Below are positions 1 to 64,000 of a DNA stretch of 64,000 bases, in pieces. Source of the stretch: an uncultured Tolumonas sp. (GTDB lineage: Bacteria; Pseudomonadota; Gammaproteobacteria; Enterobacterales; Aeromonadaceae); the NCBI RefSeq assembly GCF_963556105.2, contig NZ_OY829944.1:429001-493000 (forward strand), read 5' to 3'. Position 1 is the first letter of the stretch. Every line of letters begins with the position of its first letter. A program made the translations under genes and the position numbers. A model generated the notes under the pieces. The model worked only from the letters and a program-made list of their open reading frames with translations. It made no database searches and had not been told where the DNA came from.

Positions 1-1
1 A

Positions 2-226
2 GGTGAAGGTAACTTCGGTTACAACGCTGCAACTGAGGTTTACGGCGACATGCTGGAAATGGGTATTCTGGATCCAACCAAAGTAACCCGTCTGGCTCTG
101 CAGTTTGCTGCTTCTGTTGCTGGTCTGATGATCACGACCGAATGTATGGTTACTGACGTACCGAAGAAAGATGCGCCTGCAATGCCTGATATGGGCGGCA
201 TGGGTGGCATGGGTGGTATGATGTAG
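2..226 (+). CDS. groL: 60 kDa chaperonin GroEL, C-terminal fragment
   Basis: The last 74 residues of GroEL, cut by the left edge of the window. The frame shows the family's final part of the equatorial domain ([15 protein letters not shown], then [21 protein letters not shown]) and ends in the diagnostic Gly-Gly-Met tail repeated to the stop codon. GroEL forms the double-ring cytosolic folding chamber that works with GroES and ATP. The usual downstream order is disturbed: about 400 bp of noncoding DNA and a group II intron separate this stop from the hairpin terminator at 3106-3132 that probably served the groESL transcript. Only the identity is certain; the rest of the gene lies outside. Confidence 0.97.
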
Positions 227-628
227 CGCGACGAGAGTCGTACAGGTAGCTAGCCTGACTGGGTTACATTTAACTGCAACTCATTAAATCTTAAAGGTTT
301 TTTGAGTTGCATTCCAGTGAACTATAGCAATTACTTTACCCGACATTCGGGCCTGCATAGACAGCCCGAATGTTCGGTCACCTTCTTTAAGGTGCTCACT
401 TTGGGATATGTTGCGTTTTTGTAGGCTTCTATCCTCCGCTTTAAAAGCGTAGATACTTAATGCTGAAATTTCCAATTTTCCGGGAATGACGTAGTAGGGA
501 TTGTCGTGTTCAGTAAAACAGCTATCTAGCCGCTTGCCGGTGTGAAGCTGTGTTCAATGATTGTCTGAATTTACTGGTTTATTAGTAGATAGCAGACCTG
601 TTATGCAACTAACAGTAGCCTAGGGATA
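227..628. other. Gene-free stretch between groEL and the group II intron
   Basis: No supported gene. Two inverted repeats are visible. The first is a 9 bp stem (275-283 with 303-311) around a 19-nt loop. The second is a 10 bp perfect stem (343-352 with 364-373) that extends to about 13 bp with one bulge. Neither is followed by a clear T run. The last seven bases (622-628) match the exon-binding site of the downstream intron. A short antisense reading frame at 284-475 has no recognisable content. Confidence 0.6.
622..628 (+). other. Group II intron IBS1 (5' exon target)
   Basis: AGGGATA directly abuts the intron's first base and pairs without mismatch with TATCCCT at 849-855 (EBS1). This is a direct sequence observation; the assignment follows the known rule for group II intron exon recognition. 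Confidence 0.75.
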
Positions 629-1301
629 GTGCGTCGCTGGTAACGGCGGGGTGCGGAGCTTCCTGACAATGTACTCCCCGCAAGGGTGTGTTTTTACCGT
701 GAGGTAGGAATGCAGATTTCACCAGTAGCAGGTGGATGAGAGGCTAGGCTGGGTCATACGGTTAACATACGTGAACTGCTAACAAGCACCGTCAGCCGCA
801 ATGAGTGCAAGCTACTGACGCACTTTGACCAAAAGGTACAAGGCTGGTTATCCCTCTTACATCTGGGGATACGTTGTCATTAAGCCTTCGGTGTATTGGC
901 AGAACCTAAGTGACTCGTGTCATTGGCACGGAACTCGGTAAACCCGTATTTTCGCCTGATAGGTTGGTTACCATGGTAACCAACAGGCGTTATTTCAGGC
1001 AGGTAACCCGCGAGGGGAGCTGTTGGAGGTGCGGGCAGAGGAAGTTGGAAAAAGCGAAGGCCGTTGTGTAATGCAGCGGATAGGGGGTTAAAGGTTCCTC
1101 TACCGGAAACGGGGCCCACTTCCAACCGGTCTTTAATCGCAAGAAGGCGTGTAAAGCCAACACAGTGACAAATTGAAAGTGGAGTAAACAGAAAATCAGT
1201 CTGTTTACTCCGACCCTTGCGGGAGCTGGTACTCCCGCAAGGGGGATACCGTGCTTTCTGCTCGGGGCTTTCTAACCAAAAGCACTGAGGAGAATAGCAA
1301 G

Positions 1302-2963
1302 ATGAGTAAGGCTAAACCAATAGTTTTACCTGCATTCTCCGACAAGGCGGAACACTGGGCTGATATTAATTGGCGACAGGTTCACCGCCACGTTCGGGGG
1401 CTACAGGTTCGTATTGCGAAGGCGACAAAGGTACAGGACTGGCGCAGGGTGAAAGCCCTGCAACGGTTACTGACCCGCTCGTTTGCGGCTAAGGCATTAG
1501 CGGTCAGACGGGTGACGGAAAATCGCGGTAAAAATACAGCAGGTGTTGATAAGGCGTTGTGGAATACGCCCAAAGCCAAACTGGAAGCTATCAGTAAACT
1601 GACGCGCACAGGCTATCAGCCGAAGCCGTTACGCAGGGTTTATATTCCAAAAGCCAACGGCAAACGCCGTCCTCTAGGAATACCCACGATGCACGACCGC
1701 GCGATGCAGGCACTCTACCTGTTAGCGTTAGAACCGGTATCGGAGACCTGTGCTGACCGCAATAGTTATGGTTTTCGCCGGATGCGCTCTACTGCCGATG
1801 CGATTGAGCAATGCTTTGTGAACTTAAGTCGCAAAAACTCGGCAGAATGGGTGCTGGAAGGGGATATTAAAGGGTGTTTTGACAACATCAGTCATGACTG
1901 GTTACTTGCCAATGTTCCATTGGATAAACAAGTGCTCAGAAAATGGCTGAAATCGGGATTCATGGAATCCAACCGGTTGTTTCCGACCGAAGCTGGCACA
2001 CCACAAGGCGGTATTATCTCGCCTGTGCTGGCGAATATGGCATTGGATGGATTGGATGCGGTGTTAGAAGCTCATTTTGGGCAGAAGAACACCAAAGCCA
2101 GTTATAAAACCAAGGTCAATTATGTGCGTTATGCAGATGACTTCATCATCACTGGTATCTCGAAAGAGTTACTGGAGGAGAAGGTCAAACCACTGGTGGA
2201 GGCTTTTATGGCAACACGTGGGCTGCAACTGTCGCCAGAAAAAACGGTGATAACGCATATTTCGGAAGGGTTCGATTTTCTGGGGCAAAACGTGCGTAAG
2301 TATCACGGTAAGATGTTAATCAAACCGAGCAAAAAGAACTTACGCGCTCACCTCCAGAAAATACGGGGCATAGTCAAAGGGAACCTGATGGCACGACAAG
2401 ATGTGCTGATACATCAACTCAATCCGGTTATTCGAGGTTGGGCGAACTATCATCGTCATGTTGTAGCTAAAGAAACTTACAGCTATGTGGATTACAGGGT
2501 CTGGAAATTACTCTGGCGCTGGTGCTGTCGCAGGCACAAAAACCGCTATAAACGCTGGGTGAAGGATAAATACTTTCATACAGTGGGCAGTGAGCGTTGG
2601 GTATTTCAGGGTATTGATGCTAAAGGTCAGTTAGTTCGATTACGACACAGCAAAGATGTCCCGATAAAGCGGCATATCAAGATAAGGGCGGAGGCGAACC
2701 CGTTCGATCCAAGCGATGAGTTGTACTTTGAACAGCGCCACATTAGGCATTGGAAAGAGAACATACTTGGAGTGCGGAAATTGCGAACAATTTGGGAACG
2801 TCAAAACTATCGATGTGCGGTCTGCGGTCAGCTATTCGATGACGATGATGAAAGAGATATTCATCATATTGTCAGGAGAGTAGATGGTGGTGGAGACGAA
2901 ATCGAGAACTTGGTAATGTTGCACCTTAATTGTCACCGGCTTTTACACCGTGGTGAGCTGTGA
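1302..2963 (+). CDS. Group II intron reverse transcriptase/maturase with HNH endonuclease
   Basis: A multifunctional intron-encoded protein (553 aa) that helps the intron RNA fold and mediates target-primed retrohoming. In order it shows an N-terminal RT-0/RT region ([17 protein letters not shown], then [16 protein letters not shown]), the RT active-site motif VRYADDF, and a domain X maturase segment ([14 protein letters not shown]). A C-terminal HNH endonuclease follows, with two CxxC-like pairs (CAVCGQLF) and the HHIV...[14 protein letters not shown] core. The start at 1302 is preferred over a GTG at 1251 because TGAGGAG lies just upstream. All catalytic motifs are present and no frameshift is seen, so the protein looks active. 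Confidence 0.95.
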
Positions 2964-3003
2964 TGTCGCTGGTCTGTGTGCAAGCACGGACTTATAAAGG
3001 CTT

Positions 3004-3037
3004 GAGCCGTATGCGGGGAAACTTGCACGTACGGTTC
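3004..3037 (+). ncRNA. Group II intron domain V catalytic hairpin
   Basis: 34 nt with the conserved 5' arm GAGCCGTATG, a GGGGAAAC apical region and the 3' arm CACGTACGGTTC. The two-nucleotide bulge region and the catalytic AGC-type triad position fit domain V. Its intactness suggests that the intron could still splice. Confidence 0.93.
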
Positions 3038-3105
3038 TTAGGGAAGGGGTAACCAGTAATGGTTGCTTCTTACCCGACAATCGCCTGATGGCATATAACC
3101 ACTTG

Positions 3106-3132
3106 AAAAGGCTGGATTTTATCCAGCCTTTT
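3106..3132 (+). terminator. Rho-independent terminator, probably of groESL
   Basis: A 12 bp stem (3106-3117 with 3121-3132) with a 3-nt loop, A-rich on the 5' side and a run of T on the 3' side. It lies 28 bases after the intron 3' end, so it was probably the original groEL terminator before the insertion. Confidence 0.88.
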
Positions 3133-3165
3133 TTATGGCTGAAAATTAAGTGTCTGGAGATGAGT

Positions 3166-3666
3166 ATGTCGCTGCTATATAGCTTTCCGCCGATTGCTGA
3201 GGCAAATGCCCGGATACTGATTTTGGGCAGTATGCCGGGGCAGGCATCTTTGGATGCAGGGCAATATTACGCGCACAAACGGAATCTATTCTGGCCGATC
3301 ATGGCAGAACTGCTGCAATTTGATATTTCAGCGAGTTATGAAGAAAGAACGGCGGCGTTACGTGCGTCCGGTATTGCGCTTTGGGATGTGTTGCAATCTT
3401 GTCATCGCGAGGGCAGCCTGGATGCCAATATTAAGCCGGATACGCTGACCGTGAATGACTTTGCTGGCTTTTTACAGCAGCATTCTCAGATCCGGCATAT
3501 CTTTTTTAACGGTGAAAAAGCTGCTGCCTGTTTTCACCGTTATGTCGCCCAAACAGCGTACCCCGCCGAGTTGATCTGTCAGCGGTTGCCATCAACCAGC
3601 CCGGCTAATGCCTCGCAAACACTTGAATTTAAATTGCAGGCGTGGCGCCAAATAGTCGAGGTTTGA
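3166..3666 (+). CDS. DNA-deoxyinosine glycosylase (uracil-DNA glycosylase superfamily)
   Basis: A 166-aa member of the UDG superfamily resembling the hypoxanthine-DNA glycosylase branch (family 6). These enzymes remove deaminated adenine from DNA to start base excision repair. Visible motifs are the active-site loop ILGSMPGQASLDAGQYYAHKRNLFW near residues 20-45 and the C-terminal loop RLPSTSPAN in place of the classical HPS motif. The ATG at 3166 has GGAG six bases upstream and is preferred over upstream in-frame starts, which fall inside the terminator. It stands alone. Substrate specificity is inferred from family resemblance. Confidence 0.8.
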   Translation: MSLLYSFPPIAEANARILILGSMPGQASLDAGQYYAHKRNLFWPIMAELLQFDISASYEERTAALRASGIALWDVLQSCHREGSLDANIKPDTLTVNDFAGFLQQHSQIRHIFFNGEKAAACFHRYVAQTAYPAELICQRLPSTSPANASQTLEFKLQAWRQIVEV

Positions 3667-3675
3667 TGGCTTAGT

Positions 3676-3867
3676 TTAAAGCCCCTGTTCTTGCTTAAAT
3701 TGTTGCAAATCAGCCATCAGTTCCAACATGGATTGGCTGAGTTCCGGCAACCGCTGATAGTCACTCCACAAGCTGTCTTCCACCACATCGTGAATTTGTC
3801 CGGCAACTTCCATAATGATGCGTTTCTTTTTAGCCAGAATTTTTTGCGGATCTTGTACTTCAGTCAT
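3676..3867 (-). CDS. Conserved small protein of unknown function
   Basis: 63 aa, convergent with the glycosylase gene and nine bases from its stop. The protein is charged and mostly helical by eye, starts MTEVQDPQKILAKKKRII and has no signal peptide or membrane segment. AGGAAAGAG lies just upstream of the ATG, a good ribosome binding site, which argues for a real gene. I have an impression of similar small proteins in Aeromonas relatives but cannot name a family. No function is assigned. Confidence 0.6.
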   Translation of the reverse strand: MTEVQDPQKILAKKKRIIMEVAGQIHDVVEDSLWSDYQRLPELSQSMLELMADLQQFKQEQGL

Positions 3868-4203
3868 CGCTCTTTCCTGTTGGAGATAAAAAGCATGTAT
3901 CAGCAGGTTTCATGCCTGAATAATTAAGGTCTATTTTTCATGGAGTTGTTTCAAACAGGGTTATCGTTTGTACTAAATCGCACGATGGTAAGATGACAAA
4001 TGAATGTATCTTTACACTTTTGGAAATTAATCCGAGTGTCTTTGAAGTAGTTCTAGCCCTGCTATTTAGCCGGCATAGCAATACAGACTTCTGCTACGCT
4101 TAAATCAATATTAAACAGATATTTTGTTGCCATTCTGACGTGGTTTCATGTTGCAACAGTGGCATTAATTCATCGGTATTCATTTGGTTTCGGGCTGGTA
4201 GCA
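3868..4203. other. Intergenic region before the diguanylate cyclase
   Basis: About 336 bp, AT-rich in its middle, lying between the divergent small gene and the cyclase. I see no strong promoter, hairpin or RNA gene. It must hold the promoters of both genes. An in-frame GTG at 4159 could extend the cyclase by 15 residues. Confidence 0.5.
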
Positions 4204-6753
4204 ATGCGGAAGGATTGCGCAGCAAATACAGGTTTCGGCCTGTACTTGCATACTGTCATCACCGCGATCGGGCTTGCATTCATTGCCGGTCTGAATGCTA
4301 TGGTTGCTCCGCAACAATTGGGTGTTATTACCTCACTATGGTATGTAAATGCCATTGCCATCGTTTTATTGCTTTATGTTCCCTCGACTTGTCGTTTGAC
4401 GTTACTGGCTGGTTATACCGTTGGTTTAAGTGCGGGGTATTGGCTGGATGATGTCGCAGGAAGCGCTCATCTCACCTTAATGCTGGCAAATTTGGCTGAA
4501 ATCATCTTGGCTGTGCAGTTATTACAGCGCAGCCAGTACGCCAGAAATTTTTATTTTGATATCAATTCCGCGGGGCAGTTAGGTCTTTACGGTATTTTAT
4601 TGCCCGGACTATTGGGCGGGTTAGTGGCTGTTTTAGGGGCATTCCGGCTGACTTCCATGCATTGGTCAGAAATTGGCATAGCCTGGTCAGTCAATTCGGT
4701 GGTTTGTAATGCGTCCATAATTCCGTTGTTGTTATTGATAAAACATCATCGCTGGCATCGATGGCTACAATCTCATCTGATATTCCAACTATGGTTGTTG
4801 CTGGGTTACACCGCGTTGATTTTGAAATATTTTCCTTTCCCGTTTGTTTATCTGGGGTTGGGGTTGGCGTTGGTCGCGATCCGGCATGGTGTGTTTGGGG
4901 CCGCGTTGGCGGGGTTTCTGGTTTCATTTTGTATTGCCTGTTTTATCCGTATTGGCTGGTTTGCCTGGCCACAATACGACAACCATTTGCTGATGTTGTT
5001 TGTCTATTTGCCGATCCTGATTACCTTGATCCCGCCGTTATTGCTGGCCATTTTTGTCGATGCTTTACACACACGCGAGCAGCAATTGTTTGCCCGCGAA
5101 TCCATGTTTCGCGAAGCCATGTCCGCGTCAGCATTGGGAATGGCGTTGATATCAACGGATGGGCAGTTGCTGAAAGTGAACCGAGCCTTATGTGACATGC
5201 TGGGTTGCAGCGAATGGGAACTCAGTAATTTACTCTGGCCGCAATTGTTACATCCGGATGATGTGGCTGCCGATGCTAATTTACAGCAGTTATTACTGAG
5301 TAACCGGCAAAACTCCTATCGGCTGGAGGCGCGCTATTTACGCAAAAATGCGCAGCCGCTTTGGGTGTTGATTGTTGTTTCTATGGTGCGAGATGATCGT
5401 GGGTTGCCGCATTATTTTGTGTTGCAGGTAGAAAACATCGATAGCCGGCGTCATAGCGAAGAACGCGAGCGCGAATTATTTAATCGTTATTTATTGGCTA
5501 TCGAAGCCGGACAAGTGGGGGTTTGGGAATATCAGCCCCTGAACAAAACCCTGAATTGGGATGAACGCATGTTCGATCTGTACGGGCTGGATCGGCATCA
5601 CATCATGCCGTCATTTTCGCTCTGGAAAAGCTGCGTTCATCCCGACGATCTGCCACGACTGATACAGCAAATTGATCTCGCACTGCGTGAAACCAATATC
5701 TTGGATAGTGAATTCCGGGTGATTTATCCTGATGACTCTATTCACTATTTGCGAACACATGCCATGGTGGAACGGGATGCAGCAGGAAATGCATCCCGCA
5801 TGGTAGGAACGAATTGGGATATCACCGAGCTCCGTGCTCTCATGAATGATCTCTCGCACGAACGGGAGCTGCTGCGAACGACCTTACTCTCTATCGGCGA
5901 AGCGGTGATCATGACCGACCAGAAAGCGCAGATCGTGTTTATGAACCCGGCGGCAGAACGGATGCTGCTGTGTAAAAATAATAATGTGTTGTACTGCCCG
6001 ATTGATGAAGTCATGCAAGTGGTGGATGCGGAAGGCAATCTGCTGTTGAATCCATTACATACTGCATTAGCACAACGGCGTTTGATCTATCTGGATCATG
6101 ATGCTTATTTGAAAATCACCGATGGTACGCTGATCGCGATCCAAGATTCTGCAGCCCCCATTTTGCGTAATAACAATGAGTTATTGGGTGGTGTGCTAGT
6201 GTTTTCCGATGTCACGGAAATGCGCTCGTTACAAAAACGTTTGGGTTATCAGGCCAGCCACGATCCTCTAACCGGGCTTATCAATCGTTCAGCCTTCGAA
6301 ACTATCTTGCAGGATGTAGTGAAAGAATCGGTGATGACTGCCGGGCACAGTGTGCTGGTGTTCCTCGATTTGGATCATTTCAAGCAAGTGAATGATTCTG
6401 CCGGTCATGCGGCGGGCGATGAGCTATTAAAACAGCTCGCCCATTTAATGAATGCCAGAATGCGCGCTTCGGACATTGTGGCGCGTTTAGGCGGCGATGA
6501 GTTTGGTCTTATTTTCCGGAATTGCTCGGTGGAGTATGCAGATTCCCTCATTCATGAAGTGGTGAATGATATTTGTAAGTTTGAGTTTGATTGGGAAGGG
6601 CGCATCTTTCATGTGGGTGCCAGTGCTGGACTGGTGCCGATAAATGCGCAATTCACCAACTTCAAGACGTTGCTGGCTTATGCCGATCAGGCTTGTTACG
6701 AGGCGAAACGGGCAGGGCGCGGTCAGGTAAAACGGGTATCCACATCTTTTTAA
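4204..6753 (+). CDS. MASE1-PAS-PAS-PAS-GGDEF diguanylate cyclase
   Basis: A membrane-bound c-di-GMP synthase of 849 aa. Residues ~10-290 are very hydrophobic with about eight membrane spans, fitting a MASE1 sensor. Three PAS-type modules follow (roughly 300-405, 425-535 and 545-665); the first contains RYLRKNAQPLWVLIVVSMVRDD. The C-terminal cyclase domain carries an intact active site, GGDEF at 763-767, preceded by RASD five residues upstream (a feedback I-site). No EAL domain follows. The layout resembles E. coli DgcE without its degenerate EAL. The start is uncertain: the ATG at 4204 lacks a good Shine-Dalgarno sequence, and a GTG at 4159 is possible. The gene is monocistronic. Confidence 0.9.
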   Translation: MRKDCAANTGFGLYLHTVITAIGLAFIAGLNAMVAPQQLGVITSLWYVNAIAIVLLLYVPSTCRLTLLAGYTVGLSAGYWLDDVAGSAHLTLMLANLAEIILAVQLLQRSQYARNFYFDINSAGQLGLYGILLPGLLGGLVAVLGAFRLTSMHWSEIGIAWSVNSVVCNASIIPLLLLIKHHRWHRWLQSHLIFQLWLLLGYTALILKYFPFPFVYLGLGLALVAIRHGVFGAALAGFLVSFCIACFIRIGWFAWPQYDNHLLMLFVYLPILITLIPPLLLAIFVDALHTREQQLFARESMFREAMSASALGMALISTDGQLLKVNRALCDMLGCSEWELSNLLWPQLLHPDDVAADANLQQLLLSNRQNSYRLEARYLRKNAQPLWVLIVVSMVRDDRGLPHYFVLQVENIDSRRHSEERERELFNRYLLAIEAGQVGVWEYQPLNKTLNWDERMFDLYGLDRHHIMPSFSLWKSCVHPDDLPRLIQQIDLALRETNILDSEFRVIYPDDSIHYLRTHAMVERDAAGNASRMVGTNWDITELRALMNDLSHERELLRTTLLSIGEAVIMTDQKAQIVFMNPAAERMLLCKNNNVLYCPIDEVMQVVDAEGNLLLNPLHTALAQRRLIYLDHDAYLKITDGTLIAIQDSAAPILRNNNELLGGVLVFSDVTEMRSLQKRLGYQASHDPLTGLINRSAFETILQDVVKESVMTAGHSVLVFLDLDHFKQVNDSAGHAAGDELLKQLAHLMNARMRASDIVARLGGDEFGLIFRNCSVEYADSLIHEVVNDICKFEFDWEGRIFHVGASAGLVPINAQFTNFKTLLAYADQACYEAKRAGRGQVKRVSTSF

Positions 6754-6786
6754 CGGCCAATGACGCCGGTTGTTGCCGAGGGCTGT

Positions 6787-6914
6787 TATATCTTTCGGAC
6801 TTGAAGTCGCCGCGTCGTTGACCGCATTCTCTCACCCAATCATATAGCCTATCTATGCTCATGGGGATTCACGTTCTTGCCGCCTTGCTGCAACGCCAAT
6901 GACTTTGGGTATAT
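6787..6914 (-). repeat. ERIC (enterobacterial repetitive intergenic consensus) element
   Basis: A 128 bp imperfect palindrome matching my memory of the 127 bp ERIC element. It includes a block like the classic central motif (GCTCATGGGGATTCAC at about 6857-6872) and the flank GCCGCCTTGCTGCAAC, and both ends read TATA. Known ERICs are intergenic, lack coding capacity and are moved by unknown means. This copy fills most of the gap before rlhA. Its right edge overlaps the TATAAT at 6912-6917, which is the best -10 candidate for that gene. Confidence 0.8.
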
Positions 6915-6917
6915 AAT
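6912..6917 (+). promoter_or_regulatory. Candidate -10 box for rlhA at the ERIC edge
   Basis: A perfect TATAAT 40 bases before the rlhA start. The -35 is weak (CTGCAA at 6888-6893, 18 bp spacing) and lies inside the ERIC repeat. Assignment by position only. Confidence 0.45.
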
Positions 6918-6956
6918 CAGGTTTCTTCTCTTTCCGTTTGTCAGTACCTTCCTCAC

Positions 6957-8813
6957 ATGAATCAGCGTCAAAAACTAGAATTACTGGCCCCGGCCAAAAA
7001 CCTCGAATTTGGTATCGAAGCCATTAACCATGGCGCTGATGCACTGTATATCGGCGGCCCGACGTTTGGCGCCCGCGCGGCGGCAGGCAATAGTGTGGCG
7101 GATATTGAAAAACTGGCGGCGTATGCACATCGTTATGATGCCAAAGTGCTGGTGGCTTTTAATACCATCTTGCGTGATGACGAGTTAGAGGATGCACAAC
7201 GTCTGACGCATCAGTTATACGATGCCGGTGTCGATGCCTTAATTGTGCAGGATCTGGGGTTACTGCGTCTGGATCTGCCACCAATTGCGTTGCATGCCAG
7301 TACCCAGTTAGATAATCGTACTCCTGAAAAAGTCCGCTTTCTGGAAGAGGTCGGTTTTTCTCGTGCGGTGTTGGCTCGTGAGTTGTCGCTGGAACAGATC
7401 CGCGAGATTGCACAGCAAACGTCTATCCAGCTGGAATTCTTTATTCATGGCGCATTATGCGTCAGTTACAGCGGTCAGTGTTATATCAGCCATGCCATTA
7501 CCGGTCGCAGTGCCAATCGTGGTGAGTGTGCGCAGCTTTGTCGTGTGCCTTGCACGTTGGAAAATCGCGAAGGTGTCGCGCTGGCTAAAGATCAACATCT
7601 GTTATCCCTGAAAGACATGAATCAAAGTGCGAATTTGCAAGCCCTGGCTGAAGCAGGGATCAGTTCGTTTAAAATCGAAGGTCGCTTAAAAGATCTTTCC
7701 TATGTGAAAAACGTAACGGCCTGGTATCGCCAGCAGTTAGACGCCATCATGGCCGGTCAACCGCAATGGCAACGTGCTTCGGTGGGGCGTAGTCGCTATA
7801 CCTTTACACCGAAGCCGGAGAAAAGCTTTAACCGTGGCAGCACCGACTATTTCCTGCATGGCCGCCAGATCGAAATTAACTCATTTCTGAGCCCGAAATT
7901 TGCCGGTGAACCGGTTGGTACCGTCAGCCGGTTAGGTGATAAATGGCTGGAAGTGCAGAGTAATGAGATTTTTCATAACGGCGATGGCATCAGTTATTTT
8001 AACCAGAAAAAAGAGCTGGTGGGGCTGCGGGTGAATCGCGCGGAAGGTAATCGCTTATTCCCTGCGGAAGCTACGCGTGGTCTCAGTGTGGGTACTGCAT
8101 TGTTTCGCAACCATGACCAAGAGCTGGAAAAGCTGCTGGAGAAAAAATCAGCGGAACGGCACATCAGCGTGACTATGCGGCTCAGTGAGACCGACGATGG
8201 TGTTAGTTTACAAATCACCGATGAGCAAGGTGTTAGTGCCGCTGTCGCGTTAGCGCTGGTGAAAGAACCGGCCAGTAACCCGGAGCGGGCAGTGACGACA
8301 CTGCAAGAGCAACTGGCCAAGCTCGGCAATACCATGTTTGTTGCAGATAAAGTCGAGCTGGCGCTCTCCCAACCGTGGTTTATTCCGGTCAGTAGTCTTA
8401 ATGCATTACGGCGCGATGCCGTGCAACAACTGGAATTAGCCCGTGCCGCTGCTTATCAGCGCCCGATGCCGAGTGCCCAGCGTTCTCCACTGGCGGTATT
8501 TCCGCAGCAAAAACTCACCTATCTGGGCAATGTCTATAATCAGCAAGCGGCGGCGTTTTACCAACAACACGGCGTCGGTACGATTGCACCGGCGTATGAG
8601 ATGAATCAGGAAACTGACGAAGTCTCATTGATGATCACCAAACATTGTTTGCGTTACAGTTTTAACCAATGCCCCAAAGAGCGGGAACCCGGTTTTAAAC
8701 CCGAATCACTGGTATTAAAAATGGGCAAAGACGCCTTCCGGCTGAAGTTTGACTGTAAGCGTTGTGAAATGCATGTATTGGGTAAATCGAAGCAATCACG
8801 GTCGAGTAAATAA
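6957..8813 (+). CDS. rlhA: Peptidase U32-family 23S rRNA C2501 hydroxylation protein
   Basis: 618 aa, starting MNQRQKLELLAPAKNLEFG. The N-terminal U32 domain (about 1-330) is followed by a C-terminal DUF3656-like region. That layout and the length match RlhA (YdcP) rather than the shorter TrhP or UbiU/V. RlhA is needed for 5-hydroxycytidine at position 2501 of 23S rRNA. A cysteine cluster at about residues 168, 175, 191, 195 and 199 (GALCVSYSGQC, then GECAQLCRVPC) fits the iron-sulfur site proposed for this family. Older annotations call these proteins collagenase-like proteases; no protease activity is implied. The gene is monocistronic, with an ERIC repeat upstream. Confidence 0.82.
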   Translation: MNQRQKLELLAPAKNLEFGIEAINHGADALYIGGPTFGARAAAGNSVADIEKLAAYAHRYDAKVLVAFNTILRDDELEDAQRLTHQLYDAGVDALIVQDLGLLRLDLPPIALHASTQLDNRTPEKVRFLEEVGFSRAVLARELSLEQIREIAQQTSIQLEFFIHGALCVSYSGQCYISHAITGRSANRGECAQLCRVPCTLENREGVALAKDQHLLSLKDMNQSANLQALAEAGISSFKIEGRLKDLSYVKNVTAWYRQQLDAIMAGQPQWQRASVGRSRYTFTPKPEKSFNRGSTDYFLHGRQIEINSFLSPKFAGEPVGTVSRLGDKWLEVQSNEIFHNGDGISYFNQKKELVGLRVNRAEGNRLFPAEATRGLSVGTALFRNHDQELEKLLEKKSAERHISVTMRLSETDDGVSLQITDEQGVSAAVALALVKEPASNPERAVTTLQEQLAKLGNTMFVADKVELALSQPWFIPVSSLNALRRDAVQQLELARAAAYQRPMPSAQRSPLAVFPQQKLTYLGNVYNQQAAAFYQQHGVGTIAPAYEMNQETDEVSLMITKHCLRYSFNQCPKEREPGFKPESLVLKMGKDAFRLKFDCKRCEMHVLGKSKQSRSSK

Positions 8814-8874
8814 AGGTGCAATAGCGAATGCGTTGCACAATGGATAAGAAACATTAACCTGTACAGGATAGGCT

Positions 8875-9321
8875 ATGTCAATTTGGGTGGATGCCGACGC
8901 GTGTCCGAATGTGATTAAAACGATACTCTTTCGGGCCGCTGAACGAACGGCTACCGCATTAATCTTGGTGGCTAACCAGTCTATTCCTATCCCTCCCAGT
9001 CGTAATATCCGTACGCTGAGAGTCGAATCTGGTTTTGATGTTGCTGACAATGAAATTGTGAAACGGGCGGAAGCTGGAGACCTGGTTATCACCAGTGATA
9101 TTCCACTTGCGGCGGACGTCATCGACAAAGGTGCTTTTGTTTTATCACCACGTGGTGAGGAATTCACGAAAGAGAATATCCGTGGGCGTCTGAATATCCG
9201 TGATTTTATGGATACCATGCGCGCCAGTGGCATTCAAAGTGGTGGCCCGGCAGCACTCAATGAGACGGATAAACGCAACTTTGCGAATGCTCTGGATCGT
9301 TATCTGGCTCGCCAAAAATAA
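8875..9321 (+). CDS. yaiI: UPF0178 family protein YaiI
   Basis: 148 aa belonging to the YaiI/YqxD (UPF0178) family. It begins with the family's [15 protein letters not shown] acidic motif and contains [14 protein letters not shown] and LSPRGEEFT. The acidic residues suggest a PIN-like nuclease fold, but no activity is established. It has no signal peptide or membrane segment. It lies 61 bp after rlhA, on the same strand, with GGATAGGCT just before the ATG. Confidence 0.88.
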
Positions 9322-9344
9322 GAATCAGCAATAAATCACAGATA

Positions 9345-9372
9345 GAAAAAAGGGATACCAGACTGTATCCCT
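9345..9372 (-). terminator. Rho-independent terminator after the coiled-coil protein gene
   Basis: An 8 bp stem (9351-9358 with 9365-9372) followed on the minus strand by six T residues. It lies 22 bases past the stop of the gene at 9394. It also lies downstream of yaiI, but has no T run on the plus strand. Confidence 0.8.
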
Positions 9373-9393
9373 GAAAACGTTTGTTGCTTGTTG

Positions 9394-9945
9394 TTATTCG
9401 CGGTCGCTGCTAAACCAACTAGATGCTTTTTTCTCTTTGGCTTTACCTTCACTGGTCATCATTGACTTGGTGCCTTCCGATACATTTCTGGTGGCGTCGG
9501 CTTTGGCCTGAATATTATCGGCTTCGGCATCTTGTTGTTTGAGTTCACGGTCGATGTAATCGTCAGCGCGTTTAGCTTTTGCTTTCAATGCCGCGAGCTC
9601 AGCTTTTTGACGTTCAACCTCTAATTCCCGCAGCTGATTTTCATAGCTCTGGTCGCGGTGTTTATCGGCTTGTGCGGCTTCGGCTTTGGCTTTTTCCCGT
9701 GCCGCATTTTTCGCGGCTACTGCGGCTCGTGCCCGCGCTTCTTTACGCTCTTGTGCTTCATACGCTTTACGTTCGCGTTCTTCTTCTGCTTTCATTTCTG
9801 CTTCAGCTTTACGCTGTGCAGCTTGTTCTGCGGCCACCCGATCTTGTTGTACCTGATCAATAGTCGCCAATTGATCTTGTAAGGATTGCGCAGACGCAGA
9901 TGATGCAATCAAAAACAATGAGAGAGCAATCAATGATTTATTCAT
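9394..9945 (-). CDS. Secreted coiled-coil protein, DUF5384-like
   Basis: 183 aa with a clear Sec signal peptide (MNKSLIALSLFLIASSASAQ, cleavage after about residue 20). A long Ala/Glu/Lys/Arg-rich stretch follows, predicted as a continuous coiled coil up to about residue 140, and the tail is polar. This resembles the DUF5384 family of periplasmic proteins of unknown function. The ATG at 9945 is chosen over an upstream TTG because GAGAG precedes it. It lies 15 bases after the stop of the upstream glycine-zipper lipoprotein, so the two are probably co-transcribed and may act together at the envelope. Confidence 0.75.
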   Translation of the reverse strand: MNKSLIALSLFLIASSASAQSLQDQLATIDQVQQDRVAAEQAAQRKAEAEMKAEEERERKAYEAQERKEARARAAVAAKNAAREKAKAEAAQADKHRDQSYENQLRELEVERQKAELAALKAKAKRADDYIDRELKQQDAEADNIQAKADATRNVSEGTKSMMTSEGKAKEKKASSWFSSDRE

Positions 9946-9960
9946 ACTAACTCTCAATTT

Positions 9961-10485
9961 TTATGACTTGGCAGGGCACGTCGCATTCGGTTGTAAACGG
10001 GTTTCTTCCCCATCGGTTGAAATGACAAGGGCAACACCGGGTGAAAACTCACACATTTTGCCGACTTGTGCTGAGTTATAGGTCTGGCCATCTTCGACAT
10101 AAGTCAGCGACACACCATCAACCAGTACAGTATCTTTCACCAATGAACCTGCTGCGGCGCCCACACCGGCACCACCGGCGACACCAACAACGGTACCCGT
10201 TTTAGAATGGTTACTGGTTTTGTTACCAATCACGCCACCAGCCACTGCACCAAGAATACCGCCAATCATTTGGGCGTTTTGTTTGCCCTCGGTATTATCG
10301 ACTTCAATCTTGGCCGGCATTACCGCCAAAATTTTTACTGTTTTCGCTGCTTGGCGGCTGTTGACCTGACCAGCTTTATAAACGTTGGCAGAATACTGTT
10401 CACCTGATGATGAGCAGCCGGTTACTGCGGCAGAAAGAATAAATACCCATGCACTTAATGTTGATTTGTTCATTATATTTTTCAT
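9961..10485 (-). CDS. Glycine-zipper outer-membrane lipoprotein (SlyB/Pcp-like)
   Basis: 174 aa. A lipoprotein signal ends in the lipobox VTGC, with Cys24 as the acylated residue if the ATG at 10485 is used. The central region is a glycine-zipper 2TM-like segment (IGGILGAVAGGVIGNKT and VVGVAGGAGVGAAAGSL), typical of SlyB/OsmB-type envelope proteins. The C-terminal part is a small beta-rich domain with two further cysteines. The start is chosen because GGGG lies shortly upstream; an ATG at 10473 is also possible. It is the first gene of a two-gene unit with the coiled-coil protein. Confidence 0.8.
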   Translation of the reverse strand: MKNIMNKSTLSAWVFILSAAVTGCSSSGEQYSANVYKAGQVNSRQAAKTVKILAVMPAKIEVDNTEGKQNAQMIGGILGAVAGGVIGNKTSNHSKTGTVVGVAGGAGVGAAAGSLVKDTVLVDGVSLTYVEDGQTYNSAQVGKMCEFSPGVALVISTDGEETRLQPNATCPAKS

Positions 10486-10503
10486 GAAACCCCAAATAGA
10501 CAT

Positions 10504-10795
10504 TGGGTAGGTATGGCATCGAGATCAGAAGATAAGATGCTTGGCTGGCTACCTGTTCATGTTCTCCGTTTATCCGTGGCCGAATTATTATGATTAGACT
10601 GGATGGCCGTTGGAAACGACAATCCCATATCCGTGCGATGTATTTTTTGCTTTTCAGTATCGGGGGATATCAATACTGATAACGCCGATGGATTTTAAAA
10701 GATCAATCATCAGTTACCAGCACGCAGTTAGGTCAACTGATTGATATAGCAGGATAAATAATAATTGTCGCTGAGTAGGGAAGGATAAAAATATG
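10504..10795. other. Intergenic region between lipoprotein and antiporter genes
   Basis: No gene found. It contains a 7 bp inverted repeat (10654-10660 with 10673-10679) with a 12-nt loop and must hold the promoter of the lipoprotein gene, reading left. No RNA family is recognised. Confidence 0.45.
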
Positions 10796-10821
10796 AAGCC
10801 CCAGCGATAATGATGGGGCTT
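10796..10821 (-). terminator. Terminator of the antiporter/MFS operon
   Basis: An 8 bp GC-rich stem (10796-10803 with 10814-10821) 17 bases after the antiporter stop. On the minus strand it is followed by a T-rich stretch. Confidence 0.8.
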
Positions 10822-10838
10822 TTAGAATGGATAGCTAG

Positions 10839-12029
10839 TTACGCGTTGCCAGCGTGCTTGCGCTGATAACGATCTAACCAGCTAAACAAAAATGGATTGA
10901 GCATGATGGAAAAGATAGCGCCCGCAAGCACTAGATCTCGGGCTTCATTGGGCAATAGTTTCAGATAAATGGCTAACCCAACCAGAATAAAAGCAAACTC
11001 ACCGATCTGGGCTAAACTCGCAGAAATCGTCAATGCGACTGATTTTGAATAACCGAACAGACGAACTAAACCATAAGCAGCAAGTGATTTGCCGGCAATA
11101 ATGATCAGTACCGTCAAAATAACGGCCAATGGTTGCTGCAGTAATATGCTGGGGTTAAATAACATGCCAACGGAAACAAAAAACAAGACGGCAAAAGCAT
11201 CGCGCAAGGGCAACGTGTCTTGTGCTGCTTTATGACTGAGTGTAGAGCCGCTGAGTACCACACCGGCAAAAAAAGCCCCCAGCGCAAATGAAGCACCAAA
11301 GAGCTTCACGGCTGCAAAGGCAATCCCGAGTGCAATGACTAATACCGCTAAAGTAAAGAGCTCTGCTGAACCGGTATCGGCGGTGCGCGATAAAATCCAC
11401 GGGATCAAACGACGGCCAATCACAAACATAAACAAGATAAAAGCAAACACTTTACCCAGTGTCACGGCCAACTGTAGCCATAAATCCGTGGATGAATTTG
11501 CTACATCAGATGGGGCGAGCACCGGTAGTAATACCAGGGCTAACACCATCACCAGATCTTCCACGATCAGCCAACCGATAGCGATTTGACCTTCCCGTTT
11601 GGCAAGTAGACCTTTGCTTTCCAGTGCCCGCAATAACACGATCGTGCTGGCAGTAGAAAGACTCAAGCCAAATACCAGACCTACGGTCCATGACCAGCCA
11701 AATAATTTGCCCGCCAGCGCTCCCAGCAAGGTCGCAAATACGATTTGTAATATCGCACCGGGGATGGCGATGTATTTAACGGACAATAAATCTTTGACCG
11801 AAAAATGCAGCCCGACGCCAAACATCAGTAAAATCACACCAATCTCAGCTAATTCAGCAGCCAGTGCCTGATCAGCCACAAAACCGGGTGTGAACGGGCC
11901 ACACAGCACACCGGCTAACAGATAGCCCACCATGTTTGAAAGGCGCAAACGATGCGCAATCATGCCAAATATGAATGCCAGAGTCAGGCCACCTACCAGT
12001 GTCGTGATCAGGGGCAAAGTGTGGGGCAT
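10839..12029 (-). CDS. CPA2 family monovalent cation:proton antiporter, membrane domain only
   Basis: 396 aa, almost entirely hydrophobic with about 12 membrane spans. It resembles the transport domain of YbaL/KefB-type antiporters (LRLSNMVGYLLAGVLCGPFTPGF; GLSLSTASTIVLLRALE; FFVSVGMLFNPS). YbaL-like proteins usually continue into a cytosolic TrkA-N/RCK domain that gates transport. Here the protein ends at LDRYQRKHAGNA right after the last span, so regulation must differ. The substrate (K+ or Na+) is not deducible. It starts 12 bp after the MFS gene on the same strand, so the two form an operon. Confidence 0.85.
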   Translation of the reverse strand: MPHTLPLITTLVGGLTLAFIFGMIAHRLRLSNMVGYLLAGVLCGPFTPGFVADQALAAELAEIGVILLMFGVGLHFSVKDLLSVKYIAIPGAILQIVFATLLGALAGKLFGWSWTVGLVFGLSLSTASTIVLLRALESKGLLAKREGQIAIGWLIVEDLVMVLALVLLPVLAPSDVANSSTDLWLQLAVTLGKVFAFILFMFVIGRRLIPWILSRTADTGSAELFTLAVLVIALGIAFAAVKLFGASFALGAFFAGVVLSGSTLSHKAAQDTLPLRDAFAVLFFVSVGMLFNPSILLQQPLAVILTVLIIIAGKSLAAYGLVRLFGYSKSVALTISASLAQIGEFAFILVGLAIYLKLLPNEARDLVLAGAIFSIMLNPFLFSWLDRYQRKHAGNA

Positions 12030-12041
12030 CAGGTTCTCCTG

Positions 12042-13190
12042 TTAATGTGCGGTGTTATTTGCCATACGGCGTAGGGCCAGCCATGGAACAAAGCTGCCAA
12101 CCAGTGCCATAACGGCAATCATGATTATTTTGGCATCCGGTAGCAAAGAAACCATCTGCATACCAATCGAACCCAAAATAAACGATGAGAATGTCAGTAA
12201 TGACGAAGCGGCCCCGACATCGTTGTGAACTTGTTCCAGCACCATATGGTTACACAGCGGGCGACTGATGCCCATACAAAATGAAACGGCAAACATGGAT
12301 ACGGCAAAACTGATGCTGGTCGGGTGCCAAAATAACATTACTAAGCCGGCTATAAACATACCGGCCAACGACCAGTTCAGGATCTGCATCGATGTGAGGC
12401 GAGAACTGAGTTTCGCGCAACTAAAAGAACCCGCCATTAAACCAATCGCATTGAAGCCAAACAGTAGACCAAATTGTTGTGAGGTTAACTGGAAGTCATG
12501 CATATAAATACTGCCGGAGGCAGCAAGAAATGAATAGAAAAAGAGCGGGGTAATGGAAAATACCAGTGTCAGGGAGCGATATGGTCGGTTTTGAAATAAC
12601 ACCATATAACGGCGTAAGACTGCACAAAGACCACCTTGGGTTCGGTGAATAGCGGGCTCTTTGAGTGTTATCGCACCAAACAGTGATGCTAACGCCAAGA
12701 TGACATGGGAAATAAAAATCACGCGCCATGACAGATGTTCGATGACCCAACTGCCTAACATCGGTGCCAGCATCGGCACCAGTGGCACAATCACACCGAT
12801 ATAGGCCATGACTTTTTTCTGCTGTTCGCCGGTATACAGATCTTTTGACAGCGTTAGACACAACGAAGATGCCGCGGCGGCGCCACAGCCTTGCAGAAAA
12901 CGGGCAAACACCAGTTGACCAATTGATTGTGCCATCGCACAAAACAGGCTACCGGCAATGAAGATCAGTAACCCGGCAAATAGCACGGGACGGCGGCCAA
13001 AACGATCAGCTAACGGACCATAAATTAATAAAAACAGACTAAATGTGATAAAGAATATGACTAATGAAAAGTTGGCTTCTGCCAGCGACAACTGCCACAA
13101 ATGTTGCAGCATGGGTAAGGCGGGCAAATACATATCGGTGGCCAGCGCCGGGAAACCCGCCAGCAGAATAATCAGGACAAACGGTGGCAT
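12042..13190 (-). CDS. MFS multidrug exporter, Bcr/CflA family
   Basis: 382 aa with about 12 membrane spans. The N-terminal motif PALATDMYLPALP is typical of the Bcr/CflA drug:H+ antiporter family, and MFS motif A is clear (GPLADRFGRRPV). Members export compounds such as bicyclomycin, chloramphenicol or sulfonamides; the substrate here is unknown. The ATG at 13190 is preferred because AAGG lies upstream and the protein then starts directly with the first span; an in-frame start at 13256 would add 22 residues. It is the first gene of the operon with the antiporter. Confidence 0.87.
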   Translation of the reverse strand: MPPFVLIILLAGFPALATDMYLPALPMLQHLWQLSLAEANFSLVIFFITFSLFLLIYGPLADRFGRRPVLFAGLLIFIAGSLFCAMAQSIGQLVFARFLQGCGAAAASSLCLTLSKDLYTGEQQKKVMAYIGVIVPLVPMLAPMLGSWVIEHLSWRVIFISHVILALASLFGAITLKEPAIHRTQGGLCAVLRRYMVLFQNRPYRSLTLVFSITPLFFYSFLAASGSIYMHDFQLTSQQFGLLFGFNAIGLMAGSFSCAKLSSRLTSMQILNWSLAGMFIAGLVMLFWHPTSISFAVSMFAVSFCMGISRPLCNHMVLEQVHNDVGAASSLLTFSSFILGSIGMQMVSLLPDAKIIMIAVMALVGSFVPWLALRRMANNTAH

Positions 13191-13304
13191 TGCAGAACCT
13201 TTTTCTGATAATGAAAGGAAATACAGCAGTAACAAAAAAGTAACAGTTTGCGGCAATCAATGCCAGTATCAGATAGACATTTGTGTAACCGGTTGCAAGA
13301 AGAG

Positions 13305-13335
13305 TAGCTACGCTTGTCGGCAACAAGCGTAGCTA
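13305..13335 (-). terminator. Hairpin terminator after pyrI
   Basis: A perfect 13 bp stem (13305-13317 with 13323-13335) with a 5-nt loop, 19 bases beyond the pyrI stop. The T run on the minus strand is interrupted (CTCTTCTT), so termination may be incomplete. Confidence 0.7.
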
Positions 13336-13353
13336 AGTAAATTGAATAGAAAA

Positions 13354-13818
13354 TCAGAAAGCGTCGCTAACAATCTCTTTAGTAAACGATTTTTCGCAGA
13401 AATGGCATTTCAGACGCACTTCGCCTTGTGCCGAACGCACACCAAAATGACTGCGTACGGGCTCCCGATGGCTGATGCAATTTGAGTTCGGGCAAGCAAA
13501 CACGCCGACAATCACCTCAGGTAATTGCAGTTGATGTTTGGTCACCACTTTGAAATCCGCGATGATATTCACCGTAGCTTGTGGTGCAAACAGCGCCAGC
13601 TGGTTGGCCTGATCGGCGGTGAGTTGTGTGTTTTCCACCTTGATCAAGTCTTTGGCGCCCAGTGCCGCTGAAGGCAGATTCAAACCTACAGTAATGCGCT
13701 GACGTGTATCCAACAGATGGAAGAGTTTCAGGATCTTAATGCCCTGACCGGCAGGAATATGGTCTATTACTGAGCCGTTGCAGATCGCCTCGACTTGCAG
13801 CTGTTTTTTCTCTGGCAT
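13354..13818 (-). CDS. pyrI: Aspartate carbamoyltransferase regulatory subunit
   Basis: 154 aa. PyrI binds ATP, CTP and UTP and links catalytic trimers of aspartate transcarbamoylase, the first committed enzyme of pyrimidine synthesis. The N-terminal allosteric domain starts [19 protein letters not shown]. The C-terminal zinc domain has the four expected cysteines at 109, 114, 138 and 141, the same positions as in E. coli. It begins 10 bases after the pyrB stop and is co-transcribed with it under the same attenuator. Confidence 0.98.
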
Positions 13819-13828
13819 GATCGGCTCC

Positions 13829-14752
13829 TTATACTTCTTCGTTCAACACTAACGCCAGCAGTGCCTGACGCGCATACACGCCATTCCCTGCTTGCTGGAA
13901 ATAATACGCATGTGGTGTTTCATCCACATCGGTATGGATCTCATCCACGCGTGGCAGTGGATGCAGGATCTTCATATTCGGTTTTGCTGTTGCCAGCTCA
14001 TCGGCAGTCAGCACGAATTTAGCCGCAATGTGGCGATATTCCGATTCTTCAAAGCGTTCTTTCTGCACGCGAGTCATATACAGAATATCCAGCTCAGGCA
14101 TGACTTCTTCAATTGATTCATGGCAACTGAACTTGATACCTTTTTCTGTTAACTCTTCACAGATGTAGTCGGGCATAGAGAGCGCTTCTGGCGCGATAAA
14201 ATAAAAACGTGCGCCAAACAAACTTAACGCCTGTGCCAGTGAATGCACGGTACGGCCATATTTCAGATCCCCGACAAAGGCCAGTTTCAGACCATCCAGC
14301 GTGCCTTGGGTTTCATAGATACTGAACAGATCGAGCAGGGTCTGGGTTGGATGCTGGTTGGAGCCATCGCCGGCATTGATCACCGGAATGGAAGAAAACT
14401 CGGCAGACAACCGCGCGGCACCTTCCTGCGGATGACGGATCACAAACGCATCGGTGTAAGAGGTGATCACGCGTACGGAGTCGGCCAGCGTTTCCCCTTT
14501 TTTCGCCAATGAGGTATTCCCCGCATCAGCAAAACCAATCACCGAACCGCCAAGGCGATGTACTGCCGTTTCAAAAGAGAGACGGGTACGGGTTGACGCT
14601 TCAAAGAAGCAGCTCGCAATGACTTTATGTTGCAACAGATCATGACGTGGCGTTTGTTTCAGGCTGCTGGCCGTTTTGACGACCAATTCCAAATCGCTAC
14701 GCGTGAGATCCGCAATCGACAGGATGTGTTTTTTATACAGGGGGTTGGCCAT
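13829..14752 (-). CDS. pyrB: Aspartate carbamoyltransferase catalytic subunit
   Basis: 307 aa. It converts carbamoyl phosphate and aspartate to N-carbamoyl-aspartate in the cytosol. The carbamoyl-phosphate loop [21 protein letters not shown] and the [10 protein letters not shown] and LHPLPR motifs are intact. The start [10 protein letters not shown] at 14752 is chosen by family length; the sequence between the leader ORF stop and this ATG contains TGAGGAC as ribosome binding site. Control is likely by UTP-sensed attenuation through the leader ORF and hairpin just upstream. Confidence 0.98.
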
Positions 14753-14765
14753 GGCTGTAGTGTCC

Positions 14766-14930
14766 TCAGACAGGATTGGAGCACGCATTTCGGCGTTGCG
14801 CTGGGTGTAAAGGCACAGAAAAAAGCCCCATTGGCTGGGGCTTTTGGCATGAGATCAGCAGAATGGCAACACCATTGCCGACCGGCTGTTGCGGCTGTGC
14901 GCAAAAAGTCAGAGCAATGTCTTGATGCAT
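14766..14930 (-). CDS. pyrL: Candidate PyrL-type leader peptide of pyrBI
   Basis: A 54-codon ORF ([20 protein letters not shown]...) that begins about 26 nt downstream of the expected transcription start. It runs through the whole attenuator hairpin and stops 13 bases before pyrB. E. coli PyrL has the same position: translation coupled to transcription there prevents the hairpin from forming when UTP is scarce and RNA polymerase pauses. The amino-acid sequence is not expected to matter. The ribosome binding site is weak. The call rests on layout and not on similarity. Confidence 0.65.
14815..14845 (-). terminator. pyrBI attenuator
   Basis: A 10 bp stem (14821-14830 with 14836-14845) with a 5-nt loop, followed on the minus strand by six T residues. 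It sits inside the leader ORF, 63 bases before the pyrB start. This is the classical pyrBI attenuation layout. Confidence 0.9.
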
Positions 14931-14961
14931 GATAAGGCGTCCATTCTGTCAGTGCGCGCTG

Positions 14962-14990
14962 ATTATAGTTGATGGGGGAGTGTGTGTTAA
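14962..14990 (-). promoter_or_regulatory. pyrBI promoter
   Basis: On the minus strand TTAACA (14985-14990), a 17 bp spacer and a perfect TATAAT (14962-14967), about 30 bases before the leader ORF. This is the only strong promoter in the gap. Confidence 0.85.
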
Positions 14991-15104
14991 GCGAGCAGAC
15001 ACAAAGATCTGGGTTTAAAAAACACAGGACGAGCAATATTTTTGCTGAAATCATAAGCAATTAGCTAAAAAAGCAGCAAAAGAATCAAGCGACAGAAAAA
15101 TAGC

Positions 15105-15132
15105 TTTACCTTTTAGGGGCAGTTTGTATAAT
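15105..15132 (+). promoter_or_regulatory. Promoter of the first tRNA-Trp gene
   Basis: TTTACC (15105-15110), a 16 bp spacer and TATAAT (15127-15132), followed by a GC-rich discriminator (CGCCGGCG) typical of stringently controlled stable-RNA genes. Confidence 0.8.
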
Positions 15133-15148
15133 CGCCGGCGTAAATTGC

Positions 15149-15225
15149 AGGGGCGTAGTTCCAATTGGTAGAACAGCGGTCTCCAAAACCGATGGTTGGG
15201 GGTTCGAATCCCTCCGCCCCTGCCA
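15149..15225 (+). tRNA. trpT: tRNA-Trp (CCA), copy 1
   Basis: 77 nt with CCA encoded. The acceptor arms AGGGGCG/CGCCCCT pair fully. The anticodon loop CTCCAAA gives anticodon CCA (Trp), and the T loop GGTTCGAATCC is standard. Its sequence is identical to the copy at 31912. It has its own promoter and terminator. Confidence 0.98.
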
Positions 15226-15230
15226 AATTA

Positions 15231-15252
15231 AACCAGCGAAAGCTGGTTTTTT
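15231..15252 (+). terminator. Terminator of tRNA-Trp copy 1
   Basis: A 7 bp stem (15231-15237 with 15242-15248), GAAA tetraloop and six T residues, directly after the tRNA. Confidence 0.92.
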
Positions 15253-15287
15253 AGTTTCTGGCTTCCGGTAAATTAATTTCGTCAGCG

Positions 15288-16727
15288 TTAACGCACCTTC
15301 CGTAACATCCGGCCAGACAGGCTGGTATCAAATCTCCAGACGTTATCAAAAATCTTCATCAATGATGGCTTGCCGTGGCGCGATAAGCTAACCGCATTAA
15401 AACGATTGCCGTTGCGTTTGATCTGCAGTGCTTGCTGTTCGGTATCAACACTTAACCGCTGGGCAATAAAATCGGATAACACCACGGCATCGGCGTTGCT
15501 AAACCGCGCTTGTTGCATGTAATTCATCACTTGCTGCATGCAAGGTTCGAGATCGGTGCCGCCTTTGAACGAGCAACCGAGGAAGTTTAAGGCCTCTTGC
15601 AGCCCCTCAGGGCCAGTCAGTTCATACGTGACGACATCGGTGGAAAACAGCATGATCACACAAGCGCGATTTTCGGAAAGCGCGATTTGCAACAGTGCAA
15701 AACAAAACCCTTTAGCACAGTCTTCCGGATAACCGCTCATCGAACCCGAGGTATCAATACAGACGATGAATGGCCCTTTCGTGTCTTGGGTTTCACCAAA
15801 GCTGCGCCGTTCACTCAGAACCGTTTCCAGACTGCGACTTTGCCCCATGAATTGATAATTCAGCAGGCGTCGTTCCGCCAGCTGCTTATAAAACACGGTT
15901 TCCAGCTCGGGTTCGGTCAGCAACACAGTTTCCGAGCTAATCAGGCGATTTAATTCATTACTCTGGTGAATACCAACTAAATCGTCCGGCACATTGTCAT
16001 GTTGTACGTATTGCCACTCTGGCACTTCAACCTGCTCAATGTATTCTTCCGCATGGCTATCTTGTGTGGCCGCGCGACCCAACTCGTCGGCAATTTTTTT
16101 CAGTTCCGGGTTGTTCTGCAAAAAGCTCGCATAATGGCGGAACAGCGAATTATTGCCTTGGAGCAGACGGGTGGCGGTGAGATCCCATAATTTCCCTGGG
16201 TGTTGTGGCGCTAATGTTTCATCTAATTCACCGGCGATCTGCATGCGTTGTTCGAGCTCTTGCATCATGCGTTCGCGTTCTTGTTCGGCAAACGCAATTT
16301 CTAATGACATGATGCGGGAAGAGAGATGTTCACGCCATTTCTGCATGAACAACTGTTTACGATTAATCGAATTAGCCTGGCTCAGACTAATCAGCAGACT
16401 TTGTGCGTCGGGGTGGAAATCACTTTGTTGCAATTGAAACAAAACCCGCACACTGTGCTGCGTGAACTGTTCGGCGGTAAAACCCTGTGTTTCGATGTAG
16501 AGAATGTATTCTTGCTGCAAATCATCCGGCACCGGGATGTTTTTCATTTGTGCCGGTAAGGCATGACTCCACTGTTGCACATGTTCTTGTATGTGCTTCA
16601 AAAACATCGGGTGATCATGCATAAAGTTCGAAATCTGTGGCGACGACATAACCGTCGACACCAGATCTTGCACCATCTGGGTTTCATTAATCGACAATAA
16701 TAGCGATAGCGTTTGTAAATCGACCAT
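15288..16727 (-). CDS. viaA: VWA-domain partner protein ViaA
   Basis: 479 aa. The C-terminal von Willebrand A domain has an intact MIDAS motif (CIDTSGSMSG, near residue 320) and the later Thr and Asp residues (FKGGTDLEP; VVLSDFIA). The N-terminal half is helical. ViaA works with the MoxR-type ATPase RavA; in E. coli the pair affects respiratory complexes, iron-sulfur proteins and aminoglycoside sensitivity. The start is three bases after the ravA stop, so the genes are translationally coupled. It is convergent with tRNA-Trp. Confidence 0.95.
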   Translation of the reverse strand: MVDLQTLSLLLSINETQMVQDLVSTVMSSPQISNFMHDHPMFLKHIQEHVQQWSHALPAQMKNIPVPDDLQQEYILYIETQGFTAEQFTQHSVRVLFQLQQSDFHPDAQSLLISLSQANSINRKQLFMQKWREHLSSRIMSLEIAFAEQERERMMQELEQRMQIAGELDETLAPQHPGKLWDLTATRLLQGNNSLFRHYASFLQNNPELKKIADELGRAATQDSHAEEYIEQVEVPEWQYVQHDNVPDDLVGIHQSNELNRLISSETVLLTEPELETVFYKQLAERRLLNYQFMGQSRSLETVLSERRSFGETQDTKGPFIVCIDTSGSMSGYPEDCAKGFCFALLQIALSENRACVIMLFSTDVVTYELTGPEGLQEALNFLGCSFKGGTDLEPCMQQVMNYMQQARFSNADAVVLSDFIAQRLSVDTEQQALQIKRNGNRFNAVSLSRHGKPSLMKIFDNVWRFDTSLSGRMLRKVR

Positions 16728-16730
16728 AAG

Positions 16731-18371
16731 CTAGCGTCCGGTCAGTTGCACCAGTGATTCAAGACTATGCAAATTGGTTTCCAACTGTTGTTGTAGGTTT
16801 TTAACTTCGCTATCTAATCGTAGGAAACTTTCTTCAATAGCGGTAAGTGATTCCTGCGCTAAAAACAGATGCGGGCATTCCGAGGTAAACAACAGATACT
16901 GTTTTTTGACCTCATCACGGCTTTTCCGCAATTCACTTTGTAAACCGTTAAGCTGTTCACGCCAACCTTTTTCCTGCCATTCTGGCAAACCTTGTTTGCT
17001 GGAGATCGTCAGCGGGATCGGGCGATTACCGCTATCTCGGGCAATTAACACCGCATGGCCATCTGCACCTTGAATATCGGCATCCAGTTGCAGCGTAGTG
17101 GCTTGCTGATCTTCTTGTAACCGCACCGGGATCGGTTCTTGTTTATGCAACCACAGCATTAACTCTTTACGGCGCAAGGTGGCGTAGTGGATCTCACGCT
17201 CAGGATGTTTGGGATCGAGATAGGCGGTTTGTAAAAAAATCAGACGATAATTTTCATCAACCGGGCTGATGTCTGCGGCTTTAAAGTCCAGTTGCCAGCC
17301 TTTACCGCGTTTACGCAGCACATTTTGTCCGGGCGCCAGACGACAGCCCAGAATTTTGGTTTGTTCGCGCTGATATTGCTGCAGATCAGTTTGTAGTCGT
17401 TTCAGGCTGAAATGTAAACGTTCTTGCCCGAAGGCTTGTTTACAGGCGAAATCGTGCAGCAAGGTCTCGATCTGCTGTCTGGCATACAGGTCATGCCACA
17501 GACAGTCTTTTAGCAGTAACAGATCGAGGCCGTTCACTTTGTGGCGGCCATTAAAAAAGGCACTGGCTTGTAACAGGCGCAGCGCTTTTTTCCACCGTCG
17601 ATCTGAAACATACATGGAATCTTGTTGTTCGCCACTTTGCTGGCTGAGCTGGAAAATATGCTCACGCAGGGCATACAACTGTTCAAAGATCGCGTCTGGT
17701 AACGCAACCTGCGTCAGTGTGCGCTGCCATTCATCATACTCATCGTCATGGATTTTAAGATCGGCGGTGACCGGGTCGTGTTGAGGGTCTTGCCGACTGA
17801 TCAGCATGGCGCGGAAATTTTGCTTATCTTGGATCCGGTCCATCCAGATCCGCATCAGCATGCGGTCATACAAAGCTTCTAATCCGCTATCTTTCTGCGG
17901 TAATTCATTCGATGCGGTAACCAGCAGACGCATGGGCACGGATATTTCGCGTTCGCCATTGCGGAACCGGTGCTCGTTGATAACAGTCAGTAAGGTATTC
18001 AGGATCGCCGGGCCGGCTTTCCAGATCTCATCAAGAAAGACCACTTCGGCATCGGGCAGATAACCTTCAGTCAGGCGCATGTAGCGACCATCGTCTTTTA
18101 AGGCTTGGATCGACAATGGGCCAAACACCTCTTCCGGCGTGGAAAAGCGGGTCATCAGATATTCAAATGCCTGACTATTGCTAAAGGCATGGATCAACCG
18201 GCGTGCAATCAAACTCTTGGCGATACCTGGTGGGCCAAGCATAAAAACACTTTCCCCGGATAAAGCAGCCAACAGACACAGCCGGATGACGTCTTTTCGT
18301 TCAAACAGACCCTGAGACAGTGCATCGATTAAGCGACCGATACGTTCCTGAAGTTGTTTATTACTTTGCAT
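16731..18371 (-). CDS. ravA: MoxR-family AAA+ ATPase RavA
   Basis: 546 aa. The AAA+ module occupies about residues 20-310, with Walker A GPPGIAKS, Walker B VVFLDEIWKAGPA and sensor motif LLVTASNELP. A discontinuous helical region with a LARA-like insert and a C-terminal coiled coil follow. RavA hexamers bind ViaA and, in E. coli, the lysine decarboxylase LdcI. At 546 aa it is longer than E. coli RavA (498 aa), mainly towards the C-terminus. The ATG at 18371 has GGAG about ten bases upstream. It is the first gene of ravA-viaA, and the 239 bp gap to holD must hold divergent promoters. Confidence 0.94.
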   Translation of the reverse strand: MQSNKQLQERIGRLIDALSQGLFERKDVIRLCLLAALSGESVFMLGPPGIAKSLIARRLIHAFSNSQAFEYLMTRFSTPEEVFGPLSIQALKDDGRYMRLTEGYLPDAEVVFLDEIWKAGPAILNTLLTVINEHRFRNGEREISVPMRLLVTASNELPQKDSGLEALYDRMLMRIWMDRIQDKQNFRAMLISRQDPQHDPVTADLKIHDDEYDEWQRTLTQVALPDAIFEQLYALREHIFQLSQQSGEQQDSMYVSDRRWKKALRLLQASAFFNGRHKVNGLDLLLLKDCLWHDLYARQQIETLLHDFACKQAFGQERLHFSLKRLQTDLQQYQREQTKILGCRLAPGQNVLRKRGKGWQLDFKAADISPVDENYRLIFLQTAYLDPKHPEREIHYATLRRKELMLWLHKQEPIPVRLQEDQQATTLQLDADIQGADGHAVLIARDSGNRPIPLTISSKQGLPEWQEKGWREQLNGLQSELRKSRDEVKKQYLLFTSECPHLFLAQESLTAIEESFLRLDSEVKNLQQQLETNLHSLESLVQLTGR

Positions 18372-18610
18372 GGCGCCATTCTCCGCCGTTATCTTCACTA
18401 CTGCGCGGCATAAATTAACTGTAGTTTGCCGGAACAATTATTTTTCAGGCTTGTTTTATATCATTGATCTGCCGGAATTCGGTTTAACTATCGTCATTGA
18501 AATGATTTTTCCGAAATGAGGTACGGCTGTAATAATAGATGTGATATCGGCGACTGTCTTTTGTGGGATGACTCTGGTATTTATGCGTCTGTCTTTACAA
18601 GAGGTCTGCT

Positions 18611-18961
18611 GTGCCAAAATCAATTCTGCGTCATTTGCACATAACCGACTGGCAATTACGTCATCCGGAACAATTACCTTATGCACCGCCGAAGGTGAGT
18701 CAAGCGCAGCCCGTTTGCTGGGTGGTGGGGCCATTACCCGAATGGATTGCTGATCTGTGTCTGGTGTTGCCAGTTGCGACTTATCAGCATGTAGCTCATG
18801 CCAGTGATTTACCCGCACCATTAGCGGTGCATGACTGGGTACTGTGGAATGGTGACGACCTCATCCCCGCGCATTTTACTCACACTTATCAGCTTTCATT
18901 CACTTCAGCCGCGTCGGCAAAACAACAACTATGGCATCAGATCTGTCAGTATGAACATTGA
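18611..18961 (+). CDS. holD: DNA polymerase III psi subunit
   Basis: 116 aa. Recognised by its C-terminal signature AKQQLWHQICQYEH, close to the end of E. coli psi, by the N-terminal pattern LRHLHITDWQLRHP, and by its position before rimI as in E. coli. Psi ties chi to the clamp loader and helps contact SSB during replication. The rest of the sequence is divergent, as usual for this subunit. The coding region overlaps rimI by 11 bases. A 121-residue antisense frame over the same DNA is a shadow. Confidence 0.85.
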   Translation: MPKSILRHLHITDWQLRHPEQLPYAPPKVSQAQPVCWVVGPLPEWIADLCLVLPVATYQHVAHASDLPAPLAVHDWVLWNGDDLIPAHFTHTYQLSFTSAASAKQQLWHQICQYEH

Positions 18962-19403
18962 ATTTTTTGTTCCGGAAAAAAGCGACATCCAGTCGTTATA
19001 TGAAATTGAATGCCGGGCCCATGCATACCCGTGGAGCCATCATTTACTGTCATCCAATTTTGGTCAGCGTTACGTCAATGGCGCCATCAAACATCAGCAG
19101 CAAGTCATTGGGTTTTACATTGCCGATCTATTGCTCGATGAAAGCACGCTGATGAATATCTGTATTGATCCGCGTTGGCAGCGACATGGCTTCGGTCAGC
19201 TATTATTAGAACATTATCTGCAACAAACCGCCGAACGGGGCTGCATGCAGTGGTGGTTGGAAGTCCGTGCCTCCAACATCGCGGCGCAAACGCTGTATGA
19301 GAAAAAAGGTTTTCATCAGGTTGGTGTGCGGAAAAACTATTATCAAAACGGAAATGTCAGTGAAGACGCGTTCGTCATGCATAAATATGGCATTGATGAT
19401 TAG
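18951..19403 (+). CDS. rimI: Ribosomal protein bS18 alanine N-acetyltransferase
   Basis: 150 aa GNAT acetyltransferase. The acetyl-CoA loop is visible as DPRWQRHGFGQLLLEHYL, and RASNIAAQTLYEKKGFHQVGVRKNYY is the RimI-type C-terminal part with its catalytic tyrosine region. RimI acetylates the N-terminal alanine of ribosomal protein S18. The start ATG at 18951 overlaps the end of holD, which suggests translational coupling. Confidence 0.93.
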   Translation: MNIEFFVPEKSDIQSLYEIECRAHAYPWSHHLLSSNFGQRYVNGAIKHQQQVIGFYIADLLLDESTLMNICIDPRWQRHGFGQLLLEHYLQQTAERGCMQWWLEVRASNIAAQTLYEKKGFHQVGVRKNYYQNGNVSEDAFVMHKYGIDD

Positions 19404-19415
19404 GACAAACTGCTA

Positions 19416-20312
19416 ATGCGTGAACTGGTCATGATGATCCTGCTGGTGTGTGTCGTTTCGGCGCATGCCGGGTCAGTCTATAAATATGTCGATGCGAAAG
19501 GTATCGTCAGTTATACCGATCAATATGACCGGGCGCAGCCGTTTAACCCGGTTGAAATTGAGATCTGGGAACCGGATCAGGATGCAGTGCAATTGCGCTA
19601 TACCAAAACCGGTAACCTGTATCTGCATAACAGCTTGTATGGTCCGGTCACTGTGACCTTAAAATTGAACCATCAGGATAACCTAATTGCGCATCGTAAT
19701 TTGTTACAGCCGATAGTTGTGCCCGCCAGAACCGAGTTGTTTGTCGATCAGGTGCATTACATGGGGCAGGGGGTATTGGAGTTTGGCTTTCACTTTTCGG
19801 TCGGTACACCGACCGATATTCAGGAAGACCACTCGCTGTTACGTCCGCCGTTTAGTGGCAGTTTTCAAATATCCCAGGCCTTTAATGGTGGTTACAGCCA
19901 TAACTTGCCCGGTAATCGGTATGCAATGGATATATCTATGCCTGTTGGTACGCCCATTCTGGCAGCTAAATCCGGCACGGTGCTTGATATGCGCGACAGC
20001 TTTGATGGCCATAGCACCGATCCGGCGGAGAAAGCTCGCACCAATTACATCCGTATTCTGCATAGTGATGGCACGATGACTTTGTATGCGCATCTGAAAA
20101 CGCATAGTGGAATGGTTCACCCCGGTCAGCATGTTAAAGCGGGTCAGTTATTAGCGTTATCGGGGAATACCGGTTACAGCACCGGACCCCATCTGCATTT
20201 TGCCGTACAACGTAACGATGGTGCGCGATTAGTCTCTATTCCTTTTAATTTACAGGGTATAGTTCCGCAAAAAGGCGTATGGCTGGCTGGCCAGTCGGCA
20301 CAATTGAACTGA
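19416..20312 (+). CDS. Secreted M23 (LytM) peptidase with N-terminal DUF4124
   Basis: 298 aa. A short signal peptide (to about residue 18, ending AHA) is followed by a DUF4124-like segment (VYKYVDAKGIVSYTDQ), a beta-rich middle and a C-terminal peptidase M23 domain. The zinc motif is complete: HNLPGNRYAMD supplies His and Asp, and HLHFAV the HxH pair. It probably cleaves peptidoglycan cross-links in the periplasm or regulates amidases. It lies 12 bp after rimI on the same strand, so it may be read from the holD-rimI transcript. Confidence 0.88.
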   Translation: MRELVMMILLVCVVSAHAGSVYKYVDAKGIVSYTDQYDRAQPFNPVEIEIWEPDQDAVQLRYTKTGNLYLHNSLYGPVTVTLKLNHQDNLIAHRNLLQPIVVPARTELFVDQVHYMGQGVLEFGFHFSVGTPTDIQEDHSLLRPPFSGSFQISQAFNGGYSHNLPGNRYAMDISMPVGTPILAAKSGTVLDMRDSFDGHSTDPAEKARTNYIRILHSDGTMTLYAHLKTHSGMVHPGQHVKAGQLLALSGNTGYSTGPHLHFAVQRNDGARLVSIPFNLQGIVPQKGVWLAGQSAQLN

Positions 20313-20648
20313 ATTCGACGATTAATCTATCGGCATAATCGATATCAGTAATCATATGTTGCGATTAGGTGAGAAAAATGGGGCTTTCATGCCAAATAAT
20401 TCACGTGAAAGGCGTTTTGTGCGTTTTTTTTCATGTTCATAGCAGGTAGAGTATCAGCCCCATTTATTTTCGGGATTGTGCGTAAGCTCTCAGAACTTGG
20501 CCGGTAGACTGAGTCCGCAATTCCTGGAAATAGAACTGAAGATGCAGGTACGTTTTTGTGTTGAAACGTCTACACTATTGCCTGCGAATTTTGAACCGGT
20601 CGCTGTGGGCATTAATGCAGCGTCATTTTTCACTATCAGGGAAAAATC
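20313..20648. other. Intergenic region before pntA
   Basis: 336 bp without a supported gene. It has a possible weak terminator for the peptidase gene (6 bp stem, 20384-20389 with 20406-20411, followed by eight T residues at 20424-20431) and a 10 bp palindrome TTCACGTGAA at 20400-20409. The pntAB promoter must lie here, but I see no strong match. Confidence 0.45.
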
Positions 20649-22181
20649 ATGCAGATTGGAATACCGAGAGAAAGCCTTGCCGGTGAGACGCGGGTCGCTG
20701 CGACTCCGAACACCGTTGAGCAACTAAAAAAACTCGGCTTCGACGTGGTTGTCGAGTCTGGCGCGGGTGCTCTGGCCAGCTTTGATGATGCCGCGTATGT
20801 GGCCGCCGGCGCCAGCGTCGCGGCGTCTGCCGATATTTGGCAGGCCGATATTATTTACAAGGTGAATGCCCCGTCCGATGCTGAAATCGGCCTCATTAAA
20901 GAAGGCGCCACCTTAGTCAGTTTCCTGTGGCCAGCACAAAACCCTGAGCTCGTCGCCAAACTGTCGACTAAAAAAATCAATGTGCTGGCGATGGACATGG
21001 TGCCGCGTATTTCACGTGCGCAGTCGTTGGATGCCTTGTCTTCCATGGCCAACATCGGTGGTTACCGTGCGGTGATTGAAGCTGCCCATTCATTTGGTCG
21101 TTTCTTCACTGGTCAAATCACCGCGGCGGGTAAAGTACCGCCAGCTAAAGTACTGGTGATTGGTGCCGGTGTGGCAGGGTTGGCGGCGATTGGTTCAGCG
21201 CGCTCACTGGGTGCCATTGTGCGTGCCTTTGATACCCGTTTAGAAGTGGCGGAACAAATCGAATCCATGGGTGGCGAGTTCTTAAAACTCGACTTCGGTG
21301 GAGAAGACGGTTCATCGTCTGACGGTTACGCCAAAGTAATGTCCGATGAATTTATCAAAGCGGAAATGGCACTGTTCGCGGAACAAGCCAAAGACGTGGA
21401 TATCATCATCACTACCGCGTTGATCCCAGGCAAACCAGCACCAAAACTCATCACCAAGGAAATGGTTGATTCGATGAAACCGGGCTCGGTGATTGTCGAT
21501 TTGGCAGCGGCGACTGGCGGTAACTGTGAATACACCGTACCGGGTGAATTGGCAGTCACTGATTCGGGTGTGAAAGTAATTGGTTACACCGACCTGCCAG
21601 GTCGTCTGCCAACCCAGTCTTCACAGCTGTATGCGACCAACCTGGTGAACTTAGCCAAACTGTGGTGCAAAGAGAAAGACGGTAACATCAATCTGGATTT
21701 CAACGACGTCGTGTTGCGTAACATGACCGTGGTGCATCAGGGTGAAGTAACCTTCCCGCCACCGGCGATTAGTGTTTCTGCGGCACCGAAACAAGAAGCG
21801 GCCAAACCAGCTGCGGCGAAAGTCGAAGAGAAGAAACCATGTAAGTCGAAAAAATGGCTGGGTGTGGTGGGCTTGGGTCTGTTTGGTCTGTTAGGCCATG
21901 TGGCACCGCCAGAATTCCTGTCGCACTTCACCGTGTTTGTACTGGCCTGTGTGGTCGGTTATTACGTGGTATGGAACGTCAGCCACTCACTGCATACACC
22001 ACTGATGTCGGTGACGAACGCCATTTCCGGCATCATCGTGGTTGGCGCCCTGTTACAGATTGGCAGTGGCTCGGGTCTGGTTTCAGCACTGGCGTTTGTC
22101 GCCGTACTGATTGCCACCATTAACATCGTCGGTGGTTTCACCGTGACTCAGCGCATGCTGAAGATGTTCCGTAAGGGTTAA
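20649..22181 (+). CDS. pntA: NAD(P) transhydrogenase subunit alpha
   Basis: 510 aa, the length of E. coli PntA. The N-terminal NAD(H)-binding domain begins [20 protein letters not shown] and contains the [13 protein letters not shown] dinucleotide motif. A linker rich in Ala, Lys and Pro leads to three or four C-terminal membrane spans. With PntB it forms the proton-translocating transhydrogenase that makes NADPH from NADH at the inner membrane. pntB follows after 11 bases. The subunit itself is intact. Confidence 0.97.
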
Positions 22182-22192
22182 GGGGAGCTGAC

Positions 22193-23690
22193 ATGTCTCA
22201 AGGTTTAGTAACTGCTTCATACATCGTGGCAGCGGTGCTGTTCATTGCCAGTCTGGCGGGTTTGTCGAAACAGGAAACCGCCAAATACGGTAACTTGTTT
22301 GGTATGACCGGGATGGCGATTGCGCTGGTGGCAACCATTGCCAGCCCAAGCGTGCACGGTGTGGTCTTTATTCTGGTGGCGATGGTCATCGGTGGCGCGA
22401 TTGGTGCACGTTTAGCACTGAAAGTGGAAATGACCCAGATGCCCGAGCTGGTAGCGGTATTGCACAGCTTTGTGGGTTTGGCGGCTGTTTTGGTGGGCTA
22501 TAACAGCTTCATCGAACTGCTGCCGGCGAACGCGGTACAACAACTGGTGTTGCCACTGAACGGTTCACCGGAAGAAATCATGGCGGCAGCACAAGCTGCC
22601 ATCAGCCAGATTGCGCAGCAAACCGCGAATGGTCACGGTCATCTGACTGGTGCCATGCTGAACATCCACCTGACTGAAATCTTCTTAGGGGTGTTCATCG
22701 GTGCGGTCACCTTCACCGGCTCTATCGTGGCGTTTGGTAAATTGCGTGGCACTATCAGCTCAAAACCGCTGAACATTCCACACAAACACAAACTGAATCT
22801 GCTGGCGGCAGTGGCCTCGTTCCTGCTGATGGTGTTCTTCATCAAAGTCGGTGGTTCTACCTTCGCTATCATCGTGATGACCCTGATTGCACTAGCATTC
22901 GGCTGGCATCTGGTGGCCTCTATCGGTGGTGCCGATATGCCAGTAGTCGTGTCTATGCTGAACTCCTACTCCGGTTGGGCAGCAGCTGCGGCAGGCTTTA
23001 TGCTGTCGAACGACCTGCTGATTGTGACCGGTGCGCTGGTTGGTTCGTCAGGTGCTATCCTGTCTTACATCATGTGTAAGGGCGATGAACCGTTCGTTCA
23101 TCTCCGTTATTGCCGGTGGTTTTGGTACTGACGGTGTAGCGTCTTCATCTTCCGAAGAAGAGATGGGTGAATACCGTGAAATGTCACCGGAAGAGGTGGC
23201 TGAGCTGCTGAAGAATTCCAGCTCCGTTATCATCACTCCGGGCTACGGCATGGCGGTGGCACAAGCACAATATCCGGTGGCGGACATCACGCAGAAACTG
23301 CGCGATAAAGGCATCAACGTGCGCTTTGGTATCCACCCGGTGGCCGGTCGTCTGCCAGGGCATATGAACGTCCTGCTGGCGGAAGCGAAAGTGCCTTACG
23401 ATATCGTGCTGGAAATGGACGAAATCAACGAAGACTTCCCAGAAACCGACACTGTACTGGTTATCGGTGCCAACGACACCGTGAACCCGGCGGCGATGGA
23501 AGACCCGGGCAGCCCGATTGCCGGTATGCCGGTGCTGGAAGTGTGGAAAGCACAGAACGTGGTGGTGTTTAAACGCTCGATGAACACCGGTTACGCCGGT
23601 GTGCAGAACCCGTTGTTCTTCAAAGAGAACTCGCACATGTGCTTTGGTGATGCGAAAGCGACCGTAGAAGCGATCCTGAAAGCGCTGTAA
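22193..23690 (+). pseudogene. pntB: NAD(P) transhydrogenase subunit beta, disrupted by a +1 frameshift
   Basis: The reading frame starting at 22193 follows PntB (membrane domain, about eight spans) as far as SYIMCK, then leaves frame at the GGG run 23080-23082 and stops at 23131. The second half ([12 protein letters not shown], then the NADP-binding domain with [39 protein letters not shown] and [10 protein letters not shown]) is intact in the next frame to 23690. Removing one G restores [12 protein letters not shown], the family sequence, and gives a 498-aa protein with a modest insertion near residues 110-150. It may be a sequencing error, a real mutation or, less likely, a slippage site. 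Confidence 0.9.
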
Positions 23691-23712
23691 TAGCACCATC
23701 AGAACGCACAAG

Positions 23713-23738
23713 AGGGAGGCTAACCGGCCTCCCTTTTT
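23713..23738 (+). terminator. Terminator of pntAB
   Basis: A GC-rich 7-8 bp stem (23713-23720 with 23727-23734), 6-nt loop and a run of T, 22 bases after the pntB stop. Confidence 0.92.
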
Positions 23739-23772
23739 ATTGACTATCTTTGTTTATTTTCCATATTACCGC

Positions 23773-23799
23773 TCAAGACTACTGCTGATCTGTCGATAT
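23773..23799 (+). promoter_or_regulatory. Candidate sigma-28 (FliA) promoter of motX
   Basis: TCAAGACT, exactly 11 bases, then GTCGATAT. Against the flagellar consensus TAAAGTTT-N11-GCCGATAA this gives 5/8 and 6/8 matches. It lies 22 bases before the motX start, and Vibrio motX is known to be a late, sigma-28-class gene. Confidence 0.55.
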
Positions 23800-23821
23800 A
23801 CTGAATGCAGGGGGAGTCTAT

Positions 23822-24793
23822 ATGCGTAGTATTTGGATATTAGCGAGTTTACTGGTCAGTACGGCTGTTTATGCAGCACAAGAAGGTGCGGCAAATACAG
23901 CAGCACCGGCGGCTGATCCCGATTATATTCCTCCTAGTACTGCTATCTTTTCTGGTCTTGAAACACCGCAACCACCGGCCGGACCTGTTGCCTCATCAGG
24001 TCAGCGAATGTCTCAATCAATTAATGAAGCACTTAATATTGCACCTAAAGGTAGTGGTCAGGAAGGAAATGCGCCTTCAGGGCCTAAACCTTTGGATGTT
24101 GCACCATTATCAATTCCTGAGTCGCCTGATAAACAACAAGGTGGTATTCCCGCTGGGAGTCCGGCGCTAAAAGCAGATATTCCGGCTGAATTATTACATG
24201 GTTCTGTTTCCAGTAACTCGGCTGTTGCTGATGAGTTACCAGTTATCGAGATATACACACAAGAGGAATTGATTGCTCTTATCAACGACGATAAACATCT
24301 GCATCGCGTAGCAGATATTGATGAATGTCAGTTGGTTAAAGATATAGAGCTGCGCGCCAGAGTCGTCATGATCCCTGCTTACCAATATTTGTGGGGGGAC
24401 ATGTTATTAACGGGGACTTGCACGAAGAAAAATGTCGAGTTAGGTGTTGAATATCTGTGGAAAGCAGCTCAACAAGGCTTGCCTGCTGCGTTAGAGCATT
24501 TGGCGCGTTATTATGCCAAAGGACATTATGTCCAGCGTGACACCCAGCAAGCGGCCATTTTCATGCATGAAGCAGCTGCTCAAGGCTATCTTAAAGCGCA
24601 GATAGGTTGGGTGGATATGCTGGTTAGTGGGTTAGGCAGCCCATTAGATTATGAAGAGGCCTACAGCTGGTTGCATCATTCTGTGATTGCGGACGATAAA
24701 CAGCACAAACAGGCGGCCACTTTACTGGCTCGCTTATCTCGTCGAATGCCACCCAATGTTATTGCGCGGGCAAAAAATTACCGTTGGCAGTAA
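23822..24793 (+). CDS. motX: Sodium-type polar flagellar motor protein MotX, extended N-terminus
   Basis: 323 aa. A signal peptide (to about residue 19) is followed by a proline/alanine-rich, low-complexity segment to about residue 140. The C-terminal 185 residues then match MotX: a CQLV motif, YQYLWGDMLLTGTC, and Sel1-like repeats such as GLPAALEHLARYYAKGHYVQRDTQQA and GSPLDYEEAYSWLHHSVIAD. MotX and MotY form the periplasmic T ring that anchors PomA/PomB stators. Vibrio MotX is about 210 aa and lacks the long linker seen here. GGGGAG precedes the ATG. The stop abuts the convergent ypjD stop with no spacing. Confidence 0.87.
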   Translation: MRSIWILASLLVSTAVYAAQEGAANTAAPAADPDYIPPSTAIFSGLETPQPPAGPVASSGQRMSQSINEALNIAPKGSGQEGNAPSGPKPLDVAPLSIPESPDKQQGGIPAGSPALKADIPAELLHGSVSSNSAVADELPVIEIYTQEELIALINDDKHLHRVADIDECQLVKDIELRARVVMIPAYQYLWGDMLLTGTCTKKNVELGVEYLWKAAQQGLPAALEHLARYYAKGHYVQRDTQQAAIFMHEAAAQGYLKAQIGWVDMLVSGLGSPLDYEEAYSWLHHSVIADDKQHKQAATLLARLSRRMPPNVIARAKNYRWQ

Positions 24794-25579
24794 TTACAGC
24801 ATGCTTTGCAATAACCGACTGCCAAAATAAGCGACCGCTAACAATACATTCCCGGTCAACGTCATGATCACTAAGCGTTGACCGCGCCAACCACGGTAAT
24901 AATGTCCCCATAACAAGGTGGCATAAATACACCAAGCGATAACGGATAAACCGACTTTATCCAGATTACTCGGCGCCAGCATATTATCTAAAAACAAAAA
25001 ACCGCTCGAGATGGATAAAGTCAGTAGCACACTACCAATTTGTAATAATCGAACCAGCTGTTTTTCGATCCGAAGTAGTGGCGGTACGTTATGTAAATTA
25101 AGCTTACGCCGTTGTTTCAGCTGATAATTCAGATAAACCTGCAATAAAGCAAACAGACTGGCAATGCTCATCATGGCATAAGAAAGCAGCGCCAGCGCAA
25201 TGTGGATCACAAGCCCAGGGCGATCCCCTAAACTGGTTAAATAGTGGGAAGGGGTAACCGAATTACTAAATAACAGCACGACCGCAAAAGCATAAGCAAA
25301 CGGTAATAAAATCCAGCTATTTTGTCGCTGGCTGATGATGGTGAGCCCAATATTAATCAATAACGCCACCAGTGATGCGACGTTGATGACACTTAAATTT
25401 TGTACCGATTGCGCCTGAATGATAGTCATCCCCAGCGCGAGCAGATGTAATATGATTGCAGGCCAGGCAACCATTAGCACCAGACGTGGGGTATGTGTTT
25501 GCGTAGTGAAAAACTGCTGCAACACCAATGTGGTGGCAAGCAAATAACAGCCTATGCCCAGTAATGCTACGATCAGCAT
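24794..25579 (-). CDS. ypjD: Inner membrane protein YpjD (CcsA/HemX-like)
   Basis: 261 aa with eight predicted membrane spans, of the cytochrome c assembly protein (CcsA/CcmC-like) family. The conserved part is GLVIHIALALLSYAMMSIASLFALLQVYLNYQLK, with histidines facing the membrane core that in relatives contact heme. It is divergent from ffh, the same neighbourhood as in E. coli. The exact function of YpjD is not established; a role in heme handling or cation export has been suggested for relatives. Confidence 0.85.
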   Translation of the reverse strand: MLIVALLGIGCYLLATTLVLQQFFTTQTHTPRLVLMVAWPAIILHLLALGMTIIQAQSVQNLSVINVASLVALLINIGLTIISQRQNSWILLPFAYAFAVVLLFSNSVTPSHYLTSLGDRPGLVIHIALALLSYAMMSIASLFALLQVYLNYQLKQRRKLNLHNVPPLLRIEKQLVRLLQIGSVLLTLSISSGFLFLDNMLAPSNLDKVGLSVIAWCIYATLLWGHYYRGWRGQRLVIMTLTGNVLLAVAYFGSRLLQSML

Positions 25580-25722
25580 AATTTTTTAAGAGCCATCTAA
25601 AACAAGTGAGCCTGCAGTATAGCCTTCTCTGTATTTTGCAGCCAGATGCATAACATCAATGAGAATTATTGGCGTGATTAAACGCAATTTTGTATACAAC
25701 GCCTGTTCCGCGAATCCCTTTC

Positions 25723-25751
25723 TTTAGTATCTGCAGTGACTTGGCTATAAT
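25723..25751 (+). promoter_or_regulatory. Promoter of ffh
   Basis: TTTAGT (25723-25728), a 17 bp spacer and a perfect TATAAT (25746-25751), 36 bases before the ffh start. Confidence 0.75.
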
Positions 25752-25786
25752 CGGCAACAATTTGGCCATAAGCTGCGGAGCCAGTC

Positions 25787-27160
25787 ATGTTTGAAAATTT
25801 AACCGAGCGTCTATCCGCCACGTTACGCAACATCAGCGGACGTGGGCGTCTGACCGACGACAACATTAAAGATACCCTGCGTGAAGTACGCATGGCTCTG
25901 CTGGAAGCCGATGTTGCGCTGCCTGTCGTTAAGGAATTTGTTAACCGTGTGAAAGAACGCGCGGTTGGCCAAGAGGTCAGTAAGAGCCTAAGCCCGGGTC
26001 AGGCTTTCATCAAGATCGTCCATGGTGAACTGATCTCTGTAATGGGTGAAGCAAACCAAGATCTGGATTTAGCGACCCAACCACCAGCGATTTTATTAAT
26101 GGCGGGTTTGCAGGGGGCAGGTAAAACCACTTCAGTTGCCAAACTGGCTAAACTGCTGACGGAACGCCAAAAGAAAAAAGTGTTAGTGGTTTCTGCCGAC
26201 GTTTATCGCCCTGCAGCGATCAAACAGCTGGAAACATTGGCTAACGATATTGGTGTTGAATTCTTCCCAAGTGACACCAGCCAAACACCATCGCAAATTG
26301 CAGCCGCTGCATTGGACAGCGCCCGTAAGCGCTATTTTGATGTGTTGATTGTCGATACCGCCGGTCGTTTGCATGTCGATAGCGAAATGATGGAAGAGAT
26401 CCAGCTGCTGCATAAACAGCTGAATCCTATCGAAACGCTGTTTGTTGTCGATGCAATGACTGGGCAGGATGCGGCAAATACTGCTAAAGCATTCAGCGAA
26501 GCGTTGCCATTGACCGGTGTGATTTTAACCAAAGCTGATGGTGATGCGCGTGGTGGTGCGGCACTGTCTGTGCGCCATATTACCGGCAAACCGATCAAAT
26601 TTATCGGTATGGGTGAAAAGACCGATGCGCTGGAACCTTTCCACCCCGATCGTATCGCTTCCCGTATTCTCGGTATGGGTGATGTGCTGTCTCTGATCGA
26701 AGAGATGGAACGCAACGTCGACAAAGAAAAAGCCACCAAACTGGCACAAAAAGTCCAGAAAGGGAAAGGCTTCGACCTAGAAGACTTCCGCGAACAGTTG
26801 GTGCAAATGCGCAATATGGGCGGCATGATGAGTATGCTCGACAAGTTGCCCGGTGTTTCTGGTCTGCCAGAGAATGTCAAAGGACAGCTTGATGACAAAC
26901 TCACTGTGCGAATGGAAGCGATCATCAACTCGATGACGAAGGGCGAGCGTCGTAATCCGGATATCATCAAAGGCTCCCGTAAAAAACGTATCGCCATGGG
27001 CTCAGGTACTGAGATCCAGGATGTGAACCGGTTGCTGAAGCAATTTGACCAGATGCAAAAAATGATGAAGAAAGTCGCCGGTAAAGGTGGCTTACGAAAA
27101 ATGATGGGAAATATGAAAAACATGTTACCGCCAGGTGGTTTCGGCCGCGGTGGTTTCTGA
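25787..27160 (+). CDS. ffh: Signal recognition particle protein Ffh
   Basis: 457 aa. The N and G domains contain G1 GLQGAGKTT, the DTAGR motif (VDTAGRLH) and the TKADGDARGG motif. The C-terminal methionine-rich M domain binds 4.5S RNA and signal sequences (MRNMGGMMSMLDKLPG; SGTEIQDVNRLLKQFDQMQKMMKK; MGNMKNMLPPGGF). With FtsY it targets inner-membrane proteins co-translationally. It is monocistronic with its own promoter and a strong terminator. Confidence 0.98.
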   Translation: MFENLTERLSATLRNISGRGRLTDDNIKDTLREVRMALLEADVALPVVKEFVNRVKERAVGQEVSKSLSPGQAFIKIVHGELISVMGEANQDLDLATQPPAILLMAGLQGAGKTTSVAKLAKLLTERQKKKVLVVSADVYRPAAIKQLETLANDIGVEFFPSDTSQTPSQIAAAALDSARKRYFDVLIVDTAGRLHVDSEMMEEIQLLHKQLNPIETLFVVDAMTGQDAANTAKAFSEALPLTGVILTKADGDARGGAALSVRHITGKPIKFIGMGEKTDALEPFHPDRIASRILGMGDVLSLIEEMERNVDKEKATKLAQKVQKGKGFDLEDFREQLVQMRNMGGMMSMLDKLPGVSGLPENVKGQLDDKLTVRMEAIINSMTKGERRNPDIIKGSRKKRIAMGSGTEIQDVNRLLKQFDQMQKMMKKVAGKGGLRKMMGNMKNMLPPGGFGRGGF

Positions 27161-27168
27161 TCTCAGAT

Positions 27169-27197
27169 AGCGGCACATTAAGTGCCGCTTTGTTTTT
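27169..27197 (+). terminator. Terminator of ffh
   Basis: An 8 bp GC-rich stem (27169-27176 with 27182-27189), 5-nt loop and T-rich tail, eight bases after the ffh stop. Confidence 0.92.
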
Positions 27198-27223
27198 CAT
27201 CACATTCAACAAGGTTTTGATTT

Positions 27224-28264
27224 ATGCAGCCCATATCTCCGTTCCCTCTAAAATCATTCAATACGTTTGGCCTCGATGCTCAGGCGAAAATGGGCTTTGT
27301 GCTAAATAATGAAGCGGAACTTGATGCGTTGCGTGGATCTACGTGGTGGTCAGACAGTCAACCGCGATTATTGATCGGTGAGGGCAGTAATATCCTGTTC
27401 ACTGCCGATTTTGATGGGGTGGTTATTGTTAACCGCCTGAAAGGGATCTCGGTGCAGGAAACGGCGGATGCTTGGTTGTTGCATGTTGCAGCCGGTGAAA
27501 ATTGGCCTGCGCTGATCCAGTGGACGTTGCAACACCAGATGCCGGGGATGGAAAATCTGGCGCTGATCCCGGGTACTGTAGGTGCCGCACCAGTACAAAA
27601 TATTGGTGCTTACGGTGTCGAATTCTGTCAGTTCTGTGAATACGTCGATACCTGGCATTTTGCGGATGGCCATCGTCAGCGTTACAGTGCTGCAGCGTGT
27701 CAGTTTGGCTACCGTGACAGCCTGTTTAAGCATGCATTGCATGATCAAGTGATCATTACCGCCGTTGGTTTACGCATTCCAAAACAGTGGCAACCAGTAG
27801 TGGAATACGGTCCACTGAAAGCACTGGGTGCCAATGCGACTGCCGAACAAATCTTCATGACAGTTTGTGAATTACGCCAGAGTAAATTGCCTGATCCGAG
27901 CTTGTTAGGCAATGCAGGTAGTTTCTTTAAAAATCCGGTAGTCAGCGCAACGCAAGCGGCAGCACTTAAACAACTACATCCTGCCATCCCGTGTTTTGCT
28001 GCCGGCGAAGGTCAGAATAAATTGGCTGCTGGTTGGTTGATTGATAAAGCAGGTTTGAAAGGCTTCAGTCTGGGCAATGCAGGTGTTCATCGTGATCAGG
28101 CGTTAGTGTTGGTCAACCTAGGCAATGCCAGTGCAGCTGAAATTCTGCAGTTGGCGAAACACGTTGCCAGCACAGTTAAGCAGCAATTTTCTGTGCAATT
28201 GGAACCAGAAGTTCGCTTTATTGGTAAGTCCGGGGAAATAAATAGCCTGCAGGCAATCCAATGA
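27224..28264 (+). CDS. murB: UDP-N-acetylenolpyruvoylglucosamine reductase
   Basis: 346 aa, type I MurB. This FAD enzyme uses NADPH to reduce the enolpyruvyl group in peptidoglycan precursor synthesis. The FAD-binding region has LIGEGSNILF and LALIPGTVGAAPVQNIGAYG. The active-site motifs are FGYRDSLFK (Arg), LLGNAGSFFKNP (the catalytic serine) and the C-terminal EPEVRFIG (Glu). The stop overlaps the birA start by four bases (ATGA), so the two are translationally coupled, as in enterics. Confidence 0.97.
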   Translation: MQPISPFPLKSFNTFGLDAQAKMGFVLNNEAELDALRGSTWWSDSQPRLLIGEGSNILFTADFDGVVIVNRLKGISVQETADAWLLHVAAGENWPALIQWTLQHQMPGMENLALIPGTVGAAPVQNIGAYGVEFCQFCEYVDTWHFADGHRQRYSAAACQFGYRDSLFKHALHDQVIITAVGLRIPKQWQPVVEYGPLKALGANATAEQIFMTVCELRQSKLPDPSLLGNAGSFFKNPVVSATQAAALKQLHPAIPCFAAGEGQNKLAAGWLIDKAGLKGFSLGNAGVHRDQALVLVNLGNASAAEILQLAKHVASTVKQQFSVQLEPEVRFIGKSGEINSLQAIQ

Positions 28265-29226
28265 AACAGCTGAATTCGCGTCAACAAGCATTGCTGGCGG
28301 TATTAGCCGATGGTGCTTTTCATTCCGGTGAACAGATCGGGGCGGAATTGGGGATCAGCCGTGCTGCCATTAGTCAGCAGATCAAAAGTTTGCGTTTATT
28401 GGGTTTAGAAATATTTAGCATTACCGGCAAAGGTTACAGCTTAAATACACCACTTGATCTGTTGAATACCGAAATACTTCAACATCTAACTGCTGGCGCA
28501 CCGATACACACGTGCGCGGTGATTGATTCGACCAATCAATACATGATGGCGCAGCTTGAGCGCTGGCAAAAAGGCGAGTGTCTGTTGGCTGAGACCCAGA
28601 CGGCCGGTCGCGGGCGGCGTGGACGACACTGGCATTCGCCATTCGGTAGTCAGTTCATTATGAGCATGTACTGGCGACTTGACGATGGCCCTAGTGCAGC
28701 CATGGGGTTAAGTCTGGCAATTGGTGTTGCTGTGGTGCAAGCGCTGGAAAGTGCCGGTTACCGGGATTTGAGCCTGAAATGGCCGAATGATATCTACATG
28801 GCGCGGCGAAAACTCGCGGGCATACTGGTCGAAATGTCAGCCGCAGTCGGCGGGATCTGCCATCTGGTGATTGGCGTTGGTGTGAATCTTAATTTGCCGG
28901 ATGCGGTCATTGCGCAACTGGATCAACCCTGTGCGCATTTGGCGGAGCAACCGGTTGTGGTTGAGCGCAACCAACTGAGTGCCACGATCATTCGAGCCTT
29001 AAGAAATGCCTTAACACTGTTTGAGCAACAGGGATTAACCGCATTTTTAACAGAATGGAATCGACTGGATATTTTTATGCAACAACCGGTGAAGGTATTG
29101 CTGGGCAATCAGGTCATCCACGGCACCTATTGCGGCATAGACGGGCAGGGGAATATGTTGCTGCAAGATCATGACGGTATGCATAAATTTGTCGGCGGCG
29201 AGATCTCTTTACGCGCCGACATTTGA
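28261..29226 (+). CDS. birA: Bifunctional biotin ligase / biotin operon repressor
   Basis: 321 aa. An N-terminal winged helix-turn-helix (GEQIGAELGISRAAISQQIKSL) is followed by the biotin protein ligase core with GRGRRGRHWHSPFGS and KWPNDIYMARRKLAGIL, and a C-terminal SH3-like domain. It attaches biotin to carrier proteins via biotinyl-AMP and represses biotin genes. In this genome its targets should include the biotin carrier domain of the guanidine carboxylase at 57945. It overlaps murB by four bases and converges on coaA. Confidence 0.97.
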   Translation: MKQLNSRQQALLAVLADGAFHSGEQIGAELGISRAAISQQIKSLRLLGLEIFSITGKGYSLNTPLDLLNTEILQHLTAGAPIHTCAVIDSTNQYMMAQLERWQKGECLLAETQTAGRGRRGRHWHSPFGSQFIMSMYWRLDDGPSAAMGLSLAIGVAVVQALESAGYRDLSLKWPNDIYMARRKLAGILVEMSAAVGGICHLVIGVGVNLNLPDAVIAQLDQPCAHLAEQPVVVERNQLSATIIRALRNALTLFEQQGLTAFLTEWNRLDIFMQQPVKVLLGNQVIHGTYCGIDGQGNMLLQDHDGMHKFVGGEISLRADI

Positions 29227-29228
29227 GG

Positions 29229-30176
29229 TTATTTCCGTAACCGAACCTGCTCTATTGCATGCTGACTGCTTTTAGTCAGGATCAGGTTTGCCCGTTCGCG
29301 GGTAGGTAATATGTTGGCAATTAAATTCGGGTAATTTATTTCATCCCAGATCCGGCTGGCGGTGGCAGCCGCGTCTTCTTCATCAAAATGTGAATAATGA
29401 TGGAAATAGCTTGATGGGTCAGAAAATGCGCTTTTCCGGAAGCGAAGAAAGCGTTGAATATACCACTCTTTTAACAGCTGTTTATCTGCATCAACATAGA
29501 TAGAAAAATCAACAAAATCAGAAACAAACACATGATGTGGATCATGTGGATAATCCATTCCGCTTTGTAAAACGTTCAAACCTTCGATGATTAAAATATC
29601 GGGTTGTTCTACGACTTTCATCTGGTCAGGGATAATGTCATAGATATGATGAGAATAGATCGGCGCTTCAACCCGCTGTTTACCGGCTTTAATATCGGCG
29701 ACAAAATTAACCAGGCGGCGCATATCATAAGACTGTGGAAAGCCTTTTTTCTTCATCAATCCACGTTCTTCTAACACGCGGTTAGGATAGAGAAAACCAT
29801 CCGTGGTAATGAGTTCCACTTTCGGATGTTCCGGCCAATGTTCCAACAATGCTTGCAGTATACGAGCCGTGGTGCTTTTCCCTACCGCCACGCTACCGGC
29901 AATACTGATCACATACGGAACACGCTGATTGGGCGTACCCAGAAATTGTTCAATAACTTTGCTGCGATGTTGGCGTGCCTTGACATACAGATTCAATAAA
30001 CGCGACAAAGGCAGATAAATATCTCGGACTTCATCCAGTGACAATTCATCATGAATGCCGCGTAAATCAATCAGATCTTGTTCCGTCAATGAAAGGGGGA
30101 CGGAATCACGCAGATGAGCCCACTGTTCCCTGAAAAAATGTAAATAAGGCGAGAGATGTTGTGGATCAGCGGTCAT
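29229..30176 (-). CDS. coaA: Type I pantothenate kinase
   Basis: 315 aa, matching the E. coli enzyme in length. It phosphorylates pantothenate in the first, CoA-inhibited step of CoA synthesis. The P-loop is GSVAVGKST near residue 95, and TTDGFLYPN and [13 protein letters not shown] follow. The ATG at 30176 ([11 protein letters not shown]) is chosen by family length; AAGGACC is its ribosome binding site. It is divergent from the tRNA-tuf operon and only two bases from the convergent birA stop. Confidence 0.96.
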
Positions 30177-30325
30177 TCGTGAGGTCCTTTCAGCAAGAGG
30201 CCCGACATTACACCAACCCCCTGTTATTCGACAACCGAAAGCGTATGTGAGTACACAAAAAGCAGAAAACAGAACAAATTCATGGAAACGGGACATAAAA
30301 CTAATGAAAACTCATCGCAGACTAG

Positions 30326-30354
30326 TTGCTCCACCGCCACGCTTGCACTAGAAT
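30326..30354 (+). promoter_or_regulatory. Promoter of the tRNA-Tyr/tRNA-Gly/tuf operon
   Basis: TTGCTC (30326-30331), a 17 bp spacer and TAGAAT (30349-30354), about 45 bases before the tRNA-Tyr. Only candidate of this quality in the gap. Confidence 0.65.
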
Positions 30355-30398
30355 TCGCAACGCTCTTTGCAGGACGCCATGATTTTATTGGCACTGAT

Positions 30399-30483
30399 GG
30401 AGGGATTCCCGAGCGGCCAAAGGGATCAGACTGTAAATCTGACGGCTCTGCCTTCGAAGGTTCGAATCCTTCTCCCTCCACCA
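30399..30483 (+). tRNA. tyrU: tRNA-Tyr (GUA)
   Basis: 85 nt class II tRNA with CCA encoded. The anticodon loop CTGTAAA gives GUA. The long variable arm and the acceptor GGAGGGA/TCCCTCC are intact. First gene of a tRNA-tuf operon. Confidence 0.97.
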
Positions 30484-30502
30484 TCTTGAGCATTGTAGTT
30501 AT

Positions 30503-30577
<75 letters not shown>

Positions 30578-30657
30578 ATTTAATTCAAAGCGCAATCATT
30601 GATACTCGTCGGACGGTGTGTACCGTGGTGAGTTTCTTACCATACAAACAGTGTTAG

Positions 30658-31857
<1,200 letters not shown>

Positions 31858-31865
31858 TTCTTTCG

Positions 31866-31894
31866 GTTACAAATATAACCAAAGCCCCTATAAT
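31866..31894 (+). promoter_or_regulatory. Promoter of the second tRNA-Trp gene, overlapping the tuf terminator
   Basis: GTTACA (31866-31871), a 17 bp spacer and TATAAT (31889-31894). The expected start is about ten bases before the tRNA. The spacer includes the 5' arm of the tuf terminator. Confidence 0.65.
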
Positions 31895-31907
31895 CGGGGC
31901 TTTGTTA
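31880..31907 (+). terminator. tuf terminator with a promoter -10 box in its loop
   Basis: A 9 bp stem (31880-31888 with 31896-31904) whose 7-nt loop is TATAATC, followed by a short T-rich tail. It is 22 bases after the tuf stop. The loop TATAAT is also the best -10 box for the tRNA-Trp that follows. Confidence 0.85.
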
Positions 31908-31911
31908 TCTT

Positions 31912-31988
31912 AGGGGCGTAGTTCCAATTGGTAGAACAGCGGTCTCCAAAACCGATGGTTGGGGGTTCGAATCCCTCCGCCCCTGCCA
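31912..31988 (+). tRNA. trpT: tRNA-Trp (CCA), copy 2
   Basis: 77 nt, identical over its whole length to the copy at 15149, with CCA encoded and anticodon CCA. It sits between tuf and secE, and no terminator is seen before secE, so it probably shares the secE-nusG transcript and is cut out by tRNA processing. Confidence 0.98.
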
Positions 31989-32044
31989 AATCAATACCGC
32001 AAGTAGCGGATTTAATGCACTGAAAACGAATACAGGTAGATTGT

Positions 32045-32428
32045 ATGAGTGTGAATGTTGAAAGCCAGAACCGCAACAAAGGAAAAAACATCGCATTGTG
32101 GGGGCTGGTCTTCATTCTTCTGGCGGCTACGGTGGTTGGTAATTCAGTTTTTGCTGAAAAATCATTATTTATTCGTGTTGTCGCAGTTGTTATTGCTTTT
32201 GCAGCTGCTGCCGTCACGGCATTGCAGACTCTTCAGGGTAAAGCTTTACTGACTTTTAGCCGGGAATCCATCAAGGAAGTCCGGAAAGTGGTATGGCCTA
32301 CTCGCCAGGAAACCATTCAAACAACCCTGATTATTTTTGCATTCACCGTTGTTATGGGCCTATTCTTATTTTTAATAGATGGTGCTCTGATCTGGCTAGT
32401 TGAGTTGATCACCGGAATGAAGGGTTAA
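32045..32428 (+). CDS. secE: Preprotein translocase subunit SecE
   Basis: 127 aa with three membrane spans, the enteric form. The conserved cytosolic amphipathic helix is GKALLTFSRESIKEVRKVVWPTRQET, which clamps SecY. Essential part of SecYEG in the inner membrane. It lies three bases before nusG in the usual secE-nusG pair and follows tRNA-Trp by 56 bases. Confidence 0.97.
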   Translation: MSVNVESQNRNKGKNIALWGLVFILLAATVVGNSVFAEKSLFIRVVAVVIAFAAAAVTALQTLQGKALLTFSRESIKEVRKVVWPTRQETIQTTLIIFAFTVVMGLFLFLIDGALIWLVELITGMKG

Positions 32429-32431
32429 TAA

Positions 32432-32974
32432 ATGTCAGAACAACGCATGAGATGGTATGTGGTACAAGCCTTTTCCGGTTTTGAAGGCCGTGTCGCCAAA
32501 TCATTAAAAGAACATATCAAAATGCACGCAATGGAAGACCAGTTTGGCGAAATTCTGGTTCCGACAGAAGAAATAGTAGAAATGCGTGCTGGTCAAAAAC
32601 GTAAAAGTGAACGCAAATTTTTCCCAGGTTATGTATTAGTGCAAATGATCATGAACGATGCATCATGGCATTTAGTACGTAACGTACCGCGTGTAATGGG
32701 GTTCATCGGCGGCACGTCTGATCGTCCAGCACCTATTACCGATAAAGAAGCCGATGCTATTCTGAATCGTCTGCAAGAGTCTGTGGATAAACCAAAACAC
32801 AAAACTCTGTTCGAACCTGGCGAAGTCATCCGTGTATCTGATGGTCCTTTTGCTGACTTCAACGGTACAGTGGAAGAAGTTGACTACGATAAGAGCCGCA
32901 TGAAGGTTTCTGTGTTGATCTTCGGTCGTGCTACACCGGTTGAACTGGATTTCAGTCAAGTCGAAAAAGTTTAA
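32432..32974 (+). CDS. nusG: Transcription termination/antitermination factor NusG
   Basis: 180 aa. The NGN domain ([24 protein letters not shown], then [10 protein letters not shown]) binds RNA polymerase and suppresses pausing. The C-terminal KOW domain ([25 protein letters not shown]) contacts Rho or ribosomal protein S10. Full length for the family. It is followed by a terminator that overlaps the rplK promoter. Confidence 0.98.
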
Positions 32975-32983
32975 TATTACTGG

Positions 32984-33012
32984 TTGTCTGGGGCAGCGGT
33001 TATCCCTATAAT
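32984..33012 (+). promoter_or_regulatory. Promoter of rplKA, overlapping the nusG terminator
   Basis: TTGTCT (32984-32989), exactly 17 bases, then TATAAT (33007-33012). The spacer contains the 5' arm of the terminator and the -10 box lies in the loop. In E. coli the L11 promoter occupies the same gap. Confidence 0.7.
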
Positions 33013-33027
33013 TCGCTGCCCCTTTTT
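32990..33027 (+). terminator. nusG terminator with a promoter -10 box in its loop
   Basis: A 9 bp GC-rich stem (32990-32998 with 33014-33022), 15-nt loop and five T residues. The loop contains TATAAT at 33007-33012. Confidence 0.88.
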
Positions 33028-33035
33028 CTATTGGG

Positions 33036-33093
33036 GAGCCGATGAAGAGCTTAGCTCTGAGGCGCTAGAACCCACATTTGAGGTAATTGTAAA
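33036..33093 (+). promoter_or_regulatory. rplK leader, candidate ribosomal protein L1 autoregulatory site
   Basis: The leader contains GATGAAGAGC and a small hairpin (33046-33050 with 33054-33058) shortly before rplK. In E. coli L1 represses its own operon at this place by binding an mRNA mimic of its 23S site. Inference from position and the purine-rich motif. Confidence 0.45.
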
Positions 33094-33522
33094 ATGGCAA
33101 AGAAAGTTTCAGCCTATATCAAGCTGCAAGTTAAGGCCGGCAGCGCGAATCCAAGCCCACCAGTAGGTCCGGCTCTGGGTCAGCACGGTGTTAACATCAT
33201 GGAATTCTGTAAAGCGTTCAACGCCCGTACAGACAAACTGGAAAAAGGCGCGCCTACTCCAGTTGTAATTACTGTATACAGTGACCGTTCTTTCACTTTC
33301 GAAACTAAAACTCCACCAGCTTCTTACTTGCTGAAGAAAGCTGCTGATATCAAGTCTGGCTCATCTAAGCCAAACAAAGATAAAGTGGGTAAAGTGACTC
33401 ATGCTCAACTGCTGGAAATCGCCAAAACTAAAGAACCAGACATGACTGGTACTGATTTGGAAGCGAAAGCCCGCTGTATCGCTGGCTCTGCCCGTTCTAT
33501 GGGCCTGGTAGTAGAGGGATAA
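33094..33522 (+). CDS. rplK: 50S ribosomal protein L11
   Basis: 142 aa, full length. The proline-rich N-terminal domain ([29 protein letters not shown]) binds thiostrepton-type drugs and the GTPase centre, and the C-terminal domain binds 23S rRNA (GLVVEG end). It begins the rplKA pair and is four bases before rplA. Confidence 0.98.
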
Positions 33523-33526
33523 GACA

Positions 33527-34231
33527 ATGGCTAAATTAACTAAACGCATGCGCGTAATTCGTGAAAAAGTTGATGGTACCAAAGAGTACAACATCACTGA
33601 AGCCGTTGCTTTATTGAAAGAACTGGCTACTGCTAAGTTCGTTGAAAGCGTTGACGTAGCAGTTAATCTGGGTATCGATGCTCGTAAATCAGATCAAAAC
33701 GTACGTGGTGCAACTGTACTGCCTAACGGTACTGGTCGTACTGTACGTGTTGCTGTATTTACTCAGGGTGCTAACGCTGAAGCAGCAAAAGCTGCTGGCG
33801 CTGACCTGGTAGGTATGGATGATCTGGCTGAACAGATCAAACGTGGCGAAATGAACTTCGACGTAGTTATTGCTTCTCCTGATGCAATGCGCGTAGTTGG
33901 TCAACTGGGTCAAATCCTGGGCCCACGTGGTCTGATGCCAAACCCTAAAGTTGGTACTGTAACTCCTAACGTTGCTGAAGCAGTTAACAATGCAAAAGCG
34001 GGTCAGGTTCGTTACCGTAACGACAAGAATGGTATCATCCATTCTACTATCGGTAAGGTTGACTTCACCGAAGCTCAGTTGAAAGAGAACTTGGAAGCTC
34101 TGCTGGTTGCGCTGAAAAAAGCTAAACCATCTACTTCTAAAGGCCAATTCGTTAAGAAAGTTAGCCTGTCTACCACTATGGGTGCAGGTTTAGCTGTTGA
34201 CCAGGCTTCTCTGGATACCAAAGCTGCTTAA
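33527..34231 (+). CDS. rplA: 50S ribosomal protein L1
   Basis: 234 aa, full length, with the L1 signature region [31 protein letters not shown]. It builds the L1 stalk that guides deacylated tRNA out of the E site and in other bacteria represses rplKA translation. The last gene before the L10 leader. Confidence 0.98.
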
Positions 34232-34236
34232 GCTTA

Positions 34237-34266
34237 TTTACTAGAGGCGAGATTATAGTCTATAAT
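34237..34266 (+). promoter_or_regulatory. Candidate promoter of rplJL-rpoBC within a hairpin
   Basis: TTTACT (34237-34242), 18 bp spacer and TATAAT (34261-34266). The -10 box forms part of the 3' arm of a 12 bp hairpin (34246-34257 with 34261-34272). The hairpin lacks a good T tail. Confidence 0.5.
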
Positions 34267-34274
34267 TTCGCCCC

Positions 34275-34463
34275 TTAGTTTGGTTGGGGGTCTCGACTCC
34301 CGTCCAAGACCGCAGGTGGTGTAAACCTTAATATCCCTGCGTAGACGGTGCCGGAACCCAGCGAGAAAGATTTCTTTCTTCTGGACTCTGCCGCCGAATT
34401 CTCTCCGAATGGAGAGGTGTTGACAGTTCTGGGTTCGCCCAGATTAACTCCAGGAGTAAGCCA
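34275..34463 (+). promoter_or_regulatory. Ribosomal protein L10 leader of rplJL
   Basis: A long untranslated leader before rplJ. It contains GACCGCAGGTGGTG and CCCTGCGTAGACGGTG, strongly like the conserved core of the gammaproteobacterial L10 leader, which binds the L10-(L12)4 complex and shuts off translation. A later hairpin with a 6 bp stem lies at 34401-34416. Confidence 0.8.
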
Positions 34464-34967
34464 ATGGCATTAGGACTCGAAGACAAAAAAGCGATTGTCG
34501 CTGAAGTCAGCGAAGCTGCCAAAGGCGCACTGTCTGCTGTTGCAGCCGATTCACGCGGCGTAACCGTAGCCAAGATGACCGCTCTGCGTCAGTCTGCTCG
34601 TGAAGCAGGCGTTTACTTGCGTGTTGTTCGTAACACTCTGCTGACTCGTGCAGTAGAAGGTACTGACTTCGCTTGTATGAACGACGTATTTGTTGGTCCG
34701 ACCCTGATCGCTTTCTCTAACGAACATCCGGGCGCTGCTGCTCGTCTGTTCAAAGAGTTCGCTAAAGGGAACGATAAGTTCTCTATCAAGGGTGGTGCGT
34801 TCCAGGGTGAATTCATCCCTGCAGCTCAAATTGATCGTCTGGCAACTCTGCCTACATACGAAGAAGCAATTGCGAAACTGATGGCTACTATGAAAGAAGC
34901 TTCAGCTGGCAAGCTGGTTCGTACTCTGGCAGCTCTGCGCGACAAGAAAGAAGCCGAAGCGGCTTAA
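34464..34967 (+). CDS. rplJ: 50S ribosomal protein L10
   Basis: 167 aa, starting [26 protein letters not shown] as in relatives. L10 holds the L7/L12 dimers on the ribosome stalk and represses its own operon. CCAGGAG precedes the ATG. Followed by rplL after 60 bases. Confidence 0.98.
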
Positions 34968-35027
34968 TTCTTGTAACAGAACAGATTATTTTTATTTTTA
35001 ATACTTCAACGACAGGATTTTTTTCTC

Positions 35028-35393
35028 ATGTCTATCACTAAAGACCAAATCATCGAAGCCGTTGCTGCTATGTCAGTAATGGACGTTGTAGAACTGATCA
35101 CCGCTATGGAAGAGAAGTTCGGTGTTTCTGCTGCTGCTGTAGCTGCCGGCCCAGCCGCTGCTGCTGAAGCTGTTGAAGAACAGACTGAATTCAACGTTAT
35201 GCTGACCGCTATCGGCGCTAACAAAGTAGCTGTAATCAAAGCTGTACGTGGCGCAACTGCGCTGGGTCTGAAAGAAGCTAAAGACCTGGTAGAAGCTGCT
35301 CCAACTGCAGTTAAAGAAGCAATCTCTAAAGAAGAAGCTGAAGCTCTGAAGAAAGAGCTGGAAGCTGCAGGTGCTTCTGTTGAGATCAAATAA
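35028..35393 (+). CDS. rplL: 50S ribosomal protein L7/L12
   Basis: 121 aa. An N-terminal dimerisation helix is followed by an alanine-rich hinge ([20 protein letters not shown]) and the C-terminal factor-binding domain ([27 protein letters not shown]). It recruits translational GTPases. It lies upstream of the attenuator that reduces read-through into rpoBC. Confidence 0.98.
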
Positions 35394-35433
35394 TCTACTT
35401 AACAGTAGGTTAGCGGCCTGATAAAACAGGCTA

Positions 35434-35464
35434 GGGCTGGTGAAGAAACTTCACCGGCCCTTTT
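35434..35464 (+). terminator. rplL-rpoB attenuator
   Basis: A 12 bp stem (35434-35445 with 35449-35460) with a 3-nt loop and four T residues, 40 bases after rplL. The equivalent E. coli site terminates most transcripts before rpoB; the short T run fits partial termination. Confidence 0.88.
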
Positions 35465-35596
35465 GCGCTGTAAGCCGCAGGAATTCACATTGCTCACCTG
35501 GGCTTAAAAAGTACGAAAAGTACACAGTAGCAATGTATTACAGAACTGCTCTGACTGGAGCAGCTTGGGTCACTTATCAGCGAGCTGAGGAACCCT

Positions 35597-38500
35597 ATGG
35601 TTAACTCTTATACCGAAAAAAAACGCATTCGTAAGGACTTCGGTAAGCGTGATCAGGTACTGGAAACGCCTTATCTCTTGTCCATTCAACTGGACTCCTT
35701 CAAACAATTCCTTGATGCCGACCCAGAAGGGGCATACGGGCTTGAGGCTGCATTCCGCAGCGTATTCCCCATTACCAGTTATTCTGGTACTGCGGAGCTG
35801 CAATATGTCAGCTATCGCTTGGGAGAACCGGTCTTTGACGTAAAAGAGTGTCAAATCCGTGGCGTCACCTATTCAGCTCCATTGCGCGTGAAGCTGCGCT
35901 TAGTGCTGTTTGATAGAGAAGCTGCGGCAGGCACTGTCAAAGAAATTAAAGAACAAGAAGTGTATATGGGCGAAATCCCGCTGATGACTGATAACGGTAC
36001 CTTTGTCATCAATGGTACAGAGCGTGTTATCGTTTCCCAGCTGCATCGTAGTCCTGGCGTGTTCTTTGATCACGATAAGGGTAAAACCCACTCTTCAGGT
36101 AAGGTTCTGTATAACGCTCGCGTTATTCCTTACCGTGGTTCTTGGTTGGACTTTGAGTTCGATGCCAAGGATAACCTGTTTGTGCGTATCGACCGTCGTC
36201 GTAAATTACCTGCGACTATCATCTTACGTGCACTGGAATTCACGACCGAACAGATCCTGGCGACCTTCTTTGAAACAATTAAATTTGAAATCAAAGATGG
36301 CAAAGTGATGATGGAGCTGGTGCCGGAGCGTCTGCGTGGTGAAACCGCGACCTTCGATATCCTTGCTGGCAGCGATGTGGTGGTTGAAAAAGGCCGTCGT
36401 ATTACTGCACGTCACATTCGTCAGTTAGAAAAAGCTAACGTTACTCAAATCGAAGTTCCAGTTGAGTATGTTGTTGGCAAGATTTCTGCTAAAGATTATG
36501 TGAATCCACAAACTGGTGAAGTCCTGATCAATGCCAACACCGCATTGAGTCTGGAAGCTATTGCGAATCTGTCAGTCGCTGGCTTTAAACAGTTTGAAAT
36601 CCTGTTCACTAATGAACTGGATCACGGCTCATATATTTCTGAAACATTACGTATTGATTCAAGCACTAATCGTCTGGAAGCACTGGTAGAAATCTACCGT
36701 ATGATGCGCCCAGGTGAGCCGCCAACGAAAGATGCAGCAGAACAGCTATTTGAAAACCTGTTCTTCTCAGCAGATCGTTATGATCTGTCGACTGTTGGTC
36801 GTATGAAATTCAACAGCCGACTGGCTCGTCCAGAACATATTGGTTCAGGCATTCTGTCTGAAGACGATATCGTTGATGTGATGAAACAGTTGATTGCCAT
36901 CCGTAATGGTAAAGACGACGTGGATGATATCGATCATCTGGGTAACCGTCGTATCCGTTCCGTGGGCGAAATGGCTGAAAACCAATTCCGTGTGGGTTTG
37001 GTGCGTGTTGAACGTGCAGTTAAAGAACGTCTGTCTTTAGGCGATCTGGATGCCGTGCAGCCACAAGATCTGATCAATGCGAAGCCAATTTCTGCAGCCG
37101 TGAAAGAATTCTTCGGTTCCAGCCAGCTGTCGCAGTTTATGGATCAGAACAACCCGTTGTCAGAAATTACGCACAAACGTCGTATTTCTGCGCTGGGCCC
37201 AGGTGGTTTGACCCGTGAACGTGCCGGCTTCGAAGTTCGAGACGTACATCCGACTCACTACGGTCGTTTGTGTCCAATCGAAACGCCTGAAGGTCCGAAC
37301 ATCGGTCTGATCAACTCACTGGCGGTATATTCTCGTACTAACGAGTATGGTTTCCTGGAAACCCCATATCGCAAAGTTATTGATGGCGTGATCACTGACG
37401 AAGTGGATTATCTGTCTGCGATTGAAGAAGGTAACTTCGTTATCGCGCAGGCCAATGCCAATGTAGACGCAAATGGCAGCCTGAAAGATGAATTGATCCC
37501 ATGTCGCCATAAAGGTGAATCAACCTTTATGAATGCAGAACAGATCCAGTATATGGACGTTAGTCCACAGCAGGTAGTTTCTGTTGCAGCATCGCTGATC
37601 CCGTTCCTTGAACACGATGACGCGAACCGTGCATTGATGGGTTCAAACATGCAACGTCAAGCGGTACCAACTCTGCGTGCTGATAAGCCGCTGGTAGGTA
37701 CTGGTATGGAACGTGCTGTGGCGGTTGACTCCGGCGTAACGGTAGTTGCTCGTCGTGGTGGTTTCATCGATTACGTTGATGCATCCCGTATTGTGGTTAA
37801 GGTTAATGAAGATGAGCTGTTACCAGGCGAAGCCGGTATCGACATCTATAACCTGACCAAATATACCCGTTCTAACCAGAACACCTGTATTAACCAACGT
37901 CCATGTGTGTCTGTTGGTGAGCCAGTGATGCTGGGTGACGTGTTGGCCGATGGTCCTTCCACTGATTTGGGTGAGTTGGCGCTGGGTCAAAACATGCGCG
38001 TCGCGTTCATGCCTTGGAACGGTTATAACTTCGAAGACTCGATTCTGGTCTCCGAGCGTGTGGTACAAGAAGACCGCCTGACGACGATTCATATTCAGGA
38101 GCTGTCTTGTATTGCGCGTGATACGAAATTAGGTTCAGAAGAAATCACCGCTGATATTCCAAACGTAGGCGAAGCTGCACTGTCCAAACTGGATGAGTCA
38201 GGTATCGTTTATGTTGGTGCTGAAGTGAAAGGCGGCGACATTCTGGTTGGTAAGGTAACGCCAAAAGGTGAAACCCAACTGACACCAGAAGAAAAACTGC
38301 TGCGCGCCATTTTTGGTGAAAAAGCGTCTGACGTAAAAGATTCTTCTCTGCGTGTGCCTAATGGTGTTTACGGTACTGTTATTGACGTGCAGGTCTTCAC
38401 TCGTGATGGCGTAGAAAAAGATAAACGCGCTAAAGAAGTCGAAGACATGCAATTGCGTGATGCGAAGAAAGACCTGACCGAAGAGTTCAAAATTTTCGAA

Positions 38501-39625
38501 GATGGTATTTTTGGCCGCGCACGTTCATTACTGGTTGCTGCTGGTTTCAGCGAAGAAAAACTGTCTAAACTTGATCGTAAGAAGCTGCTGGAACAGTCGC
38601 TGGATGACGAAGCAAAACAAGTTGAACTGGAACAGATCGCTGAACAATATGCTGCGCTGAAAGAAGAGTTTGATCGTAAGTTCGAAGCTAAACGTCAGAA
38701 AATCATCCAAGGTGATGATTTGGCGCCAGGCGTGCTGAAGATCGTTAAAGTTTATCTGGCTGTGAAACGTCGTATTCAGCCTGGTGACAAGATGGCGGGT
38801 CGTCACGGTAACAAAGGGGTTATCTCCAAAATTTGTCCGGTTGAAGACATGCCATATGATGACGAAGGGAATCCAGTCGACATCGTACTGAACCCGTTGG
38901 GCGTACCATCGCGTATGAACATCGGTCAGATCTTGGAAGTTCACCTTGGTTTGGCTGCGAAAGGTATCGGCGAAAAAATTAATCGCATGGTCAAAGAACA
39001 GCGTGAACTGGCTGAATTGCGTGAGTTCTTGCAACGCGTCTATGATTTAGGTGGCAGCGATCAACAACAGATTGATATCGCGACACTGAATGATGCGGAA
39101 GTGCGGACTCTGGTTCAAAACCTGCGCAAAGGTTTACCGGTGGCAACGCCTGTGTTTGATGGCGCGAAAGAAAGCGAAATCAAACAGCTGCTGAAACTGG
39201 CAGATAAACCTGAATCAGGTCAGATCACCTTGTTTGATGGTCGTACCGGTATGCCGTTTGAGCGTGCAGTAACCGTGGGTTACATGTACATGCTGAAACT
39301 GAACCACTTGGTTGATGACAAAATGCATGCTCGTTCTACCGGTTCTTATAGCTTGGTTACTCAGCAACCGCTGGGTGGTAAAGCTCAGTTCGGTGGTCAG
39401 CGTTTCGGGGAAATGGAAGTATGGGCACTGGAAGCATACGGTGCTGCTTATACTCTGCAGGAAATGCTGACGGTTAAATCGGACGATGTGAACGGTCGTA
39501 CTAAGATGTATAAAAACATCGTCGATGGCGATCATCGCATGGAACCAGGTATACCAGAATCCTTCAACGTATTGCTGAAGGAAATCCGCTCGTTGGGTAT
39601 CAACATCGAGTTGGAAGAAGAGTAA
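35597..39625 (+). CDS. rpoB: RNA polymerase beta subunit
   Basis: 1342 aa, the same length as E. coli RpoB. Recognised regions include the rifampicin pocket ([25 protein letters not shown], unmutated as far as I can see), [10 protein letters not shown], and the C-terminal clamp region with [18 protein letters not shown]. It forms the catalytic core with beta'. The start is preceded by GAGCTGAGGAACCCT. Transcribed from the ribosomal protein promoters through the attenuator. Confidence 0.99.
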
Positions 39626-39686
39626 GGACGTACGTCCTTGTTTCTGGACTCAGAATAGTAACGGTATGCCGCGTCGCGGCATACCG
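39624..39686 (+). repeat. Two perfect inverted repeats between rpoB and rpoC
   Basis: The 88-base rpoB-rpoC gap holds a 16 bp perfect palindrome (39624-39639, overlapping the rpoB stop) and a 10 bp perfect stem with a 5-nt loop (39662-39671 with 39677-39686). Neither has a T tail. They could stabilise or separate the rpoB and rpoC messages. Confidence 0.75.
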
Positions 39687-39713
39687 AAGTTAACCTCCTG
39701 ACGGGAGATACAG

Positions 39714-42700
39714 GTGAAAGACTTACTCAAGTTTTTAAAAGCGCAGAGCAAGACTGAAGAGTTTGACGGTATCAAGATCGGTCTGGCATCGCCTGACATG
39801 ATCCGTTCCTGGTCATTCGGTGAAGTTAAAAAGCCTGAAACCATTAACTATCGCACGTTCAAACCAGAACGTGACGGCCTGTTTTGTGCTCGCATCTTCG
39901 GACCAGTTAAAGATTATGAATGCTTATGCGGTAAGTATAAGCGTCTGAAACACCGTGGTGTGATTTGTGAAAAATGTGGCGTTGAAGTTACTCAGACTAA
40001 AGTGCGTCGTGAACGCATGGGTCACATTGAGCTGGCTTCTCCAGTTGCACATATCTGGTTCCTGAAATCTTTGCCATCCCGTATCGGTCTGTTGCTTGAC
40101 ATGACCCTGCGTGACATCGAACGCGTATTGTATTTCGAATCATTTGTTGTGGTTGACGCTGGTATGACCAGCCTTGAACGCAGTCAGATGCTGACCGAAG
40201 AACAATATCTGGATGCGCTGGAAGAATACGGTGACGAATTCGACGCTAAAATGGGTGCTGAAGCCATCCTGGCGTTGCTGCGTGCGCAAGATCTGGAACA
40301 TGAAATCGCGACTATGCGCGAAGAACTGAGCCAGACCAATTCTGAAACCAAACGCAAAAAGACCACCAAACGCCTGAAGCTGATGGAGTCTTTCCTGCAA
40401 TCTGGTAATAAACCAGAATGGATGATCATGACCGTGCTGCCTGTGTTGCCGCCGGATCTGCGTCCATTGGTTCCGTTGGATGGTGGCCGCTTCGCGACTT
40501 CAGATCTGAACGATCTGTATCGCCGCGTGATCAACCGTAACAACCGTCTGAAACGTCTGCTGGATCTGGCTGCACCAGATATCATCGTTCGCAACGAAAA
40601 ACGTATGCTGCAAGAAGCGGTTGACGCTCTGCTGGATAACGGTCGTCGTGGTCGTGCTATCACCGGTTCTAACAAACGTCCTCTGAAATCTTTGGCCGAT
40701 ATGATCAAAGGTAAACAGGGTCGTTTCCGTCAGAACTTGCTGGGTAAACGTGTTGACTACTCTGGTCGTTCTGTAATTACAGTAGGCCCGACTCTGCGTT
40801 TGCACCAATGCGGTCTGCCAAAGAAAATGGCACTGGAACTGTTCAAACCATTCATCTATGGCAAGCTGGAAACTCGTGGTTTAGCGACCACCATCAAAGC
40901 TGCTAAAAAGATGGTTGAGCGTGAAGAAGCAGTAGTATGGGATATTCTGGATGACGTGATCCGTGAACATCCTGTCATGCTGAACCGTGCGCCAACACTG
41001 CACCGTCTGGGTATCCAGGCGTTTGAACCAATTCTGATCGAAGGTAAAGCAATCCAGCTGCATCCGTTGGTTTGTTCTGCATTCAACGCCGACTTCGACG
41101 GTGACCAGATGGCGGTTCACGTTCCTCTGACGCTAGAAGCGCAGTTGGAAGCGCGTGCGTTGATGATGTCAACCAACAACATTCTGTCGCCTGCCTCTGG
41201 TGAACCTATCATCGTTCCTTCTCAGGACGTGGTATTGGGTCTGTATTACATGACTCGTTCCTGCGTTGGTGCGAAAGGTGAAGGTATGGTTTTATCCGGC
41301 GCGAAAGAAGCGGAAAAAATCTACCGTGCTGGTTTGGCCTCACTGCATGCTCGCGTGAAATGCCGTATCACTGAATACGTTAAAAACGAAGCTGGTGAAT
41401 TGGTTGAGAAAATCGAGCTGAAAAATACCACAGTAGGTCGTGCGATCCTGTCGTTGATCCTGCCAAAAGGTATGGAGTATGCGCTGATCGATCCGCCATT
41501 GCCGATGACCGAAGCGGGTCATGCGGAATTGGCTGCTCATCCAGAACGCTGGATCAAATATGTTTCTAACCAGGCAATGGGTAAGAAGCAGATCTCTAAA
41601 GTATTGAACACCTGTTACCGTAAGCAGGGTCTGAAAGATACCGTTATCTTTGCTGACCAGCTGATGTATACCGGTTTCCATTACGCTGCGCTGTCAGGTT
41701 CATCTGTTGGTATTGACGACATGGTGATCCCGCAGGCGAAGAAAGAAATTATCGAAGCGGCAGAAGCGGAAGTTGCTGAAATTCAGGAACAATTCCAATC
41801 AGGTCTGGTAACTGCTGGCGAACGCTACAATAAAGTTATCGATATCTGGGCTAGTGCCAACGAACGTGTATCGAAAGCGATGATGGAAAACTTGTCGAAA
41901 GAGACAAGAACCAATAAGCTGGGTGAAGCGGAAGTTCAGGCCTCGTTTAACAGCGTCTTCATGATGGCCGATTCTGGTGCGCGTGGTTCTGCTGCTCAGA
42001 TCCGTCAGTTGGCGGGTATGCGTGGTCTGATGGCTAAGCCAGACGGCTCGATCATCGAAACGCCAATCGTGGCGAACTTCCGTGAAGGTCTGAACGTACT
42101 GCAGTACTTCATCTCAACCCACGGTGCTCGTAAAGGTCTGGCGGATACCGCACTGAAGACAGCGAACTCCGGTTATCTGACCCGTCGTTTGGTTGACGTG
42201 GCTCAGGACGTTGTGATCACTGAACCAGATTGTGGTACCACAGAAGGTCTGTGGATGACCCCGCTGATCGAAGGTGGTGATGTTGTTGAGCCACTGCGCG
42301 AACGTGTACTGGGTCGTGTGATCGCTGAAGATGTGCTGAAACCAGGTACTGATGAAGTCTTGGTTGCGCACAACACATTGTTGGATGAACAGTGGTGTAA
42401 CATTCTGGAACGTAACTCAGTTGACCGAGTTAAAGTTCGTTCAGCCATCTCTTGTGAATCTGATTTTGGTATTTGTGCTCATTGTTATGGTCGTGACTTG
42501 GCGCGCGGTCATCTGGTTAACAATGGTGAAGCAGTGGGTGTTATCGCGGCTCAATCCATCGGTGAACCAGGTACTCAGCTGACCATGCGTACGTTCCATA
42601 TCGGTGGTGCGGCATCACGAGCAGCGGCAGAAAGCAGTGCAACCGTGAAAAACACCGGTGTGATTAAACTGCAAAATGCCAAATCTGTTGAAAACAGTGC

Positions 42701-44015
42701 TGGCAAGCTGGTTATCACATCACGTTCTTCTGAACTGACCATCATGGACGAACTGGGCCGTACCAAAGAAAGCCACAAGCTGCCTTACGGTTCTGTGTTG
42801 GAAGTGAAAGATGGCCAGGCTGTACGTGCTGGCGAAATTGTTGCGAACTGGGATCCACATACTCACCCAATCATCACTGAAGTGGCGGGTCGTATCCAGT
42901 TTGAAAACATGATTGAAGGCATCACCGTTACTCGTCAAACCGACGAGCTGACTGGTCTGTCAAGCATCGTGGTTCTGGACGTTAACGAGCGTACCTCAAC
43001 AGGTAAAGAGCTGCGTCCAACCGTTCGATTGGTTGATAGCCATGGTAAAGACGTATTGATCCCAGGTACTGACGTATCAGCGCAATACTTCCTGCCAGGC
43101 CAAGCGATTGTTCAGCTGGAAGACGGTGCACAGGTAAGCGTTGGTGACGCGGTTGCACGTATTCCGCAGGCATCCAGTGGTACGAAAGATATCACCGGTG
43201 GTCTGCCACGTGTTGCTGACTTGTTCGAAGCACGTCAACCAAAAGAACCTGCAATTCTGGCGGAAATTTCCGGTACGATCTCCTTCGGTAAAGAAACCAA
43301 AGGTAAACGTCGTCTGGTGATCACACCGACTGACGGTGGTGAAGCCTATGAGGAAATGATTCCGAAATGGCGTAACCTGAACGTGTTCGAAGGTGAAAAA
43401 GTTCAGCAGGGTGAAGTGTTAGCCGATGGTCCAGAATCTGCTCATGACATTCTGCGTCTGCGTGGCGTAAGCCCGGTTGCGAACTATATCGTTAACGAAG
43501 TGCAGGACGTTTACCGTCTGCAAGGCGTAAAAATCAACGATAAACACATCGAAGTGATCGTTCGTCAGATGCTGCGTAAAGGCGAAATTGCTTCTCCAGG
43601 TGATTCTGACCTGCTGGAAGGTGAACAGGCTGATGTGGTCCGAGTGAAGATCGCCAACCGCAAACTGATCGCTCAAGGTAAGGAACCAGCTACTTTCCGT
43701 CGTGTATTGATGGGTATTACCAAAGCGTCGCTGAATACAGAGTCCTTTATCTCTGCTGCGTCGTTCCAGGAAACTACTCGCGTACTGACTGAAGCCGCTG
43801 TATCAGGTAAGGTTGATGATTTACGTGGTCTGAAAGAAAACGTGATCGTTGGTCGTCTGATCCCTGCAGGTACTGGTTTTGCTTATCATCATGGTCGCTT
43901 ACAGAAACGTCGTGTTGCCGCACAAGCGGTGGCTGCGCCGGTAGTGACTGCTGATGATGCCGAGCAGAATTTGGCTGATTTGTTGAATGCGGCAGGTAAT
44001 TTAAGCGCTGAGTAA
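39714..44015 (+). CDS. rpoC: RNA polymerase beta' subunit
   Basis: 1433 aa with a GTG start, as in E. coli. The zinc-binding [20 protein letters not shown], the catalytic [12 protein letters not shown] and the bridge helix/trigger loop region ([19 protein letters not shown]) are intact. A short lineage-variable C-terminus follows. GGGAG lies upstream of the GTG. Followed by a strong terminator. Confidence 0.99.
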
Positions 44016-44039
44016 TCAATCAGACAAAAGCAATATTTC

Positions 44040-44067
44040 AGAGGCCCTACGGGGCCTCTTGTTTTTT
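44040..44067 (+). terminator. Terminator of rpoBC
   Basis: A 7-8 bp GC-rich stem (44041-44047 with 44052-44058), TACG tetraloop and a T-rich tail, 25 bases after the rpoC stop. Confidence 0.92.
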
Positions 44068-44143
44068 GTGCGGCTGAGAGTTGCGCCGTTATTAGGGCTG
44101 GTATTACTATCAGCGGGTATTGATAACTAGTTACGAGGGAACG

Positions 44144-44530
44144 ATGTCTAAATCTATTATTGCAACGGAAAAAGCGCCTGCGGCTATTGGGCCATATGTA
44201 CAGGCAACTAAACTGGGCGATCTGGTATTTACCTCTGGTCAGATCCCGTTAATTCCGGAAACCATGCAATTGGTGACTGGGGACATCAAAGTTCAGGCGG
44301 AACAAGTATTACGTAATCTGAGTGCGATCTTAGAAGCTGCTGGAGCATCGACAGCCACAGTAATGAAAACAACTTGTTTTCTGAAAAATATGAACGATTT
44401 TGTTGCGTTCAACGAAGTGTATGCACAATTTTTCAATGAAAGTGCGCCTGCGCGTTCATGTGTTGAAGTTGCTCGTTTACCTAAAGATGTACTCGTTGAA
44501 GTTGAAGCGATTGCTTACGTAGCTAAATAG
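44144..44530 (+). CDS. ridA: Rid-family enamine/imine deaminase
   Basis: 128 aa, full RidA length. The conserved C-terminal motif [26 protein letters not shown] supplies the substrate-binding arginine, and [11 protein letters not shown] is also typical. RidA proteins hydrolyse reactive imines released by PLP enzymes. The ATG at 44144 has GAGG upstream and is preferred over an in-frame start at 44120. It begins a string with tusDCB, one base before tusD. Confidence 0.92.
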
Positions 44531-44531
44531 A

Positions 44532-44924
44532 ATGGGTTTAAATTTTGCAATTGTAGTTAGCGGCCCAGCCTACGGGACACAGGCTGCCAGCTCAGCATAT
44601 CGTTTTGTACAAGCGGTATTGGCCTCCGGACACGCCATTCTTGGCGTGTTTTTTTATCAAGATGGTGTCATGAATGCGAGTTTTCTGCATTCTCCGGCAA
44701 CAGATGAAGATGATTTACATCAGTTGTGGTGTCAATTAGCGATACAGGAGCAGATCCCGCTACATACCTGTATTGCAGCAGCGCAACGACGCGGTATTTT
44801 AGATAGTGTTCTCGCAACTGAATCAGGAAAAGGTAGCAGTAATGTGCAAGCACCATTCTTGCTTTCAGGTTTAGGGCAGTTGGCAGAAATGCTAATAACT
44901 GCCGATCGTGTTGTTCGTTTTTAA
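44532..44924 (+). CDS. tusD: Sulfurtransferase TusD
   Basis: 130 aa DsrE-family protein. The TusBCD complex relays sulfur from TusA to TusE for 2-thiouridine synthesis at the tRNA wobble position. The active cysteine is visible at position 80 (LHTCIAAAQRRGI), matching Cys78 of E. coli TusD. First of the three tus genes, one base after ridA. Confidence 0.93.
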   Translation: MGLNFAIVVSGPAYGTQAASSAYRFVQAVLASGHAILGVFFYQDGVMNASFLHSPATDEDDLHQLWCQLAIQEQIPLHTCIAAAQRRGILDSVLATESGKGSSNVQAPFLLSGLGQLAEMLITADRVVRF

Positions 44925-44932
44925 GTTGGCCT

Positions 44933-45289
44933 ATGAATCAGATCGCTTTTGTTTTTCGGCAAGCGCCTTATGGGAAGGCCAGTGGCAGAGAAGGATTAGA
45001 TGCCATGCTGGCTACTTCGGCTTATACTGAAAATATTGCTGCTTTTTTTATGGCAGATGGCGTTTATCAGTTACTCAGACAGCAACAGTCGGCGGTGATT
45101 CTGGCTAAAGATCATTCGGCCATGTTTAAGTTGTGTGAGCTGTATGATATTGAAAATATTTATGTATCAGCTGAATCGCTAGCTGAACGTGAAATTACGT
45201 GTGACCAATTATTGATGCCGGTAACTGTGTTGCCACAAGATACGTTTTATAGCCAATTAACGGCTTATCAAATCAAACTGATGTTTTGA
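44933..45289 (+). CDS. tusC: Sulfurtransferase complex subunit TusC
   Basis: 118 aa DsrF-like protein (IAFVFRQAPYGKASGREGLDAMLATSAY). Structural partner of TusD in the TusBCD hexamer. It starts eight bases after tusD and seven before tusB. Confidence 0.92.
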   Translation: MNQIAFVFRQAPYGKASGREGLDAMLATSAYTENIAAFFMADGVYQLLRQQQSAVILAKDHSAMFKLCELYDIENIYVSAESLAEREITCDQLLMPVTVLPQDTFYSQLTAYQIKLMF

Positions 45290-45296
45290 GAATTTT

Positions 45297-45569
45297 ATGC
45301 TGCATGTCGTTTCACAATCGCCTTTTTCGGATACTAGTCTGCAAAGTTGTCTGGATTTCATGCAGGCAGACGACCAACTGTTATTGATCCAAGATGCGGT
45401 CATCGCTACGACCACAAGTCTTTGGACTCAGCAGCTGCAAGATAAGACAATTTATGTCTTGCAGGATGATTTAACGGCGAGGGGATTAACTGCTAAAGTC
45501 GGTATTACCCTCGATATGGCGGGTTATGTCGCGCTTGTTATCGAACATGGCAGCCCATTTTGCTGGTAA
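45297..45569 (+). CDS. tusB: Sulfurtransferase complex subunit TusB
   Basis: 90 aa DsrH-like protein starting MLHVVSQSPF and ending in an aromatic tail. The third member of TusBCD. The order tusD-tusC-tusB before rpsL is the same as in enterics. Confidence 0.92.
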   Translation: MLHVVSQSPFSDTSLQSCLDFMQADDQLLLIQDAVIATTTSLWTQQLQDKTIYVLQDDLTARGLTAKVGITLDMAGYVALVIEHGSPFCW

Positions 45570-45648
45570 AAGATATTTCCGCAACCGCACTTTTTGTCAC
45601 CTATACTTCACTTCATCTCAGCTATATCCATCTATAGCTGTATAAATC

Positions 45649-45677
45649 TTGACTCGCAGGCCATACAGACATAGAAT
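45649..45677 (+). promoter_or_regulatory. Promoter of the str operon
   Basis: TTGACT (45649-45654), exactly 17 bases and TAGAAT (45672-45677). A leader hairpin with a 5 bp CCCCG/CGGGG stem (45685-45700) followed by a T run lies just after the predicted start and could attenuate. Confidence 0.85.
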
Positions 45678-45722
45678 TTTGCGTCCCCGTATCTGCGGGG
45701 AGGATTTTTCACATGTTTATAA

Positions 45723-46124
<402 letters not shown>

Positions 46125-46207
46125 TGGTTTTCCGTTAAGTAAGGCCAAACATTTTTCATAAAACATTTTTTTGTTTTGGGTAAAACCTGAAGTTTCGGAG
46201 AATTAAA

Positions 46208-46678
46208 ATGCCAAGACGTCGCGTTGTTGGTCAGCGTAAAATTCTGCCAGATCCTAAGTTCGGTTCTGAGCTGCTGGCTAAATTCATCAACGTAGTAATG
46301 GTTGACGGTAAGAAATCCGTTTCTGAAAGCATTGTTTACGGTGCTTTAGAAATCATTGCTAACAAAAGTGGTAAAGACCACTTAGCTACTTTTGAAGGTG
46401 CTTTGGACAACATCCGTCCGAACGTGGAAGTTAAGTCCCGCCGTGTTGGTGGTTCTACTTACCAGGTTCCGGTAGAAGTTCGTCCAGTGCGTCGTAATGC
46501 CCTGGCTATGCGCTGGTTGGTAGATGCGGCTCGCAAACGTGGTGAAAAATCCATGGCTCAGCGTTTGGCAGGTGAACTGCTGGATGCAGCCGACAATAAA
46601 GGTTCTGCGGTTAAGAAACGTGAAGACGTGCACCGCATGGCTGAAGCGAATAAAGCATTCGCTCACTATCGCTGGTAA
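46208..46678 (+). CDS. rpsG: 30S ribosomal protein S7
   Basis: 156 aa, the short form of S7 ([28 protein letters not shown] to FAHYRW). Nucleates the 30S head and in E. coli represses the str operon. GGAG lies before the ATG. Confidence 0.98.
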
Positions 46679-46759
46679 TCCGGTTGTACAGGCCATCCTT
46701 GGGTGGCCTGTACGCGGTTTCGTTGTCTAAGGTTCAACCTTAGTAAGAGGATATCTATC

Positions 46760-48862
46760 GTGGCTCGTGCAACACCCATTGAGCGTTACCGTAATATCGG
46801 TATCAGCGCACACATCGACGCCGGTAAAACAACGACTACAGAACGTATCCTGTTTTACACCGGTGTAAACCACAAAATTGGTGAAGTTCATGATGGCGCA
46901 GCTACCATGGACTGGATGGAACAGGAACAAGAGCGTGGTATTACCATTACCTCTGCGGCGACTACCTGTTTCTGGAGTGGTATGGGCAAACAGTTCCAAC
47001 CACACCGTGTTAACATCATCGATACCCCAGGCCACGTAGACTTTACTATCGAAGTAGAGCGTTCAATGCGTGTTCTGGACGGCGCAGTAATGGTTTACTG
47101 TGCAGTAGGTGGTGTTCAGCCACAGTCTGAAACCGTATGGCGTCAGGCTAACAAATATAAAGTTCCACGTATTGCGTTCATCAACAAAATGGACCGTACC
47201 GGTGCGAACTTCTTGCGTGCAGTTGAACAGATCAAAACTCGTCTGAAAGGTAACGCAGTACCTCTGCAATTGCCAATCGGCGCGGAAGATAACTTCAAAG
47301 GTGTTATCGACCTGATCAAAATGAAAGCGATCAACTGGAACGAAGCAGACCAAGGTACTACCTTCACTTATGAAGATATCCCTGCGGAACTGCTGGAAGA
47401 AGCGCAAACTTGGCACCAGAATCTGGTTGAATCTGCTGCCGAAGCGTCAGAAGAGTTGATGGAAAAATATTTGGGTGGTGACGAGTTCTCTGAAGAAGAA
47501 CTAAAAGCCGCTCTGCGTCAACGCGTACTGAACAACGAAGTTATCCTGGTTACCTGTGGTTCTGCATTTAAGAACAAAGGTGTTCAGGCGATGCTGGATG
47601 CGGTAATTGAATACTTACCAGCACCAATCGACGTACCTGCTATCGCAGGTCAGTTGGATGACGGTACTCCTGCAGAACGTCACCCAAGCGATGATGAGCC
47701 ATTCTCTGCACTGGCGTTCAAAATCGCAACTGACCCGTTCGTTGGTAACTTGACGTTCTTCCGTTGCTATTCAGGCGTGGTGAACTCTGGTGATACCGTA
47801 CTGAACTCTGTTAAAGGTAAGAGAGACCGTATCGGTCGTATCGTTCAGATGCATGCGAACAAGCGTGAAGAGATCAAAGAAGTTCGTGCTGGTGACATCG
47901 CGGCTGCGATCGGTCTGAAAGACGTAACTACCGGTGATACTCTGTGTGTTGAAAGCGCACCGATCATCCTGGAACGTATGGAATTCCCAGAGCCAGTTAT
48001 CTCTGTTGCTGTTGAACCAAAAACCAAAGCTGACCAAGAAAAAATGGGTCTGGCGCTGGGTCGTTTGGCTCAAGAAGATCCTTCATTCCGCGTATGGACT
48101 GACGAAGAATCAGGTCAGACCATCATCGCTGGTATGGGTGAACTGCACTTAGAAATCATCGTTGACCGTATGCGTCGTGAATTCAAGGTTGAAGCGAACG
48201 TGGGTAAACCACAGGTTGCTTACCGTGAAACGATCCGCAATGAAGCGAAAGATATCCAAGGTAAACACGCGAAACAGTCTGGTGGTCGTGGTCAGTACGG
48301 TCACGTTGTGATCGACATGTTCCCACTGGAGCAAGGCGCTGGTTATACCTTTACTAACGACATCAAGGGCGGTGTAATTCCTGGTGAATTCATTCCTGGT
48401 GTTGATAAGGGTATCCGTGAACAGCTGAAATCTGGTCCTCTGGCTGGCTATCCAGTAGTGGATTTGGGTGTTCGTCTGCATTTCGGTTCTTACCATGATG
48501 TTGACTCCTCTGAACTGGCGTTCAAAATCGCTGCTTCTATGGCATTCAAATCAGGCTTCATGCAAGCAAGCCCAGTTCTGCTGGAGCCAATCATGAAGGT
48601 TGAAGTTGAAACTCCAGAAGACTACATGGGTGATGTTATCGGTGACTTGAACCGTCGTCGTGGCATTATCGAAGGCATGGAAGATGGTCCATCAGGCAAG
48701 ATCGTTCGTGCGCTGGTGCCGCTGTCAGAAATGTTCGGTTATGCAACTGACTTGCGTTCTGCTACTCAGGGCCGTGCTTCTTACTCTATGGAGTTCGGTA
48801 AGTACGCTGAAACGCCAAACAACATCGCTCTGGCGGTGATTGAATCACGTAAGTCTAAATAA
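46760..48862 (+). CDS. fusA: Elongation factor G
   Basis: 700 aa translocase GTPase. G motifs are [35 protein letters not shown] and NKMDRTGAN; domains II to V follow to the end ([17 protein letters not shown]). The GTG at 46760 with AAGAGG upstream is chosen; an in-frame ATG at 46703 would add 19 unrelated residues. Confidence 0.98.
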
Positions 48863-48876
48863 TTAACACGTAATCT

Positions 48877-48902
48877 TTTCCGCCAGTTCAGGCTGGCGGA
48901 AA
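48877..48902 (+). other. Hairpin between fusA and tufA
   Basis: A perfect 10 bp stem (48877-48886 with 48893-48902) with a 6-nt loop and no T tail, so not a typical terminator. It may mark mRNA processing between the genes. Confidence 0.65.
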
Positions 48903-48905
48903 TAA

Positions 48906-50111
<1,206 letters not shown>

Positions 50112-50140
50112 TCGATTAATTTGCGCATACGCAATGTAAT

Positions 50141-50170
50141 AAAGGGCGACTTAGGTCGCCCTTTATTTTT
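50141..50170 (+). terminator. Terminator of the str operon
   Basis: A 10 bp stem (50141-50150 with 50155-50164), TTAG loop and T-rich tail, 29 bases after tufA. Confidence 0.93.
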
Positions 50171-50235
50171 ATCAAAAATATATACTGTGCAGCGCAAATT
50201 TAAGCACGACTAGATTATTTATCCGAGGGATTGGT

Positions 50236-50697
50236 ATGGCGTTAATGACTCAACGTGAGATGGCTGGGCACAAACGTGTTGCTTTAGTGGCACACGATAA
50301 TATGAAGCAGGCGCTGGTTGATTGGGTAAAGGTGCGTGCTGAAGAGTTGAAGTTACATCATCTGTATGCGACAGGGACAACAGGCACTCGTTTAAGTAAA
50401 GAAGCGGGGTTGCCGATCACTTGTTTGCTGTCTGGGCCAATGGGTGGCGATCAGCAATTAGGGGCTTTGATTGCAGAAGGAAAAATTGATGTATTAATTT
50501 TCTTCTGGGATCCGCTCAATGCCGTACCGCATGATCCGGATGTTAAAGCATTATTACGTTTGGCTGCAGTATGGAATATTCCGATGGCAACCAATCAGGC
50601 AACGGCTGACTTCTTGATGGATTCACCGAATATGAAAAAAGAATTCAGTATTGAAATTCCAGATTATGCTGGTTATTTGAAATCGCGTACTGAATAA
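50236..50697 (+). CDS. mgsA: Methylglyoxal synthase
   Basis: 153 aa. It turns dihydroxyacetone phosphate into methylglyoxal and phosphate, a bypass of lower glycolysis under phosphate limitation. The conserved block [47 protein letters not shown] contains the catalytic aspartate (Asp72 here) and histidine. It has its own terminator. Confidence 0.96.
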
Positions 50698-50723
50698 AAT
50701 TTAACTCGTTGATCTGGTTAAAT

Positions 50724-50752
50724 AAAAAAGCACCTTTCAAAGGTGCTTTTTT
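50724..50752. terminator. Bidirectional terminator between mgsA and the convergent membrane-protein gene
   Basis: A 13 bp stem (50724-50736 with 50740-50752) with a 3-nt loop, A-rich on one side and T-rich on the other, suitable for both strands. Confidence 0.9.
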
Positions 50753-50769
50753 ATTAATTAGGTATGGGA

Positions 50770-51348
50770 TCAGCGCATTGAGTTTTTACTGACGTATTTT
50801 GGACGTGCGTTCATAATAATTTCGACTTGTTCTTCGCTCATTTTACCGTTACTCAAACCAAGGGCTTTGTAGGTCAGTAACGGACGGGCTTCTAATGCAA
50901 TCATCAACGCTTTTATCTGACTTAAGTCATCGTTCAGTGGTTGGCCGTATGCAAAGTCGAGCACGCCTGCGTCTAACAAATTTTTGACTGCCGGTTCGGT
51001 CAATGGCAAATTTATGACGCTTTTTCGTTGAATCACAAACTCACGTAAAATAGCCTTTTCGGTGAAATCAAGGCACTCAATCATACGCTGCAAATTTTGC
51101 TGTTTCTGACGTTCCAACCAATGCGTAAGTGCATGATCCCAACCAATCAGTAATAGCTGGCTGGCAAAATATGAGCAGGCAATTAACAAACCCAGACTAA
51201 AGAATACTCTGAATTGTATTAACCATTCCCCTGCGCTGTGTAAGCGTTCGACCGGAAATAATAGAATTGTGCAGCAGCAAAGCAGCATCCATATCATAAG
51301 CCAGTTCAGTGTGCGGTATTGGCTAAAGTGTCTATTCCACCGTCTCAT
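50770..51348 (-). CDS. Membrane protein resembling the SieB superinfection-exclusion family
   Basis: 192 aa. Two N-terminal membrane spans (about residues 15-35 and 45-70) are followed by a cytosolic part with LDFTEKAILREFVIQRKSVINLPLTEPAVKNLLDAGVL. That pattern recalls the superinfection exclusion protein B family, which also occurs in chromosomes away from prophages. The C-terminal EEQVEIIMNARPKYV is unassigned. The start at 51348 has AGGGA six bases upstream. No phage genes are nearby, so an antiviral role is only a possibility. Confidence 0.55.
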   Translation of the reverse strand: MRRWNRHFSQYRTLNWLMIWMLLCCCTILLFPVERLHSAGEWLIQFRVFFSLGLLIACSYFASQLLLIGWDHALTHWLERQKQQNLQRMIECLDFTEKAILREFVIQRKSVINLPLTEPAVKNLLDAGVLDFAYGQPLNDDLSQIKALMIALEARPLLTYKALGLSNGKMSEEQVEIIMNARPKYVSKNSMR

Positions 51349-51460
51349 AAAATATCCCTGAATAACGTCTAGCGGGTATTCGTTAATGAGCAAAGGTTGT
51401 GCCAGTAATTAAGCTATTTTTTTGACGATCGGAAGGATCAACGGGATCTTGAAAGGATAA

Positions 51461-51490
51461 ACAGGACGATTTCAGCGAAAACCGTCCTGT
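51461..51490 (-). terminator. Probable terminator of the chemoreceptor gene
   Basis: An 8 bp stem (51461-51468 with 51483-51490) with a 14-nt loop that can pair further, ten bases past the receptor stop, followed by a short T-rich tail on the minus strand. Confidence 0.6.
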
Positions 51491-51499
51491 AATATTGTA

Positions 51500-53068
51500 T
51501 TAACGTTGAAATTGGTTGATCAGACGACATAAGCCTTGCAGGCGTTCTACCAGTAACGCGATACGATCTACGGCCGTATGGCTGCTGGTTGTGCTGGTAT
51601 CGGCTAATTCGCGAATATTATGAATGCTGCGATTAATGTCTTCAGTCACATACGCTTGTTCTTCAACGGCGGTGGCAATCTGATGGCTGGCATCAGTCAC
51701 GTGATGCAGCATGTCATTAATTTGACCGAATACTTCACCGGCTGCATTGGCTTGTGTACGACAAGTCTCTGACAAATCAGCACCATGATCCATCGTCGTG
51801 ACCGCGGTACTGGCACTGCTTTGCAGTTTCGAGATCATCTGCTGAATTTCATCGGTAGAGGTGCGAGTTTTCAAAGCTAAAGAACGGATCTCATCAGCAA
51901 CGACCGCAAAACCGCGCCCTTGTTCTCCGGCTCTGGCGGCTTCGATCGCGGCATTGAGTGCTAATAAGTTGGTTTGATCGGCAATACTGGTAATGACATC
52001 AAGGATGCTGCCAATGTGCTTGGTGTTATCCGCTAATTCATTAATTACTTGTTTAGAGTTATCTAACTCATCATGCAAGGCATTTACCGCACTAACCGTT
52101 GCCTGGATACTTTTTTGACCCAGCTCGGCAGTTTGGCGTGCTTCTGCGGTTAATTCCGAAGTTGAGCTGGCACTGGTAGCCACTTCGCGGATCGAGCTGC
52201 TCATTTCATTGATGGCCGTAGCCAGCTGCTCTGTTTCTGCGCGTTGTTGGTCGATGTTATTGGTGATGGACTGAATATTACCAGCATCATCTTCCGCTGC
52301 TTGAAGAATGGTATTACAGGTATCACCGGTTCGTCCGACAATGGCTCTTAACTCGGCTTTTTTCATTCTGAGAGCTAATTCGATCGCGGCAAGCTCATCG
52401 CGACGGCCGGTATATAATACTTGGGTAATATCAGTCTTAAAATTTTCTTTAGCAATATTGGCCAGTGTTTTTAATTTTTTTCCCCACCAGATCGCAAAGA
52501 CGGATTGTATTATGACTAAACCAATGGCGATGGATGAAAGCGGATTTATTTCCGATAACATCATATTGGCAATAATTGCGATAATTGTACCGAATGAAAG
52601 TAAAAGAGAAATAAACGAAATATTAAACGTAGGCAAACGTAATGCCCGTGGTAATTTTCCTTGGTTAATTTGTTGGTAATAACCGGCGGCTCTTTCAATA
52701 TCTGCTCTGGATGGTTTAGTGCGTACTGATTGATATTCAAATACATTACCGTTGTTATCTAAAATTGGTGTGACATAAGCATTAACCCAATAATGATCAC
52801 CATTTTTACAGCGGTTTTTTACGACACCCATCCAGCTTTTTTTATCTTTTAGATGATCCCACATGTCTTTGAATGCGGCTTTCGGCATATCAGCATGGCG
52901 TACGACATTGTGGTATTGGTTTTCGAGCTCATCCGGGTGATAGCCAGCGATATCGCAGAAATGTTCATTGGCGTAGGTGATACGGCTTTGGGTGTCAGTG
53001 GTAGAGATAAGATTATGTTGCTCAGAGAATTCTCTTTCTCTGCCTGCGGTTGATGCAAAATGGTTCAT
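51500..53068 (-). CDS. PAS-containing methyl-accepting chemotaxis protein, Aer-like
   Basis: 522 aa. An N-terminal PAS domain (about residues 15-120: [39 protein letters not shown]) resembles the FAD-binding PAS of the aerotaxis sensor Aer. A two-span membrane hairpin follows (about 155-210), then a HAMP-like segment and a signalling domain with the highly conserved tip [32 protein letters not shown]. There is no periplasmic sensor domain, again as in Aer. It probably steers flagellar motility by redox or oxygen. The ATG at 53068 is chosen; a TTG at 53116 could add 16 residues. Confidence 0.9.
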
Positions 53069-53522
53069 AGAGTTACATCCTGTACTGCTGACGGTGTGGC
53101 GAGAGCTATCATTCAACAGCCATCCTTTTCCTTCAATGGTCTGTTAATCTTATAAGATATAAATAAGTAATTAATATGATCTTTACAGTGAAATTTGAGT
53201 ATAAAGCGATTTTTTTGATAAAAAAACATAATAAATATATTAGTTTTAACGTATTAACTTGTTTATAACCAGTGGTTTACGTTGGTTATTTCCCATTTAC
53301 AAATTACATTACATTTGCCCTTAAATGGTGTTTCATTTTGGCGCGCAATAACAATAATTAGGCAAGCTAATTAATAAAAATCGCATTATTAATCTCAAAT
53401 GAGTATTTTTATGCCATTTTTGCGCTAATTTACTCTTGGCTTATGAATTGCATTAGTTTGGTTAGATAACGCACTTGATGTTTATGGCGTGCAAACGCTG
53501 GCTTCTGTGCCACAATTTGTAA
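53069..53522. other. AT-rich intergenic region before the guanidine locus
   Basis: About 450 bp between the divergent chemoreceptor gene and the guanidine-I riboswitch. No gene is supported. It must hold both promoters, but no match good enough to call was found on either strand. Confidence 0.5.
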
Positions 53523-53620
53523 TGGATGACTAGGGTTCCGGCTTACTGAGTAAGTGTCTGGTCCGAGAGTTGTCGACCTTCCCTGAAGGTTACACGGCGG
53601 GACAAAAACCCGGGAGACAG
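53523..53620 (+). promoter_or_regulatory. Guanidine-I (ykkC) riboswitch
   Basis: The conserved class I blocks are present in order: CTAGGGTTCCG (53530-53540), CTGGTCCGAGAG (53558-53569) and ACGGCGGGACAAAAACCCGGGAGA (within 53594-53617), with a variable hairpin between the second and third. Class I aptamers bind guanidinium and switch genes on. No terminator is seen between aptamer and gene, so control is probably translational. It lies 56 bases before the ABC transporter gene. Confidence 0.95.
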
Positions 53621-53675
53621 CGGCGCACAGCCATGATCTCTTGTGTTTTAACCACGTGCTCCCAGGGAGGGAACC

Positions 53676-54752
53676 ATGAAAAAATCCACTTTTAGCTCCT
53701 CATTCCGTAAATGGCTGTGTGTTGGCCTGTTACCGGTCTTTTTGTTTGGCTCTGTGCCAGCATTTGCAAAAGAGAAATTCAAAGTAGCCTGGACGATTTA
53801 TGCCGGTTGGATGCCTTGGGATTATGCAGCGCAAAGCGGCATTATCAAAAAATGGGCAGACAAGTACGGTATTGATATTGATGTCGTGCAGGTGAACGAC
53901 TACGTCGAGTCGATCAATCAGTATACCGCCGGTGGTTTTGATGGCTGTGTAATGACCAACATGGATGCGTTGACTATTCCGGCAGCCGGTGGCGTAGATT
54001 CTACTGCGATGATCATTGGTGATTATTCCAATGGTAATGATGGTGTGGTGCTGAAAGGCAAATCCGAGCTGAAAGATATCAAAGGCCAGCCCGTTAATCT
54101 GGTGGAGCTGAGTGTGTCACATTATCTGCTGGCGCGTGCGCTGGAAACGCAGGGCATGAACGAGAAAGACATCAAGATCGTTAACACTTCTGATGCCGAT
54201 ATCGTGTCTGCGTATGCGACTAAAGATGTCACCGCCACCGTGACTTGGAACCCGATGTTGTCAGAGGTTGTTAAACAACCGGGCAGCCACTTGGTGTTTG
54301 ATTCCAGCAAGATCCCCGGTGAAATTCTCGATTTGATGGTAGTCAAAACCGACAAGCTGAAAGCGCATCCGGAATTGGGTAAAGCGCTGGCCGGTGCTTG
54401 GTATGAAGTGATGTACACCATGTCTGGCAATGATGCTAAAGCTAAACAAGCACGTACGGCGATGGCGAAAGCATCGGGCACCGATCTGGCGGGTTACGAT
54501 GCGCAGTTGAAGGCCACCAAAATGTTTTATAACCCGGTTGATGCCTTATCACAGGCGCAGGACCCTCACCTGAAACTGACCATGCAGTTAGTATCGGAAT
54601 TTTCATTGCAGCACGGTTTGCTGGGTGAAAATGCACCGAGCGCTGACTTTATCGGCATCGAAACTCCAGCAGGTATTTACGGCGACAAAAACAATGTGAA
54701 GCTGCGGTTTGACCCAACTTATATGCAAATGGCTGCCGACGGTAAGCTGTGA
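53676..54752 (+). CDS. ABC transporter substrate-binding protein, probable guanidine uptake
   Basis: 358 aa of the NitT/TauT (nitrate/sulfonate/taurine) type. A Sec signal peptide ends near residue 31 (VPAFA), followed by FKVAWTIYAGWMPWDYA and a two-lobed binding fold. GGGAGG precedes the ATG. Such proteins next to urea-carboxylase-type operons were once called urea transporters; the upstream guanidine-I riboswitch and the enzymes downstream make guanidine the more likely ligand. First gene of the transporter set, 24 bases before the permease. Confidence 0.88.
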   Translation: MKKSTFSSSFRKWLCVGLLPVFLFGSVPAFAKEKFKVAWTIYAGWMPWDYAAQSGIIKKWADKYGIDIDVVQVNDYVESINQYTAGGFDGCVMTNMDALTIPAAGGVDSTAMIIGDYSNGNDGVVLKGKSELKDIKGQPVNLVELSVSHYLLARALETQGMNEKDIKIVNTSDADIVSAYATKDVTATVTWNPMLSEVVKQPGSHLVFDSSKIPGEILDLMVVKTDKLKAHPELGKALAGAWYEVMYTMSGNDAKAKQARTAMAKASGTDLAGYDAQLKATKMFYNPVDALSQAQDPHLKLTMQLVSEFSLQHGLLGENAPSADFIGIETPAGIYGDKNNVKLRFDPTYMQMAADGKL

Positions 54753-54776
54753 TCTGCGTTGTAAAGGAGATTGGCA

Positions 54777-55607
54777 ATGGCCCGACTCATTAATCGACAA
54801 CCGGATCGTTTAGGTCGCTGGTTACTGGCACTGTTGCCATTCGTGGTGTTGCTGGTGCTGTATCTGATCAATTCAGAAGCACGTCTGGCTGCAAATCCGA
54901 ATGACAAACTGTTGCCGTCATTCCCGGTGATCTTGGATTCGATTGCGCGCATGGCATTCGAGCCAAGCCGTCGCAGCGGAGAATATCTACTGTGGGCGGA
55001 TACACTTTCCAGCTTGAAGCTCTTGTTGATGGGGGTGGGGATCAGTGCCTTGTTGGGCTTGCTGGTTGGTCTGCTGAATGGCGGTATTCCGCTGTTCCGC
55101 ACACCGGTTTCGCCATTGGTGACAGCGTTGTCGCTGGTGCCACCGATGGCGATCCTGCCGATTTTGTTCATCGTGTTTGGCTTAGGCGATTTGGCGAAAG
55201 TGATGCTGATTGTGATTGGGATCTGCCCGATCCTGATTCGTGATTTACAGCTAAAAACCCTGAGCTTGCCGGAAGAACAGCTGATCAAAGCACAGACCTT
55301 GGGGGCTTCGACCTCGCAGATCTTATTGCGCATGATGCTGCCACAAGTGCTCCCGCGCCTGATCGAAGCCATTCGTCTGACGCTCGGCAGTGCTTGGTTG
55401 TTCTTGATTGCGGCAGAAGCGATCGCGGCAACCGAAGGCTTGGGTTACCGGATCTTCCTCGTGCGTCGTTATCTCGATATGTCGATCATCCTGCCGTATG
55501 TGGTTTGGATCACCTTACTGGCGTTTGCAATGGACTGGATTTTAAAAGTGATCTCGCGGAAAGCCTTTCCGTGGTACTTCGGTCGGAACGGGGAGGCGCA
55601 AGGATGA
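54777..55607 (+). CDS. ABC transporter permease, probable guanidine uptake
   Basis: 276 aa with about six membrane spans and the coupling-loop motif of binding-protein-dependent permeases (KAQTLGASTSQILLRMMLPQVLPRLIEAIRLTLGSAW, EAA box). The ATG at 54777 follows AAGGAGA. The stop overlaps the ATPase start by four bases (ATGA). Confidence 0.92.
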   Translation: MARLINRQPDRLGRWLLALLPFVVLLVLYLINSEARLAANPNDKLLPSFPVILDSIARMAFEPSRRSGEYLLWADTLSSLKLLLMGVGISALLGLLVGLLNGGIPLFRTPVSPLVTALSLVPPMAILPILFIVFGLGDLAKVMLIVIGICPILIRDLQLKTLSLPEEQLIKAQTLGASTSQILLRMMLPQVLPRLIEAIRLTLGSAWLFLIAAEAIAATEGLGYRIFLVRRYLDMSIILPYVVWITLLAFAMDWILKVISRKAFPWYFGRNGEAQG

Positions 55608-56392
55608 ATACCTCAATGCCCATCCTGCAGGCGAAAAATGTCTGGAAAGAATACGGCGATGTCTGTGTGCTGGAACGCATCAACGTCTCTATCAATGCGG
55701 GTGAGTTTGTCACTGTGGTCGGGGCATCCGGCTGTGGCAAAAGCACTTTCTTGAAACTGGTGCTGGGTACGGAAAGCGTGTCGCGTGGCGAGTTGTTGTT
55801 GGATGGTCAGCCGATCCCGCAGGAACCGGATGAACATCGCGGCATCGTGTTCCAGAAATATTCGGTGTTTCCACATCTGACGGTGCTCGGCAACGTCATG
55901 TTGGCAGATGAGTTTGCTCAATCGCCCTTCCTCGGCAAGTTGTTTGGTGCTGCCAAAAAAGCAGCGCAGGAACGCGCAGAAGCCATGTTGGAACGGGTGG
56001 GGTTAAGCCATGCGCTGAACCGTTATCCGAGTGAATTGTCGGGTGGCATGCAGCAACGTCTGGCGATTGCGCAGGCACTGATGAAAAAGCCACGTATTTT
56101 GCTGCTTGATGAACCGTTTGGTGCGCTAGATCCGGGGATCCGTGGTGACATGCACCAACTCATTCGCGAGCTGTGGTTACAGCAACAACTGACCATTTTT
56201 ATGGTGACGCACGACCTGAAAGAGGGCTTTGCGTTGGGCAGCCGACTCTGGGTGTTTGATAAGACCCGTCATGATCCGCAGTCGCCACAACGCTATGGCG
56301 CGCAAATTACTTATGACATTCCTTTACAGGGTGGAAAGCTGAACGCTGAACATGCGGCGCTGCTTCCACCACCAGAAAAAACGGAGCAATAA
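55604..56392 (+). CDS. ABC transporter ATP-binding protein, probable guanidine uptake
   Basis: 262 aa with Walker A GASGCGKST, Q-loop FQKYSVFPHL, signature LSGGMQQR, Walker B ILLLDEPFGALD and H-loop VTHD, all intact. It powers the permease before it. It overlaps that gene by four bases and ends one base before cgdA. Confidence 0.95.
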   Translation: MNTSMPILQAKNVWKEYGDVCVLERINVSINAGEFVTVVGASGCGKSTFLKLVLGTESVSRGELLLDGQPIPQEPDEHRGIVFQKYSVFPHLTVLGNVMLADEFAQSPFLGKLFGAAKKAAQERAEAMLERVGLSHALNRYPSELSGGMQQRLAIAQALMKKPRILLLDEPFGALDPGIRGDMHQLIRELWLQQQLTIFMVTHDLKEGFALGSRLWVFDKTRHDPQSPQRYGAQITYDIPLQGGKLNAEHAALLPPPEKTEQ

Positions 56393-56393
56393 C

Positions 56394-57116
56394 ATGGCCG
56401 AATTACTGTATGAAGATTCGCTGCCGGGTGGCAGCCACTGGTCGCTGGTGATGCCTGCGGGCTCACTGCTGAAAATTACCGATGTGGAAGGTGGAGCCAA
56501 CGTCGGCATGCTGTTCTACAACCCACGTAACCTGCTGGAGCGTTACAACGCGCCCGATACCTTGAAGTGCCAGCACACATTCAAACTGACGACGGGTCAT
56601 TGTCTGTATTCCGATATGGGTCGTATTTTCTGCTCGATCGTGCAGGACGATACCGGTTGGATCGACTCCGTTGCTGGGACCACCAACAAAGCAAAAGTAG
56701 CGGCGCGTTGGGGCGAACGTGATTACCAGCATCAACGCAATCTGTGGAAACAAAACGGTTATGACAGCTTCTTGGTGGAAGTGGCGAAATATGGCTTAGG
56801 TGCTCGCGATCTGGCGGCGAACCTGAACCTGTTTAGCAAAGTGTTCACCGATGAAGAAGGCAACATGAAGTTTGCGGAAGGTCATTCGAAAGCAGGTGAC
56901 ACCATCATGCTGCGTTTTGAAATGGAAACGCTGGTGGTGTTTAACACTTGTCCTCATCCGATGGATCCAGCCACTGAATATCCTCGCAAACCCATTCAGT
57001 ACGCACTGTATAAAGCCGATCCGGTTGCGGAAGATGATGTCTGCCGGATTTCTCGCCCTGAAAATGGTCGTGGGTTTGAAAATACCCGTCGTTATGTTTG
57101 CTGCGCTGGTCACTAA
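56394..57116 (+). CDS. cgdA: Carboxyguanidine deiminase subunit A (DUF1989)
   Basis: 240 aa, DUF1989 family, formerly urea carboxylase-associated protein 2. The region GLGARDLAANLNLFSKVF followed by cysteine-containing VVFNTCPHPMDP is typical and may bind metal. In bacteria studied for guanidine use, CgdA and CgdB together remove an imino group from carboxyguanidine to give allophanate. One base separates it from the ATPase gene. Confidence 0.88.
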   Translation: MAELLYEDSLPGGSHWSLVMPAGSLLKITDVEGGANVGMLFYNPRNLLERYNAPDTLKCQHTFKLTTGHCLYSDMGRIFCSIVQDDTGWIDSVAGTTNKAKVAARWGERDYQHQRNLWKQNGYDSFLVEVAKYGLGARDLAANLNLFSKVFTDEEGNMKFAEGHSKAGDTIMLRFEMETLVVFNTCPHPMDPATEYPRKPIQYALYKADPVAEDDVCRISRPENGRGFENTRRYVCCAGH

Positions 57117-57128
57117 GGAGCTTTGGTT

Positions 57129-57767
57129 ATGATGAAGGAAAGTTTACTGAACCCTACCGATGTGGCGTATCGCGAAACCGTGATGGCAGGTGATTACTGG
57201 ATGAAAGTGGTCAAAGCGGGGCAGACCATTCGTATTGTCGATCTGGAAGGCAACCAAGCGGCAGACACGTTGTTTTATTCCGCGGCAAACCCAGCCGAGC
57301 GGTATAGCGCGGTTGATACCATCCGTGAGCAAGGTAATGTTTATCTGTCTGCGGGCACCATGTTGATGACCAACGAATGCAACCCGATGCTGGAAATCGT
57401 CGCGGATACCTGTGGTCGTCATGACACCTTAGGTGGCGCGTGTGCGACGGAAAGTAACCAGGTGCGTTATGACCTTGGCAAAAAACACATGCATGCTTGT
57501 CGTGACAGCTGGTTACTGGCGGTGACAGAAAACCCAGAGTTTGGCATGAGCAAACGCGATATCACGCACAACATCAACTTCTTCATGAACGTGCCAATTA
57601 CCGCAGAAGGTGGTTTGACGTTTGCCGATGGCATCAGTGCGCCGGGTAAATATGTCGAACTGAAAGCGCAGATGGATGTCATTGTGCTGATTTCGAACTG
57701 CCCGCAATTGAATAACCCATGTAATGCCTACAACCCAACACCGGTTGAAGTTTTAGTCTGGAATTAA
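57129..57767 (+). CDS. cgdB: Carboxyguanidine deiminase subunit B (DUF1989)
   Basis: 212 aa, the second DUF1989 protein, formerly urea carboxylase-associated protein 1. Visible motifs are [41 protein letters not shown] and [29 protein letters not shown] lies eight bases before the ATG at 57129. Partner of CgdA. The next gene begins after a 177-base gap holding a second riboswitch. Confidence 0.88.
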
Positions 57768-57770
57768 ACT

Positions 57771-57808
57771 ATATATCCCAAAGCAATTGATGATGCAGGA
57801 AGGCGACA
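57771..57808 (+). repeat. ERIC-like half element
   Basis: 38 bases (ATATATCCCAAAG..., then GATGCAGGAAGGCGAC) resemble the end of an ERIC element and of the copy at 6787-6914 read from its other end. The central palindrome and the other end are missing. By eye roughly three quarters of positions agree. Confidence 0.45.
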
Positions 57809-57848
57809 GACAGCAACGGCAACATCAAGTGAGAAGGGAAATTGAGCA

Positions 57849-57894
57849 CAAGGACGACCTTGATCCGCTCCCTGTTTTTCGCGGGACGACCCGC
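57849..57894 (+). promoter_or_regulatory. Guanidine-II (mini-ykkC) riboswitch
   Basis: Two 5 bp hairpins, each closed by an ACGA tetraloop: CAAGG-ACGA-CCTTG (57849-57862) and GCGGG-ACGA-CCCGC (57881-57894), joined by an 18-nt linker. This is the full definition of the mini-ykkC/guanidine-II class, whose loops kiss when guanidinium is bound. It lies 50 bases before the carboxylase gene. Confidence 0.93.
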
Positions 57895-57944
57895 AGTCTG
57901 ACGGAACAAATGCGTCTCCGGCAGCCTTGAACAGAGTTAGACCT

Positions 57945-60900
57945 ATGTTCAATAAAGTATTGATTGCCAACCGCGGCGCGATTGCCTGCCGAATTATCCG
58001 CACCCTGAAAGAAATGGGTGTTGGTTCAGTTGCTGTTTACAGCGAAGCGGATGCGGACAGCCGCCATGTTTTAGATGCGGACGAAGCCTGGTCTCTCGGT
58101 GAAGGGGCTGCCGCACAGACTTATCTCGACCAGAACAAACTGATTACCATTGCCAAACAAACCGGCGCGCAGGCGATCCACCCTGGTTATGGTTTCCTCA
58201 GTGAAAACCCAGATTTTGCCCGTCGTTGTGTTGACGAAGGGCTAGTGTTTTTAGGCCCGACACCGGAACAGATGGTGGCATTTGGTCTGAAACACGAAGC
58301 GCGTGCACTGGCTGAAGCGGCGCATGTGCCACTGCTGCCGGGTACGGGCTTACTGACTTCTTTAGAAGAAGCACTCGAAAAGGCTGAAACCATTGGTTAC
58401 CCGGTCATGCTGAAAAGCACCGCAGGTGGTGGTGGTATCGGCATGCAGCGTTGTTATAGCGCCGAAGAACTGACCGGTGCTTATGCCTCGGTCAAACGTC
58501 TGTCTGAGAACAATTTTAGTAATGGAGGCATGTTCCTCGAGAAGTTCATCGAACGCGCCCGTCATATCGAAGTGCAGCTGTTTGGTGACGGTCAGGGCAA
58601 GGTGATCGCCATTGGCGAACGTGACTGTTCAGCGCAACGCCGTAACCAGAAAGTCATCGAAGAATGCCCTGCACCGAATTTATTGGAAGAAATCCGTCAG
58701 GCATTACAGCAAACCGCAGTGAAACTGGGTCAGCAGGTAAAATATCGCAGTGCGGGCACGGTGGAATATGTCTATGACGATGCCAGCGGTGCCTTCTATT
58801 TCCTCGAAGTGAACACTCGTCTGCAAGTGGAACATGGTGTCACCGAGCAGGTGTATGGTGTGGATCTGGTGCGCTGGATGATTGAATTGGGTGCCGGTGA
58901 TTTAGCGCCATTGGACAGTCTGGCAAAAGGGCTAACCTCCAAAGGGCATGCGATCCAGGTACGTTTGTACGCCGAAGACCCAGCGAAAAACTTCCGCCCA
59001 AGTGCTGGTCTCATCAGTGCGGTGCAGTTCCCGCAACAGGATCGTCAATCGTGCCGTATCGACCATTGGCTGGATGCCGGTCTTGAAGTTCCGCCATTTT
59101 TTGATCCGATGTTGGCAAAACTCATTGCTTGGTCGGGCTCGCGTGAGCAAACCATCTCAACGCTGCTGACCATGCTGCATGACAGCACGGTGTATGGCAT
59201 TGAAACCAATAAAGAATACCTCAGCGCGCTGCTTAACAGTGATGTCGTGCAACAGGGCAAAGTGCTGACTCGCACGCTGAATGAGTTCAGTTATGAACCC
59301 TCCACCATTGATGTGCTTTCTGGCGGGACACAAACCACCATTCAGGATTTCCCCGGCCGTGTGGGTTACTGGGATATCGGGGTGCCACCGTCTGGCCCGA
59401 TGGATAACTGGTCGTTCCGTTTGGGTAACCGTCTGCTGAACAATGATGCAGAGACGGCAGGTCTGGAAATTACGCTGTCGGGTCCAACCCTGAAATTTAA
59501 TACGGTACGTCAGATCGTGCTGACAGGTGCCACCATCGATGCCAAGTTGGATGGTGAAGCATTGCCAATGTGGCAGGTAGTCACTGTGCCTGCTGGTGCA
59601 ACCCTGCAACTCGGTAAAGTCGCAACAGCGGGGGCGCGCAGTTATCTGCTGTTGGCGGGTGGCATTGATTGCCCACATTATCTCGGCAGTCGTTCGACCT
59701 TTACGTTGGGTCAGTTTGGTGGCCATGTGGGGCGTTCGATTCAGGCAGGGGATGTACTGCATCTGCCAGTCGCAGCAACTCCGGTGGCAGAACAATCACT
59801 GCCCGCGGCATTACAGCCAGCGATTACGAATACTTGGGAACTGCGCGTGATTTATGGTCCGCACGGTGCGCCTGATTTCTTTACTGACCACGATATCGAC
59901 ACCTTCTTCGCAACCGATTACGAAGTGCACTACAACTCGAGTCGCACTGGTGTGCGCTTGATTGGGCCAAAACCGGAATGGGCGCGTGCCGATGGTGGCG
60001 AGGCAGGGTTACATCCATCGAACCTGCATGACAATGCTTATGCGATTGGTACGGTCGATTTCACTGGGGACATGCCGGTCATTCTGGGGCCAGATGGTCC
60101 GAGTCTGGGTGGTTTCGTCTGTCCGGCTACCCTCGTCAAAGCCGATCTGTGGAAAATGGGCCAGCTGAAAGCAGGGGACAAAGTTCGCTTCATTCCGATC
60201 TCCATTGCGGATGCCGAAGTGCTGGATCGCGCACAACTGGCGGAGCTGGAAAGCCTGACGGCACAACCCGTGTCTGTCGCCGTTGCACCACCAACCACAC
60301 CGATCCTGAAAACACTGCCAGCGGAAAAGTATGGTGAGAAAGTGGTCTATCGCCCCAGTGGCGATGACTATCTGCTGGTGGAATATGGCACACAGGTGCT
60401 CGATATCCGTCTGCGTTTCCGTGCGCATGCGCTGATGCTGTGGTTGCAGGAAGCTGACATCGACGGCGTGTTGGAACTGACACCGGGTATTCGTTCGCTG
60501 CAAATTCATTACGATAATCTGCAACTGCCGCTGACGCGTTTACTGGAATTGCTGGAACAGGCGGAAAGTGAACTGACCGATATTGAGCAGATCACTGTGC
60601 CTGCGCGAATCGTTCATCTGCCGCTGTCTTGGGATGATGAAGCCACCCGTCTGGCGATCCGTAAATACGACGAACTGGTGCGGAAAGATGCGCCTTGGTG
60701 TCCATCGAACATTGAATTCATCCGTCGTATCAATGGCCTTGATTCGATTGAACAGGTCAAAGAAATTGTCTTTAACGCCAACTATCTGGTCATGGGCTTA
60801 GGCGATGTCTATCTCGGTGCGCCGGTGGCAACGCCGCTCGATCCGCGTCATCGCTTGGTTACCACCAAATACAACCCGGCGCGCACCTGGACGCCAGAAA

Positions 60901-61547
60901 ATGCGGTCGGGATTGGGGGCGCCTATCTGTGTGTTTACGGCATGGAAGGTCCGGGCGGTTATCAGTTTGTGGGTCGAACCTTGCAGATGTGGAACCGCTA
61001 TCGTCAGACAGCAGAATTCAGCCAACCATGGCTGCTGCGCTTCTTCGATCAGATCAAATTTTACGAAGTGGATGCAGATGAGCTACTGCGGATTCGTCGT
61101 GAATTCCCGCGGGGTCGTTACCCAATCCAAATCGAAGAGATCCAATTCTCACTGGCCGATTACAACAAGCTGGTGGATGAACACGCCGACAAAATTCTCG
61201 TAGCGAAAGAGCGTCAGCAAACGGCATTTGAGGCCGAGCGTCAACGCTGGATCGAAAGCGGACAAGCGAACTTCTCTGCCGATAGCGACATGATGATCGA
61301 AACCGGTGAGGAAGAAGCATTACCGGATCATCACAAAGCGGTGGAAAGTCTGGTCTCTGGCAACGTCTGGCAGGTTTTGGTCGAAGCAGGCCAAACCATC
61401 AAAGCCGGTCAGCCGTTGCTCATCATCGAATCGATGAAAATGGAAATTGAAGTGTTGGCCCCGCATGCCGGAGTGGTCATTAATGTATGTCGTGAAGCCG
61501 GCCAACAAGTGCGTGCAGGACAACGCTTACTGGTATTAGGGGAATAA
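57945..61547 (+). CDS. Biotin-dependent guanidine carboxylase (urea carboxylase family)
   Basis: 1200 aa, full length for the family. An N-terminal biotin carboxylase (IANRGAIACRIIRTLKEMG, ATP-grasp loop STAGGGGIG) occupies about residues 1-450. It is followed by the KipA/KipI-like carboxyltransferase domains (GGTQTTIQDFPGRVGYWDIGVPPSGPMD; NPARTWTPENAVGIGGAYLCVYGMEGPGGYQFVG) and a C-terminal biotin carrier domain with the biotinylated lysine near 1165 (IIESMKMEIE). It carboxylates guanidine (or urea) with ATP and bicarbonate. Two guanidine riboswitches and cgdAB nearby favour guanidine. BirA at 28261 should attach the biotin. Confidence 0.93.
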   Translation: MFNKVLIANRGAIACRIIRTLKEMGVGSVAVYSEADADSRHVLDADEAWSLGEGAAAQTYLDQNKLITIAKQTGAQAIHPGYGFLSENPDFARRCVDEGLVFLGPTPEQMVAFGLKHEARALAEAAHVPLLPGTGLLTSLEEALEKAETIGYPVMLKSTAGGGGIGMQRCYSAEELTGAYASVKRLSENNFSNGGMFLEKFIERARHIEVQLFGDGQGKVIAIGERDCSAQRRNQKVIEECPAPNLLEEIRQALQQTAVKLGQQVKYRSAGTVEYVYDDASGAFYFLEVNTRLQVEHGVTEQVYGVDLVRWMIELGAGDLAPLDSLAKGLTSKGHAIQVRLYAEDPAKNFRPSAGLISAVQFPQQDRQSCRIDHWLDAGLEVPPFFDPMLAKLIAWSGSREQTISTLLTMLHDSTVYGIETNKEYLSALLNSDVVQQGKVLTRTLNEFSYEPSTIDVLSGGTQTTIQDFPGRVGYWDIGVPPSGPMDNWSFRLGNRLLNNDAETAGLEITLSGPTLKFNTVRQIVLTGATIDAKLDGEALPMWQVVTVPAGATLQLGKVATAGARSYLLLAGGIDCPHYLGSRSTFTLGQFGGHVGRSIQAGDVLHLPVAATPVAEQSLPAALQPAITNTWELRVIYGPHGAPDFFTDHDIDTFFATDYEVHYNSSRTGVRLIGPKPEWARADGGEAGLHPSNLHDNAYAIGTVDFTGDMPVILGPDGPSLGGFVCPATLVKADLWKMGQLKAGDKVRFIPISIADAEVLDRAQLAELESLTAQPVSVAVAPPTTPILKTLPAEKYGEKVVYRPSGDDYLLVEYGTQVLDIRLRFRAHALMLWLQEADIDGVLELTPGIRSLQIHYDNLQLPLTRLLELLEQAESELTDIEQITVPARIVHLPLSWDDEATRLAIRKYDELVRKDAPWCPSNIEFIRRINGLDSIEQVKEIVFNANYLVMGLGDVYLGAPVATPLDPRHRLVTTKYNPARTWTPENAVGIGGAYLCVYGMEGPGGYQFVGRTLQMWNRYRQTAEFSQPWLLRFFDQIKFYEVDADELLRIRREFPRGRYPIQIEEIQFSLADYNKLVDEHADKILVAKERQQTAFEAERQRWIESGQANFSADSDMMIETGEEEALPDHHKAVESLVSGNVWQVLVEAGQTIKAGQPLLIIESMKMEIEVLAPHAGVVINVCREAGQQVRAGQRLLVLGE

Positions 61548-61549
61548 TT

Positions 61550-63346
61550 ATGACGCAACCGATCACCATTAGCGCTATCCATGATGCCTATCGTAGTGGG
61601 GTTTTAACTCCGCATAAGTTATTACATCGTTGTCTGCAACATGCTCAAGCTGATGATCATCACGCGTGGATTAGTGTGTTATCGCCAGAACAATTAGATG
61701 ATTATCTGCAAAAACTTGCTGGTCATTCGCCCGATGATTTGCCGTTGTTTGGTATTCCATTTGCCATCAAAGACAACATCGATCTGGTAGATCTACCCAC
61801 TACGGCGGCTTGTCCAGATTACGCATATCAACCATTAGAATCGGCGTTTGTGGTTCAGCAGCTGATCGCGGCGGGGGCGATCCCATTGGGCAAAACTAAC
61901 CTCGATCAGTTTGCGACCGGACTGGTAGGCGTGCGTAGCCCGTATGGTGCCTGTCAGAACAGTTTTGACCCAGATTATATTTCGGGTGGTTCCAGTGCAG
62001 GATCTGCCGTATCGGTTGCAACCGGGCAGGTCTGTTTTTCATTAGGTACCGACACTGCTGGTTCAGGTCGTGTACCAGCTTCCTTTAACAACATTATTGG
62101 TTTGAAGGGAACGAAAGGCCGCATTAGTTGCAGTGGCGTCGTGCCAGCTTGTCAGAGCCTCGATTGCGTGACGATCTTCACCTCCACCGCAGCCGATGCG
62201 AAAGCGGTGTGGCAGGTAGCGGGCGCGTTTGATCCGATTGATCCATTTGCACGCGCAGCGGTTCCGGCGAAAGCAATGCCAGCGGCATTCACCTTCGGGG
62301 TGCCAGCACCAGAACAGTTAGCGTTCTTTGGTGATGATGCGGCAGAAGTGTTGTTCTGGCAATCGGTCGAAACACTGAAAGAACTTGGCGGCGAAGCAGT
62401 CACGATCAACCTCGATCCGTTTGTGCAGGCAGCGAAGTTACTTTATGAAGGTCCGTATGTTGCTGAGCGTTTAGCGGCGATCAAAGAGTTTTTCCGTGAC
62501 GATCCGACCCGCTGTTTACCGGTGATTCAGACGATTGTGGGTGGCGCAGAAAAGCGTGCGGCGGTCGAAGCGTATGAAGCACTATATGCTTTGCAGCGCT
62601 ACAAACGAGTGACGGATGCGGAACTGGCGAAAGTCGATTTCATCGTGACACCAACGGCTGGCACGATTTATCCGATCGCCGATGTGGAAGCCGATCCAAT
62701 TCAGCTCAACAGCAATCTTGGTTTTTACACCAACTTTATGAACTTGTTGGACTACTGCGCGATTGCGATCCCATCAGGTTTTCGCGTGACTGGTTCGAAA
62801 CGGGGTTTACCGTTCGGTGTCACCTTGTTTGCAGCAGCTTTCCAAGATGATGCGTTACTGGCGATTGCCGATCAATGGCAGCGCAAACTGGCATTGCCAC
62901 TCGGTGCAACGGGTCAGGAATTTCCCGCGAATACACCCGTCGTAGCGCAGCCAACCAACGGCATGATCGATGTGTTGGTGTGTGGCGCACATCTCTCTGG
63001 CTTGCCTTTGAACTGGCAGCTCAAAGATCGCCAAGCCTTCCTGAAGCAAGTGACGGCAACCGCGAAAGCCTATCGTATGTATGCGCTGGCAGGAGGGCTG
63101 CCATATCGTCCGGGGTTGATCCGCGATCCTGACAATGGTGCAGCGATTGCGGTGGAAGTTTGGTCGGTACCAACTGAGCATTTTGGCTCTTTTGTCGCAG
63201 GCATTCCCGCACCACTGGGGATCGGTAAAGTCGAACTGGCGGATGGATCGTGGGTCAGCGGCTTTATCTGTGAACCTTGTGGCATCGCTGGGGCGGAGGA
63301 GATCACCGCTCTGGGTGGTTGGCGAAATTATCTTGCAAGTAAATAA
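61550..63346 (+). CDS. atzF: Allophanate hydrolase
   Basis: 598 aa. The amidase-signature domain has the catalytic triad visible: Lys74 (FAIKDNID), the cis-serine in SGGSSAGSA (about 148) and the nucleophile Ser172 (GTDTAGSGRVPASF). A C-terminal domain of about 130 residues typical of allophanate hydrolases follows (VLVCGAHLSGLPLNWQL). It converts allophanate to ammonia and CO2, the last step of the guanidine route. Two bases after the carboxylase and followed by a terminator. Confidence 0.94.
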   Translation: MTQPITISAIHDAYRSGVLTPHKLLHRCLQHAQADDHHAWISVLSPEQLDDYLQKLAGHSPDDLPLFGIPFAIKDNIDLVDLPTTAACPDYAYQPLESAFVVQQLIAAGAIPLGKTNLDQFATGLVGVRSPYGACQNSFDPDYISGGSSAGSAVSVATGQVCFSLGTDTAGSGRVPASFNNIIGLKGTKGRISCSGVVPACQSLDCVTIFTSTAADAKAVWQVAGAFDPIDPFARAAVPAKAMPAAFTFGVPAPEQLAFFGDDAAEVLFWQSVETLKELGGEAVTINLDPFVQAAKLLYEGPYVAERLAAIKEFFRDDPTRCLPVIQTIVGGAEKRAAVEAYEALYALQRYKRVTDAELAKVDFIVTPTAGTIYPIADVEADPIQLNSNLGFYTNFMNLLDYCAIAIPSGFRVTGSKRGLPFGVTLFAAAFQDDALLAIADQWQRKLALPLGATGQEFPANTPVVAQPTNGMIDVLVCGAHLSGLPLNWQLKDRQAFLKQVTATAKAYRMYALAGGLPYRPGLIRDPDNGAAIAVEVWSVPTEHFGSFVAGIPAPLGIGKVELADGSWVSGFICEPCGIAGAEEITALGGWRNYLASK

Positions 63347-63363
63347 CAGATAACAGATAACAA

Positions 63364-63391
63364 AAAGGCACCCGCAGGTGCCTTTGTTTTT
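63364..63391. terminator. Terminator of the guanidine operon, shared with bamD
   Basis: A 9 bp stem (63364-63372 with 63377-63385) with a CGCA loop, T-rich after it on the plus strand and A-rich before it, so it can serve both converging genes. Confidence 0.92.
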
Positions 63392-63402
63392 CTAATCGAT
63401 CA

Positions 63403-64000
63403 TCAGTGAGCATATTCACTGTCAGGATAATTGGCCGCCAGCATTTGTCGGGCATGCAGGGCAAGATCTTTCAATTCCATCTTGTCATACGCTTGCACCA
63501 TGATTTCCAGTGCCGGTTTGGTCATTTCAGTATCTGGATAATTTTCAATCAGGAGTTTGGCATGATTGGCTGCCGACAACCACGCCTCTCGGCGCATGTA
63601 AAAATCGGCAATCGCCAGATCAAATTTGGCTAAGCGATTTTTCAGATAAACAGCACGGGCGCGCGCATCACTGGCATACAAGCTATTCGGGTAGTTTTTC
63701 AGTACGATCTTGAAATCATCAAATGCCTGACGCGCATAACTCGGGTCACGATCAGAGCGATCAATACCAAATTTATCATGGAAGAAATTATAATCTTCCT
63801 GCATGTTGGCTAAACCACGCATGTAATAAACGTAATCCACATCTTTATGCGTCGGGTTCAGACGTAAAAAACGGTCGATATTGGCAATCGCCTGTGCGGT
63901 ATCTTCTTTTTTGTAATAAGCATAAATCAGCTGTAACTGAACCTGGCTGGCATACGGACCAAACGGATAACGGGAATCCAGTGCTTCAAGAATATCCACT
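63403..64000 (-). CDS. bamD: Outer membrane assembly factor BamD, C-terminal part
   Basis: The C-terminal 198 residues, cut by the right edge of the window. TPR-like repeats are visible (DSRYPFGPYASQVQLQLIYAYYKKEDTAQAIANIDRFLRLNPTHKDVDYVYYMRGL), the conserved part of BamD (YfiO/ComL), the essential lipoprotein of the BAM complex. The lipobox and start lie outside. It converges on the guanidine operon. Confidence 0.95.
   Translation of the reverse strand, partial: VDILEALDSRYPFGPYASQVQLQLIYAYYKKEDTAQAIANIDRFLRLNPTHKDVDYVYYMRGLANMQEDYNFFHDKFGIDRSDRDPSYARQAFDDFKIVLKNYPNSLYASDARARAVYLKNRLAKFDLAIADFYMRREAWLSAANHAKLLIENYPDTEMTKPALEIMVQAYDKMELKDLALHARQMLAANYPDSEYAH

Follow-up and report, generated by a model that had tools for sequence, protein, structure and literature searches.

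A probable guanidine nitrogen-assimilation operon with stacked control and two predicted guanidine riboswitch classes in an uncultured Tolumonas sp.

Introduction

Why should one string of collinear genes carry two different classes of guanidine riboswitch, and what else might decide when those genes are expressed? The question arises from a locus in a 64-kb stretch of DNA of an uncultured Tolumonas sp. (the whole stretch analysed, hereafter the window), in which a first-pass annotation had claimed a guanidine-I (Gd-I) and a guanidine-II (Gd-II) aptamer among genes for guanidine uptake and breakdown.

Results

Covariance-model searches with the Rfam guanidine-I and guanidine-II models, which the first-pass annotation had proposed as a check, gave full-length plus-strand matches at both sites, and both pass the Rfam gathering cut-offs against which the aptamer calls were judged (Table 1). 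RF00442 matched over model positions 1-107 of 107 (cut-off 63 bits, E = 1.7e-14) and RF01068 over positions 1-48 of 48 (cut-off 32 bits, E = 2.4e-4 in the 64-kb search and 3.6e-6 in the whole-genome search), the latter with two ACGA-loop hairpins present. Each model has one match in the whole genome, and the aptamer coordinates given from the letters were off by just 2-4 bases. By covariance-model score, both are predicted guanidine riboswitches.

The genes all lie on one strand in the order ABC importer, cgdA, cgdB, carboxylase, allophanate hydrolase, and Gd-II stands between cgdB and the carboxylase gene. Gene identities and order were as first annotated, and the claimed layout was borne out, with Gd-I heading the importer/cgdAB half and Gd-II directly 5' of the carboxylase and allophanate hydrolase genes; the interval given for the string, ending at 61547, left out the allophanate hydrolase gene, which belongs to it. 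With carboxylase, CgdA, CgdB, allophanate hydrolase and ABC importer all present, the locus holds the full gene set of a guanidine carboxylase operon. The database families bear the names urea carboxylase and urea ABC transporter, as would suit an operon for urea; however, two guanidine aptamers lie within the same gene string, and according to publications such carboxylases favour guanidine and CgdAB act on carboxyguanidine (PMC12186494), which makes an operon for urea highly improbable. By sequence and by analogy, guanidine rather than urea is the putative substrate of the window carboxylase.

Table 1. Positions in the window, strand and basis of the features of the locus.
Feature	Position	Strand	Basis
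NtrC-like upstream site	53316-53332	+	9/12 consensus positions; weak alone
Sigma-54-type promoter, TGGC-N7-TTGCA	53437-53452	+	11/12 scored positions; predicted transcription start near 53463
5' leader before aptamer, partly complementary to stretch after aptamer	53463-53518	+	9-locus alignment, consensus fold
Guanidine-I riboswitch aptamer (predicted)	53519-53618	+	RF00442, 88.4 bits
Gd-I P2, 5' strand and loop, CCUUCCCU	53577-53584	+	folding; predicted ribosome-site mask without ligand
Shine-Dalgarno AGGGAGGG of first gene	53664-53671	+	sequence, 9-locus alignment, folding
ABC transporter substrate-binding protein (guanidine/urea-carboxylase type)	53676-54752	+	TIGR03427, 560.7 bits, cut-off 333.9
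ABC transporter permease	54777-55607	+	general ABC permease models only, none reaching its cut-off among the matches listed
ABC transporter ATPase	55604-56392	+	general ABC ATPase models, below cut-off among the best 25 matches listed
cgdA, carboxyguanidine deiminase subunit	56394-57116	+	TIGR03425, 323.4 bits, cut-off 205.95; PF09347
cgdB, carboxyguanidine deiminase subunit	57129-57767	+	TIGR03424, 337.8 bits, cut-off 284.7; PF09347
Guanidine-II riboswitch aptamer, two hairpins (predicted)	57846-57894	+	RF01068, 39.3 bits
Hairpin containing carboxylase start codon	57927-57952	+	similar hairpin in 8/9 loci
Biotin-dependent guanidine (annotated urea) carboxylase (putative)	57945-61547	+	TIGR02712, 1858.5 bits, cut-off 1303.85; domain matches
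Allophanate hydrolase	61550-63346	+	TIGR02713, 790.3 bits, cut-off 511.05

The first-pass annotation had called the combination of the two classes unusual; it is already published (PMC12186494, PMC12508155), and collinear Gd-I/Gd-II pairs, 3.4-5.2 kb apart, occur in 11 of 369 class-sampled genomes. Both aptamers were found together in 9 of 11 genomes of the genus and in one other genome of the family. All eight own-family relatives checked have the seven genes, with Gd-II separating cgdB from the carboxylase gene, and this position of Gd-II is also found in nine of ten more distant loci, eight of these nine having a substrate-binding protein match and seven the hydrolase within the fetched stretch. 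Among 80 named loci, Gd-II lies at most 310 nt after cgdB in 36 and elsewhere in 5.

Published cases include three enterobacteria (PMC12186494) and Vreelandella boliviensis, in which both RNAs were probed (PMC12508155). As described there, Gd-I heads the V. boliviensis operon and Gd-II follows cgdB and precedes the carboxylase gene, as in the window, and the importer, cgdA/B, carboxylase and allophanate hydrolase genes are shared; in V. boliviensis mgdH and mgdL stand between carboxylase and hydrolase, whereas in the window the hydrolase gene starts two bases past the carboxylase stop (PMC12508155). The first-pass annotation had suggested that the two sensors perhaps differ in affinity. The apparent KDs of the two V. 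boliviensis aptamers for guanidine (44 and 93 µM) are about twofold apart; its Gd-II also takes methylguanidine (83 µM) and its Gd-I bound none up to 1 mM (PMC12508155), making methylguanidine acceptance the clearer difference between them. A second published arrangement, compared by its description, likewise has Gd-I with importer and deaminase genes, and Gd-II followed immediately by the carboxylase and allophanate hydrolase genes. The dual-riboswitch guanidine operon is known, and the window adds another instance.

At a conserved place before Gd-I lies a sigma-54-type promoter motif of the GG-N10-GC type with consensus around it, scored against the sigma-54 consensus string, as the NtrC-like sites below were against that of NtrC. 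The strict pattern occurs once in the 64-kb window and the chance mean is 1.22, so the evidence for the promoter is its conservation before Gd-I. The motif precedes 42 of the 47 Gd-I sites of a first set (38 class-wide and 10 own-family matches, one shared; shuffle mean 1.3), after the viewing of which the 150-nt search span and the 10/12 threshold were chosen, and 25 of 27 later sites from the phylum (the best 30 of 58 matches, minus 3 already in the first set; shuffle mean 0.7). Of the 74 Gd-I sites overall, 67 have it at 10/12 or better, in every case between -99 and -20, and 7 have none within 150 nt upstream; these counts overstate independence because the sites share descent. Controls gave 0/74 within the gene, 3/73 far upstream, 1/74 on the opposite strand and 0/29 upstream of Gd-II.

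NtrC-like sites at 9/12 were found in 62 of 73 Gd-I upstream regions (the remaining site, G075, had too little upstream DNA and was left out), and since shuffles average 19 at this score the single such site of the window is only suggestive; at 10/12 or better, 33 of 73 regions carry one against a shuffle mean of 2.17, a largest shuffle value of 5 and 5 of 74 in the in-gene control. Both rpoN and ntrC were found in the genome. Taken together, the conserved sigma-54-type promoter and the enriched NtrC-like sites suggest that expression of the operon probably depends on both guanidine and nitrogen limitation. The listed NtrC regulon of B. cenocepacia includes urea carboxylase together with the ABC binding protein and the aminomethyltransferase-like partner that go with it (PMC5491218), and a list of sigma-54-regulated genes contains 102 of COG3665, of which 59% carry the name urea carboxylase (PMC12316311). 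By term count, the main texts of both papers treat such control of urea-carboxylase genes without the word guanidine, and riboswitch occurs in one of the two only, in a reference title. A literature search on both topics jointly, with subscription papers mostly outside its scope, gave no paper among the matches listed that ties a guanidine riboswitch to sigma-54 or NtrC; the link between the sigma-54-type promoter and Gd-I is an addition of this analysis.

When 10 leaders were folded, a Gd-I P2 strand covered the first gene's ribosome site in 9, a pairing that replaced our by-eye idea of the aptamer 3' end as the mask. The masking model breaks down in G030, where the unpaired value is 0.32 free and 0.27 when the aptamer is forced, and it is weak for G074 (0.06 rising to 0.30); forcing the aptamer takes away the masking strand by construction. 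These folds suggest that Gd-I in the window switches translation, ON with guanidine. An intrinsic terminator is the usual, though not obligatory, expression platform of Gd-I; a scan of 53619-53675, between Gd-I and the first gene, found no terminator-like site. Gd-I might instead act on transcription termination, which a figure legend gives as the class's usual mode (PMC12186494) and which is presumed by the authors for V. boliviensis (PMC12508155), and a Rho-dependent kind would leave no hairpin; the leader without a terminator-like site and the strong, unvarying Shine-Dalgarno, which in the window is complementary to P2, argue against this, and we regard it as rather unlikely beside translational switching. 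A candidate long-range helix around the aptamer has 20 pairs in the consensus fold, with mismatches in some rows at two pairs and one further pair; at none of the 20 did both bases change, and the helix stays a candidate only.

For Gd-II, an internal promoter at 57768-57848 had been offered, which would make two transcripts of the string. The window does have an extra stretch of about 60 nt between cgdB and Gd-II that could hold such a promoter; but that stretch is found in just 3 of 9 aligned loci, and promoter scans, which covered sigma-70-type and sigma-54-type sites, turned up neither a plus-strand site of the first type in 53100-58100 nor a sigma-54-type site upstream of Gd-II at any of 29 loci (L003-L031). 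A weak terminator-like match at the end of cgdB (57731-57747) is within chance (6 found, 4.9 expected), and a second transcript from this region is accordingly improbable. We prefer Gd-II as a control acting, probably, on translation. Across nine loci, the hairpin around the carboxylase start codon has z from -2.0 to -4.0 in all but G030, where z is -0.2. In the platform proposed for E. coli Gd-II the linker pairs with the Shine-Dalgarno (PMC9300104); in our 9 loci pairing of the linker with the initiation region was not above chance (z -0.75 to 0.93), which gives the linker no support as an anti-Shine-Dalgarno. Linker pairing in other families gave z of -1.94 to 1.60 in 8 of 9 loci, the ninth, G093, dropping out as the pattern did not match; the start codons here were picked by program, some of them wrongly, and no conclusion is based on these values. 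Forcing Gd-II P1 and P2 in the folds left the ribosome site unchanged.

Discussion

Our best explanation, which taken in full we consider likely from sequence and folding models, is that the locus serves nitrogen assimilation from guanidine as an operon with stacked control, in which a sigma-54/NtrC start is followed by a translational gate at Gd-I and a second check at Gd-II. A sigma-54 promoter, probably NtrC-driven, would start the transcript only under nitrogen limitation, and the transcript would open with the guanidine-I riboswitch. Without guanidine, the P2 5' strand of Gd-I is predicted to base-pair with the first gene's ribosome site; with guanidine bound, P2 would form and free that site. 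The five genes that follow would then yield the importer and the carboxyguanidine deiminase, and Gd-II may serve as a second guanidine check ahead of the carboxylase and allophanate hydrolase, enzymes that would spend ATP and finish the pathway.

With somewhat less confidence, we favour a broader reading, in which Gd-I of Pseudomonadota would nearly always stand immediately downstream of sigma-54/NtrC promoters and the operon would form a multi-input gate: nitrogen hunger would start the transcript, Gd-I, which in this genus may hide the ribosome site by its own P2 strand, would open uptake and deimination, and a more permissive Gd-II would open the ATP-costly carboxylase step. If the promoter finding is confirmed, the guanidine riboswitch in these bacteria would be for feeding when nitrogen is short, not for detoxification, and the operon would be a compact test case that joins transcriptional sensing by NtrC with sensing at the RNA level.

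Both guanidine riboswitch classes in one operon

Covariance-model searches bear out the placement of two guanidine aptamers, guanidine-I (Gd-I, RF00442) and guanidine-II (Gd-II, RF01068), in this gene string by the first-pass annotation, with both sites over the cut-offs and one match per class in the whole 4.0-Mb genome. The string is a real operon whose genes share one strand and encode an ABC substrate-binding protein, a permease, an ATPase, the carboxyguanidine deiminase subunits CgdA and CgdB, a biotin-dependent carboxylase of 1200 residues and an allophanate hydrolase, and Gd-II lies in the gap separating cgdB from the carboxylase gene.

Features located in the window (window positions)
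Feature	Position	Strand	Detail
Guanidine-I aptamer	53519-53618	+	Rfam covariance model, 88.4 bits vs. cut-off 63, full length
Guanidine-II aptamer	57846-57894	+	Rfam covariance model, 39.3 bits vs. cut-off 32, full length
NtrC-like site	53316-53332		score 9 of 12; weak alone
Shine-Dalgarno of first gene	53664-53671		AGGGAGGG
Group II intron part, RF02012	597-743	+	110.3 bits
Group II intron part, RF00029	3002-3078	+	68.6 bits

Elsewhere in the window, the RF02012 and RF00029 matches are consistent with one group II intron over about 597-3078, and two tRNA genes ~16.8 kb apart (15149-15222 and 31912-31985, both 59.2 bits) are equal in sequence in the alignments shown.

Distribution of the paired riboswitches

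The combination of classes had been singled out as the unusual part, a view that did not hold, as it is already described in print and common in relatives. PMC12508155 reports on Vreelandella boliviensis, whose two aptamers are placed as in the window: in-line probing gave an apparent KD of 44 uM guanidine for Gd-I, with methylguanidine unbound up to 1 mM; Gd-II bound both ligands, at 93 uM (guanidine) and 83 uM (methylguanidine). The paper's authors name combined control by both as interesting for further study.

Within Aeromonadaceae, Gd-II occurs in 34/75 genomes and Gd-I in 10/75, all ten of which have Gd-II too; both classes are found in 9 of the 11 Tolumonas genomes (the other two being 70% and 87% complete) and in one further family genome, G030. 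Gene order and Gd-II position are identical to the window's in 8/8 family relatives compared, G072, split over two contigs, being left out. A class sample of 369 genomes held Gd-II in 27, Gd-I in 29 and both in 15; in 11/369 (window counted; the Gd-II of genome G268 scores below cut-off) the two share a strand, Gd-I preceding Gd-II by 3.4-5.2 kb. In 9/10 distant pairs compared, Gd-II separates cgdB from the carboxylase gene, genome G193 having a different layout. Among the best 80 of 594 cgdB loci, Gd-II over cut-off follows cgdB within 310 nt in 36 (examples from the survey are Alcanivorax, Marinobacterium, Marinomonas, Shewanella, Psychromonas, Methylophaga and Vibrio breoganii) and at 660 nt in one, lies upstream in four, and was not found in 39. 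The dual-riboswitch arrangement is common.

Other layouts were also seen. The G193 locus carries Gd-I, Gd-II and Gd-I in order on one strand over ~7 kb; the first aptamer is followed by transporter genes and the last by cgdA/cgdB. Three loci (in G384, G129 and G110) have two divergent Gd-I aptamers with ~280-450 bp between them, one preceding a transporter gene and the other a ureohydrolase-like gene, guanidinase-like by eye.

Expression platforms

No terminator-like site was found between the Gd-I aptamer and the first gene. In the minimum-energy fold the Shine-Dalgarno of this gene is paired with the 5' strand and loop of aptamer helix P2 (53577-53584 in the window) in 9/10 leaders, four of which form the last two Shine-Dalgarno pairs with a different stretch. 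Its mean unpaired probability rises from 0.00-0.13 to 0.30-0.61 with the aptamer helices forced, G030 being the exception (0.32 free, 0.27 forced); since the forced aptamer takes away the masking strand by construction, the folds make P2 masking a possible and energetically near model. The consensus fold pairs the 5' leader with an invariant stretch 3' of the aptamer, in which zero pairs changed on both sides, so covariation gives no proof of this helix. The stretch at 53619-53643, complementary to the 5' leader, is nearly invariant across nine loci of two genera, exceeding what the Shine-Dalgarno needs.

For Gd-II of E. coli, PMC9300104 proposes that the inter-hairpin linker masks the Shine-Dalgarno. 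In the nine loci compared here, linker pairing with the initiation region scored z -0.75 to 0.93, no stronger than for shuffled linkers; site access was also unchanged when P1 and P2 were forced. A hairpin holding the carboxylase start codon (57927-57952) is predicted in 8/9 loci (z -2.0 to -4.0; -0.2 in G030). Of the spacer from cgdB to Gd-II (57768-57845), ~60 nt are present in the window's genome (G000), G066 and G069 and absent from the six other aligned loci.

A sigma-54-type promoter motif before guanidine-I aptamers

TGGC-N7-TTGCA, the form of a sigma-54 promoter, was noticed by eye and then by alignment before Gd-I in 9/9 aligned loci, among which the DNA farther upstream diverges. The window's lone match to the strict pattern (1 per 64 kb vs. 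1.22 expected) proves nothing, therefore all 47 Gd-I sites of the family and class were scanned with a fixed consensus (12 scored positions, threshold at least 10). The motif was found within 250 nt in 43/47 and within 150 nt in 42/47, in 32/37 sites outside the family, and in 25/27 of a later phylum-search set, against dinucleotide-shuffle means of 1.34 (first set) and 0.70 (phylum set), maximum 5 in each; these counts are not independent trials, because the sites share ancestry. At the same threshold it appeared in 0/74 controls within the first gene, 3/73 farther upstream, 1/74 on the opposite strand and 0/29 upstream of Gd-II. The internal promoter suggested earlier before Gd-II is not supported by these controls, by the sigma-70-type scan of 53100-58100 (no plus-strand site) or by the ~60 nt before Gd-II, shared by only three of nine aligned loci. 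In all 67 positive sites the motif lies 20-99 nt before the aptamer; seven sites lack it within 150 nt (those of G376, G439, G397 and G287, the second of G193, and loci L099 and L108), G287 having a sigma-54-type site at -162.

NtrC-like sites 90-320 nt upstream of Gd-I are enriched over the set: at least 10/12 was reached in 33/73 regions (shuffle mean 2.17, maximum 5; in-gene control 5/74) and at least 9/12 in 62/73 (shuffle mean 18.95, maximum 30; in-gene control 16/74). Both rpoN (534.9 bits vs. cut-off 277.35) and ntrC (769.3 vs. 558.6) are present in the genome. Our literature search found no paper tying guanidine riboswitches to sigma-54/NtrC control. COG3665 we take to be the CgdA/B family. 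Two published listings are independent support for NtrC/sigma-54 control: a listing of sigma-54-regulated genes in proteobacteria includes 102 COG3665 genes (PMC12316311), and the NtrC regulon of Burkholderia cenocepacia includes urea carboxylase (-6.0), with the carboxylase's ABC binding protein and aminomethyltransferase-like partner both entered as na(m) (PMC5491218). Of these results, the sigma-54 promoter seen so widely ahead of Gd-I may be the one to follow up.
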